Positions 1 through 37,284 of a DNA stretch of 37,284 nt are shown piece after piece (the first letter of the stretch is position 1; each line of letters opens with the position of its first letter). This DNA comes from an uncultured Olsenella sp. (GTDB taxonomy: Bacteria > Actinomycetota > Coriobacteriia > Coriobacteriales > Atopobiaceae): assembly GCA_900314575.1 (NCBI GenBank), contig OMVS01000011.1:1-37284 (forward strand). Direction: 5' to 3'. The translations under genes and the position numbers were made by a program. The notes beneath the pieces are model-generated. The model was not told the DNA's origin, made no database searches, and worked only from the letters and a program-made list of their open reading frames with translations.

Positions 1-1
1 C

Positions 2-1981
2 AGGGACGCCGCGCCCCGGCGGGCGGAGGGGCCGCGGGCGGCCGGGCAGCCTCGGGCCGGGCGTCGCAACGACGCGCTCGACGGCCTGCGCGCCCTCGCG
101 ATCGCCTCCGTCGTCTTCTACCACCTCTCGGTGGCCTGGCTGCCGAGCGGGCACATGGGCGTCATCGTCTTCCTCGTCCTCACCGGCTACCTGCTGACGA
201 GCTCGCTCGTGCGCACCCTCGTCAAGGGAGGCGCCATCGGCTACCGCACCCTCTGGACGAGGCGCCTCCGCAGGATCTGGCCGCCCATGGCGGTCTGCGT
301 CTTCGTCACCGTCGCGGCCTGCGTGCTCTTCAACCACGTCCTGCTGACGAAGCTCAGGCCGGACTTCGTCCCCTCGCTGCTGCTCGTCTCCAACCTGGCC
401 GCCATCGTGCGCGGCGCCAGCTACTTCGACCACCTCGGCGGCGTCTCGCCGCTCACGCACCTGTGGTACCTCGGCCTCGACGCGCAGTTCTGCCTCGTGT
501 GGCCGCCCGTCCTGGCCCTGCTGTGGAGGCTGGGGGCGAAGAGGCGCGACGCCGCCCTCCCCAGGCGCGCCACCTTCGCGCTCGCGCTCGCCTCCGCCGT
601 CGCCATGGCAGCCCTCTTCGACCCCAACGGGGACCCGACGCGCGTGTACTACGGCCCCGACACCCGCTTCTTCGCCCCGCTCGTGGGCGCCTGGCTCGCC
701 CTGCTGTGGCCCCTCGGCAGGAGGCGTCCGGTCGGTGCCCTCGGCGGCTCCACGCTCGACCTGGGGTCGCTCGACATCTTCGGCCTGGTGGGGCTCGCGG
801 GCGTGCTCGCCGTCATGGTCCTGTCCCAAGACACCGCGACCTTCCTCTACCGTGGCGGCATGATGATCGTGGCCCTGCTCTCGGCTGCCCTCGTCGCGTC
901 CCTGCTCGACCCGGCGACGGTTACCTCGAGGTTCTTCTCCGCCAGGCCCCTGGTCTGGATCGGCAGGCGCGCCTTCGGCATCTACCTGTGGCACTACCCG
1001 CTCTTCCAGCTCCTCCGGGTTACCGACGGCGACACCCCCGCCTGGGTGGTCGCGCTCGCCGTCGTCGCCTCCGTCGCCTTGGCCGAGCTCTCGCTGAGGC
1101 TCGTGGAGGAGCCCCTCGCCCGAGGCGCGTCGCCGCTGCCGACGGGTCCCGGCCGCCTCGCGCCCGCCCGGGCGGCAGCCATCGTCGCGGGGCTCGCCGT
1201 GGTGGCCGTCGCGGTCGCAGGCGCCATCGTCGTGCCGGACGAGACGGCGCTTCCCACCGACGCCCTCAACAACACGGGCGTGAGCGCCGGCGCGGCCAAG
1301 GACCTCACGTCCGAGTCTCAGCAGTCTGCGAACGACGGGGATGCCGCGGGCTCCGCGGAGGACTCCAAGGGCGTCGCCGAGGGCGCGACCCCTGACGACC
1401 ACCTCGTGCTCACGGCCTCCGCGGACGAGACGGGCCAGAACCGCTACGACCCCTTCGTGGTCGCCGACTCCGTCGCGGGCGACGCGAGCTGGTACTTCAA
1501 GCAGCACTGCCCCAACGGCTACCTCGACTCCTACGTCGGGCGCCGCCCCGACCAGGCCCTCGACGTCCTCAAGGGCTACGTCGACCAGGGGGTCGTCGGC
1601 AAGGTCGTGGTGCTGTGCACCTTCTCCAACGCGCCGGGGACCTCCTCCACCCTCGACCAGCTCGTCGAGGCGTGCGGCGACCGCATCGTCTACGTGGTGA
1701 ACGTCTCCATCCCGGAGTCGGAGGAGACGCAGATCAATAGCAGCCTCACGGCGCTGGAGAAGAAGTACGACAACGTCCACCTGATCGACTGGAAGTCCTA
1801 CGTGGCCGACCACGGCGCAGACTCCGCCGAGCCGTGGCTCTACGCCGACAGGGAGCACCTCACCCCGCAGGGCCAGCCCCACTACATCGACCTCATAACC
1901 AGCGCGATCGCGAAGGACTTCGTCGAGTCCGCGGGCGGCTCCGCCCAGGTGGGCACGGTCGGGCAGAACACCGGCGAGTAG
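2..1981 (+). CDS. Membrane acyltransferase (acyltransferase-3/OafA family) with C-terminal SGNH domain, 5' truncated by window edge
   Basis: The reading frame is open from base 2. Its first visible residues include NDALDGLRALAIASVVFYHL (about bases 68-127), the classic N-terminus of the acyltransferase-3 family, so the gene begins upstream of the window and the internal GTG at 131 is not its start. Multiple membrane segments follow. The family active-site stretch appears as THLWYLGLDAQFCLVWP, with Asp where Glu is usual. After the last membrane helix (about 1190-1230) comes a polar linker and an extracytoplasmic SGNH-hydrolase-like domain, with ADSV in place of the usual GDSV and a C-terminal DREH motif near 1850. 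Such OatA/OafA-type proteins move acyl groups across the membrane onto peptidoglycan or glycans; the acceptor here is unknown. It converges on the panE-like gene. Confidence 0.88.
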   Translation, partial: RDAAPRRAEGPRAAGQPRAGRRNDALDGLRALAIASVVFYHLSVAWLPSGHMGVIVFLVLTGYLLTSSLVRTLVKGGAIGYRTLWTRRLRRIWPPMAVCVFVTVAACVLFNHVLLTKLRPDFVPSLLLVSNLAAIVRGASYFDHLGGVSPLTHLWYLGLDAQFCLVWPPVLALLWRLGAKRRDAALPRRATFALALASAVAMAALFDPNGDPTRVYYGPDTRFFAPLVGAWLALLWPLGRRRPVGALGGSTLDLGSLDIFGLVGLAGVLAVMVLSQDTATFLYRGGMMIVALLSAALVASLLDPATVTSRFFSARPLVWIGRRAFGIYLWHYPLFQLLRVTDGDTPAWVVALAVVASVALAELSLRLVEEPLARGASPLPTGPGRLAPARAAAIVAGLAVVAVAVAGAIVVPDETALPTDALNNTGVSAGAAKDLTSESQQSANDGDAAGSAEDSKGVAEGATPDDHLVLTASADETGQNRYDPFVVADSVAGDASWYFKQHCPNGYLDSYVGRRPDQALDVLKGYVDQGVVGKVVVLCTFSNAPGTSSTLDQLVEACGDRIVYVVNVSIPESEETQINSSLTALEKKYDNVHLIDWKSYVADHGADSAEPWLYADREHLTPQGQPHYIDLITSAIAKDFVESAGGSAQVGTVGQNTGE

Positions 1982-1990
1982 CCGCGGCAC

Positions 1991-2010
1991 GGGCGGCGCA
2001 CGAGCCGCCC
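1991..2010. terminator. Hairpin between convergent acyltransferase and reductase genes
   Basis: GGGCGGC and GCCGCCC form a 7-bp stem around a 6-base loop, 10 bases after the acyltransferase stop. There is no T tract, so termination is inferred from position and stem strength only. Confidence 0.45.
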
Positions 2011-2074
2011 GGCGGTGCCGGGCGCCGGACTGCCGGGCGCCGGGCCGCCGTCGGCGCGCCTCGCCCGGCGCGTC

Positions 2075-3019
2075 CTAGAGGATGGAGTCCACCTGCATGT
2101 CGTAGGTCGACTCGATGCTCTTGATGAGGCAGAACATGGCCTCGTTGTAGGGGGCGCTCAGCCCCTTTGCAGCCGCGTATCTCACGAAGGCGCCGTTGAT
2201 GGAGCCGACCTCCGTCTGGCGGTGCATGATCACGTCCTGCGCCATCGAGGTGATGTGGTCCTTCTCGGAGCCGAAGATCTTGCGGCGCAGGTCGTTCTTG
2301 AGCCGCGTGGCGTCGACCTCGACGCCGTAGGCCTCGGCCACCGCGCAGGCCTCGTCGATGATGTCGTTACACAGGTCCATACCCTTGTTCAGGATGCCCA
2401 TGCCGCCGCAGGGGACGCGGCAGACGGCCGAGGTGGAGTTGAGCGCCGCATTGTAGGCCGCCTTCTGCCAGACGTCTCGCCAGACGTCCTCGTGGACCTC
2501 GCACTCGAGGCCGGCCTCGTTGAAGGCGCGCTCGACGGCGCGGGCGAAGTCGCCCACCTCCGAGGTGAGGGGCATGAACTTGATGATCCCCTCGCCGCTC
2601 GAGCGGACCGAGCAGAGCCCGGTGCGGTCGGCGTTGTACGTGCACATCCCGATGAGCACGCGTCCCGGGTCGACGAAGCGCTTGATGAGCTCCGCGTTTC
2701 CGAGGCCGTTCTGCAGCGAAAGCACGTAGGTGCCCTCCCCGAGGTAGCCCCGCGCCTGCTCCAGGGCCTCCGTCGTGTCGGGGGTCTTGGTGCAGAGCAG
2801 GACGAGGTCGGGCTCGCCCTCCACGCCCTCGGCGCGCATGACGGGCGGGTGCGCCTCCAGGCGCTCGTCGCCGAACGCGCACGAGATGCCGTGCGCGCCA
2901 ATGGCGTCGATGGCCGCCTGGTCCCGCTCGACCAGGGACACGTCGTTCTTATCGCCCTGCGAGAGCATCGCGCCATAGAGCTGCCCGATGGCGCCCGCGC
3001 CTAGGATGACTATCCTCAT
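2075..3019 (-). CDS. panE: 2-dehydropantoate 2-reductase family protein (ApbA/PanE)
   Basis: The 314-aa protein has the family's usual length. It starts with a Rossmann dinucleotide-binding motif (MRIVILGAGAIGQLYGAML, GxGxxG at residues 7-12). A CTK motif lies at about residues 76-78, a QNGLGN stretch at about 103-108, and the C-terminal helical domain carries the candidate catalytic Lys186 and Asn190 in WQKAAYNAALNSTSAV. Family members reduce ketopantoate to pantoate with NADPH for pantothenate and CoA synthesis, but related proteins reduce other 2-oxoacids, so substrate is inferred. The start ATG has a GGAGG box seven bases upstream. No other pantothenate gene is adjacent; DAHP synthase lies 235 bases upstream on the same strand. 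Confidence 0.85.
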   Translation of the reverse strand: MRIVILGAGAIGQLYGAMLSQGDKNDVSLVERDQAAIDAIGAHGISCAFGDERLEAHPPVMRAEGVEGEPDLVLLCTKTPDTTEALEQARGYLGEGTYVLSLQNGLGNAELIKRFVDPGRVLIGMCTYNADRTGLCSVRSSGEGIIKFMPLTSEVGDFARAVERAFNEAGLECEVHEDVWRDVWQKAAYNAALNSTSAVCRVPCGGMGILNKGMDLCNDIIDEACAVAEAYGVEVDATRLKNDLRRKIFGSEKDHITSMAQDVIMHRQTEVGSINGAFVRYAAAKGLSAPYNEAMFCLIKSIESTYDMQVDSIL

Positions 3020-3254
3020 GACCTGCCTCCGTCCCCGTCGTGGCCCCGCTCGCCTCGCGCCCGGCTCGCGACTGCCGGCCGGGAGCCCCGGCCAGCACGC
3101 AGATTCGTTTGCTATACCCCCGTTCGGGAGGCCTCAGTCACCCGGCGTCCCGGACGAGCGTCGATTCCCCCGTGGCCGACGCCTGGCGCAGCGACGGGCG
3201 CCCGGCTCAGCGACGGGTGCCAGCACTAGCCCGGGGCGCCCCCGGCGGATCCCG

Positions 3255-4283
3255 CTAGAGCCTCTCGGCGATGCTCAGGATGAGGTGCTCCGTGCGCTCC
3301 CAGCCCAGGCAGGCGTCGGTGATGGACTGCCCGAACGTCCCGCCGCCGACGGGCTGGCACCCGTCGACTAGGTAGGACTCGATCATGAATCCCCTGAACA
3401 GCCCGGCGATGTCGCGGTTGCGGGCGACCGAGTCGAGCACCTCGTTGGCGATGCGGCTCTGCTCGAGCGGCCGCTTGCCGGAGTTGTCGTGGTTGCAGTC
3501 CACGATGAAGGCCGGGTAGCTGTACTTCTTGGGGTCGTAGGCCTCGACCAGCCGCTCGAGGTACTCGTAGTGGTAGTTGGGGTAGTTGATTCCGTCCAGC
3601 CCCACGTAGCCCCTCAGGAGCGCGTGCGCGAGCTCGTTGCCCGTGGTCTCGACCTCCCAGTTCCGGTAGATGAAGGTCTGCTTCGCCTGGGCCGCGTAGA
3701 TGGAGTTCAGCATGATTGCGGTGCTGCCGCCCGTGGGGTTCTTCATGCCGACGGGCACGGGGATGCCGGAGGCGACGAGCCGGTGCTCCTGGTTCTCGAC
3801 CGAGCGCGCGCCGACGGCGACGTAGGAGAGCAGGTCGGTGAGGTACTGGTAGCTCGACGGGTACAGCATCTCGTCGGCGGTGAACATGCCGCTCTCCTCC
3901 ACCACGCGCAGGTGCATGTGGCGGATGGCCTTGACGCCCTCGAGGAGGTCGGGGGCGCCCTCGGGGTCGGGGTTGTGGAGGAGGCCCTTGTAGCCCGTCC
4001 CCCTCGTGCGCGGCTTGTTGGTGTAGACCCTCGGGACGAGCACGATCTTGTCCCGCACGATGTCGCGCAGGCGCGCGAGCCGCGTGACGTACTCGAGCAC
4101 CGAGTCCTCGCGGTCGGCCGAGCAGGGGCCGACGACGATGAGGATGCGGTCGCTCTCGCCCTTGATGACCGACTGCACATCGGCGTCGAAGCCCTCCTTG
4201 GTCGCTGCGAGGTCGGGCGAGAGGGACATCTCCTCGCGGATCTCCTTCGGAATGGGCAGCCTTCGCTTGAACTCCATGGACAT
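3255..4283 (-). CDS. aroF: 3-deoxy-7-phosphoheptulonate synthase (DAHP synthase, class I AroF/G/H type)
   Basis: This enzyme condenses phosphoenolpyruvate and erythrose-4-phosphate, the first step of the shikimate pathway. The 342-aa length matches class I enzymes. Visible signatures are VGPCSADRED with the metal-ligand Cys near residue 54, the PRVYTNKPRTRGTGYKGL substrate loop, KNPTGGSTAIMLNSIYAAQ, the VDCNHDNSGKRPLEQ metal-site segment, and a C-terminal SITDACLGWE. I chose ATG 4283 because GAGGTGA lies about six bases upstream; a second ATG follows two codons later. It stands alone, with no other aro gene adjacent. Which aromatic amino acid inhibits it cannot be told from sequence by eye. 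Confidence 0.93.
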   Translation of the reverse strand: MSMEFKRRLPIPKEIREEMSLSPDLAATKEGFDADVQSVIKGESDRILIVVGPCSADREDSVLEYVTRLARLRDIVRDKIVLVPRVYTNKPRTRGTGYKGLLHNPDPEGAPDLLEGVKAIRHMHLRVVEESGMFTADEMLYPSSYQYLTDLLSYVAVGARSVENQEHRLVASGIPVPVGMKNPTGGSTAIMLNSIYAAQAKQTFIYRNWEVETTGNELAHALLRGYVGLDGINYPNYHYEYLERLVEAYDPKKYSYPAFIVDCNHDNSGKRPLEQSRIANEVLDSVARNRDIAGLFRGFMIESYLVDGCQPVGGGTFGQSITDACLGWERTEHLILSIAERL

Positions 4284-4304
4284 GGGCAGTCACCTCGAGG
4301 ACGT

Positions 4305-4320
4305 CCCCGCGCATGCGGGG
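4305..4320 (-). promoter_or_regulatory. Small hairpin in the DAHP synthase leader
   Basis: CCCCGC and GCGGGG form a 6-bp stem around GCAT, a few bases upstream of the ribosome binding site of the DAHP synthase gene. It could hinder ribosome access or be incidental in this GC-rich DNA. The remaining leader (4321-4535) holds no convincing promoter; a relatively AT-rich patch at about 4425-4442 is the likeliest place. Confidence 0.3.
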
Positions 4321-4535
4321 GCGGTAGCTAGTGGACGCGTCGGACCTGGCCCTCGGCTCCCGGATGCGGCGCCGCGGCGGTCTCGTGTAGGAAATCTAGC
4401 GCAAGCCCCCTCGCGGGGCGACAAAATTTACGTGCGTTAACAAGCGCGCGACGCTCCCGTCACGGCGCCGCCGTCACGACGCCGCCATCCCCCTGCCGCG
4501 TCGCCGGACGGGCTGGCAGGCGCGCTACCGTTCCT

Positions 4536-5417
4536 CTACCTTCTCAGGCTCTTGAAGCCCTCGCCGTAGGCCTCAAAGACCTCGGTGATGAAGACGATGG
4601 CGTCCGGGTCGATGCTGGAGACGCCCTCGCGCAGGTCGGCGGCCATGGAGCGGTTGACCACCACGAGAAGGACCGGCCGCTCCTTCCCCGAGTAGGAGCC
4701 CTTGGCGTAGAGCTCCGTGCAGCCGCGGTCCAGCTCGTAGAGGACCATGTGGGCGATCTCCTCGTACTTGTCGGAGATGATGTAGGCGGCGCGCTGCGAG
4801 TTGAAGCCGTCGACCACGCGGTCGATCGCGTAGCTCGAGATGTACATGGCGACCGCGGCGTAGAGCGCCCTCTCGAGGCCGAACACCGGCATGGAGGCCA
4901 CCACGACCGCGGCGTCCACCAAGAAGATCGTCACGCCGGAGGAGAGTGGCACCACCCGCTGGAGGAGCTGGGCCAGGATGTCGGTGCCGCCGGTGTTGCC
5001 GCCGACGCGGAAAACCAGGCCAAGGCCGATGCCGCAGATGACGCCGCCCCACAGGGCGCAGAGCAGGAGGTCGCCGTTGCCGAGCTCGGGGAGGAACGGC
5101 TCCAGGGCGTCGATCAGCACGGAGGAGGCGACTATGCCGACGAGGGTCCTCGCCGCGTAGCGCAGCCCGCCCGTGCGGACGACGGGGACCATCAGGAAGA
5201 CGTTCATGAGAAGGACCATGCCGCCCACCGGGAGCGCGACGCCCGTGGTGGCGAGCACGACCTCGCGGATGGTCATGGCGAGCCCCGTCGCCCCGCCGGC
5301 CGCCAGCCCGTTGTTGAGCTCGAAGCAGTCGAGCCCCACGGCGAAGACGAGGCACCCGAGGCAGATGACGAACGAGTCCCTCACGATGCTCCGCTTGAGG
5401 ATTGCTGGCAACGACAT
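4536..5417 (-). CDS. YitT family membrane protein (DUF161 repeats plus C-terminal DUF2179 domain)
   Basis: The 293-aa protein begins MSLPAILKRSIVRDSFVI and has about five or six hydrophobic segments in the N-terminal two thirds, including the family-typical ELNNGLAAGGATGLAM and GLGLVFRVGGNTGGTDILAQL stretches. A soluble C-terminal domain follows (LLVVVNRSMAADLREGVSSIDPDAIVFITEVFEAYGEGF), matching the DUF2179 pattern. The family is widespread and of unsettled function; transport or stress roles have been suggested. AGGAG abuts ATG 5417, so a TTG start six bases further in (5411) would be better spaced; either gives nearly the same protein. An open frame continues upstream but runs into the divergent dipeptidase promoter region and looks non-coding. 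Confidence 0.85.
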   Translation of the reverse strand: MSLPAILKRSIVRDSFVICLGCLVFAVGLDCFELNNGLAAGGATGLAMTIREVVLATTGVALPVGGMVLLMNVFLMVPVVRTGGLRYAARTLVGIVASSVLIDALEPFLPELGNGDLLLCALWGGVICGIGLGLVFRVGGNTGGTDILAQLLQRVVPLSSGVTIFLVDAAVVVASMPVFGLERALYAAVAMYISSYAIDRVVDGFNSQRAAYIISDKYEEIAHMVLYELDRGCTELYAKGSYSGKERPVLLVVVNRSMAADLREGVSSIDPDAIVFITEVFEAYGEGFKSLRR

Positions 5418-5502
5418 CTCCTGAGACCACCCGTTCCGTACGTCTTGTCCACCAGGCGCCCAAAGGGAGCGCCCGAGGCCAGATTGTCTTCTCGAATTCA
5501 CG

Positions 5503-5508
5503 ATTATG
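5503..5508 (-). promoter_or_regulatory. Possible -10 box of the yitT gene
   Basis: On the minus strand this reads CATAAT, five of six matches to TATAAT, in a locally AT-rich patch about 85 bases upstream of the YitT start. No good -35 box accompanies it. Confidence 0.3.
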
Positions 5509-5637
5509 CAACAATTCCGTGACATTCGCACCGCCGACGGCGGGCCGGGACGAGCGACGGGCTGCCGCGGGGTGGCGGAAGCGGCTATCATGAGCCAGTG
5601 ATAACGAGAAGAGCGGTTTCGACGAAAGAGGGCACCC

Positions 5638-7143
5638 ATGCCTTGCACCACCATCCTGGTAGGTAAGGACGCGAGCTACGACGGCTCGACGATCATCGCG
5701 CGCAACGAGGACAGCGGCTCCCTGGGGTTTTGCCCCAAGCGGATGGAGGTCGTCCAGCCGGCCGACCAGCCCAGGCACTACCGCAGCGTCCTGAGCCACC
5801 TCGAGGTCGACCTCCCCGACGACCCCCTGCGCTACACGTCCGTCCCCAACGCGCTCGGCGACGAGGGCGTCTGGGCCGAGGCGGGCGTGAACTCCCTCAA
5901 CGTGGCGATGAGCGCGACCGAGACCCTCACCACCAACGAGCGAGTGCTGGGCGCCGACCCCTTCGTGGAGCTGCGCCCCGCCCACGGCCAGCCCGGCGAC
6001 GAGGACTTCGAGCCGGAGGTCCCCGGCGGCATAGGCGAGGAGGACATGGTCACCCTGGTCCTCCCCTACATCACGAGCGCGCGCGAGGGCGTCGAGCGCC
6101 TCGGCGGGCTGCTCGAGCGGTACGGCACGTACGAGATGAACGGCATCGCCTTCTCGGACGTCGACGAGGTCTGGTGGCTCGAGACCGTCGGCGGGCACCA
6201 CTGGATCGCCCGCAGGGTCCCCGACGACGCCTACGTCACCATGCCCAACCAGCTCGGCATCGACGCCTTCGACCTCGACGACGCCCTGGGCCCGCAGGAG
6301 AGCTTCATGTGCTCCCCCGACCTGCGCGAGTTCGTGGAGGAGAACCACCTCGACCTCTCGCTCGACGGCCGGCTCAACCCGCGCGACGCCTTCGGTAGCC
6401 ACAGCGACTCCGACCACGTCTACAACACCCCGCGCTCCTGGGCCATCCAGCGCTTCCTCAACCCGCACAGCAACATCTGGGACGGCCCGGACGCCGACTT
6501 CCGCCCCGAGGACGACGACATCCCCTGGTGCCGCGTCCCCGAGCGCAAGGTGACGATCGAGGACGTCAAGTACGCCCTCTCCCTGCACTACCAGGGCACG
6601 CCCTTCGACCCCTACGCGCACTACGGCAGCCCGCTGGAGCGTGGCAAGTACCGCCCCATCGGCATCAACCGCAACGGCCAGCTCTCCGTCATCCAGCTGA
6701 GGCCCTACGAGCCCGAGGCCTGCCGCGCCATCCAGTGGCTCGCCTACGGCAGCAACGTCTTCAACGCCCTCGTCGCCCTCTACGCCAACGTCGACGCCGC
6801 ACCCGACTACCTCGCCAACACGACGGGCCGCGTCACGAGCGAGAGCTTCTACTGGGAGAACCGCATCATCGCCGCGCTGGCGGACGCGCACTTCAACGAG
6901 TGCAACGCCGAGGTCGAGCGCTACCAGCAGCGCGTACCGGCGAGCTGCTACAACGTGCTCGCCCGCGTCGACCGCGAGGTCGCCGAGGCGGGGCTCGGCT
7001 ACGAGGAGGCGGCCGACGCGTTGGGCCGCGCCAACGAGGAGATCTGCGCGATGCTGCGGAAGGAGACGGACGACCTTCTCGCCAAGACGCTCGACACCGC
7101 GAGCCTCAAGATGAGGAACGCCTTCGCCAAGGAGGACGCGTAG
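5638..7143 (+). CDS. C69 family dipeptidase (PepD-like, N-terminal nucleophile)
   Basis: The 501-aa protein starts MPCTTILVGKDASYDGSTIIARNEDSG, which matches the C69 (formerly U34) peptidase N-terminus: Cys3 is the expected nucleophile, followed by the conserved DGSTIIARNED motif. Further family features are WAEAGVNSLNVAMSATETLTTNERVLGADP, a VWWLETVGGHHWIARRVPDDAY segment and a C-terminal YENV-like SFYWENRIIAALAD. No signal peptide is visible, so it is probably cytoplasmic and acts on dipeptides in peptide fermentation. AGAGGG precedes the ATG with suitable spacing. It is divergent from yitT and followed after 88 bases by a small zinc-ribbon gene on the same strand. Confidence 0.9.
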   Translation: MPCTTILVGKDASYDGSTIIARNEDSGSLGFCPKRMEVVQPADQPRHYRSVLSHLEVDLPDDPLRYTSVPNALGDEGVWAEAGVNSLNVAMSATETLTTNERVLGADPFVELRPAHGQPGDEDFEPEVPGGIGEEDMVTLVLPYITSAREGVERLGGLLERYGTYEMNGIAFSDVDEVWWLETVGGHHWIARRVPDDAYVTMPNQLGIDAFDLDDALGPQESFMCSPDLREFVEENHLDLSLDGRLNPRDAFGSHSDSDHVYNTPRSWAIQRFLNPHSNIWDGPDADFRPEDDDIPWCRVPERKVTIEDVKYALSLHYQGTPFDPYAHYGSPLERGKYRPIGINRNGQLSVIQLRPYEPEACRAIQWLAYGSNVFNALVALYANVDAAPDYLANTTGRVTSESFYWENRIIAALADAHFNECNAEVERYQQRVPASCYNVLARVDREVAEAGLGYEEAADALGRANEEICAMLRKETDDLLAKTLDTASLKMRNAFAKEDA

Positions 7144-7231
7144 CCGGACGGCCGCCAGGTCCGCGTGAGCCTGCGAGCCCGCGTGGGCCCGCGGGCCCGC
7201 CACACCGGCTCGCGGGACTTAAGGAGGAGAC

Positions 7232-7507
7232 ATGGTCTGCCCCGCTTGTGGCGCAAACATCGATCCGGACGCCGACGCCTGCCCCAAGTGCGGCGTCGCG
7301 CTCACCTACCGCGCCGCCAGGAAGAGCGCCGAGACGGACGGATCAGAGAAGGGCGGCACCAAGGCGACGGTCATATATGCGATCGTCTGCATAGCGGCGG
7401 TCGCGGCGTTCTGCTGGGCGATCCTGTTCTGGCACGAGTCACAGGTCCGCACCGTCCCGCAGATCATCGCTCCCGGCGTGTCGCTCTCGAGGCTCGTGCA
7501 GCCCTAG
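7232..7507 (+). CDS. Small zinc-ribbon membrane protein, function unknown
   Basis: The 91-aa protein has an N-terminal zinc ribbon with cysteines at residues 3, 6, 17 and 20 (CPACG and CPKCG), a charged linker, one membrane helix at about residues 46-67 (ATVIYAIVCIAAVAAFCWAILFW) and a short C-terminal tail. AAGGAGGAG lies just upstream of the ATG, one of the best ribosome binding sites in the window. A zinc ribbon followed by one helix is common in small actinobacterial and firmicute envelope proteins; no specific function can be assigned. The gene may be cotranscribed with the dipeptidase. Confidence 0.82.
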   Translation: MVCPACGANIDPDADACPKCGVALTYRAARKSAETDGSEKGGTKATVIYAIVCIAAVAAFCWAILFWHESQVRTVPQIIAPGVSLSRLVQP

Positions 7508-7554
7508 GGCGCAGGGCGCGCCGCCAGAGGGACCGCTTGAGGGGCGGCGCCGCA

Positions 7555-7587
7555 GGTCGTGCGGCGGGCGCCTAACGCCGCACGACC
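7555..7587. terminator. Perfect 12-bp inverted repeat overlapping the end of larC
   Basis: Bases 7555-7566 and 7576-7587 are perfect reverse complements around a 9-base loop that contains the larC stop codon, so one arm encodes the last LarC residues. The position between convergent genes suggests a bidirectional terminator; there is no T tract. Confidence 0.55.
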
Positions 7588-8987
7588 TTCTCGCCCGCCG
7601 AGAGGACCGCGCGATACGCCTCCTGGTAGGGTACGTGAGCGGCACGAGCGAGCGCAGCCACCGCGTCATGCTCCGGGTAGGCGCGCTCGCTGCCGTCCGG
7701 AAGCTCGACGACCTTGACGGACGCCTCTCCCAGCTCGCAGGCGACCCGCACCTCCCTGCGTGCGAGGGCCGTGCGCTCCACCCTGTGCCTGCGGACGCCG
7801 ATGGTCGTCGTCTCCTCGAAGAGGATCCGCTCCATGCGGGGTACGAGCGACCCGTCGCATAGGACCTGCACCTGGTAGCCGGGGCGGTTCTTCTTCATGA
7901 AGACCGGCATGAAGTGCGCCTCGCGCGCGCCAGCGTCCATGAGCAGGCCGAGCGCACGGCCAAGGGCCTCACCCGTGCAGTCGTCCATCTCGCACTCGAG
8001 CTTCCAGAGGCCGGCCTCTGCGCCCGCGCCCGCCCGCGCGCAGCGCTCGGCATCCGCCGAAGGCCCCTGCTCTGCCGCCGGAGCCGACCCCAGGTCCCGC
8101 ACCTCCTCCGGCAGAGGCTCGACGAGCAGCGCACGGACGGTGCTCGGGGGGTCGTAGGCACGCTTGCCCGACCCCAGGCCGCAGGCGAGGATCCTGTAGC
8201 GGCCCGGTGGCTCCTCCATCGTCCGTATCGCCGCGGCAATCGCGGCACCCGTAGGGGTCACGAACTCGCCCTGCCGACCGCTCTGTGAGATGACGAGCCC
8301 ATGGCTCCGCACGATACTGGCGACCGCAGGGACGGGGACAGAAAGGACCCCGTGGGCGGAGCGGACGCGGCCCGTCCCCTCCATGAGCGGCGAGACGTAG
8401 GCGTCGGTAACGTCGAGCGCGTCGAGGCAGTAGGCGACCGCGACCACGTCAACGATCGAGTCAACCGCCCCTACCTCGTGGAAGTGCACCTCGGGGACGG
8501 GGACGCCATGCGCCTCCGCCTCCGCCTCGGCGACGATGCGGAAGATGCGCCGGGCGATGCCCGCCGCACGCTCGCTGAGGCCCGCGGAGCCTATGATGCG
8601 GAGCACGTCCTCGAGGTTGCGATGCTCGTGATGATGGTCATGGCCGCTGGCGTGTTCGTGGCCGCTGGCGTGTTCGTGGCCGCTGTCGTGTTCGTGGTGA
8701 TGGGCGCAGGGCCGCTCGTGGGGCGTCGACTCGCCGTCCAGGTCACCGTAGAGGTACGCCATGTCGTGGTCGTGCCCGTCGTGGTCCTCGTCGAGGACGA
8801 CGTCGAAGTCGCAGGCGTCGAGCGACCCCACGCGCCTACGGGACACCACGAGGTCGAACCCGTCGACGCCGAGGCTTGCCAGTGCCTCCCTCAGCCCGCG
8901 CACGTCGACTCCCAGGTCGACAAGGGCGCCCGCAACCATGTCGCCGCTAATGCCCGAGTCGCACTGCAGGTAGAGCACCTTGCCCAT
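7572..8987 (-). CDS. larC: Nickel-pincer cofactor biosynthesis protein LarC, single uninterrupted frame
   Basis: LarC inserts nickel into the pincer cofactor of lactate racemase and related enzymes. The 471-aa protein starts MGKVLYLQCDSGISGDMVAGALVDLG, the family signature, and continues with a histidine-rich region (about residues 75-125), PEVHFHEVGAVDSIVDVVAVAYCLDAL, the TPTGAAIAAAI motif, and a C-terminal half with ECEMDDCTGEALG and FMKKNRPGYQVQVLC. GGGAGGT lies four bases before ATG 8987. In Lactobacillus plantarum the two halves are joined by a programmed frameshift; here they are one continuous frame. LarA, LarB and LarE are not in the window. Confidence 0.93.
   Translation of the reverse strand: MGKVLYLQCDSGISGDMVAGALVDLGVDVRGLREALASLGVDGFDLVVSRRRVGSLDACDFDVVLDEDHDGHDHDMAYLYGDLDGESTPHERPCAHHHEHDSGHEHASGHEHASGHDHHHEHRNLEDVLRIIGSAGLSERAAGIARRIFRIVAEAEAEAHGVPVPEVHFHEVGAVDSIVDVVAVAYCLDALDVTDAYVSPLMEGTGRVRSAHGVLSVPVPAVASIVRSHGLVISQSGRQGEFVTPTGAAIAAAIRTMEEPPGRYRILACGLGSGKRAYDPPSTVRALLVEPLPEEVRDLGSAPAAEQGPSADAERCARAGAGAEAGLWKLECEMDDCTGEALGRALGLLMDAGAREAHFMPVFMKKNRPGYQVQVLCDGSLVPRMERILFEETTTIGVRRHRVERTALARREVRVACELGEASVKVVELPDGSERAYPEHDAVAALARAAHVPYQEAYRAVLSAGEKVVRR
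8641..8694. repeat. Three 18-bp tandem repeats inside larC
   Basis: Units start at 8641, 8659 and 8677; the first two are identical and the third differs by one base. Each encodes six residues of the form HEHASG or HEHDSG in the LarC histidine-rich segment. The repeat stays in frame, so copy-number change would alter the number of potential metal ligands without breaking the gene. Confidence 0.9.
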
Positions 8988-9057
8988 CGTTACCTCCCCA
9001 TCCGGCCGCGGCATGAGGGACCGCGGCCCGCCATCCTTGCCCCCCAGACGCCCCGTA

Positions 9058-9091
9058 GAAGAAACGGCCGCAGCCATCTCGGCTGCGGCCG
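9058..9091 (-). terminator. Rho-independent terminator of the secreted CHAP/NlpC-like gene
   Basis: On the minus strand an 11-bp stem (core GGCCGCAGCC/GGCTGCGGCC, five-base loop) is followed by TTTCTTC. It lies about 40 bases beyond the stop codon at 9130 and before larC begins. Confidence 0.8.
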
Positions 9092-9129
9092 CCCGGCACC
9101 TTCGAATCGCTCGCGAGTCCACGTAGGCC

Positions 9130-10407
9130 CTACGAGAGCGTGATGTTCATGAACCAGCCCCAACGAGGGGTCACCGTGGACCCGTAGTAGCTAATCCACT
9201 GGTCCATGCTCCACGTGGCGACGCTGCCGATGTTGTGCATAATCGTGTTGTTGCCGACGTAGATGCCGATGTGGCCGTAGATGCGGCCCATGCTCGACTG
9301 GGGGTGCGAGGACACCGCGACGATCATGCCCGGCTTGAGGTCCGCTCTGCTGGAGCTGTAGCAGTACGCGTTGTACATGTCGCACGCGTTGCCGCTGCCA
9401 TAGCCGTAGCCCGCGTTGCTGAAGACCTGCGAGACCCACATCGCGCACAAGCCTGCGCCGGGCGACGGGGTGCTGTGGCAGGCGGAGACGATGGCAGCCG
9501 CAGAGCCCGTGCCAGCGCCGCCCGTCCCACCGGTCGAACCGCCCGAGGAAGTTCCCGCAGACGAACCCGCGGACGAACCCGCGGACGGGGCCGTAGTCGA
9601 ACCCGAACCCGCGCTGGGCTCGCTCGCGTTCGGGGAGTCGGAGCCCTGGCTCCCCTGGGCCGCCGATGCGGCAGCGGCCGCGTCGGCGGCAGCCTTGGCC
9701 TCCGCCTGGCGCCTCTCCTCCTCCTGGGCCGCGAGAATCTCCGCGTCCCTCTGCTCCATCAGCTGCTTCACCTGAGCGTCGAGGGAGGTCAGGACCTGCT
9801 GCGCCTCGGCCTGCTTGTCCTGCATCTCCTGAAGCTGCTCGGCCTGCTGGGCTTGGACGACCTGGAGGTTCTCCTGGTAGGCCTCGAGGTCCGCCTTGTT
9901 CTGGTCGAGCGCCCGCTTCTCCTCGTTGATGGAGTCGATGAGCTCCCTGGACTCCTTCGAGATGCGGTCGAAGTAGTAGACGTTAGACACCAGCTCGTCG
10001 ATGGACTTCGCGCCGAGGAGCATGTCGACAACGCCCGTGTTGCCGTCCTTGTAGTTGGAGGAGACGTTGCTGGCGAGCCGTTCCCTCTTCTCCTTCAGGC
10101 TTGCTTCCTTGTCGGAGATCTGCTGAGTGACGTCATCTATCTGCCTCTGGACGTCGTAGATCTCGTCGAGGGTCTCGGACTGCTTCTGCGAGATGGCAGC
10201 ATAGTCCGTACCGATCTGCTCGAGCTGCTTCTGGACCTCTGCGTACTGCCGCTCCGCCGCGTCGAGGTCGCTCTGGGTGTCAGCCAGGGCGAAAACGGGA
10301 TGGGAGGAGACGGCGGCGAGGGTGCCAGCGCCAGCGGCGAGCCTCAGGAGGGAACGACGACTCATCGTGCGGCGCTTGGGGACATCACCCGGCTTGTTCT
10401 GATCCAT
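9130..10407 (-). CDS. Secreted coiled-coil protein with C-terminal CHAP/NlpC-P60-like domain, probable peptidoglycan hydrolase, Tat-type signal
   Basis: The 425-aa protein begins with a twin-arginine-like signal (KRRTMSRRSLLRLAAGAG, Arg17-Arg18; likely cleavage after ALA near residue 42). Residues 43-240 form a long coiled coil rich in Gln, Glu and Lys, as in PcsB/CwlO-type hydrolases. A Ser/Gly/Ala-rich linker leads to a domain with GLCAMWVSQVFSNAG (candidate catalytic Cys) and GRIYGHIGIYVGNNTIMHN (candidate His), the pattern of CHAP or NlpC/P60 cysteine peptidases. I chose ATG 10407 over an in-frame TTG six codons upstream because AGG lies six bases before it. It probably cleaves peptidoglycan peptides outside the membrane. 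An extended inverted repeat lies just upstream. Confidence 0.86.
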   Translation of the reverse strand: MDQNKPGDVPKRRTMSRRSLLRLAAGAGTLAAVSSHPVFALADTQSDLDAAERQYAEVQKQLEQIGTDYAAISQKQSETLDEIYDVQRQIDDVTQQISDKEASLKEKRERLASNVSSNYKDGNTGVVDMLLGAKSIDELVSNVYYFDRISKESRELIDSINEEKRALDQNKADLEAYQENLQVVQAQQAEQLQEMQDKQAEAQQVLTSLDAQVKQLMEQRDAEILAAQEEERRQAEAKAAADAAAAASAAQGSQGSDSPNASEPSAGSGSTTAPSAGSSAGSSAGTSSGGSTGGTGGAGTGSAAAIVSACHSTPSPGAGLCAMWVSQVFSNAGYGYGSGNACDMYNAYCYSSSRADLKPGMIVAVSSHPQSSMGRIYGHIGIYVGNNTIMHNIGSVATWSMDQWISYYGSTVTPRWGWFMNITLS

Positions 10408-10440
10408 GTTGATCCTGGCCTCCAAGTTAGTGTGTTTGTG

Positions 10441-10502
10441 CTTCGTTTAGGGTACGGCAGTCTATCACCATGCATGCAAATATACCGTACCCTACCACGA
10501 AG
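10441..10502 (-). promoter_or_regulatory. Extended inverted repeat upstream of the secreted hydrolase gene
   Basis: TAGGGTACGG (10448-10457) is a perfect reverse complement of CCGTACCCTA (10485-10494). The match extends outward to CTTCGT and ACGAAG with one indel and one mismatch. The 27-base spacer contains TGCATGCA and, at its edge on the minus strand, TATATT. It may be a paired operator or a leader hairpin for the gene starting at 10407. Confidence 0.6.
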
Positions 10503-10642
10503 ACGCCTGTCCGGGCAAACGCGCCTCGAGCGGATGGTGGGAACCTCTACCGGCACCGCACCCTTCCCGCCATCTCGCAGGCTCTGTGCGCGCGAGGGGA
10601 GCCCTCGGCCCCGCGTCCGAGCTCCGAGCGCCCTCGGAACGC

Positions 10643-11440
10643 TCAAGAGAGGACCTCGGCACCACCGACGAGTGCCACGATGACCGTGGCGCATGATACG
10701 GCCGGGCAGAGTGGGAAGGTCCCAGGCTCCCAGGGCGACCGGCCGGAGCCATGTCCTGCGGCGCCGCTCGCCCGCGAGCGCTCCCACACAACACGCAGCA
10801 TCTCCTGTAGGAGCCCGAGGAGACACGAGGTGACTACGACGGCCGCGCCCCAGTGCAGCCCAAAGTAGAGACCCACCACAAGGAAGAGCTTGAGGTCTCC
10901 CCCGCCGAGCCCCGGCCTCCCGCTCGCCCGGCTCACAAACAGGGAGGCTAGAAGGGCGGGGACGACGATACCGAAGGAGCCCACGACAGCGCGCGGGAGC
11001 TCCCAACCCAAGGGGCGCCCCAAGGGCCACGAGATGACGAGTCCCGCCACCCAGATGGCCAACGCCGCCATGATGGCAAGGTCGGGAATCCTCCGTACCA
11101 GCACGTCCACCACAGACGCCCAGTACAGGACGAACACGAGCAGGACCACCTGCACGCACGCAAGGCTGGGACCGAGGCGCGCGACCAGAAGCGGGAGAAG
11201 GAGGCCCATGAATGGGAAGGTGGCGGTCGCCTGACGGGACGGGAGCCCTAGGACGCCCGAGCATCCTTGGGCGCCCGTAGTCTCATGCACATTCCCCTTC
11301 TCGTTCGCATCTTCCGACCGGGGATACTTACCTGCAGCATATCTTTTCGCATTAGTGCATATTATTGCAGTAATACATGTTCCAATGCAAAACAGAATAA
11401 CGCTGACGCATACTGCCAGCAGGGGTCCATCGCAATGCAT
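10643..11440 (-). CDS. Prepilin peptidase (A24 family type IV leader peptidase), catalytic domain form
   Basis: The 265-aa membrane protein carries both A24 aspartate motifs: SVVDVLVRRIPDLAIM and GLGGGDLKLFLVVG. It has one N-terminal hydrophobic segment, a polar stretch, then about six membrane helices. The zinc-binding N-methylation domain of bifunctional PilD enzymes is absent, so this resembles short TadV/CpaA-like or archaeal-type peptidases that only cleave the prepilin leader. AAGGTG lies five bases before ATG 11440. No pilin, secretion ATPase or Tad gene is adjacent, so its substrate lies elsewhere in the genome. The upstream DNA is unusually AT-rich compared with the rest of the window. 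Confidence 0.83.
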   Translation of the reverse strand: MHCDGPLLAVCVSVILFCIGTCITAIICTNAKRYAAGKYPRSEDANEKGNVHETTGAQGCSGVLGLPSRQATATFPFMGLLLPLLVARLGPSLACVQVVLLVFVLYWASVVDVLVRRIPDLAIMAALAIWVAGLVISWPLGRPLGWELPRAVVGSFGIVVPALLASLFVSRASGRPGLGGGDLKLFLVVGLYFGLHWGAAVVVTSCLLGLLQEMLRVVWERSRASGAAGHGSGRSPWEPGTFPLCPAVSCATVIVALVGGAEVLS

Positions 11441-11706
11441 TTCATCACCTTCCCGCCTTTACCTCGTAATACGCCCTCTTTGATTTGCCTCCTTCAGAAT
11501 TGGATTTTCCCTATTGACGTTAAAGAGATTGTGCTCTATACAATACATACCACAGACGTACATCTGTTCTATCGAAGGGAGACATAATGACTTCTCCACA
11601 TTCTCGTCACAGGTGCTACCGTCGGACGCGCGAGCCGAGGTCTCCCGAGGGGAATCTCGCGGGACCTCCGGACTCTTACGGGCTTAGAGGATGCGTCGCG
11701 CGCGTC
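11441..11706. other. AT-rich intergenic region between prepilin peptidase and ndpA
   Basis: The low-GC stretch from about 11290 to 11600, which begins inside the prepilin peptidase 5' end, stands out from the surrounding DNA. It holds a good plus-strand promoter, a palindrome and a ribosome binding site with ATG (separate entry). On the minus strand AAGGAGG at 11491-11497 has no start codon after it. Bases 11600-11706 return to high GC with no recognisable gene. Confidence 0.6.
11514..11589 (+). promoter_or_regulatory. Orphan promoter, operator-like palindrome, ribosome binding site and ATG without a credible gene
   Basis: TTGACG (11514-11519) and TATACA (11537-11542) are separated by exactly 17 bases. 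An imperfect 16-bp palindrome, ACAGACGTACATCTGT (11552-11567), sits where transcription would start. GAAGGGAG (11574-11581) lies five bases before ATG 11587. The frame from this ATG is open but soon runs antisense to ndpA and reads as a composition artefact (Arg/Pro-rich, no domain), so the signals appear to have lost their gene or to drive an untranslated RNA. Confidence 0.55.
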
Positions 11707-12780
11707 TCAGCGATTCTCGATCTTGGCGATGTTCCTGATCACGATCTCGATGAGCCCGTCATCGTCGTTCCTGAAGGCGATGTAGGTGGGGTTCGAGCTG
11801 TACTCGGAGGGGAAGGTGATGTCGATGCCAGTGTCCGTCCGGATGCGGTGGCTCTTGGCCATGCGGTTCGCCACGCCACGCTTGACGGGCACCTCGTCGG
11901 GGATGCTCTCCTCACGCGCTGTCTGCTCGTAGCGCTCCTCGTACCTCTCGCGCACTTGGGGCTGCTCCTCGAAGACCTCGCGACCGACCTCCTCGGGCTC
12001 GAAGGACTCGTCCTTCTCCACGCGCTGGGCCACCAACGCCTTGGCACGCGAGACCGTCTCCGCAGTGTTCAGGCCGTACTCCTCCGCCACGTCTTCGACG
12101 ATCCTCGTGACGGTCTCGATCGCCTCACGACTGGACGCCTGCGTGGAGCACTGCAGGAGCCCGTCGGGAATCACGAAGCTCTCGGTCCCACCGATCGTCC
12201 TCGCCTTGTCGTGGAAGTCGATGGACATGGACGCCACGTCGATCACGGCGTAGGTGTCAATCTTCTGGGTGGGCGTAGGAAGGGTGGCGTCCGTCCTCAC
12301 CAGCTCGTTCGAGACGTGTCCGTCCACGTCATCCACGGTGTGGAGGAAGCTCTGCCTCCTGGGGAGAATCGCGAGGGCAAAGTAGCGCTTGGGCTCCGCG
12401 TCGAACGCAGCCGCCGCCTCCTGCTCCCCCGCACCCGCGCCTGGGGCCGAGGGCGGCTCGTCGAAGTCGGTGACGAGGAGGTCCGCGTTCGCCAGGTCGT
12501 CGCTCCGGCGGAGCTCCTCCCAGAACCACTGCGCTATGGACATGCTCAGCGCCTCGAACCCGTTCTCCCCGCGGAGGTAGAGCCCGAGCTCCTCCGCGAA
12601 CGCGCTCCCCTCGGAGAACTCGCCGTGCTTGTTGTCGGCGCTGGTGAGGCACTTGTGCATCGTACGTTGCACGTACGACCTCGTGGTCCTCTCGTCGAGG
12701 TCGAGCTCCCTCTCAGAGAAGTACTTCTCGCCCGTCTCGAAGTCGAAGGAGTGGAGGATGGCGTGCCTGATCTTGAGCAT
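11707..12780 (-). CDS. Nucleoid-associated protein, NdpA/YejK family
   Basis: The 357-aa protein starts MLKIRHAILHSFDFETGEKYFSERELDLDERTTRSYVQRTMHKCL, typical of the NdpA/YejK (37-kDa nucleoid-associated) family, and contains the FALAILPRRQSFLHTVDD core and a C-terminal ITFPSEYSSNPTYIAFRNDDDGLIEIVIRNIAKI segment. Family members associate with the nucleoid; their molecular task is poorly defined. GGAGA lies four bases before ATG 12780; in-frame sequence upstream is arginine-rich and not convincing. It is flanked by genes for secreted coiled-coil proteins and the prepilin peptidase on the same strand, without obvious functional link. Confidence 0.85.
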   Translation of the reverse strand: MLKIRHAILHSFDFETGEKYFSERELDLDERTTRSYVQRTMHKCLTSADNKHGEFSEGSAFAEELGLYLRGENGFEALSMSIAQWFWEELRRSDDLANADLLVTDFDEPPSAPGAGAGEQEAAAAFDAEPKRYFALAILPRRQSFLHTVDDVDGHVSNELVRTDATLPTPTQKIDTYAVIDVASMSIDFHDKARTIGGTESFVIPDGLLQCSTQASSREAIETVTRIVEDVAEEYGLNTAETVSRAKALVAQRVEKDESFEPEEVGREVFEEQPQVRERYEERYEQTAREESIPDEVPVKRGVANRMAKSHRIRTDTGIDITFPSEYSSNPTYIAFRNDDDGLIEIVIRNIAKIENR

Positions 12781-12948
12781 GGGCTCTCCAAACGAAGTGA
12801 GTCTCGGTACGCGCGCCCGGACGGCGTGGACGCATGCATGGGACGCCCCGCATCCTCGAGAGGGCTCGCGGACGCGCGACGCAAGGATGGACGAGGGTGG
12901 CCTCAAGGCCGCGAGCGCCCGCAAGGCCTGGACGGATGTCGGAAGCCG

Positions 12949-14256
12949 CTAGAGGTAGCGGTAGGACACCGTTCGGAGCCCCCAGGAGTTGGGACTGCTG
13001 AACCCGAAGGCGCGGTAGACGGCCGTAGAGAGGTCGAGGCCGCGACTGCCGTTTCCCATGTAGCCGCAGTCCGTCACCGTGGCGATGACCGACATCCCGT
13101 TGTAGCGGATCTCGATGAGGTCGCCATAGTGCGCCGAGGGGTTCTGCGACATCGGAAGGGCGACGGAGGGCTTGGAGTCATCCAGGGGGATGCCCGAGGC
13201 GGTCGACGTGGACCCCGGAGGGTCGTTGTCCGCGATGCTGTAGGCAGAGGCGACACAGGTGACCCAGCCGCTCTCGGAGCTGCTCGACGAGGCGGAGGAC
13301 GACCCGGAAGGCGTGGAGGAGCTCTGTCCGCCGGACGGTTTGGAGGCATTCGATCCAGAGGGCGAATTGGAGGCCTGCGAGCCGGATCCGGAGGACGTGG
13401 AATCGGAGCCCCCAGAGGAGCTCTGGGCGGCCTCGTCCGCAGATGCGGAGCTCGTCGTGGAGAGGTCCTTGATCTCGCCGGCCTTTGCCGCCGAGGCCTC
13501 CTCGTCGTTCGTCACGCCCTGCGACGGGGCTGTCGGGCCATTACTGTTGGTCGCAGCCGCAGCCTCCGCAGCGGCCCTGGCCTGCTCCGCGGCGGCGAGG
13601 GCTGCGGCTCGCTCGTCCTCCTCGAGCTGGGAGGCCTTGGCCTCAAGGCTGGATATTGTCGACTGGACCTCCGCGCTCTGGTTCGAAAGCTCGTCCAGGG
13701 TGGACTGCTGCTCGTCCTTGGCGGCGCTGATCTGCGCCATCTGGTCGCTGAGGGTCGCCTTGTCGTCGTTCAGACGCTTGATGGCGTCCGCCTGGTACTC
13801 GTTGACCTTCTGGGCGTAGTGGATGCGAGACACCATGTCCTCGATGCTGCTGCTCGACATCACGAGGGAGAGGAGGCTCGGCGTGAGGCCACCCTTGTAG
13901 GAGGCGGAGATGAGCTCGTTCAGGCGCGAACGGTCCTCGATGATCTCGGACTGGACGTCGATCGACTGCTGCGCCAGGTCATCGATCTGCCCCTGGAGGG
14001 AGTCGATCTGACCTCGGTTGTCCTGCATGTCGCGGGCGAGCTCGTCGAGGCGGGACTGCTCCTGGGAAATCTGGTCGCGGACGTCCTGGGACGTCTCCGC
14101 GACGGCGACCGTCGGGAGCGCGAGGCCCGCGGTGACGGCGAAGGCGCAGACCGCGAGCGAGACCCTGACGGCACCGGAGGCCCGCGTCCTCAAAGTGGCC
14201 GCAGCGGCAGGGCGGCCTCCTCGAGAAGCCTTGCTATGCCTTGTCGATCCCGTCAT
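12949..14256 (-). CDS. Secreted coiled-coil protein with C-terminal 3D/RlpA-like double-psi beta-barrel domain
   Basis: The 435-aa protein has an N-terminal signal with a hydrophobic core (VSLAVCAFAVTAGLALPTVAVA, likely cleaved near residue 53), a coiled coil to about residue 230 (QSRLDELARDMQDNRGQIDSLQGQIDDLAQQ), a Ser/Gly/Asn-rich linker, and a C-terminal domain (WVTCVASAYSIADNDPPGST to the end) with TASGIPLD, YGDLIEIRYNGMSVIATVTDCG and GLDLSTAVYRAFG, the layout of 3D/RlpA-type barrels that include lytic transglycosylases. The coiled coil resembles that of the gene at 9130-10407, so the two share a plan but carry different C-terminal domains. GGAGG lies four bases before ATG 14256. Confidence 0.83.
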   Translation of the reverse strand: MTGSTRHSKASRGGRPAAAATLRTRASGAVRVSLAVCAFAVTAGLALPTVAVAETSQDVRDQISQEQSRLDELARDMQDNRGQIDSLQGQIDDLAQQSIDVQSEIIEDRSRLNELISASYKGGLTPSLLSLVMSSSSIEDMVSRIHYAQKVNEYQADAIKRLNDDKATLSDQMAQISAAKDEQQSTLDELSNQSAEVQSTISSLEAKASQLEEDERAAALAAAEQARAAAEAAAATNSNGPTAPSQGVTNDEEASAAKAGEIKDLSTTSSASADEAAQSSSGGSDSTSSGSGSQASNSPSGSNASKPSGGQSSSTPSGSSSASSSSSESGWVTCVASAYSIADNDPPGSTSTASGIPLDDSKPSVALPMSQNPSAHYGDLIEIRYNGMSVIATVTDCGYMGNGSRGLDLSTAVYRAFGFSSPNSWGLRTVSYRYL

Positions 14257-14282
14257 CGCACCTCCAAGTACGAACCGCATGG

Positions 14283-14297
14283 GACGGACCATCCGTC
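14283..14297 (-). promoter_or_regulatory. Small inverted repeat in the leader of the 3D-domain gene
   Basis: GACGGA and TCCGTC flank a three-base loop, 26 bases upstream of the start codon at 14256. It could be a leader hairpin or operator half-site pair; no other support. Confidence 0.3.
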
Positions 14298-14358
14298 TCA
14301 GGATAGCAGCTGCCGCGGCCCCTCCACAATATGGGCAGCTCCTCCCCCTGTGGCTGCG

Positions 14359-15234
14359 CTACATGCTCTCGAGCCTCTCCCGGTACTGGCCGAGCTTCTC
14401 GCGCTGGTCCTTGGGCAGTTCCGGGTAGTGGGGGTCGACCTCCTCGAGGAGGTCGACCACAGCCTCCGAGACGAGCCAGCGGGCGAACCACTTCTGGTCC
14501 GCCGGAATCACGTACCAGGGGCTGTGGCGGGTGGCGGTCCTGTCGATCGCGTCCTCGTAGGCCTCTCGGTACTTGGGCCAGAAGGCTCGCTCGGTGATGT
14601 CGGCCTCCGAGAACTTCCAGTTCTTCGAGGGGTTGTCGATCCTCTCCAGGAAGCGACGCCCCTGCTCCTCGGGACTCACGTTCAGGAAGAGCTTCATCAC
14701 GCGGTAACCGTTCTCCCAGAGGTGCTCCTCGAACTCCGAGATCCTCTTGAGGCGCCTTTCGAAGAACTCGTCGTCGTCCATGTCGACGCAGCGGCTCGGC
14801 ATCCTGTACCCCCGCTGCATCTGGTGGACCCTGACCACGAGGACGTCCTCGTAGTACGAGCGGTTGAAGAGGGCTATCTTCCCCCTCACCGGCAGGCACC
14901 TGACGGCGCGCCAGAGGTAGTCGTGGGCCAGCTCCTCGTCGGACGGCTGCTTAAAGGTGTGCACCTCGACGCCCTGGGGGTTGACCTCGCTCATGACGCG
15001 CTTGATCGTGGAGTCCTTGCCTGCGGCGTCCATCGCCTGCAGGAGGATGACCACTCCCTCGCGGCCCTCCGCGTACAGCTTGTCCTGCAGCACCTGCACG
15101 CGGCGCATGTTCTGGGACGTGAGCCGCTCGTACTCCTCGCGCCTCGACTTGTCGATTCTCGCGCTCGTCGGGTAGTCCCCGAGGTCGAACCGCCCCTCGC
15201 CGCAATACCGGCAGTCCTTCAGGCCAAACGCCAT
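14359..15234 (-). CDS. Polyphosphate kinase 2 family protein (polyphosphate:nucleotide phosphotransferase)
   Basis: The 291-aa protein has the PPK2 Walker A region LLQAMDAAGKDSTIKRVM (Lys73), the NRSYYEDVLVVRVH motif (residues 124-137), the lid-type ISEFEEHLWENGYRVMKLFLNVSPEEQGRRFLERIDNPSKNWKFS and a C-terminal SPWYVIPADQKWFARW. It transfers phosphate between polyphosphate and nucleoside mono- or diphosphates; the subclass cannot be fixed by eye. The N-terminus carries CRYC (Cys8, Cys11), which I do not recognise as usual for the family. AGGAGG is five bases before the ATG. Two direct repeats lie 80-115 bases upstream. Confidence 0.92.
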   Translation of the reverse strand: MAFGLKDCRYCGEGRFDLGDYPTSARIDKSRREEYERLTSQNMRRVQVLQDKLYAEGREGVVILLQAMDAAGKDSTIKRVMSEVNPQGVEVHTFKQPSDEELAHDYLWRAVRCLPVRGKIALFNRSYYEDVLVVRVHQMQRGYRMPSRCVDMDDDEFFERRLKRISEFEEHLWENGYRVMKLFLNVSPEEQGRRFLERIDNPSKNWKFSEADITERAFWPKYREAYEDAIDRTATRHSPWYVIPADQKWFARWLVSEAVVDLLEEVDPHYPELPKDQREKLGQYRERLESM

Positions 15235-15315
15235 GGCTTCCTCCTATCCGACCGCAACGGGCCAGCCCCCCTCGCAAGCGCACGATTGAGTAGCTACCCA
15301 CCGCACGTGAGGCAA

Positions 15316-15348
15316 GACGCACTTTTCCGTCGCGGACGCACTTTGCCG
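15316..15348 (-). repeat. Pair of 14-bp direct repeats upstream of ppk2
   Basis: GACGCACTTTTCCG (15316-15329) and GACGCACTTTGCCG (15335-15348) differ at one base and start 19 bases apart. They lie in the promoter region of the polyphosphate kinase gene, where a direct-repeat binding site for a response regulator would be expected. Confidence 0.6.
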
Positions 15349-15444
15349 GCCGCCCGGCGCCCGGACGGAAGACGTCCGGGGCAAGCCGCCGTGCATGGGA
15401 CGTTCCAAGCCCCGGCCCAAGTGGCGGGCCGGCGGCGCCAGCCG

Positions 15445-16782
15445 CTAGCGGGAGTCCTTGTCCCTCAGCCTCTTGAGGTCGACGCTCGCGCCGGAGCGCG
15501 CGCGGCCGGAGGACTTCTGGCCTTCGACGAGGCCGAGCGCGCTCAGGCGCTTGTAGACCGACTTGCCGCTCTTGGTCTTGAGACCCATGAGGGGTATGGA
15601 GAAGAGCACGGGGAGGATGTACTCGATGGCGCGCCACACGACGTAGCCAGCGGAGCGGGCATCGCCGAACATGTAGCCGAACAGCAGGGCGAAGCCGCCC
15701 TCGGCGCCGCCCGTGCCACCCGGCAGCGGGATCGCGGAGGTGAGGAGCTCGAGCATGGAGCCACAGGCGACGCACGTGAGGATGTCCGCCTGCTTGCCGA
15801 ACGCCTGCAGGGTGAACCACGGGAGCGAGTAGAGGCATCCGAGCTGCAACAGCGTGACGAGCAGGGTCGCCAGCATCTCCGTCACGTTCCGCGCCGCGGA
15901 CCTGAAGCCGGTCGCGAACTCGTCGACCTGGGACTCAATCAGGTTGTTCCAATAGTCGTAGCGCTTCACGCGCCCGGTCTTGTTCACCTGCCTGAGCACG
16001 AACCTGCCGACCCGCTTCACCACGCCCGGGAAGAGGCACACGACCACGAAGGCCGCCACCTGGAGGATCTTGAACCCGAAGATCAGGATACCGATGAGGA
16101 ATACGTCGCCATAGGTGTCGAAGAAGTAGTCGAGGCGGAATATCAGCATGATCGCAGCGAAGATGCCCTCCGCCGCCTCGTAGATGACGAAGCGCGTGTA
16201 CTGCACCGCTCCCGCGCGACCGAGGGAGAGCCCCGCACGGGTGATGCGGTAGATCTGCGCCGGGGCGCCACCGGCACCGTTAGGGGTGAGGTTGGAGAAG
16301 AACATGCCCGTGGCCTCGACGCTCATGAGGTCGCGAATCCCCAACGGCGACTTGGTGTCCTTCGCGAGCGCGAGGACGTAGGCGGAGACGCCGAGGATGA
16401 AGTAGACGACGTAGGCGAGCATGCCCGCGAAGACCCAGTAGGGATCCACCTCTGCGAGGGATGCAAGGAAGACGTCCATCTGCCCCGAGAGAATCAGGTA
16501 CAGCACGTACGCGACGGCGACGAGGAGGAGGAAGAAGGCGCTCCTCCGGGCGGTACCCAAGCGCTTCTTCTGCTCCTGCGACTCGTCCGCGAGGCCCGAG
16601 CCGGCGGCCACGCTCACGCGCACCTTGGTGCCGCCCTTCGCGGCGGGCCTCCGCTGCGCGGTCGCGTAAGGGTGCGGGGCCGACTTGGCAGGGGTCTTCG
16701 CCCCCGCGGCGGCTCCCTTCCTGGTGGCCTCCCGCGCGTCCTTGTCACCGGGCCCGCCGGGCCTGTGCTCGTCGGTCACCAT
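15445..16782 (-). CDS. Lysylphosphatidylglycerol synthase/flippase-type integral membrane protein (UPF0104, AglD/MprF N-domain family)
   Basis: The 445-aa protein has a disordered, Lys/Ala/Arg-rich cytoplasmic N-terminus of about 78 residues followed by about eight membrane helices. The family hallmarks are visible: LMSVEATGMFFSNLTPNGAGGAPAQIYRITRAGLSLGRAGAVQ, and ELLTSAIPLPGGTGGAEGGFALLFGYMF. This domain occurs in MprF-type lipid flippases and in many stand-alone proteins that probably move lipid-linked substrates. The MprF aminoacyl-transferase domain is missing, so LPG synthesis itself is unlikely. I chose ATG 16782 for the GGGGG box just upstream; in-frame sequence further upstream looks non-coding. 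Confidence 0.85.
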   Translation of the reverse strand: MVTDEHRPGGPGDKDAREATRKGAAAGAKTPAKSAPHPYATAQRRPAAKGGTKVRVSVAAGSGLADESQEQKKRLGTARRSAFFLLLVAVAYVLYLILSGQMDVFLASLAEVDPYWVFAGMLAYVVYFILGVSAYVLALAKDTKSPLGIRDLMSVEATGMFFSNLTPNGAGGAPAQIYRITRAGLSLGRAGAVQYTRFVIYEAAEGIFAAIMLIFRLDYFFDTYGDVFLIGILIFGFKILQVAAFVVVCLFPGVVKRVGRFVLRQVNKTGRVKRYDYWNNLIESQVDEFATGFRSAARNVTEMLATLLVTLLQLGCLYSLPWFTLQAFGKQADILTCVACGSMLELLTSAIPLPGGTGGAEGGFALLFGYMFGDARSAGYVVWRAIEYILPVLFSIPLMGLKTKSGKSVYKRLSALGLVEGQKSSGRARSGASVDLKRLRDKDSR

Positions 16783-17089
16783 CCGCCCCCTTCTTGCAAC
16801 GCGTACAGACGCACTCGCCGTAAGGCGCCCTCTCCGGGGCGCCGTCCAAGCGGAGGAATGGCTGGGAAACCAAGCGCGCGTCCTCACATAGCTTTAAATG
16901 TAACCACAGGGACACTCGCCCAAGCGCGGGAGGTCTCATTTCATAGACATTCCAGCGCGGTTCTGGTGAAGAAGCGTGCCGGCGACCTGCCAAGGACCGG
17001 ACAGGGCTCGACCAGGCCCCAGCTAGGACTCGGCATGTGCCTGGCCAGGTCCAGGACGGAACCTGACCAGGGGACGTGCCGAACCGTCG
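16783..17089 (-). promoter_or_regulatory. 307-bp spacer upstream of the flippase-like gene
   Basis: It contains a leader hairpin 41 bases before the start codon (GGCGCCC 16824-16830 with GGGCGCC 16837-16843, six-base loop) and an AT-rich patch with CATTTAAAG on the minus strand near 16900 that may hold the promoter. Near the degV end, CCTGGCCAGG and CCTGGTCAGG lie close together and may form a terminator for degV. No gene is visible. Confidence 0.4.
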
Positions 17090-17944
17090 TCACTGCTGGA
17101 CGCCGCCCGCCTTGAAGTACGCCAGGACGATGGAGCCGGGGCCCGCGTACGTGCCGATCGTGGCTCCGAGGGTGCAGATGGGCAGCCCGTCCACCATCCC
17201 CTCCCAGAGGCCGCGGGAGTCCTCGACGTACTTCTGCAGGAGGCTGTCCGAGAGGCCGGAGTAGCCGAGCGAGAAGGGCATCGCGTAGTCGATGCCCCCG
17301 TCGCGCCTGACCGTCTCGTTCAGGATGTTGCGGCCGTTCCTTGAGCCGCGCGCCTTCCCCAGCAGCGCTATCTCGCCGTCCTCGACCGTGACGACCGGCT
17401 TGACGGAGAGGACTGCGCCGAGCGCGGCCGCCGCCGCCGGGATCCTGCCGCCCCGCCTGAGGTACTCGAGGGTGTCGAGCAGGCCGATGACGCGGACCCG
17501 CCCCCTCGCGGCACGCAACCCCTCCGCGATGCTCGCGGCTCCCTCGCCCCTCTCGGCCATGGTCAGGCCGAGGTACACGAGGATCTGCTCGCCCAGGGAG
17601 GCGCTGAGCGAGTCCACGACCTGGACGTCGTCCCTGCCCTCCGCGGCGACGCAGGCGCTCTGGTAGGTCCCCGAGAGCTTGGAGGAGAGCGTGACCACCA
17701 CAACCTCCTCGCCGGCCGCCCGAGCGGCGTCGTACGCCTCGGCGAACGCGCCGGGCGCAGGGGCGCCCGTGCTCGGCAGCTTGTCGGACTCCACGAGGAG
17801 CTCGTAGAACTTCTCATGCGAGAGGTCCACGCCGTCCTGGTAAAGCCTGTCGCCGAACATGACCGTCAGCGGCAGGACCGTGAGGCCCGGATGGTCGAAG
17901 CCGACGATGTCCGAACCAGAGTCGGTGATGATGCGCGTAGGCAT
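17090..17944 (-). CDS. DegV family fatty-acid-binding protein (FakB-like), copy 1
   Basis: The 284-aa protein starts MPTRIITDSGSDIVGFDHPGLTVLPLTVMFGDRLYQDGVDLSHEKFYELL and contains the fatty-acid-contact motif LPSTGAPAPGAFAEAY, then VVTLSSKLSGTYQSACVAA, LEYLRRGGRIPAAAAALGAVLSVKPVVTVEDGEI and the C-terminal GATIGTYAGPGSIVLAYF. DegV/FakB proteins bind a fatty acid and present it to the kinase FakA, which is not in the window. GGGGGAG is just upstream of the ATG. It lies 168 bases downstream of a MarR regulator on the same strand. A second, diverged copy is at 28878-29822. Confidence 0.93.
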   Translation of the reverse strand: MPTRIITDSGSDIVGFDHPGLTVLPLTVMFGDRLYQDGVDLSHEKFYELLVESDKLPSTGAPAPGAFAEAYDAARAAGEEVVVVTLSSKLSGTYQSACVAAEGRDDVQVVDSLSASLGEQILVYLGLTMAERGEGAASIAEGLRAARGRVRVIGLLDTLEYLRRGGRIPAAAAALGAVLSVKPVVTVEDGEIALLGKARGSRNGRNILNETVRRDGGIDYAMPFSLGYSGLSDSLLQKYVEDSRGLWEGMVDGLPICTLGATIGTYAGPGSIVLAYFKAGGVQQ

Positions 17945-18112
17945 AAGCTCCCCCTTCTCGCGCTCGCCGCGCGAGTACAGCCTGATGGCTCCCTTGTCTT
18001 TTTTTCTTGCCCCTCGAAGGCCCCCGCCGCCCGAGCCTGGCGTTCAGGCGCGGGCCGGCACGGCGTCCACGGCGCTGGGCGAAAGCCCTGCGTGCCGGAC
18101 GACAGACTCGCT

Positions 18113-18547
18113 CTAGACGCGCTCGAGGGCGTCCAGGATCTTCTCGAGCGTCCCGTACATGCGGGCGCGCTCCCCCTCCCCCACGTCGGCCGAGGCCTCG
18201 TCGACGACCGACTGGATGACCTCCTCCATCTCGCGGGCGGCGCGCCTGCCGCCCTCGGTCAGGCGCACGCGACGGCGGTAGTTGACGGAGTTGTCGCCGG
18301 ACGCCTCCGTCACGAGGCCGTCGGCCTTCAGCTTGCCGACGATCCGCGTGATCGCCGCACGGTCCAGGCGCGTCAGTCGTGCCAGGTCCGCCCGGGTCTC
18401 CCCGTCGGGGTTCTCCGCCAGGTAGTAGATGACCATGGTGTCCGTGCCCCTGAGGCCGAACTCCGCCATCTTCTCCGACTTGATCCTCTGGATCTCCTTG
18501 TTGAGCGAGTAGACCATGCCCACGAAGTCCTCGAACCGAGCGTCCAT
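18113..18547 (-). CDS. MarR family transcriptional regulator
   Basis: The 144-aa protein has the MarR winged helix: LRGTDTMVIYYLAENPDGETRADLARLTRLDRAAITRIVGKLKADGLVTEASGDNSVNYRRRVRLTEGG, with recognition helix around DRAAITRIVGKL and the basic wing YRRRVRLT, flanked by dimerisation helices. I chose ATG 18547 because GGAGG is four bases upstream; the frame continues to 18628 but that part reaches into the promoter. A perfect 18-bp palindrome overlaps the -35 box, so it probably represses itself. The downstream degV gene makes fatty-acid sensing, as in FabT-type MarR proteins, a reasonable guess; the ligand is unknown. Confidence 0.9.
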   Translation of the reverse strand: MDARFEDFVGMVYSLNKEIQRIKSEKMAEFGLRGTDTMVIYYLAENPDGETRADLARLTRLDRAAITRIVGKLKADGLVTEASGDNSVNYRRRVRLTEGGRRAAREMEEVIQSVVDEASADVGEGERARMYGTLEKILDALERV

Positions 18548-18604
18548 CGCGCCTCCGTTGCCGTGGATGCCATGCCGCGCCGGTCCCGGGCCCGGCACCA
18601 CATA

Positions 18605-18636
18605 AGTATTTTCCAGATATGTTGACATGTCAACAT
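18605..18636 (-). promoter_or_regulatory. marR promoter with perfect 18-bp palindromic operator
   Basis: On the minus strand TTGACA (18633-18628) and AATACT (18610-18605) are 17 bases apart. ATGTTGACATGTCAACAT (18619-18636) is a perfect palindrome covering the -35 box. A dimeric winged-helix protein bound here would block polymerase. The start codon lies about 60 bases downstream of the -10 box. Confidence 0.82.
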
Positions 18637-18821
18637 TTTGAGGGGCCGTCGCAAGTTCTCCTCATCTCTCCCCTCGCGGCGACCTTGCACGACGGAGGCG
18701 GGGCCGCTGGTCTACTGTATTCGGTAAGACGCACGACAGGCGACGGCAAGGCGGGGAGCTGGCCCTACTCGGGGGGGCCGCGCGCCTTCGGGACGCATCC
18801 AGGGGCAGGCCGGGGGAAGAC

Positions 18822-19688
18822 ATGTGCGAGCTGTTTGCGATAAACTCACGCGATCCGTTCGTGGCGAACGGCTACCTCAGGGAGTTCTTCTCCCATAGCA
18901 CGCGACACCCCGACGGATGGGGCATCGCGAGCCGCGTCGAGGCCGACGGAACGGGCCGAATCTCGCCTTCCGCCGGGCCGGGCACAGGCCCCGTCGAGCT
19001 CACGGGCCCCGTCGAGCTCCATCGCGAGCCCGTCGCGGCGTACGCCTCGGAGCTTCTCCCCCGCCTGCTGGACGAGCCCGTCCGCACCCGCCACCTGATA
19101 GCGCACATCCGCCGCTCCACCGGCGGCGGAAGGCTGGTCGAGAACTGCCACCCCTTCCTCGCGAGCGACATCTCGGGCACCGAGTGGGCGATGGCACACA
19201 ACGGCATCGTCTTCAACGAGCAGCTCACCTACGGCTACGAGGGCGTCGAGCGTGGCAGGACCGACAGCGAGCGCGCCATGCTCTTCTTCATGGACTGCCT
19301 GGACGAGGCGACGCTGCGCCGCGGGGGCAGGCTCGACTTCGCCGGGCGCTTCGACGCCCTCGCGAGCGCCATCGCGCAGTACAGCAACCTGAACAGGCTC
19401 AACGTGATCCTCAGCGACGGCACCTACACCTACGTCCACACGAACACCGACATCGTCACCCTGCGCTACCGCAGCGTCCCCGAGTCCGGGACGACGGTGG
19501 TCGCGACCACGCCCCTCGGCGCGCCCGAAGAGGCCGCCCTCTGGAGGCCCGTGCCCCAGTACCGCCTCGTGGCCTTCCGGGGCGATGAGATCGTCCGCAT
19601 GTCCAAGCCGCACGTGTACGTGTTCGCCGAGGCGATCCTCGCACTGCGCAAGGCCTACGGGGACTCCTGGCAGGAGGTCCTCTCGTAG
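18822..19688 (+). CDS. Class II glutamine amidotransferase, YafJ family
   Basis: The 288-aa protein begins MCELFAINSRDP, with Cys2 as the expected N-terminal nucleophile after Met removal. It continues with HPDGWGIASRVEADG, HLIAHIRRSTGGGRLVENCHPFL and GTEWAMAHNGIVF, the glutaminase-domain pattern of YafJ-like stand-alone proteins. A TDSERAMLFFM segment and ending KPHVYVFAE follow. It should hydrolyse glutamine or a gamma-glutamyl compound; no synthase domain is present and the real substrate is unknown. GGGGGAAG precedes the ATG. It is divergent from marR and closed by a strong hairpin. Confidence 0.87.
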   Translation: MCELFAINSRDPFVANGYLREFFSHSTRHPDGWGIASRVEADGTGRISPSAGPGTGPVELTGPVELHREPVAAYASELLPRLLDEPVRTRHLIAHIRRSTGGGRLVENCHPFLASDISGTEWAMAHNGIVFNEQLTYGYEGVERGRTDSERAMLFFMDCLDEATLRRGGRLDFAGRFDALASAIAQYSNLNRLNVILSDGTYTYVHTNTDIVTLRYRSVPESGTTVVATTPLGAPEEAALWRPVPQYRLVAFRGDEIVRMSKPHVYVFAEAILALRKAYGDSWQEVLS

Positions 19689-19702
19689 GGTCGGCGCACG
19701 AA

Positions 19703-19736
19703 GAGGGGGAGGGTGCCCTTAGGCGCCCTCCCCCTT
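19703..19736. terminator. Strong terminator hairpin after the glutamine amidotransferase
   Basis: A stem of about 14 bp (GGGGGAGGGTGCC with GGCGCCCTCCCCC, one G-T pair) closes on a four-base loop 15 bases after the stop. Only a weak T-rich tail follows. It lies between convergent genes and may act in both directions. Confidence 0.75.
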
Positions 19737-19813
19737 CGCTCTCGATGTCCGCCGGTCCTTCTCCGCTCGTGAACCTGTGCGGGTCCTCCTGCGGGGCCGC
19801 TGGGAGGCTCCCG

Positions 19814-20422
19814 CTAGAGGGAGACGACCCCCGGCTGGCCGGTCAGGATGCGTGCCAGGTTGTACGGGTCGATGGGCTCGCCGACCAGGAGCTCGTCGGT
19901 GGCGCCGTAGCGGTCGAGGCTCACGGTGTCTGACAGGATCTCCGCGCCGAGCTTCTCGAGAATCTGCAGGTCTTCGATGACCGCGGAGCCCTTGATCGTC
20001 AGCTTGACGCCGCTGTTGATGAAGACGAGCGCCTTGGGGACGACCTCCTGGTGAGCGAGGTCGAAGATGATCTCGCGCATGAGGATGTGGCCGAGGCTCT
20101 TGTCCCCACGGCCGATGGCCTCGGACCCGAACACCAGGATCGGGGCGTCAGCGGAGCCGAAGTCCATGTAGGAGACGGCCTTCTCGACCGGGTGATTGGT
20201 CTTGATGCGGTGGGACGGGACGAGCGTGACGACCGTGTAGTCGCCCTCGTCCTCGCGGATGAACTTGCACTTCTGCTCGTCAGCGAGACGGACCAGGCTC
20301 TCGACGGCCTTGCCGTCGTTGACGAGGAGCGCCAGCGTCTCCCCGTCCTTGAGCTCCGAGAGGGCCGTCAGCGCCATGACGACCGGCTTGGGGTTGAAGA
20401 GGTCCCTTGCATCGATCTGCAT
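19814..20422 (-). CDS. yedF: YedF-like protein (selenium-metabolism type: TusA-like plus DsrE-like domains) lacking the CPxP cysteine
   Basis: The 202-aa protein matches the YedF two-domain plan. Residues 1-70 are TusA/SirA-like (MQIDARDLFNPKPVVMALTALSELKDGETLALLVND) and residues 95-202 are DsrE-like, with APILVFGSEAIGRGDKSLGHILMREIIFDLAHQEVVPKALVFINSGVKLTIKGSAVIEDLQILEKLGAEIL. Normal TusA domains have a CPxP motif; here it is NPKP (Asn10), so the usual sulfur- or selenium-carrying cysteine is absent. The family is linked to selenium metabolism by gene neighbourhood in other genomes; none of those genes is nearby. The start is uncertain: ATG 20422 or GTG 20431, both near GAAGGG. Confidence 0.82.
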   Translation of the reverse strand: MQIDARDLFNPKPVVMALTALSELKDGETLALLVNDGKAVESLVRLADEQKCKFIREDEGDYTVVTLVPSHRIKTNHPVEKAVSYMDFGSADAPILVFGSEAIGRGDKSLGHILMREIIFDLAHQEVVPKALVFINSGVKLTIKGSAVIEDLQILEKLGAEILSDTVSLDRYGATDELLVGEPIDPYNLARILTGQPGVVSL

Positions 20423-20499
20423 ACGTACCACATCCCTTCGTCTGGACCACGGTGCGCGGTTCTGTTCTCCCCTTAGACGCCCGCGGCCAACGAATCCAG

Positions 20500-20528
20500 A
20501 TTAGTGGTGCAGCGAAAGCGGACGGCAA
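20500..20528 (-). promoter_or_regulatory. Possible promoter of the yedF-like gene
   Basis: On the minus strand TTGCCG (20528-20523) and ACTAAT (20505-20500) are 17 bases apart, about 80 bases upstream of the start codon and just past the terminator of the preceding operon. Both boxes are imperfect. Confidence 0.35.
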
Positions 20529-20578
20529 GGCTGTCCCCGAACGGCAGAAATGACTGGTAGGTGGTGTACATGTTGCTG

Positions 20579-20607
20579 AAAAAGGGCGCCCGCTCTCGCA
20601 GGCGCCC
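20579..20607 (-). terminator. Rho-independent terminator of the paaK-ACT operon
   Basis: On the minus strand GGGCGCC and GGCGCCC form a 7-bp stem around a 10-base loop, followed at once by TTTTT. It lies about 45 bases after the ACT gene stop and is the most classical terminator in the window. Confidence 0.88.
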
Positions 20608-20653
20608 CTGGCGTCGAGGCTCTTCTCGGCACGTGGCGAGCGGATGGCAGGCC

Positions 20654-21082
20654 CTAGGCGAGGTCCTCCTGGCGGAGCACCTTGAAGCCTGCGCCCTCCA
20701 GCGCGAACGTCGCCTTGCTCGCCTCCGCCGGGAGCTTGATCTTGAGGACGTCCACGGCGAGGTCGTCCTTCGCGCTGAAGCAGTAGCCGTACTCGACCGG
20801 GATGTCGAGGTCGTCGAGGACCTCGAGCAGGTCGGCGAGGCCGCCGGGGCGGTTGGGAATCTGGATCGCCGAGACCTTGGTAACCATGGCGCTGTAGCCC
20901 TCCGCCTCGAGCGCCCGCTTGGCCCCCAGGGCGTCCGAGCAGATGATGCGCACCACGCCGTAGTCCGCCGTGTCGGCGATGGTGAGCGCCTGCATGTTGA
21001 TGCCGGCCTCCGCGATGGAGCGCGCCAGCTTGGCGAGGCGGCCCTCCGAGTTCTCGAGAAGGACGGTGAGCTGGTCAATCAT
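20654..21082 (-). CDS. Tandem ACT-domain protein encoded with phenylacetate-CoA ligase
   Basis: The 142-aa protein consists of two ACT domains: MIDQLTVLLENSEGRLAKLARSIAEAGINMQALTIADTADYGVVRIICSD (residues 1-50) and VSAIQIPNRPGGLADLLEVLDDLDIPVEYGYCFS (about 70-105). ACT pairs usually bind amino acids and regulate enzymes or transcription. Its ATG overlaps the TAA of the ligase gene by one base (TAATG), so translation is coupled and the two proteins are probably made in proportion. This gene pair is common in anaerobes, and the ACT protein may sense an aromatic amino acid; that role is inference. Confidence 0.9.
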   Translation of the reverse strand: MIDQLTVLLENSEGRLAKLARSIAEAGINMQALTIADTADYGVVRIICSDALGAKRALEAEGYSAMVTKVSAIQIPNRPGGLADLLEVLDDLDIPVEYGYCFSAKDDLAVDVLKIKLPAEASKATFALEGAGFKVLRQEDLA

Positions 21083-22389
21083 TAGAGGTTCTCCCCCCTG
21101 CGGTCGACGATGCGCTTGGCCTTGCCGGTGCTCCTCGGGATCGACATCGGCTCGACCAGCCTCACCTTAACACCCACGGAGAGCGCCGTCTTGAGCGCGC
21201 CCTGAATCTGCCTCTGGAGCTGGTCGATGGCGCCCGTGGAGTCGAAGTCGAAGTCCGGGTTGACCTCTGCCTTCAGTGTGACGACGTCGAGGTAGTTCTT
21301 CGTAGTGAGCTCGATCTGGTACCAGCTCGAGACCTCGTCGAAGGTCTCCATGACGTTCTCGATCTGGCTCGGGAAGACGTTGACGCCGCGGATGATGAGC
21401 ATGTCGTCCGTGCGGCCGTGCAGGCGGTCGATGCGACGGTGGGTCCGGCCGCAGGCGCACGCGCCGGGCAGGATGCGGGTGATGTCGCGCGTGCGGTAGC
21501 GCACGACCGGGGACGCCTCGCGGTCGAGGGTGGTGATCACGAGCTCCCCCCACTCGCCGTCGGGGAGCACCTCGCCGGTCGCGGGGTCGATGATCTCGCA
21601 GAAGAAGTGGTCCTCGGCGACGTGCAGCCCGTCCTGCTCGAGGCACTCGACGGCGACGCCGGGCCCCATCGTCTCGGTCAGGCCGTAGACGTCGAGCACC
21701 TTGTAGTCGAGCTTGCGCTCGAGCTCCGCGCGGAAGTTGTCCGAGAAGGCCTCGGCGCCGTGGATGCCCGCCTTGAGGTGGAACTCCTCGGCCGGGTCGA
21801 TCCCCATGGAGATGGCCGTGTCCGCGATGTGCATCGCGTAGCTGGGCGTGCAAGCGAGGATGGTGGTGCCCATCTCGCGCAGGATGCGGATCTGGCGCTC
21901 GGTGTTGCCCGCGGAGGTGGGGATGACGGTCGCCCCGGAGGCGAGGCCGCCGTAGTGCGCGCCTAGGCCGCCCGTGAACAGGCCGTACCCGTAGCAGATC
22001 TGCATCACGTCGTCGGGGCCGCCGCCGGCGTACCTGACGCCGCGCGAGAAGCAGTCGCTCCACGCCTCGAGGTCGTGCTGGGTGTAGGCGCCCACCGTCG
22101 CGACGCCGGTCGTGCCCGACGACATGTGGATCTCCTTCACGTCGCCCATGGGCACGGCGAGCATGCCGTAGGGATAGGCGTCGCGCAGGTCCTGCTTGGT
22201 CACGAACGGCGCCTTGCGCAGGTCGTCGAAGTCCCGCACCGAGTAGGGGTCAAAGCCCGCCTCGTCGAAGGACCTCTTGTAGAACGGGATGTTCTCGTAG
22301 CAACGAACCACGGTCTTCTTGATGCCCTCGAGCTGGATCTCCTCGATCCTGTCGTGAGGCATAGTGAGGATGTCTTCCTGATCGCCCAT
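21082..22389 (-). CDS. paaK: Phenylacetate-CoA ligase family protein, copy 1
   Basis: The 435-aa adenylate-forming enzyme shows the phosphate-binding loop EIHMSSGTTGVATVGAYT, the AMP-binding DVYGLTETMGPGVAVEC, GEWGELVITTLDREASPVVRYRTRDITRI, and the hinge/C-terminal DRLHGRTDDMLIIRGVNVFPSQIE. It is expected to activate phenylacetate, indoleacetate or a similar aryl acid with ATP and CoA; run in reverse it could yield ATP in amino-acid fermentation, as proposed for archaeal and anaerobic systems. The exact acid is not readable from sequence. AAGGGGAG precedes the ATG. It forms an operon with the ACT gene. A paralogue is at 35896-37131. Confidence 0.92.
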   Translation of the reverse strand: MGDQEDILTMPHDRIEEIQLEGIKKTVVRCYENIPFYKRSFDEAGFDPYSVRDFDDLRKAPFVTKQDLRDAYPYGMLAVPMGDVKEIHMSSGTTGVATVGAYTQHDLEAWSDCFSRGVRYAGGGPDDVMQICYGYGLFTGGLGAHYGGLASGATVIPTSAGNTERQIRILREMGTTILACTPSYAMHIADTAISMGIDPAEEFHLKAGIHGAEAFSDNFRAELERKLDYKVLDVYGLTETMGPGVAVECLEQDGLHVAEDHFFCEIIDPATGEVLPDGEWGELVITTLDREASPVVRYRTRDITRILPGACACGRTHRRIDRLHGRTDDMLIIRGVNVFPSQIENVMETFDEVSSWYQIELTTKNYLDVVTLKAEVNPDFDFDSTGAIDQLQRQIQGALKTALSVGVKVRLVEPMSIPRSTGKAKRIVDRRGENL

Positions 22390-22496
22390 CTGCTCCCCTT
22401 GCCGAAATCACCTGCCTTGCCGCCCTCTGGCACCCGGCCGGGCGCCGGCGCTGCGCGCGTGCGGCGCGGGCGGGGCGCACTCAACGAGCGCGGCGT

Positions 22497-22516
22497 GCTC
22501 AACTATATAACTGAGC
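22497..22516 (-). promoter_or_regulatory. Imperfect 20-bp palindrome over a -10-like box upstream of paaK-ACT
   Basis: GCTCA and TGAGC enclose an AT core that reads TATATAGT on the minus strand; 16 of 20 positions are symmetric. It lies about 110 bases upstream of the ligase start, in an otherwise extremely GC-rich spacer. No clear -35 box is present, which would fit an activated promoter. Confidence 0.5.
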
Positions 22517-22554
22517 GACAACCGCATTGTTTCCGACAGCTTTCCTCTTCCCCG

Positions 22555-22998
22555 CTAGAAGTCGGGGTGAGGGGCGGCCGAGCCCCCCGGGAACGAGTTG
22601 CCCTGGGAGGCCTCGAACTCCATCAGCTCGGCGCGGGTCACCTCCTGGAGGTGGCGCTCCGCGGCGAGCATGGCCTCGCGGTCGCCGGACTGCCGTGCGC
22701 TCCGGTAGGCGTTGAGCGCCCGCAGGAAGTCCGCCTCGCCCGCGAGGTCGGAGTCGGCAGCCGCCCCGGCCGCGCTCGCACCGTCGTCGGTCCCGGCCGC
22801 CTGGCCGGCCGCAGGCGCGCCGGTCGGGCTCGCGCCGGTCCCCACCTCGAAGCGCCCCTCGGCGAGCCCCGCCTTCAGGGCCTCGACGAGCCTGCGGTCG
22901 CTCTCGTCCATACCGTTCTGCGACGCTTCCCCGCCGGCGGCGCCGCCCGCGTCGCCGCGCGGCCCCATGTCCTTGTCCATGCCGTAGTCCTTGTCCAT
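22555..22998 (-). CDS. Small acidic protein of unknown function downstream of M18 aminopeptidase
   Basis: I do not recognise this 147-aa protein. It opens MDKDYGMDKDMGPRGDAGG, with a short internal duplication of MDKD, has a Gly/Ala-rich low-complexity middle, and two helical stretches: MDESDRRLVEALKAGLAEGRFEVG (about residues 30-53) and LAGEADFLRALNAYRSARQSGDREAMLAAERHLQEVTRAELMEFEASQGNSF near the C-terminus. The latter looks like a short helical hairpin. No signal peptide, cysteine motif or membrane segment is visible. GGAGGG lies about eight bases before ATG 22998. The gene begins 44 bases after the aminopeptidase stop on the same strand, so cotranscription is likely. Confidence 0.7.
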   Translation of the reverse strand: MDKDYGMDKDMGPRGDAGGAAGGEASQNGMDESDRRLVEALKAGLAEGRFEVGTGASPTGAPAAGQAAGTDDGASAAGAAADSDLAGEADFLRALNAYRSARQSGDREAMLAAERHLQEVTRAELMEFEASQGNSFPGGSAAPHPDF

Positions 22999-23042
22999 GC
23001 CCTGGTCCCTCCGTTTCCCGTGACCTGCCGATGGTGCCGAGC

Positions 23043-24398
23043 CTAGGCGAGCGTCACGTCCCCCCGGCCGTCGAAGAGCAGGTTCGTGCGATAGAACCCC
23101 TCGAGCGCGCGGATGGCGTAGCCGGTGTCGCGCACGCCGGCCGTCTCGTACGACGAGTGCATCGCGAGCTGCGGCAGGCCGAGGTCGGCCGCCCTCATGC
23201 TGACCTGGACGTTGCTGAGGTTGCCCAGCGTCGAGCCGCCGGCGGAGTCGCTGCGGTTGGCGAACGTCTGGTGGGGCACCCCGGCGGCGTCGCAGACCGC
23301 CTCGAGGACGGCGCGGCTCAGCGCGTCCGTCGTGTACTTCTGGTTGGCGGCCTCCTTGACCACGGGACCCGCGTTGAGGTGCGCCTTGTTGGCGTCGTCG
23401 GTCTTCTCGGGGTGGTTGGGGTGGACGGCGTGCGCGTTGTCGCAGCTCGCGAGGAACGAGCCTGCGAGCGCGCGGTGGAAGTCCTCCTCGGTGCGGCCGA
23501 GGGCTGCGTTCGTGCGCCGCAGGACGTCCTTGAGCAGCGTCGACATGGCCCCCTGCTTGGTGAGCGAGCCGACCTCCTCGTTGTCGAAGCAGGCGAAGAC
23601 GGAGACGTCGTGGTCGTTCTCCGCCGCCAGGAACGCCTTGAGCGAGCTGAAGGCGCACTGCAGGTCGTCGAGCTTTGGCGAGGACACGAACTCGTCGCGC
23701 CAGCCCCAGACGCTCGCAGGCTGACGGTTGACCAGGAAGAGGTCGTAGGCGAGCAGCTGGTCGGGGTCGATGCCGAGCTCGGCCGAGACCAGGCGGCGGA
23801 AGTCGCCCCGCGCGAGCCGGCCCGCGGAGACGAGCGGGCAGAGGTCCACCTGGCGGTTTGTCGCCACGCCCTTGTTCGCGTCGCGGTCGAAGTGGATCGC
23901 GACGCTGGGGATGAGCGCGAGGTCGCGGTCAGGCGAGAAGAGCCGGCTCTCGATGCGGGCGCCGTCGCGGACGAGCACGCGGCCGGCGAGGGACAGCGGC
24001 CGGTCGAACCAGGTCCGGTCGAGCATGCCGCCGTACGCCTCGACGTTGAGGCGCAGGTACTCGTCCGGGCCTGCGAGCTCGGGCACGCTCTTCACCTTGA
24101 AGGTGGGCGAGTCGGAGTGCGAGGCCGTGACCTGGAAGTGGTAGCTGTCGAGCGACTCCCCCACCTTCCAGGCGACGACGCTCGAGCCGTTCCTCGTCGT
24201 GTAGTAGCGGCCGCCGGGCTCGATCTGCCACTCGTCTGACTCCGCGAGGCGCGTGAAGCCCGCCTCCCCCAGGTAGCCCTCAATGGTGCGCACCGTGTGG
24301 AACATGCTCGGGCTCCGCCTTATGAAGTCGATGAGCTCGAGCGAGGTACTCTTGTCGTCCGCGTTCGTGTCGACGCTCTTGTCCGTACTGGTCCCCAT
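23043..24398 (-). CDS. apeB: M18 family zinc aminopeptidase
   Basis: The 451-aa protein starts its recognisable domain at LELIDFIRRSPSMFHTVRTIEGYL. Zinc-site motifs are present: QVTASHSDSPTFKVKSVPE, VFACFDNEEVGS, LASCDNAHAVHPNHPEKTDDANKAHLNAGPVVK and LAMHSSYETAGVRD near the C-terminus. M18 enzymes remove N-terminal residues from peptides in the cytoplasm, typically as dodecamers, which fits a peptide-fermenting cell together with the C69 dipeptidase. The start is moderately uncertain: AAGGAG is 13 bases before ATG 24398, and the first 18 residues are polar and not conserved-looking. Confidence 0.91.
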   Translation of the reverse strand: MGTSTDKSVDTNADDKSTSLELIDFIRRSPSMFHTVRTIEGYLGEAGFTRLAESDEWQIEPGGRYYTTRNGSSVVAWKVGESLDSYHFQVTASHSDSPTFKVKSVPELAGPDEYLRLNVEAYGGMLDRTWFDRPLSLAGRVLVRDGARIESRLFSPDRDLALIPSVAIHFDRDANKGVATNRQVDLCPLVSAGRLARGDFRRLVSAELGIDPDQLLAYDLFLVNRQPASVWGWRDEFVSSPKLDDLQCAFSSLKAFLAAENDHDVSVFACFDNEEVGSLTKQGAMSTLLKDVLRRTNAALGRTEEDFHRALAGSFLASCDNAHAVHPNHPEKTDDANKAHLNAGPVVKEAANQKYTTDALSRAVLEAVCDAAGVPHQTFANRSDSAGGSTLGNLSNVQVSMRAADLGLPQLAMHSSYETAGVRDTGYAIRALEGFYRTNLLFDGRGDVTLA

Positions 24399-24544
24399 GC
24401 CTTTGATGACGCTCCTTCTCTGTTGTCCGACGCCGGGTCCTTGTGGCCCATTGCGTCTGGGTCGATTGCACCTTGGCCGGCGACGCCTACCGGCCATGGG
24501 CAGGCGCGCCGGCACCTTGCGAGCGGCGCGGCGTCCCGTGCCCG

Positions 24545-25210
24545 CTACAGCAGCTCGTCGAGGGTCTGGCCGTACGACGGCAGGAACTCCGCCACGAAGT
24601 CGCGGACCTCCGGCAGCTCCGCCGCCATCTGGTCCACCACCTCGCGGATGGCCTTCTCGGCCGACCTGAACTCGCCGTTGCCTCCCGCGTCCTCCTCGAC
24701 GCACTTGATGAGCGCAGAGATCTTGTCGGCCGCCTTCACGAGGCGCAGCAGGTAGGCGTCCTCGCAGCTCGCTCCGAGGACGTCCTCGTAGACGGGGCGC
24801 AGGTCGTCGGGGAGCGTAGAGAGGAGCTGCTCCTTCGCCGCGTCCTCCACCTCGCCGTACGCCTGGCGGGTGCGGCCGCTGAAGTACTTGACCGGGGTCG
24901 GCAAGTCGCCCGTGATGATCTCCGGCGCATCGTGGTAGATGCCGAGGAGGGCCGCATGCGAGGCGTCGAAGTCACGGCCGTATCTTACGTTGCCGATGAC
25001 GCAGAGCGCGTGCGCGATCTCCGCGACCTCGAGCGAGTGCTCCGCGAGGTTCTCCGGACGGGCGCTGCGCATGAGCGACCAGCGCTCGATGTAGCGCATC
25101 CGCGACAACACCGCGAAGAAGTGCGAGTCGCGCGCGGTCCCGGCGCGTGTGACCTCGGCGCGCGCGGGCTTCTCCCCTGGGGCGCACCCGCCCGTAAGAC
25201 CCTCTGCCAT
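24545..25210 (-). CDS. yfbR: HD-domain 5'-deoxynucleotidase, YfbR family
   Basis: The 221-aa protein closely follows E. coli YfbR in order: SHFFAVLSRMRYIERWSLMRSARPENLAEHSLEVAEIAHALCVIGN, then AALLGIYHDAPEIITGDLPTPVKYFSG with the HD pair, and LVKAADKISALIKCVEEDAGGNGEF. YfbR removes phosphate from deoxynucleoside 5'-monophosphates. About 20 N-terminal residues before SHFFAVL are extra relative to the E. coli protein. GGGGG lies six bases before ATG 25210; an ATG two codons upstream abuts the same box. The gene is divergent from phosphofructokinase. Confidence 0.88.
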   Translation of the reverse strand: MAEGLTGGCAPGEKPARAEVTRAGTARDSHFFAVLSRMRYIERWSLMRSARPENLAEHSLEVAEIAHALCVIGNVRYGRDFDASHAALLGIYHDAPEIITGDLPTPVKYFSGRTRQAYGEVEDAAKEQLLSTLPDDLRPVYEDVLGASCEDAYLLRLVKAADKISALIKCVEEDAGGNGEFRSAEKAIREVVDQMAAELPEVRDFVAEFLPSYGQTLDELL

Positions 25211-25558
25211 CAGCATCCCCCAGCCTACGCACCTGCGTTGGAAAGGCGTCCGAAGTGCCGGAGCCACCCGCCACGCCCCTCGGCCCAAAGACGGCCGGCC
25301 GCCGCCAGAAGACATGATACGCAACCGAGAGAGTCGGCAGGGAGCGGGCGTCCCGTCGGCGAGCGCCGGGAATCGGAACGGCGCGGCTCGGGCGGCGTCG
25401 CCCGAGCCGTCGCCCGAGCCGTCGCCCGCCACGACAGCGCTCGAATGTGCCCGACCTGGCATATTTTCGGCCGGTCGCAGAATGCCACTCCTTTTGTGAG
25501 AAACTTTTCTCATGGCGGCTCAAGCCTGCCAGACACACCCAGCGAGAGGGGCTTTCCC
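25211..25558. promoter_or_regulatory. 348-bp divergent control region between yfbR and phosphofructokinase
   Basis: GGCTCGGGCG (25385-25394) can pair with CGCCCGAGCC at 25399-25408 (four-base loop) or with an identical copy at 25411-25420, because a 12-bp unit is repeated from 25397. TGAGAAACTTTTCTCA (25497-25512) is an inverted repeat with 6-bp arms, 46 bases before the phosphofructokinase start and a possible operator. No gene is visible; I see no good -35/-10 pair. Confidence 0.5.
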
Positions 25559-26638
25559 ATGCTAAGAATCGGTCTCCTTACCAGCGGCGGCGACTGCCAG
25601 GCGCTGAACGCCACCATGCGCGGCATCGTGAAGACCATCCTCAACAACGCGAAGGAGCCGGTCGAGATCTACGGGTTCGAGGACGGGTACCAGGGCCTCA
25701 TCTACAGCAGGTTCCGCACCATGACCTGGCAGGACTTCTCCGGCGTCCTCACCCAGGGCGGCACGATCCTGGGGACGAGCCGCACGCCCTTCAAGCTGCT
25801 GGACACGCCCGGCGCAGACGGCGTCGAGAAGGTTCCGGCCATGCTGCAGACCTACCACAAGCTGCAGCTCGACTGCCTCTTCGTGCTCGGCGGCAACGGC
25901 TCCACGAAGACGGCGAGGCGCCTGAGCGACGAGGGCCTGAACGTGATCGCGCTGCCCAAGACCATCGACAACGACACCTGGGGCACCGACGTGACCTTCG
26001 GCTTCCCCAGCGCGATCGACGTCGCGACGCGCTACCTCGACGAGATCAAGACCACCGCGAGCTCCCACGGCCGCGTCTTCGTGGTCGAGATCATGGGTCA
26101 CAAGGTCGGCTGGATCCCCCTCTACGCCGGCATCGCCGGCGGCGCCGACGTCATTCTCATCCCCGAGATCCCCTACGACATCGACAACGTCATCAAGGCG
26201 ATCGAGAAGCGCAACGCCGACGGAGGCAGGTTCGCCATCGTCGCGGTCGCCGAGGGCGCGATCTCCAAGGAGGAGGCCGCGCTGCCCAAGAAGGAGTACA
26301 AGAAGGCCCTCGCGAAGCGCGCCGAGAAGTACCCCTCCATCGCCTATGCTCTAGCCGAGCAGATCGCCAAGACCGGACGCGAGGTGCGCGTCGGCATCCC
26401 CGGCCACACGCAGCGCGGCGGAAGGCCCGACGCAGAGGACCGCATCTTCGCGACGCAGTGCGGCGTCGAGGCAGCCCGTGGCTGTCTCGAGGGAAAGTTC
26501 GGCTACATGATCGCGAAGGTCAACAACAAGATGTGCCGAGTCCCGCTGAAGGAGGTCGCGGACAAGCTCAAGTACGTCGACCCCAAGAGCGACCTCGTGA
26601 GGGAGGCAAAGCTGCTCGGCATCAGCTTCGGCGACTAG
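25559..26638 (+). CDS. pfkA: Phosphofructokinase with mixed ATP/pyrophosphate-type signature
   Basis: The 359-aa protein phosphorylates fructose-6-phosphate in glycolysis. It starts MLRIGLLTSGGDCQALNATMRGIV and has VLGGNGSTKTARRL (residues 109-122), LPKTIDNDTWGTDVTFGF (132-149), the SSHGRVFVVEIMGHKVGWIPLYAGIAGGADVILIPE segment and GHTQRGGRPDAEDR. Residue 114 is Gly, as in ATP-dependent enzymes, but residue 134 is Lys, as in pyrophosphate-dependent ones, and Asn113 replaces the usual Asp. The phosphate donor is therefore open. GAGAGGGG precedes ATG 25559; the open frame continues about 1.1 kb upstream without support. Confidence 0.92.
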   Translation: MLRIGLLTSGGDCQALNATMRGIVKTILNNAKEPVEIYGFEDGYQGLIYSRFRTMTWQDFSGVLTQGGTILGTSRTPFKLLDTPGADGVEKVPAMLQTYHKLQLDCLFVLGGNGSTKTARRLSDEGLNVIALPKTIDNDTWGTDVTFGFPSAIDVATRYLDEIKTTASSHGRVFVVEIMGHKVGWIPLYAGIAGGADVILIPEIPYDIDNVIKAIEKRNADGGRFAIVAVAEGAISKEEAALPKKEYKKALAKRAEKYPSIAYALAEQIAKTGREVRVGIPGHTQRGGRPDAEDRIFATQCGVEAARGCLEGKFGYMIAKVNNKMCRVPLKEVADKLKYVDPKSDLVREAKLLGISFGD

Positions 26639-26641
26639 GGG

Positions 26642-26662
26642 CCGGGCGCGGGTGGCGCCCGG
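26642..26662 (+). terminator. Hairpin directly after phosphofructokinase
   Basis: CCGGGCGC and GCGCCCGG form an 8-bp stem around a five-base loop, starting four bases after the stop codon. No T tract follows. A second, weaker inverted repeat (AGGGCCG/CGGCCCT, 26747-26777) lies before the next gene. Confidence 0.6.
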
Positions 26663-26800
26663 GGCGCACGTCCTTGTCCGCCCGAGACGGCAGAGGACGC
26701 CCGACGCCAGCGCCGAGCGCGCCAAGCGCCGTCGTGCTACGCTTTAGGGCCGCTCCGCTTCGCGCGGGACGGCCCTACCGCTATCTCTTGGAGGCGCAGC

Positions 26801-27763
26801 ATGGATCTGAGTCAGGCAATCGAGCAGGCGAGCGCCTTCGTGATTCCCGGCTTCCTCTCCGGCGACGAGGCGCTGACCGCCGAGCGCCGCAAGAACGAGG
26901 AGGCCATCTCCCTGCTGACCGACGCATGGATGAGCGCGCCCGCCGGCTCCGAGCCCTTCTCCTTCGACCTCGTGCGCAACCTGGCTGACAGGAACCGCGC
27001 CATCTGCGACAGCTTCGGCATCGAGCGGCTCCGCAACGAGAGCGGCACCAGCCTCGCGCGCCGGCTCTCCGACGAGGACCTCATCCGCTCGGTCGCCGTC
27101 CTGCAGCACCGTCCCGTCGAGGAGGTGCGCAGGAGCGCGGGCCCGCAGGCGCGCGACCTGAACGTCGCCTACGTCGAGGCGCCCGTCTCCGGCATGATCT
27201 GCGGGATCGACCTCGAGACGACCGACCGCTACCCCGACCGCGGCTACATCATCAACGTGGGCATGGAGTTCGTGAAGCTCGCGCCGAGGGGCAAGGCGGA
27301 GCGCGGCTACGTCGCCTATTGCGGCCTGCCCGACATCTACGAGGAGAAGGGCGTGCCGCTGTCCGAGGTCCACCACATCTCGTGGGGCGACCTCGCCGGC
27401 AAGCTCCCCTTCCGCGAGAACCGCGACCTGCAGAAGGCGATTCTCAGCTCGCTGGAGACCTTCCCGTTCATGGCACACAACGCCGCGTTCGAGGACTCGT
27501 GGCTCATGCTCAACCTGGACGGGTACGCCGAGGGCAGGAAGGCAGGCCGGATCATCCCCATCGACACGCGCGACATCTGCCGCAGGATCGACCCCGAGTA
27601 TCGGACGCTTCCGCACGACTCGCGTCCTGCGACGCTCGAGAACTGGGCCCGCAGGCGCGGCACGCTGAAGAAGGACGAGAAGGAGCGCCATCTCGGCCTC
27701 GAGGACGTCGACCTCATGTTTCGAACCGTCGAGGCGGAGTTCGCGGCGCGGAACATGTTCTGA
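26801..27763 (+). CDS. DEDDh-type 3'-5' exonuclease domain protein
   Basis: The 320-aa protein has an N-terminal helical part of about 125 residues of unknown role, then an RNase T/DnaQ-like exonuclease fold: Exo I GMICGIDLETTDRYPDRGYIINVGMEF (about residue 130), Exo II MAHNAAFEDSWLMLNLDGYAEG (about 225), IIPIDTRDICRRIDPEYRTLP, and Exo III HLGLEDVDLMFRTVEAEF near the end with His and Asp in DEDDh spacing. The target, DNA or RNA, cannot be told. GGAGG lies six bases before the ATG. It may be read with the phosphofructokinase gene or from its own promoter. Confidence 0.85.
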   Translation: MDLSQAIEQASAFVIPGFLSGDEALTAERRKNEEAISLLTDAWMSAPAGSEPFSFDLVRNLADRNRAICDSFGIERLRNESGTSLARRLSDEDLIRSVAVLQHRPVEEVRRSAGPQARDLNVAYVEAPVSGMICGIDLETTDRYPDRGYIINVGMEFVKLAPRGKAERGYVAYCGLPDIYEEKGVPLSEVHHISWGDLAGKLPFRENRDLQKAILSSLETFPFMAHNAAFEDSWLMLNLDGYAEGRKAGRIIPIDTRDICRRIDPEYRTLPHDSRPATLENWARRRGTLKKDEKERHLGLEDVDLMFRTVEAEFAARNMF

Positions 27764-27788
27764 TCGCCTGGGGGGATATCATAGTGGA

Positions 27789-27840
27789 GCCGGGGTATTA
27801 TCCCGGTGGCCCCGAGCGGCCGTCCGGCCGTAGGCTGGGC
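27789..27840 (+). other. Structured spacer after the exonuclease gene
   Basis: Two further stem-loops precede the terminator at 27846: CCGGG/CCCGG around GTATTAT (27790-27806), and CGGCCG twice with two bases between, enclosed by GCCC/GGGC. Together with the terminator they could be a folded 3' UTR or a small RNA; no promoter of its own is convincing. Confidence 0.35.
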
Positions 27841-27845
27841 TTACA

Positions 27846-27883
27846 GATGAGGGCCCGGGGAGCGACTCCCCCGGGCCCTCATC
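27846..27883. terminator. Strong terminator hairpin between exonuclease and 79-aa gene
   Basis: A perfect 15-bp stem (27846-27860 with 27869-27883, core GAGGGCCCGGGG) closes on an eight-base loop and is followed on the plus strand by CTGTTT. It separates convergent genes. A third hairpin (GGCACG/CGTGCC, 27891-27914) lies nearer the 79-aa gene. Confidence 0.85.
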
Positions 27884-27960
27884 CTGTTTGGGCACGGCCA
27901 GCGATGGACGTGCCGGGTCGAACGGCTGCCACGCACTTCGCAGACGGGAGCGTGCCACCG

Positions 27961-28200
27961 CTACTTCTGCCAGGCCGCGGCCTCCTTGGCGGTGATCGGC
28001 TTGATGTCCTCGCCGTCGGCGTACTTGGACTCGGCGCCGCCCTTGCCGGTGAGGAAGAAGAAGCCGGAGCGGTTCTTGTAGAGGGCCTCCTCATAGCCAG
28101 CCGGATCGCCGAACTCGCCAAAGGTCTTGTGACCGAGCTCGACGCTCTTCTCGGTGTCGTAGACGTGACGCTTGCCCTCGAAGGTCTTGGTCTTGCGCAT
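27961..28200 (-). CDS. Small conserved-type protein, 79 aa, function unknown (mobilome-associated type)
   Basis: The protein reads MRKTKTFEGKRHVYDTEKSVELGH, then FGDPAGYEEALYKNRSGFFFLTGKGGAESKYADGEDIKPITAKEAAAWQ. The order 'YDTE...EEALYK..SG.FFL.G.GGA.SKYA....I.P.T..EA..W' resembles small proteins often found on plasmids, phages and integrative elements of Firmicutes and Actinobacteria; I know no function for them. AGGAG lies eight bases before ATG 28200. The gene stands alone. Its upstream region is AT-rich and, 130-195 bases before the start, carries three phased palindromes that could control it. Confidence 0.75.
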   Translation of the reverse strand: MRKTKTFEGKRHVYDTEKSVELGHKTFGEFGDPAGYEEALYKNRSGFFFLTGKGGAESKYADGEDIKPITAKEAAAWQK

Positions 28201-28331
28201 GATACGGACTCCTAACATACTGACTGCATGATTACAAGCAAATCTCGGCGGCAGGCAATCTGCAACCAAGCAAGCATTTTGCACGTGTTGAACATGAGGC
28301 GCAATACCTGTTCACAAAACTGTCGACTTTC

Positions 28332-28394
28332 TTGCTCGACATGTCGAGTTGGTTGCTCGACATGTCGAGTTCGTTGTTCGACATGTCGAGTTCG
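28332..28394. repeat. Three 21-bp tandem repeats each carrying a 14-bp palindrome
   Basis: CTCGACATGTCGAG occurs at 28335-28348 and 28356-28369, and TTCGACATGTCGAG at 28377-28390. Starts are exactly 21 bases apart, two turns of B-DNA, so bound proteins would lie on one face. A degenerate half-copy (TGTCGACTT) lies one period upstream at 28321. The array is 132 bases upstream of the 79-aa gene. Confidence 0.93.
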
Positions 28395-28551
28395 ATTACA
28401 TAGTCACTGGTCAGCGACTTGCGCCTACTCGACGCGTCTCTAGAACACGGGTGTCCGGCCAGGGTGACCCGGCGAGGATGCGACTTCGGGAGCCCGGGGC
28501 CCGGCTTCCGAGAAGCCCGGGGCTTGCGGCACGGGTGTCGCGATGTCACGT

Positions 28552-28610
28552 GTTGAGAAATCGTTCGTGTTGGGCCCAGCTAGGCCGGGGCACGCGAACG
28601 AAGGCTCACC
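28552..28610 (+). repeat. 59-bp element, copy 1
   Basis: The ends are GTTGAGAAATCGTTCG and CGAACGAAGGCTCACC, imperfect inverted repeats around a diverged GC-rich centre. Its reverse complement matches the element at 29906-29964 in length and at both ends, so the two copies face opposite ways on either side of degV2. Confidence 0.72.
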
Positions 28611-28630
28611 ATTCGTTGGGTATGCACCGC

Positions 28631-28726
28631 ACGGGGCAGCAGCCGCACGGGGCAGCAGCCGCATGGGGCAGCTGCCGCACGAGGCAGCAGTCGCACGGGG
28701 CAGCAGCCGCACGAGGCAGCATCGTC
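28631..28726. repeat. Six 16-bp tandem repeats
   Basis: The unit ACGGGGCAGCAGCCGC recurs six times with one or two changes per copy, the last degenerate. The period is not a multiple of three, so it is not a coding repeat. It lies 150 bases upstream of degV2. No spacers of unique sequence separate the units. Confidence 0.9.
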
Positions 28727-28877
28727 TACCGCCATGCGCCGTACCTGAGTGGAGGGCCGCTCGGCGAGATGCGGTATCTTAGGTCACGTTCGATGAGTCT
28801 GCGAGACTGTACTTCTCGTAAGGGGATTCGGCCCATGCAAGCCGCGCCGCAGGACGCGCGGCGGCTAAGGAGACCAA

Positions 28878-29822
28878 ATGGCGACCAAGTGCAACATCAT
28901 GACCGATTCGTGCTGCGACTTCTCTGCCGAGGAGGTCGAGGAGGCCGGCATCGCCTGGATTCCCTACACCTACACGGAAGCGGGCAAGGAAGACGGCCTC
29001 TCCGGCTACGACGACCTCTTCCAGTCGCGCAGCGCGCACGAGTTCTACGCGGCCATCAAGGGTGGCGCCTGCCCAATGACGTCGCAGCCGTCACAGATTG
29101 CTTACGAGCAGGCCTTCGAGCGAGTGCTCGCGACGGGCGTGCCGACCGTTCACTTCTGCCTGTCCAGCGGGATCTCCGGTTCGTACAACGGTGCCGTCAC
29201 CGCGCTCGATCGCGTCCGCGAGAAGCACGGGGGAACGCTGCCCACGCCGATCTACGTCGTCAACTGCCTCATCGGCTCGACCACCCAGAACCTCTTCATC
29301 CATCGTGCCGTCCAGAAGCGCGACGAGGGCCTCACGGCCGAGGAACTGGTCGCGTGGGCCGAGGACGCGCGCTTCCACGTGCACACCATCTTCATGGTGG
29401 ACAATCTGGACGCCCTGCACCGTGGAGGCCGCATCCCCAAGTCGGTCGCGGTCGTCGGCGGCATGCTGGACGTGAAGCCCCTCCTTACCTTCAGACTCGA
29501 CGGCTCGCTCGCCGTCATGGGGGTGGCGCGCGGACGCCGCAAGGCGATGCGGAAGATGCGCGACTTCTACGAGGCGCTCCATTTGCCCACCTGCGAGGAG
29601 AACGCCGTCGCCATCGGCGATGCGGACTGTGCGGGTGACGGCGACTCCCTGAGGGCCTCCCTCTTGGCGGGAGATGGCGACCTCAAGGTGTACCGCTCCA
29701 CCATCGGACCGACGATCGGCTGCCACGTCGGTCCCGACATGCTGTCATGCTGCTTCTGGGGCGAGGACCGGCGCACGCCTGGGTTCGACGACTCCAAGAG
29801 CAAGGGCAAGGCCTCGAAGTAG
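28878..29822 (+). CDS. DegV family fatty-acid-binding protein (FakB-like), copy 2
   Basis: The 314-aa protein has the DegV layout: CNIMTDSCCDFSAEEVEEAGIAWIPYTYTEAGKEDGLSGYDDLF, the ligand motif CPMTSQPSQIAYEQAFERVL, VHFCLSSGISGSYNGAV, DNLDALHRGGRIPKSVAVVGGMLDVKPLLTFRLDGSLAVMG, and a C-terminal STIGPTIGCHVGPDMLSCCFWG. It is clearly diverged from the copy at 17090-17944, so the two may prefer different fatty acids, as FakB1 and FakB2 do. AAGGAG lies six bases before the ATG. Unlike copy 1, no regulator is adjacent; it sits between two inverted 59-bp elements. Confidence 0.92.
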   Translation: MATKCNIMTDSCCDFSAEEVEEAGIAWIPYTYTEAGKEDGLSGYDDLFQSRSAHEFYAAIKGGACPMTSQPSQIAYEQAFERVLATGVPTVHFCLSSGISGSYNGAVTALDRVREKHGGTLPTPIYVVNCLIGSTTQNLFIHRAVQKRDEGLTAEELVAWAEDARFHVHTIFMVDNLDALHRGGRIPKSVAVVGGMLDVKPLLTFRLDGSLAVMGVARGRRKAMRKMRDFYEALHLPTCEENAVAIGDADCAGDGDSLRASLLAGDGDLKVYRSTIGPTIGCHVGPDMLSCCFWGEDRRTPGFDDSKSKGKASK

Positions 29823-29905
29823 CCGGCGGAAGCACTGCGGCCCTCGGCCAAGTACGCCGCTCGGATCACGTTCGGGACGCCACGTGAGGTGCCACGCGGC
29901 GGAAA

Positions 29906-29964
29906 GGTGAGGTTTCGTTCGCTCGTGCACGTACTTGTCGCCCGAAGGCGAACGAAAGCTCAAC
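29906..29964 (-). repeat. 59-bp element, copy 2, with 14-bp inverted arms
   Basis: GAGGTTTCGTTCGC (29909-29922) and GCGAACGAAAGCTC (29948-29961) are reverse complements with one mismatch. The element equals the reverse complement of copy 1 at 15 of the first 17 positions and 13 of the last 18. It is the main feature of the 307-bp spacer 29823-30129, which holds no visible gene and could also end degV2 transcription. Confidence 0.75.
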
Positions 29965-30129
29965 AGATGGAGTGCGGAGCAAGCGACGAGGCGTCGAGGG
30001 AAGCGGCCCCGTGGTGACGCGAACAACCGTTCGCCGATTGCGACGCTTCGCCACCCAGCGGCCACGCCAGCAGTTGTACCCTTCTGCCCACCTTCCATCG
30101 TCTGAGGGAGCACGGACGGGAGATGAGCC

Positions 30130-31239
30130 ATGTGTGGCCGGGATGTGCTGGAGATACGGCTTGACCAGGCGGTTGCGTGTGGAACTTGCCTGCGCGCGCA
30201 AAGTGACGCCGAGCGTCAGCGCCTGCGCCGCATGGTGAGGCGCGGCACCGTCACGTCGCCTGCTCGAGGGCTCTTTGTCCGGACCGAGGCGTGGACCGCA
30301 CTCAACCCGCGCGCACGCGCGCTCATGCTCATTCGCTCCATCGCGGCCCTGCATCCGGACTGGGTGTTCTGTGGCGTCAGCGCCGCAATCGTGCACGGGC
30401 TCGCCGTGTCCTTCCACTTGCTTGGGCAAGTGCACATAGCCGTGCCCCGTACACGCCACGGCAGGAGCACAAGGGTGGTCGTCCGGCACGCGATCGGAGA
30501 AGTTCCGACCGTACGAGTCGACGGCATGCTCGTGACCTCGCTTCCCCGCACCGTCGTCGACTGCTTGAGGCACCTGAGCTTCGCCGAGGGGCTCGTCATA
30601 GCAGACTCCGCGCTGCGTGCAAGCAGGATGTCTGCGGAGCCGTTCCGGGAGCTCGTCAGAAGCGCCGGCCGCGGACTGCGTGGGATTCGTCATGCCATCT
30701 CGACCATGTCTTGGGCCGACGCCAGGAGCGAGAGCGGGGGCGAGTCGCTCGCGAGGGCCGTCATGGCCGAGCTAGGATTCCGATTGCCTGAACTCCAGGT
30801 AAGCGTCATGAGCGCCTTGGGCGATGGTCACATCTACAGGCCCGACTTCACATGGAGACTCCCGACCGGCACCGTCTACGGCGAGTTCGACGGCAGGGCA
30901 AAGTATTCAGATCCTGCGATGACCCACGGTAGGTGTTCCGTCGACGTGCTGGCAGACGAACGCATTCGAGAGTCTCGGCTCGCGGCGAGCGGGCGCGTGC
31001 TGCGCCTCTCCTACGCAGACCTTCGCCCGGACCGACTGGCGAGGGTGCTGGACGCCTTCGACATACCGCATGACCGCCCGATGACCTCGCTCGACCTTCG
31101 CCCAGCATCGCTTCGCGATCACCGCGGTCCAAGCTGCCGCACGCTACGGGACGCCAACGCCCGCGCGAGCAAGCCGAGGCGGCGCAGTACCAGCCCTGCT
31201 GCAGCGTCACGACAGGAGCGCCCGTCGCCATCGCGATGA
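30130..31239 (+). CDS. AbiEi-like/DUF559-type protein (winged-helix N-terminus plus nuclease-like C-terminus)
   Basis: The 369-aa protein belongs to a type common in Actinobacteria. The N-terminal 60 residues look like the AbiEi antitoxin winged helix (LRRMVRRGTVTSPARGLFVRTEAW), the middle has HPDWVFCGVSAAIVHGLAV and VTSLPRTVVDCLRHLSFAEGLVIADSAL, and the C-terminal domain has YRPDFTWRLPTGTVYGEFDGRAKY, which resembles the D...ExDGxxKY core of Vsr/DUF559-like nucleases. The last 50 residues are Arg/Ser-rich and probably disordered. No AbiEii toxin partner is adjacent, so it may act alone; a defence role is inference. GGGAG lies seven bases before ATG 30130. Confidence 0.75.
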   Translation: MCGRDVLEIRLDQAVACGTCLRAQSDAERQRLRRMVRRGTVTSPARGLFVRTEAWTALNPRARALMLIRSIAALHPDWVFCGVSAAIVHGLAVSFHLLGQVHIAVPRTRHGRSTRVVVRHAIGEVPTVRVDGMLVTSLPRTVVDCLRHLSFAEGLVIADSALRASRMSAEPFRELVRSAGRGLRGIRHAISTMSWADARSESGGESLARAVMAELGFRLPELQVSVMSALGDGHIYRPDFTWRLPTGTVYGEFDGRAKYSDPAMTHGRCSVDVLADERIRESRLAASGRVLRLSYADLRPDRLARVLDAFDIPHDRPMTSLDLRPASLRDHRGPSCRTLRDANARASKPRRRSTSPAAASRQERPSPSR

Positions 31240-31982
31240 CACGCCGCCGACAGACGAGCGCGGTCCATGAAGCCCGGCTAGCCGATGTGAATCTGAGCTA
31301 GGCTTGCCTGGGCGACCACCGCCCCGACTCCACGGGCTGGCACCACTGCGGCGCGGCCATCACGGTGGCGCCAGCGCCACTGCGTGCGTCCATCACGGCG
31401 ATGCGGACATCACAACAACATAACAAGTGCATGCGACATCTGCGGGCATTCATCTTCGGCTTCGAGCAGCAGTAACAGGACGACTCCGCTCGCAAGACAT
31501 CAAGATAGTCTGGCCTCAAGAGGGTCGGTTGCCAACTGCAGCCGGTTGCCAACAGCAGTCTGCGTCGCATCGGGCGGCCCACATACCGCAACACTCGTCT
31601 ATGGAGAGATATCGTTCGTCTTGGCCTGATCTGAGCGGTTCGAAGCAATCGGAATCTCACCGTATCGCCGGATCGCTACCCGGTTGGCCTCCGAAGACGT
31701 GCCACGAGCCTCGGTCCGAGAGGCCCCGCTTCATGACGCCCGGCGGATCGTAGGCACCTTGCGGGCAATGCTAGAATCACCCGATGGAGGAGGGGCCTTC
31801 CGGGGGGCGTCCCAGCTGCGACCGGGCGTCCCAGCTGCGACCGGACGTCGGACGTCCCGGCGAAGTGCCAATACCCGCCAGGAAGTCCCGACACCACCCG
31901 GCGGCCGTGCTCGAAGCCCCTGCCGCCGAGCCCGCAGCGCCCGCCCGCCTCGTCGCAAGACCGACCACACGGAGAACAGCCC
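31240..31982. other. 743-bp intergenic region without a credible gene
   Basis: Composition is lower in GC from about 31400 to 31640. I see a hairpin GTGGCGC/GCGCCAC (31365-31380), a direct repeat of CGGTTGCCAAC (31526 and 31543), an extended -10 box TGCTAGAAT (31769-31777) that may serve the HAD gene, and two tandem 19-bp copies (31807-31825, 31826-31844). Open frames here have no domain, poor start signals and look random. Confidence 0.6.
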
Positions 31983-32681
31983 ATGCCAGACGCCACTAAC
32001 CAGACCTCACCTGCGCCCGTCCTCGACGGCGTCATCTTCGACATGGACGGCCTGATGGTCGACACCGAACCAATCTGGACCAGAGCCTGGGCGCCGACGC
32101 TCAAGGAGTTCGGCATCCATGAGGTCCCCGAGGGGCTTCCGGACGCCTGCCGCGGTACGGCCGGAAGCTCCACTGCCGAGCAAATCGAGCGGTACCTCGG
32201 GAATGGCGTCGACGCCCTCGCCATCTTCCGACGGCTCGACGAGGTCGGCAGCGAGCTCACCCTCAGGGAGGCCACCAAGAAGCCGGGGCTCGACGAGATT
32301 CTCGCCTACCTGGAGAAGAGAGGCATCCCGACGGCGGTCGCCAGCTCCGGCGGAATCGACAGAATCATCGCCCAGCTCGAGAGGCTCGGCCTGCGCGAGC
32401 ACTTCGCAACAATCGTCAGCGGCCAAAACCTCGAGCACCCCAAGCCGGCACCCGACGTCTTCCTGCTTGCCGCAGGCCAGTTGGGGGTGCAGCCCGAGAA
32501 GACCATCGTGCTCGAAGACGCCCCTGCGGGCATCACCGCGGCGCATGCAGGTGGCTTCGTGCCGATCATGGTCCCAGACCAGGTCGCCCCTACGCCAGAG
32601 ATCAGGGAGAAGGCCTTCGCCGTCTGCATCGACCTCCTCGCGGTACGCGACCTCATCGACCGGACTTGGCCCGAGCGCTAG
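31983..32681 (+). CDS. HAD superfamily hydrolase, subfamily IA (beta-phosphoglucomutase/phosphatase-like)
   Basis: The 232-aa protein has the HAD motifs in order: GVIFDMDGLMVDTEPIW (nucleophile Asp at about residue 20, acid Asp two later), PTAVASSGGIDRI (motif II, Ser), Lys in LEHPKPAPDVFLLAAGQLGV (motif III) and KTIVLEDAPAGITAAHAGG (motif IV). A helical cap lies between motifs I and II. Members dephosphorylate or isomerise sugar phosphates; the substrate is not readable. GGAG lies nine bases before the ATG. It converges on htpG. Confidence 0.9.
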   Translation: MPDATNQTSPAPVLDGVIFDMDGLMVDTEPIWTRAWAPTLKEFGIHEVPEGLPDACRGTAGSSTAEQIERYLGNGVDALAIFRRLDEVGSELTLREATKKPGLDEILAYLEKRGIPTAVASSGGIDRIIAQLERLGLREHFATIVSGQNLEHPKPAPDVFLLAAGQLGVQPEKTIVLEDAPAGITAAHAGGFVPIMVPDQVAPTPEIREKAFAVCIDLLAVRDLIDRTWPER

Positions 32682-32762
32682 CCACGCGAACCGCCCGACA
32701 CCTGGGGCACGCCGGATGGCGGCTCCCGGTGCCGGGCGTAACGGGCGGACGCCGCCCGGAGG

Positions 32763-34730
32763 CTACATGAGCTGCGTGACGTCCTTCGCGAACTCGACGG
32801 GGTCGTCGATCGGCAGCCCCTCGACGAGAAGCGCCTGGTCGTACAGGATGTGCCCGTAGAGCTTGAGCCTGTCGGCGTCGTCCTTCGCCGCCTGCAGCTT
32901 GCCGAAGACGGGGTGCTTGGGGTTGAGCATGAGCACGCGCTCGGCCTTGGGAGCGTCGCCCATGCCCGGCTGGCCCTGCAGGCGCCGCTCCATGTCGAGC
33001 GAGACGGGACCAGCGGCCGAAACCGTCGCGGGCGTGTCCGCGTCGAGGCTGGCGGAGACCTTGACGTCGGTCACCTTGTCGTCCAAGGACTCCTTAATCG
33101 CCGCGAAGAGGTCCTTGTTCTCCTCGTTGAGCCTCTCGGCCTCCTTCTTCTCGTCCTCCGTCGCGAGGTCGAGGTTCGCGTCCGCGACGTTGGCCAGCTC
33201 GACGTCGCGCGCCTCGCTCCCCTTGTGCTCGGAGTCGCCGGCGACGGCGTCGACGTGGTAGCTGCGCATGAACTGGAACATGAACTCGTCCACGTCCTCG
33301 GTGCAGACGAGCACGTCGTAGCCGTGCGCCAGCGCACCCTTGACCGCGGGCGTCTGCTCAACGAGCTCGCGCGACTCGCCCGAGGCGTAGTAGACCTTGT
33401 CCTGGCCGTCGGCCATCGAGTCCACGTACTCCTTGAGCGTCACCATACCCTGGTTCTTCGCGGACCAGAACAGCAGCAGGTCGGCGAGCTCGGAGGCCTT
33501 GGAGCCATACGAGCTGTAGATGCCGAACTTGAGGCCGCGCCCGAAGTTCTCGAAGAACTTCTCAAACGACTCGCGGTCCTTATCGCGCATGTCCTCGAGC
33601 TCGGAGGTGACCTTCTTCTCGACGCGGCGGGCGATGGCGCGCAGCTGCGCGTTCTGCTGGAGCGTCTCGCGCGAGATGTTGAGCTTCACGTCCGGGGAGT
33701 CCACGATGCCGCGCACGAAGTTGTAGTAGTCGGGCAGCAGGTCGGCGCATTTCTCCTGGATGAGGACGTTGCTGGTGTAGAGCGCGAGGCCCTTCTCGTA
33801 GTCCTTGCTGTAGAGGTCGAACGGCGCCTGGCTGGGGATGAAGAGCAGCGCGTCATAGGAGAGCGTGCCCTCGGCGTGGAAGCTGATCGTGCGCAGGGGG
33901 TCGGCGAAGTCGTGGAAGGTGGACTTGTAGAACTCGTCGTAGTCCTTCTGCTCCACGTCGCCGGAGCGCTTCTTCCAGATCGGCGTCATGGAGTTCAGCG
34001 TCTCGAGCTCCTGGTAGTCCTCGTACTCGGGCTTGTAGTCGTCGCCCGCGTCGGCCGGCTTGGGCTTCTGGCGGCTCTTGGTCACCATCATCGTGATCGG
34101 GTGGCGCACGTAGTTGGAGTACTTCCTGACGAGGTCGCGCAGCCCCCACTCGGAGAGGAAGCGGTCGGTGTCGTCGGCGTCCGTGCTCTTGCGCAGGTAG
34201 AGAATCACGTCGGTGCCGTGGTCGTCGGCTCCGGGGCGCTCGCCCTCGGCCGCGGGCTCGATGGTGTAGCCCTTGACGCCGTCGGACTCCCAGGCGAAGG
34301 CCTGGTCGGCGCCGAAGGCGCGACTCACGACACGGACCTTGTCCGCCACCATGAACGCGGAGTAGAACCCGACGCCGAACTGGCCGATGATGTCCATGTC
34401 ATCGCCCTGGTGCTCGGCGTTCTCCTCCTTGAACTGCTCCGAGCCGGAGTGCGCGATGGTGCCGAGGTTCTTGTCGAGCTCCTCCTCGGTCATGCCGATG
34501 CCGTCGTCCGAGACGGTGATCGTGCGCGCGTCCTTGTCGAAGGACAGGCGGATCGCGAGCGCGGCCTGGTCGACCTTGATGTCGGGGTTGGTGAGGCTCT
34601 CGAAGCTCAGCTTGTCGATGGCGTCCGACGCGTTCGAGATGAGCTCCCTCAGGAAGATCTCCTTGTTGGTGTAGATCGAGTTGATCATGAGGTCGAGCAG
34701 CTTCTTGCTCTCGGTCTTGAACTGCTTCAT
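32763..34730 (-). CDS. htpG: Molecular chaperone HtpG (Hsp90 family)
   Basis: The 655-aa protein has Hsp90 signatures throughout: KQFKTESKKLLDLMINSIYTNKEIFLRELISNASDAIDKL at the N-terminus, ITVSDDGIGMTEEELDKNLGTIAHSGSEQF and GQFGVGFYSAFMVADKVRV in the ATP site, middle-domain TPIWKKRSGDVEQKDYDEFYK, and PDVKLNISRETLQQNAQLRAIARRVEKKV. The C-terminal dimerisation part is present. ATG 34730 starts the conserved N-terminus; AAGGGAAG lies about ten bases upstream. In-frame sequence above it is not family-like. I saw neither a CIRCE element nor a clear HAIR box upstream. Confidence 0.96.
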   Translation of the reverse strand: MKQFKTESKKLLDLMINSIYTNKEIFLRELISNASDAIDKLSFESLTNPDIKVDQAALAIRLSFDKDARTITVSDDGIGMTEEELDKNLGTIAHSGSEQFKEENAEHQGDDMDIIGQFGVGFYSAFMVADKVRVVSRAFGADQAFAWESDGVKGYTIEPAAEGERPGADDHGTDVILYLRKSTDADDTDRFLSEWGLRDLVRKYSNYVRHPITMMVTKSRQKPKPADAGDDYKPEYEDYQELETLNSMTPIWKKRSGDVEQKDYDEFYKSTFHDFADPLRTISFHAEGTLSYDALLFIPSQAPFDLYSKDYEKGLALYTSNVLIQEKCADLLPDYYNFVRGIVDSPDVKLNISRETLQQNAQLRAIARRVEKKVTSELEDMRDKDRESFEKFFENFGRGLKFGIYSSYGSKASELADLLLFWSAKNQGMVTLKEYVDSMADGQDKVYYASGESRELVEQTPAVKGALAHGYDVLVCTEDVDEFMFQFMRSYHVDAVAGDSEHKGSEARDVELANVADANLDLATEDEKKEAERLNEENKDLFAAIKESLDDKVTDVKVSASLDADTPATVSAAGPVSLDMERRLQGQPGMGDAPKAERVLMLNPKHPVFGKLQAAKDDADRLKLYGHILYDQALLVEGLPIDDPVEFAKDVTQLM

Positions 34731-35101
34731 CAGGCAGCGCTTCCCTTCTGTACGACGTGAACAGATTTCCTTGTACCCGGTCAGATAACCTCTATGCGTC
34801 GTCAAGAGAAAATCTCATGCATAGCCGCTTAGATGTCTTTAGGCCTCCGTGCGAGAAGGACCGGCGCCCGCGACGGTCCGGTGCCGGCGGCCCGACGTCC
34901 GCGGTGCCCTGCGCCCGGCCACCCGACGTCCGCGATGCCCGGCGCCCCGGCGTCCGTTGCCGTATCGAAACGCCGCGCCCGAGCAGGCGGTGCGTCGTCT
35001 CCCGAAGCTGTACCATCTCGACCTGCCGCGGACGATAAGCCGCGCGAGAGCCGCGGGCGAGAAGGACGTCGGGCCCGAGGCAACGAGGGACGGAGGGTGC
35101 C
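34731..35101. other. 371-bp divergent region between htpG and the DUF554 gene
   Basis: The left third is AT-richer and should hold the htpG promoter: TTGACG on the minus strand at 34805-34800, but the nearest -10-like TATCTG is only 12 bases away. GAGAAAATCTC lies beside it. The right part has a 31-bp sequence starting CCCGACGTCCGCG in tandem at 34891 and 34922, with several differences. No gene is visible. Confidence 0.5.
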
Positions 35102-35824
35102 ATGCCGGGTGTGGGGACGATAGCGAACGTGGCGGGCGTCGCCGTGGGCGGCTGCCTCGGCGTGCTCGCGTCGCGCTGGATCACACCGCGCCTTCGCGAG
35201 ACCCTCATGGTCGTGATGGGCGTGCTCGTGGTCTTCGTCGGAGTCTCCGGCACGCTGCAGCGCATGCTCGTCGTCGGTCCGGACGGCGGCCTCGCCACGA
35301 CGGGCACGTGGATGGCCATCGTCTCGCTCGTGCTCGGCTCGACGGCGGGCGAGCTGCTCGACCTCGACGGTCTCGTGGAGCGCTTCGGCACCTGGCTGCG
35401 CGACCGGACGGGCAACGGGGGCGACGGCGAGTTCGTGGACGCCTTCGTGTCGGCGTCGCTCACGGTCTGCGTCGGCGCCATGGCCGTCGTCGGCTCCATC
35501 CAGGACGCCCTCTTGCACGACCCGAGCGTCCTTCTCGCCAAGATGGCACTCGACCTGGTGATCGTGATGGTGATGGCGGCGTCGATGGGCAGGGGCTGCA
35601 TCTTCGCGGCCGTGCCGGTCGGCCTGTTCCAGGGTGCGATCGAGCTGCTCAGCGGCCTCGTGCGCCCCGTAATGACCACCGCTGCGCTCGCGGACCTCTC
35701 GCTCGTCGGCAACATGCTGATCTTCTGCGTCGGCGTGAACCTGCTGTTCGACCGCAAGATCCGCGTCGCGAACATGCTGCCGGCGCTCGTGGTCGCCGTC
35801 GCGTGGGCCAACCTGCTGGGCTAG
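35102..35824 (+). CDS. DUF554 family membrane protein (YdfK-like)
   Basis: The 240-aa protein has about six to seven membrane helices and the DUF554 pattern: GTIANVAGVAVGGCLGVLASRWITPRLRETLMVVMGVLVVFVGVSG, AIVSLVLGSTAGELLDLDGLVERFGTWL, FVDAFVSASLTVCVGAMAVVGSIQDAL and VGNMLIFCVGVNLLFDRKIRVANMLPALVVA. The family's function is not established; a transporter is plausible from the repeated Gly-rich helices. GGAGG lies five bases before the ATG. It converges on the second paaK gene. Confidence 0.88.
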   Translation: MPGVGTIANVAGVAVGGCLGVLASRWITPRLRETLMVVMGVLVVFVGVSGTLQRMLVVGPDGGLATTGTWMAIVSLVLGSTAGELLDLDGLVERFGTWLRDRTGNGGDGEFVDAFVSASLTVCVGAMAVVGSIQDALLHDPSVLLAKMALDLVIVMVMAASMGRGCIFAAVPVGLFQGAIELLSGLVRPVMTTAALADLSLVGNMLIFCVGVNLLFDRKIRVANMLPALVVAVAWANLLG

Positions 35825-35895
35825 GCGACAGCGGCCCTGCGCCGGGCCGGCCACGACCCGGCCTTCCCGCCAGAGCCGTGGACGACGGCGCGCCC

Positions 35896-37131
35896 CTACT
35901 CGTAGCGCTCGTCGTACACGCGCCTGGTCTTCTTCTCGCTCCTCGGCAGGAGGCCCATCTCGACGACCTTGACGATCGGCGTGAACCCGATCCGGCTCTT
36001 GACCTCGTGCGCGACCTCGTCGCCGAGCTCCAGGAAGTTCTGCGTACCGTCCGTCTCGACGTAGATGCGCATGGTGTCGCGCCCGTCGAGGTGGCTGATG
36101 CGGATCTGGTACTCGCTCGAGAGCTGGGGGAACCTCTGGAGCACCTCCTCGATCTGCCGCGGGAAGACGTTAACGCCCTTGATCTTCATCATGTCATCCG
36201 AGCGGCCCTGGATCTGGTCGATGCGCGGGTGCGGGTCCCCGCAGGGGCACGGGCCGGGGATGATCCGGCTGATGTCGTGCGTGCGGAAGCGGATCAGCGG
36301 CGCGCCCTCCTTCACGAGCGTCGTGTAGACGACCTCGCCCCACTCGCCGTCGGGCACGGGCTCTCCGGTCTTGGGGTCCACGATCTCGAGGTAGTTGAAG
36401 TCGTCCCAGGTGTGGATGCCGCAGCCACACCTGCAGCTGATGCCCGTGCCGGGCCCGTAGACCTCGGTCAGGCCGTAGATGTCGTACAGCTCGATTCCGA
36501 GGAGCCCCTCGATGCGCGAGCGCATCTTCTGCCCCCAGCGCTCGGAGCCGATGACCCCGCGCCTGAGGTGTATCTGGTCCTGCATCCCGCGCTTCTCGAC
36601 CTCCTCGGCGAGAAGGAGCGCGTAGCTCGAGGTGGCGCACAGGACCGTGGTCTCCATGTCGCACATGAACTTGAGCTGCTTCTCGGTGTTGCCGGGACCC
36701 ATCGGGACCGCCATGGCCCCGAGCCTCTCGACGCCGGCCTGGAAGCCGACCCCCGCCGTCCAGAGGCCGTAGCCGACGGTGATCTGCACGCGGTCCTGGC
36801 GGGTGACGCCCGCCATCTCAAGGCAGCGGGCGAACTGCGTGGCCCAGTCGTCGACGTCCTTCTGCGTGTAGGGGATGATCACGGGCGTGCCCGTGGTGCC
36901 CGAGCTCGAGTGGATGCGCACGATCTCGTCCTCCGGCACCGCCATGAGCCCCAGCGGGTAGGCCGCGCGCAGGTCGGCCTTCTCCGAGAAGGGCAGGCGG
37001 CAGAACTCCTCCGCGGAGGAGACGCCGGTGACGCCCGCCTCCTTGAGGCGCCTGCCGTAGAAGTTGTCGGACTTGCGCAGGCGCTCAATCTGCCTGTTGA
37101 CGAGATCGAGCTGTCGGTCGGAGATCTGCAT
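35896..37131 (-). CDS. paaK: Phenylacetate-CoA ligase family protein, copy 2
   Basis: The 411-aa protein shares the adenylate-forming motifs of copy 1: VRIHSSSGTTGTPVIIPYT, LYDIYGLTEVYGPGTGISCRCGCGIHTW, GEWGEVVYTTLVKEGAPLIRFRTHDISRIIPGPCPCG and DQIQGRSDDMMKIKGVNVFPRQIEEVL. It is 24 residues shorter, mostly at the N-terminus, and carries a cysteine-rich CRCGCG segment after the AMP-binding motif that copy 1 lacks, plus the PCPCG pair seen in both. It probably activates a different aryl acid. AGGAAGG lies three bases before the ATG, and the gene starts 26 bases after the stop of the upstream gene, so the two form an operon. Confidence 0.92.
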   Translation of the reverse strand: MQISDRQLDLVNRQIERLRKSDNFYGRRLKEAGVTGVSSAEEFCRLPFSEKADLRAAYPLGLMAVPEDEIVRIHSSSGTTGTPVIIPYTQKDVDDWATQFARCLEMAGVTRQDRVQITVGYGLWTAGVGFQAGVERLGAMAVPMGPGNTEKQLKFMCDMETTVLCATSSYALLLAEEVEKRGMQDQIHLRRGVIGSERWGQKMRSRIEGLLGIELYDIYGLTEVYGPGTGISCRCGCGIHTWDDFNYLEIVDPKTGEPVPDGEWGEVVYTTLVKEGAPLIRFRTHDISRIIPGPCPCGDPHPRIDQIQGRSDDMMKIKGVNVFPRQIEEVLQRFPQLSSEYQIRISHLDGRDTMRIYVETDGTQNFLELGDEVAHEVKSRIGFTPIVKVVEMGLLPRSEKKTRRVYDERYE

Positions 37132-37157
37132 GAGCCTTCCTAACCTCGCGTCTTGTT

Positions 37158-37284
37158 CTAATCGTCCCGCGCCGGACCCGCGCCGCGCGCAGGCCCCGCC
37201 GTGGTCTCGCCCGCGCCGTGCGCGGCCGCCCAGCCGAGGGCGCGCTCGTTGAGCTCGCGGAAGCGCTCGGGGACGCGCTCCCCC
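37158..37284 (-). CDS. 3' end of a gene upstream of paaK copy 2, possibly a 2-oxoacid:ferredoxin oxidoreductase (IorB-type) subunit
   Basis: Only the last 41 codons are in the window. The frame reads GERVPERFRELNERALGWAA and then a Gly/Ala-rich tail ending RDD before TAG. The 'VPERFRELNERAL' pattern resembles the C-terminal end of gamma-type subunits of 2-oxoacid:ferredoxin oxidoreductases, including indolepyruvate oxidoreductase IorB, which often precedes paaK in anaerobes. The identification rests mostly on that context and is weak; that a coding frame ends here is more certain. Confidence 0.5.
   Translation of the reverse strand, partial: GERVPERFRELNERALGWAAAHGAGETTAGPARGAGPARDD

Follow-up and report, generated by a model that had tools for sequence, protein, structure and literature searches.

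Matching Palindrome Pairs around AbiEi-like/PD-(D/E)XK Protein Genes of Actinomycetota Suggest a Previously Undescribed Repeat-Plus-Protein System

Introduction

REP/RAYT units, or "REPtrons", consist of a gene with flanking palindromes. Copies of the palindromes are dispersed in the genomes that carry the gene, gene and repeats have diversified together, and the number of repeats rises with the gene (PMC2817692). AbiEi-type antitoxins, the mark of AbiE type IV toxin–antitoxin systems, bind 23-bp inverted repeats in their own promoter, with a gap of 3 bp for AbiEi and 13 bp for its homologue Rv2827c (PMC3985639, PMC7319586). In Actinomycetota, many genes have no annotation other than "AbiEi family antitoxin domain" or "DUF559".

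Here, we analyzed a stretch of 37,284 nucleotides (the window) from an uncultured Olsenella sp. (assembly GCA_900314575.1, contig OMVS01000011.1; contig C85 of the 144 contigs of this 2.1-Mb genome). An earlier note had described two 59-bp elements around degV2 and had read them as REP/BIME-like or as sites of an invertible switch. We report matching palindrome pairs around a widespread gene family, which suggest a previously undescribed repeat-plus-protein system. In the open-access full text that we searched, no description of AbiEi/DUF559 proteins with paired palindromes was found.

The 59-bp Elements in the Window

The features of the window discussed here are the following:
28552..28610, minus strand: e1, a 59-bp palindromic element, an extra (solo) copy upstream of degV2; after reverse-complementing, 15 of 17 and 13 of 18 end positions are common with e2.
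29906..29964, plus strand: e2, a 59-bp palindromic element, the upstream bracket of the nuclease gene; the outer arm is self-complementary at 15 of 18 positions.
30130..31239, plus strand: gene for a 369-aa protein with an AbiEi-antitoxin-like part (aa ~26-180) and a PD-(D/E)XK/DUF559-like nuclease part (aa ~200-300), recognized from PADLOC AbiEi models, invariant residues and paralogues.
31603..31661, plus strand: e3, a partly degenerate 59-bp palindromic element, the downstream bracket of the nuclease gene; it has 2 mismatches to the spaced pattern, and its relative position is that of the downstream element on contig C96.

The positions, equal length and opposite orientation of e1 and e2, the agreement of their first 17 and last 18 positions and the mutually inverted arms inside each are exactly as the earlier note described; e3, a third copy in the window, had been overlooked. 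A 55-base spaced pattern of the arms, with at most 3 mismatches allowed, matched only e1, e2 and two places on contig C96 (5520-5574 and 7212-7266) in the own genome, and the reversed control gave 0 matches. A looser pattern gave five true copies (0, 0, 0, 0 and 2 mismatches; control 0), together with two 3-mismatch matches at the noise level of other genomes. The resemblance between e1 and e2 is not due to chance. The genome-wide count of copies that the earlier note had proposed, which here rests on pattern searches, thus came to five (e1, e2, e3 and the C96 pair), all exactly 59 bp long.

The five elements start with GTTGAG, GGTGAG or GGAGAG and end with CTCACC or CTCAAC. Their arms are paired in 81% of cells, the sequences being too few for covariation. 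Strong hairpins are predicted in both strands, and Rfam matched nothing in the window. The integron attC site, or "59-base element", has the consensus ends RYYYAAC...GTTRRRY; this candidate was rejected by eye, the ends GTTGAG...CTCAAC being the opposite of attC ends.

Other repeats lie near e1. Upstream of it (28321-28392) are three tandem 21-bp copies, each containing the perfect palindrome CTCGACATGTCGAG or a version close to it, and between e1 and degV2 (28611-28736) are six tandem 16-bp repeats resembling CCGCACGGGGCAGCAG.

The Gene between the Elements

The ORF between the two C96 elements (5903-6943) shows 68% protein identity to the window ORF between e2 and e3, and the elements are spaced, start to start, by 1692 bp (C96) and 1697 bp (e2 and e3). 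Given this paralogue and the same spacing, the repeated architecture is element, nuclease gene, element, that is, e2-e3 and not e1-e2 around degV2. Thus, e1 is an extra copy near the nuclease unit, and degV2 is a bystander that lies between e1 and e2 by position only.

We also examined degV2 in other genomes. None of 13 relatives is bracketed by a flanking repeat above the null or has an adjoining nuclease gene, and eight further degV2 loci (L002-L009) have neither the elements nor the nuclease gene. To judge from these arrangements, the 59-bp palindromes belong to the nuclease-like gene adjoining degV2, not to degV2 itself. The neighbors of the nuclease gene in the window encode DegV, a HAD-like protein and a DEDDh exonuclease-like protein; no AbiEii (DUF1814) toxin was found among them or among the neighbors in one named relative. 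A second, weaker DegV-like match lies at 17324-17821 on the minus strand.

The PADLOC AbiEi models match the window protein from aa 26 to 174-180 (best E = 2.5e-9), and they match most of its relatives too. In the C-terminal part (motif ...GGES...VDF...GE-x-DG..KY...ER.RES...), the residues E205, D239, E252, D254, K258 and R280 are invariant across 86 relatives, as in PD-(D/E)XK nucleases; a conserved nuclease core of this kind marks DUF559/PD-(D/E)XK proteins. No Pfam model matches the window protein itself, which falls below detection, while a relative from Tsukamurella, obtained with tblastn and aligning at 30% identity, is above the Pfam cut-off for DUF559 (PF04480) and weakly matches REase_MTES_1575 (PF18741). 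A PDB sequence search with the window protein gave no relative, and its single-sequence AlphaFold model was unusable (pLDDT 35). Besides the C96 paralogue, the own genome has one that is 39% identical, on contig C41. At this third paralogue (L026, ~1934-2914), an overlapping palindrome cluster of the CGCAAATCGCTTTT type lies at 3042-3157, downstream only.

Paired Palindromes across the Gene Family

The family profile matches 165 of 331 coriobacterial genomes, which often have 2-6 copies. For 85 distinct Coriobacteriia loci, we matched the two flanks of the gene, upstream against downstream, and took as threshold a score of 42, the 99th percentile of mismatched flank pairs. Flank pairs exceeded this null in 60 of the 85 loci (median score 92), and in 50 of these a clear palindrome lies on each side of the gene (median length 62 bp, arms 22). 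With equal flank sizes, the score was >42 in 58/85 nuclease loci and in 3/58 control genes, the latter three seemingly representing a single orthologous gene. Beyond Coriobacteriia, 14 of 17 loci of a phylum-wide sample were above the null. So were 23 of 27 loci in another set, which shares some loci with this sample and is mostly non-coriobacterial, chiefly from Actinomycetes.

No pair was detectable in 25 of the 85 Coriobacteriia loci. The window and C96 loci fail the plain alignment test because their centers have diverged, and the arm pattern is what identifies them; similar cases may be among the 25 negative loci. Another gene, comparable in size and position and likewise with similar sequence on both sides, was seen in Olsenella/Tractidigestivibacter (L003:8083-9864, L005:5567-7351 and L009:8078-9832; control-test scores 52-62).

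The pairs are direct in 45 of the 60 loci and inverted in 15. A median of 33 bp separates the stop codon from the downstream palindrome, the upstream one ends a median of ~230 bp before the start codon, and lengths across the family range from ~40 to 75 bp. Most of the paralogues that we examined in three near-complete genomes of a single genus each have a distinct repeat pair of their own. Public examples are WP_148332043.1 of Collinsella aerofaciens, and WP_074851054.1 and WP_170181047.1 of Tsukamurella tyrosinosolvens. By tblastn, viral contigs gave no relative; phages gave a single weak partial match. Judged by these comparisons, the AbiEi-like putative nuclease gene family occurs widely in Actinomycetota, and its members usually have near-identical, locus-specific palindromes of their own on both sides.

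Some loci are more elaborate. In L029, L111, L101, L042 and L044, several repeats are arrayed on each side (up to ~380 bp) in BIME-like clusters. In L150 (genome G295), the nuclease gene is seemingly broken (two tblastn pieces) and both flanking palindromes are intact.

Co-diversification of Repeats and Proteins

Repeat similarity between loci stays at the baseline below ~60% protein identity and rises above it; over the whole set, the Mantel test was only borderline (24 of 500 shuffles were as high). We then considered the arms of 25 distinct TGTCGCCCGAAA-type palindromes, which pair in 95.8% of cells. They contain 43 compensatory arm cells, where 12 were expected (0/500 shuffles); related sequences can inflate such counts, and the observed value is also far above the slid controls, which retain relatedness. 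The compensatory changes fall mainly in one 4-bp box, at positions 13-16 / 37-40 of the palindrome (CGTA, CGGT, GCCG, GCCT, AACA, AACT). In the coding sense, arm mismatches are equally often G-T (51) and A-C (53), so nothing points to selection on RNA. In these respects, the palindromes behave as recognized DNA would.

Dispersed Copies, Presence/Absence and Inversion

The pattern TGTCGCCCGAAANNNNCGGTTTTC was counted in whole genomes. It has 20, 28, 23 and 22 matches in G286, G053, G305 and G295, whose genes have that repeat type (control 0-1); genomes lacking the gene mostly have 0-5. Because a palindrome may be counted twice, these 20-28 matches mean roughly 10-17 places per genome. Repeats also occur without an intact gene, in G304 (16 matches, no gene match) and G276 (14 matches, a weak gene remnant). 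G278, G257 and G302 have 6-14 matches with genes present, and the one locus inspected in each of G278 and G257 has a palindrome of another type. The own genome has only its five copies, including the degenerate e3. These genomes are GC-rich and have many long spurious ORFs, which blur the line between genic and extragenic positions of solo palindromes.

Downstream of a glycosyltransferase-like gene lies an intergenic site that is found in three states. It holds the gene and two palindromes in G286, G305, G053 and G295, one palindrome and no gene in G278 and G276, and neither in G287, G275 and G277. The gene adjoining this site is 95% identical between G287 and G286. No target-site duplication or exact empty-site junction could be resolved there, the intergenic sequence being too diverged.

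Here and at a second orthologous site, species differ in which way the gene unit points relative to the host flanks, while the closest protein relatives include those at the same site. The simplest reading is that the unit was inverted in place, independent insertion being the alternative. Inversion of a bracketed segment, which the earlier note had envisaged, would occur between species, but the segment carries the nuclease gene and not degV2. The REP/BIME-like reading survives likewise in part: the palindromic repeats are tied to a specific protein gene and are dispersed in some relatives, but no RAYT-type transposase is involved, the bracketed gene being AbiEi/DUF559-like, and the Pfam/NCBIfam matches include no transposase family.

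Proposed Mechanism and Alternatives

Paired palindromes, gene-family specificity, co-diversification, compensatory arms, dispersed copies, presence/absence variation and both orientations are established from sequence. Our preferred explanation, which we hold to be probable but far from secure, is that the elements serve as cognate DNA repeats for the AbiEi-like/PD-(D/E)XK protein encoded between e2 and e3, which would bind and cut them and thereby spread, delete or flip them in a REPtron-like manner. Binding, cleavage and protein-driven mobility, as we infer them, would proceed as follows. AbiEi and Rv2827c bind inverted repeats with the gaps given above, and for the AbiEi-like N-terminal part the palindrome thus probably provides two inverted binding sites. 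In the Rv2827c geometry, 23 + 13 + 23 gives 59 bp, the length of the window elements; this match is suggestive only, family palindromes varying in length. The distribution of the palindromes suggests that the nuclease domain probably makes nicks or cuts in them or close by, and that repair using the repeats would spread, delete or flip the palindromes or the unit. As a result, the gene with two palindromes, single palindromes and empty sites would alternate. In this the unit would resemble a REP/RAYT REPtron that employs another enzyme.

A broader statement can be made only tentatively, and we lean slightly against committing to it: the units may form a phylum-wide REP-like class of Actinomycetota, a repeat-mobilizing system without an HUH or DDE transposase, in which a fused AbiEi-type DNA-binding/PD-(D/E)XK nuclease spreads itself along with its palindromes. 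If this is true, repeat-plus-enzyme REPtron units would have arisen more than once, with unrelated enzymes. For the many genes with only a domain annotation, cognate palindromes give a testable function. The matched protein/DNA-site pairs, including the variable 4-bp box, are material for studying the evolution of site specificity.

The main rival explanation is that the palindromes are operators only. The AbiEi-like domain would bind both copies, loop the DNA and repress its own gene; the unit would not be mobile, and the differences between species would reflect ordinary recombination. In its favor, AbiEi and Rv2827c autoregulate by binding inverted repeats of such size, the upstream element ends a median of ~230 bp before the start codon, and repeats and protein have diversified together. 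However, AbiE operators lie upstream only, whereas one copy here closely trails the stop codon, and looping leaves the dispersed solo copies, the variation between one, two and no palindromes and the invariant nuclease motif unexplained. We regard it as unlikely, though deserving serious attention.

It is more doubtful still that host palindromes or recombination hotspots passively gathered the nuclease gene, whose protein would not recognize them. Such gathering could account for the single palindromes without the gene at the same site and for the repeats kept in some genomes without the gene. However, the sequence of the pair is locus-specific and tracks the protein, several paralogues in one genome each have their own palindrome, and other genes are without such pairs.

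There is very little to recommend RNA hairpins, that is, transcription terminators or mRNA-stabilizing structures of degV2 or the nuclease gene. The hairpins predicted in both strands are strong, but e1-e3 have no T-tract (so the terminators of degV that the earlier note had weighed against its own proposal do not apply), the equal G-T and A-C mismatches give no sign of transcript selection, and terminators would not account for the upstream copy or the solo copies. Least credible is the switch of the earlier note, in which e1 and e2 would be recombination sites that invert the 1.3-kb degV2 segment: the two are oppositely oriented, and nuclease-gene units occur in both orientations in relatives, but no degV2 relative is bracketed, the C96 pair encloses a nuclease paralogue and not degV, and a simple scan found no promoter-like site.

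Comparison with Known Systems

Homing endonuclease genes share with the present unit a nuclease gene, here a putative one, and site-specific presence/absence. However, no target gene is split here, and occupied sites carry two palindromes.

With the DUF559/MTES_1575 restriction-endonuclease-like proteins (Vsr-type fold), the family shares an E..D..ExD-type motif, and the C-terminal part of the Tsukamurella relative matches PF04480 and PF18741. Those families are defined by the protein alone, and the papers that we found on them describe no paired palindromes.

AbiE systems (AbiEi/Rv2827c) have in common with the unit the AbiEi-like region and inverted repeats of matching geometry (23-3-23 or 23-13-23 bp), the upstream palindrome near the nuclease gene being a candidate site of this kind. 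Unlike in AbiE, the scanned neighbors include no AbiEii toxin match, a nuclease-like domain is fused to the AbiEi-like region, and the repeats are not confined to the promoter but lie on both sides of the gene and are dispersed.

The closest functional analogue is the REP/RAYT REPtron. Both have palindromes on both sides of the gene, co-diversification of gene and repeat and dispersed copies, which here are found in some carriers and follow gene presence with exceptions. However, RAYTs are HUH tyrosine transposases (IS200/IS605-related), whereas the protein here is AbiEi-like and PD-(D/E)XK/DUF559-like. There is no constant GTAG (or CGTC) foot motif; the own elements begin as given above, and the ends at other loci are varied. 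The flanking pair, inverted in REP/RAYT, is mostly direct here, the palindromes are longer (median 62 bp), and dispersed copies are far fewer (~10-17 places per genome, or almost none). Because it has another enzyme, other repeat ends and mostly direct pairs, the unit is an analogue of the REP/RAYT family and not a member of it.
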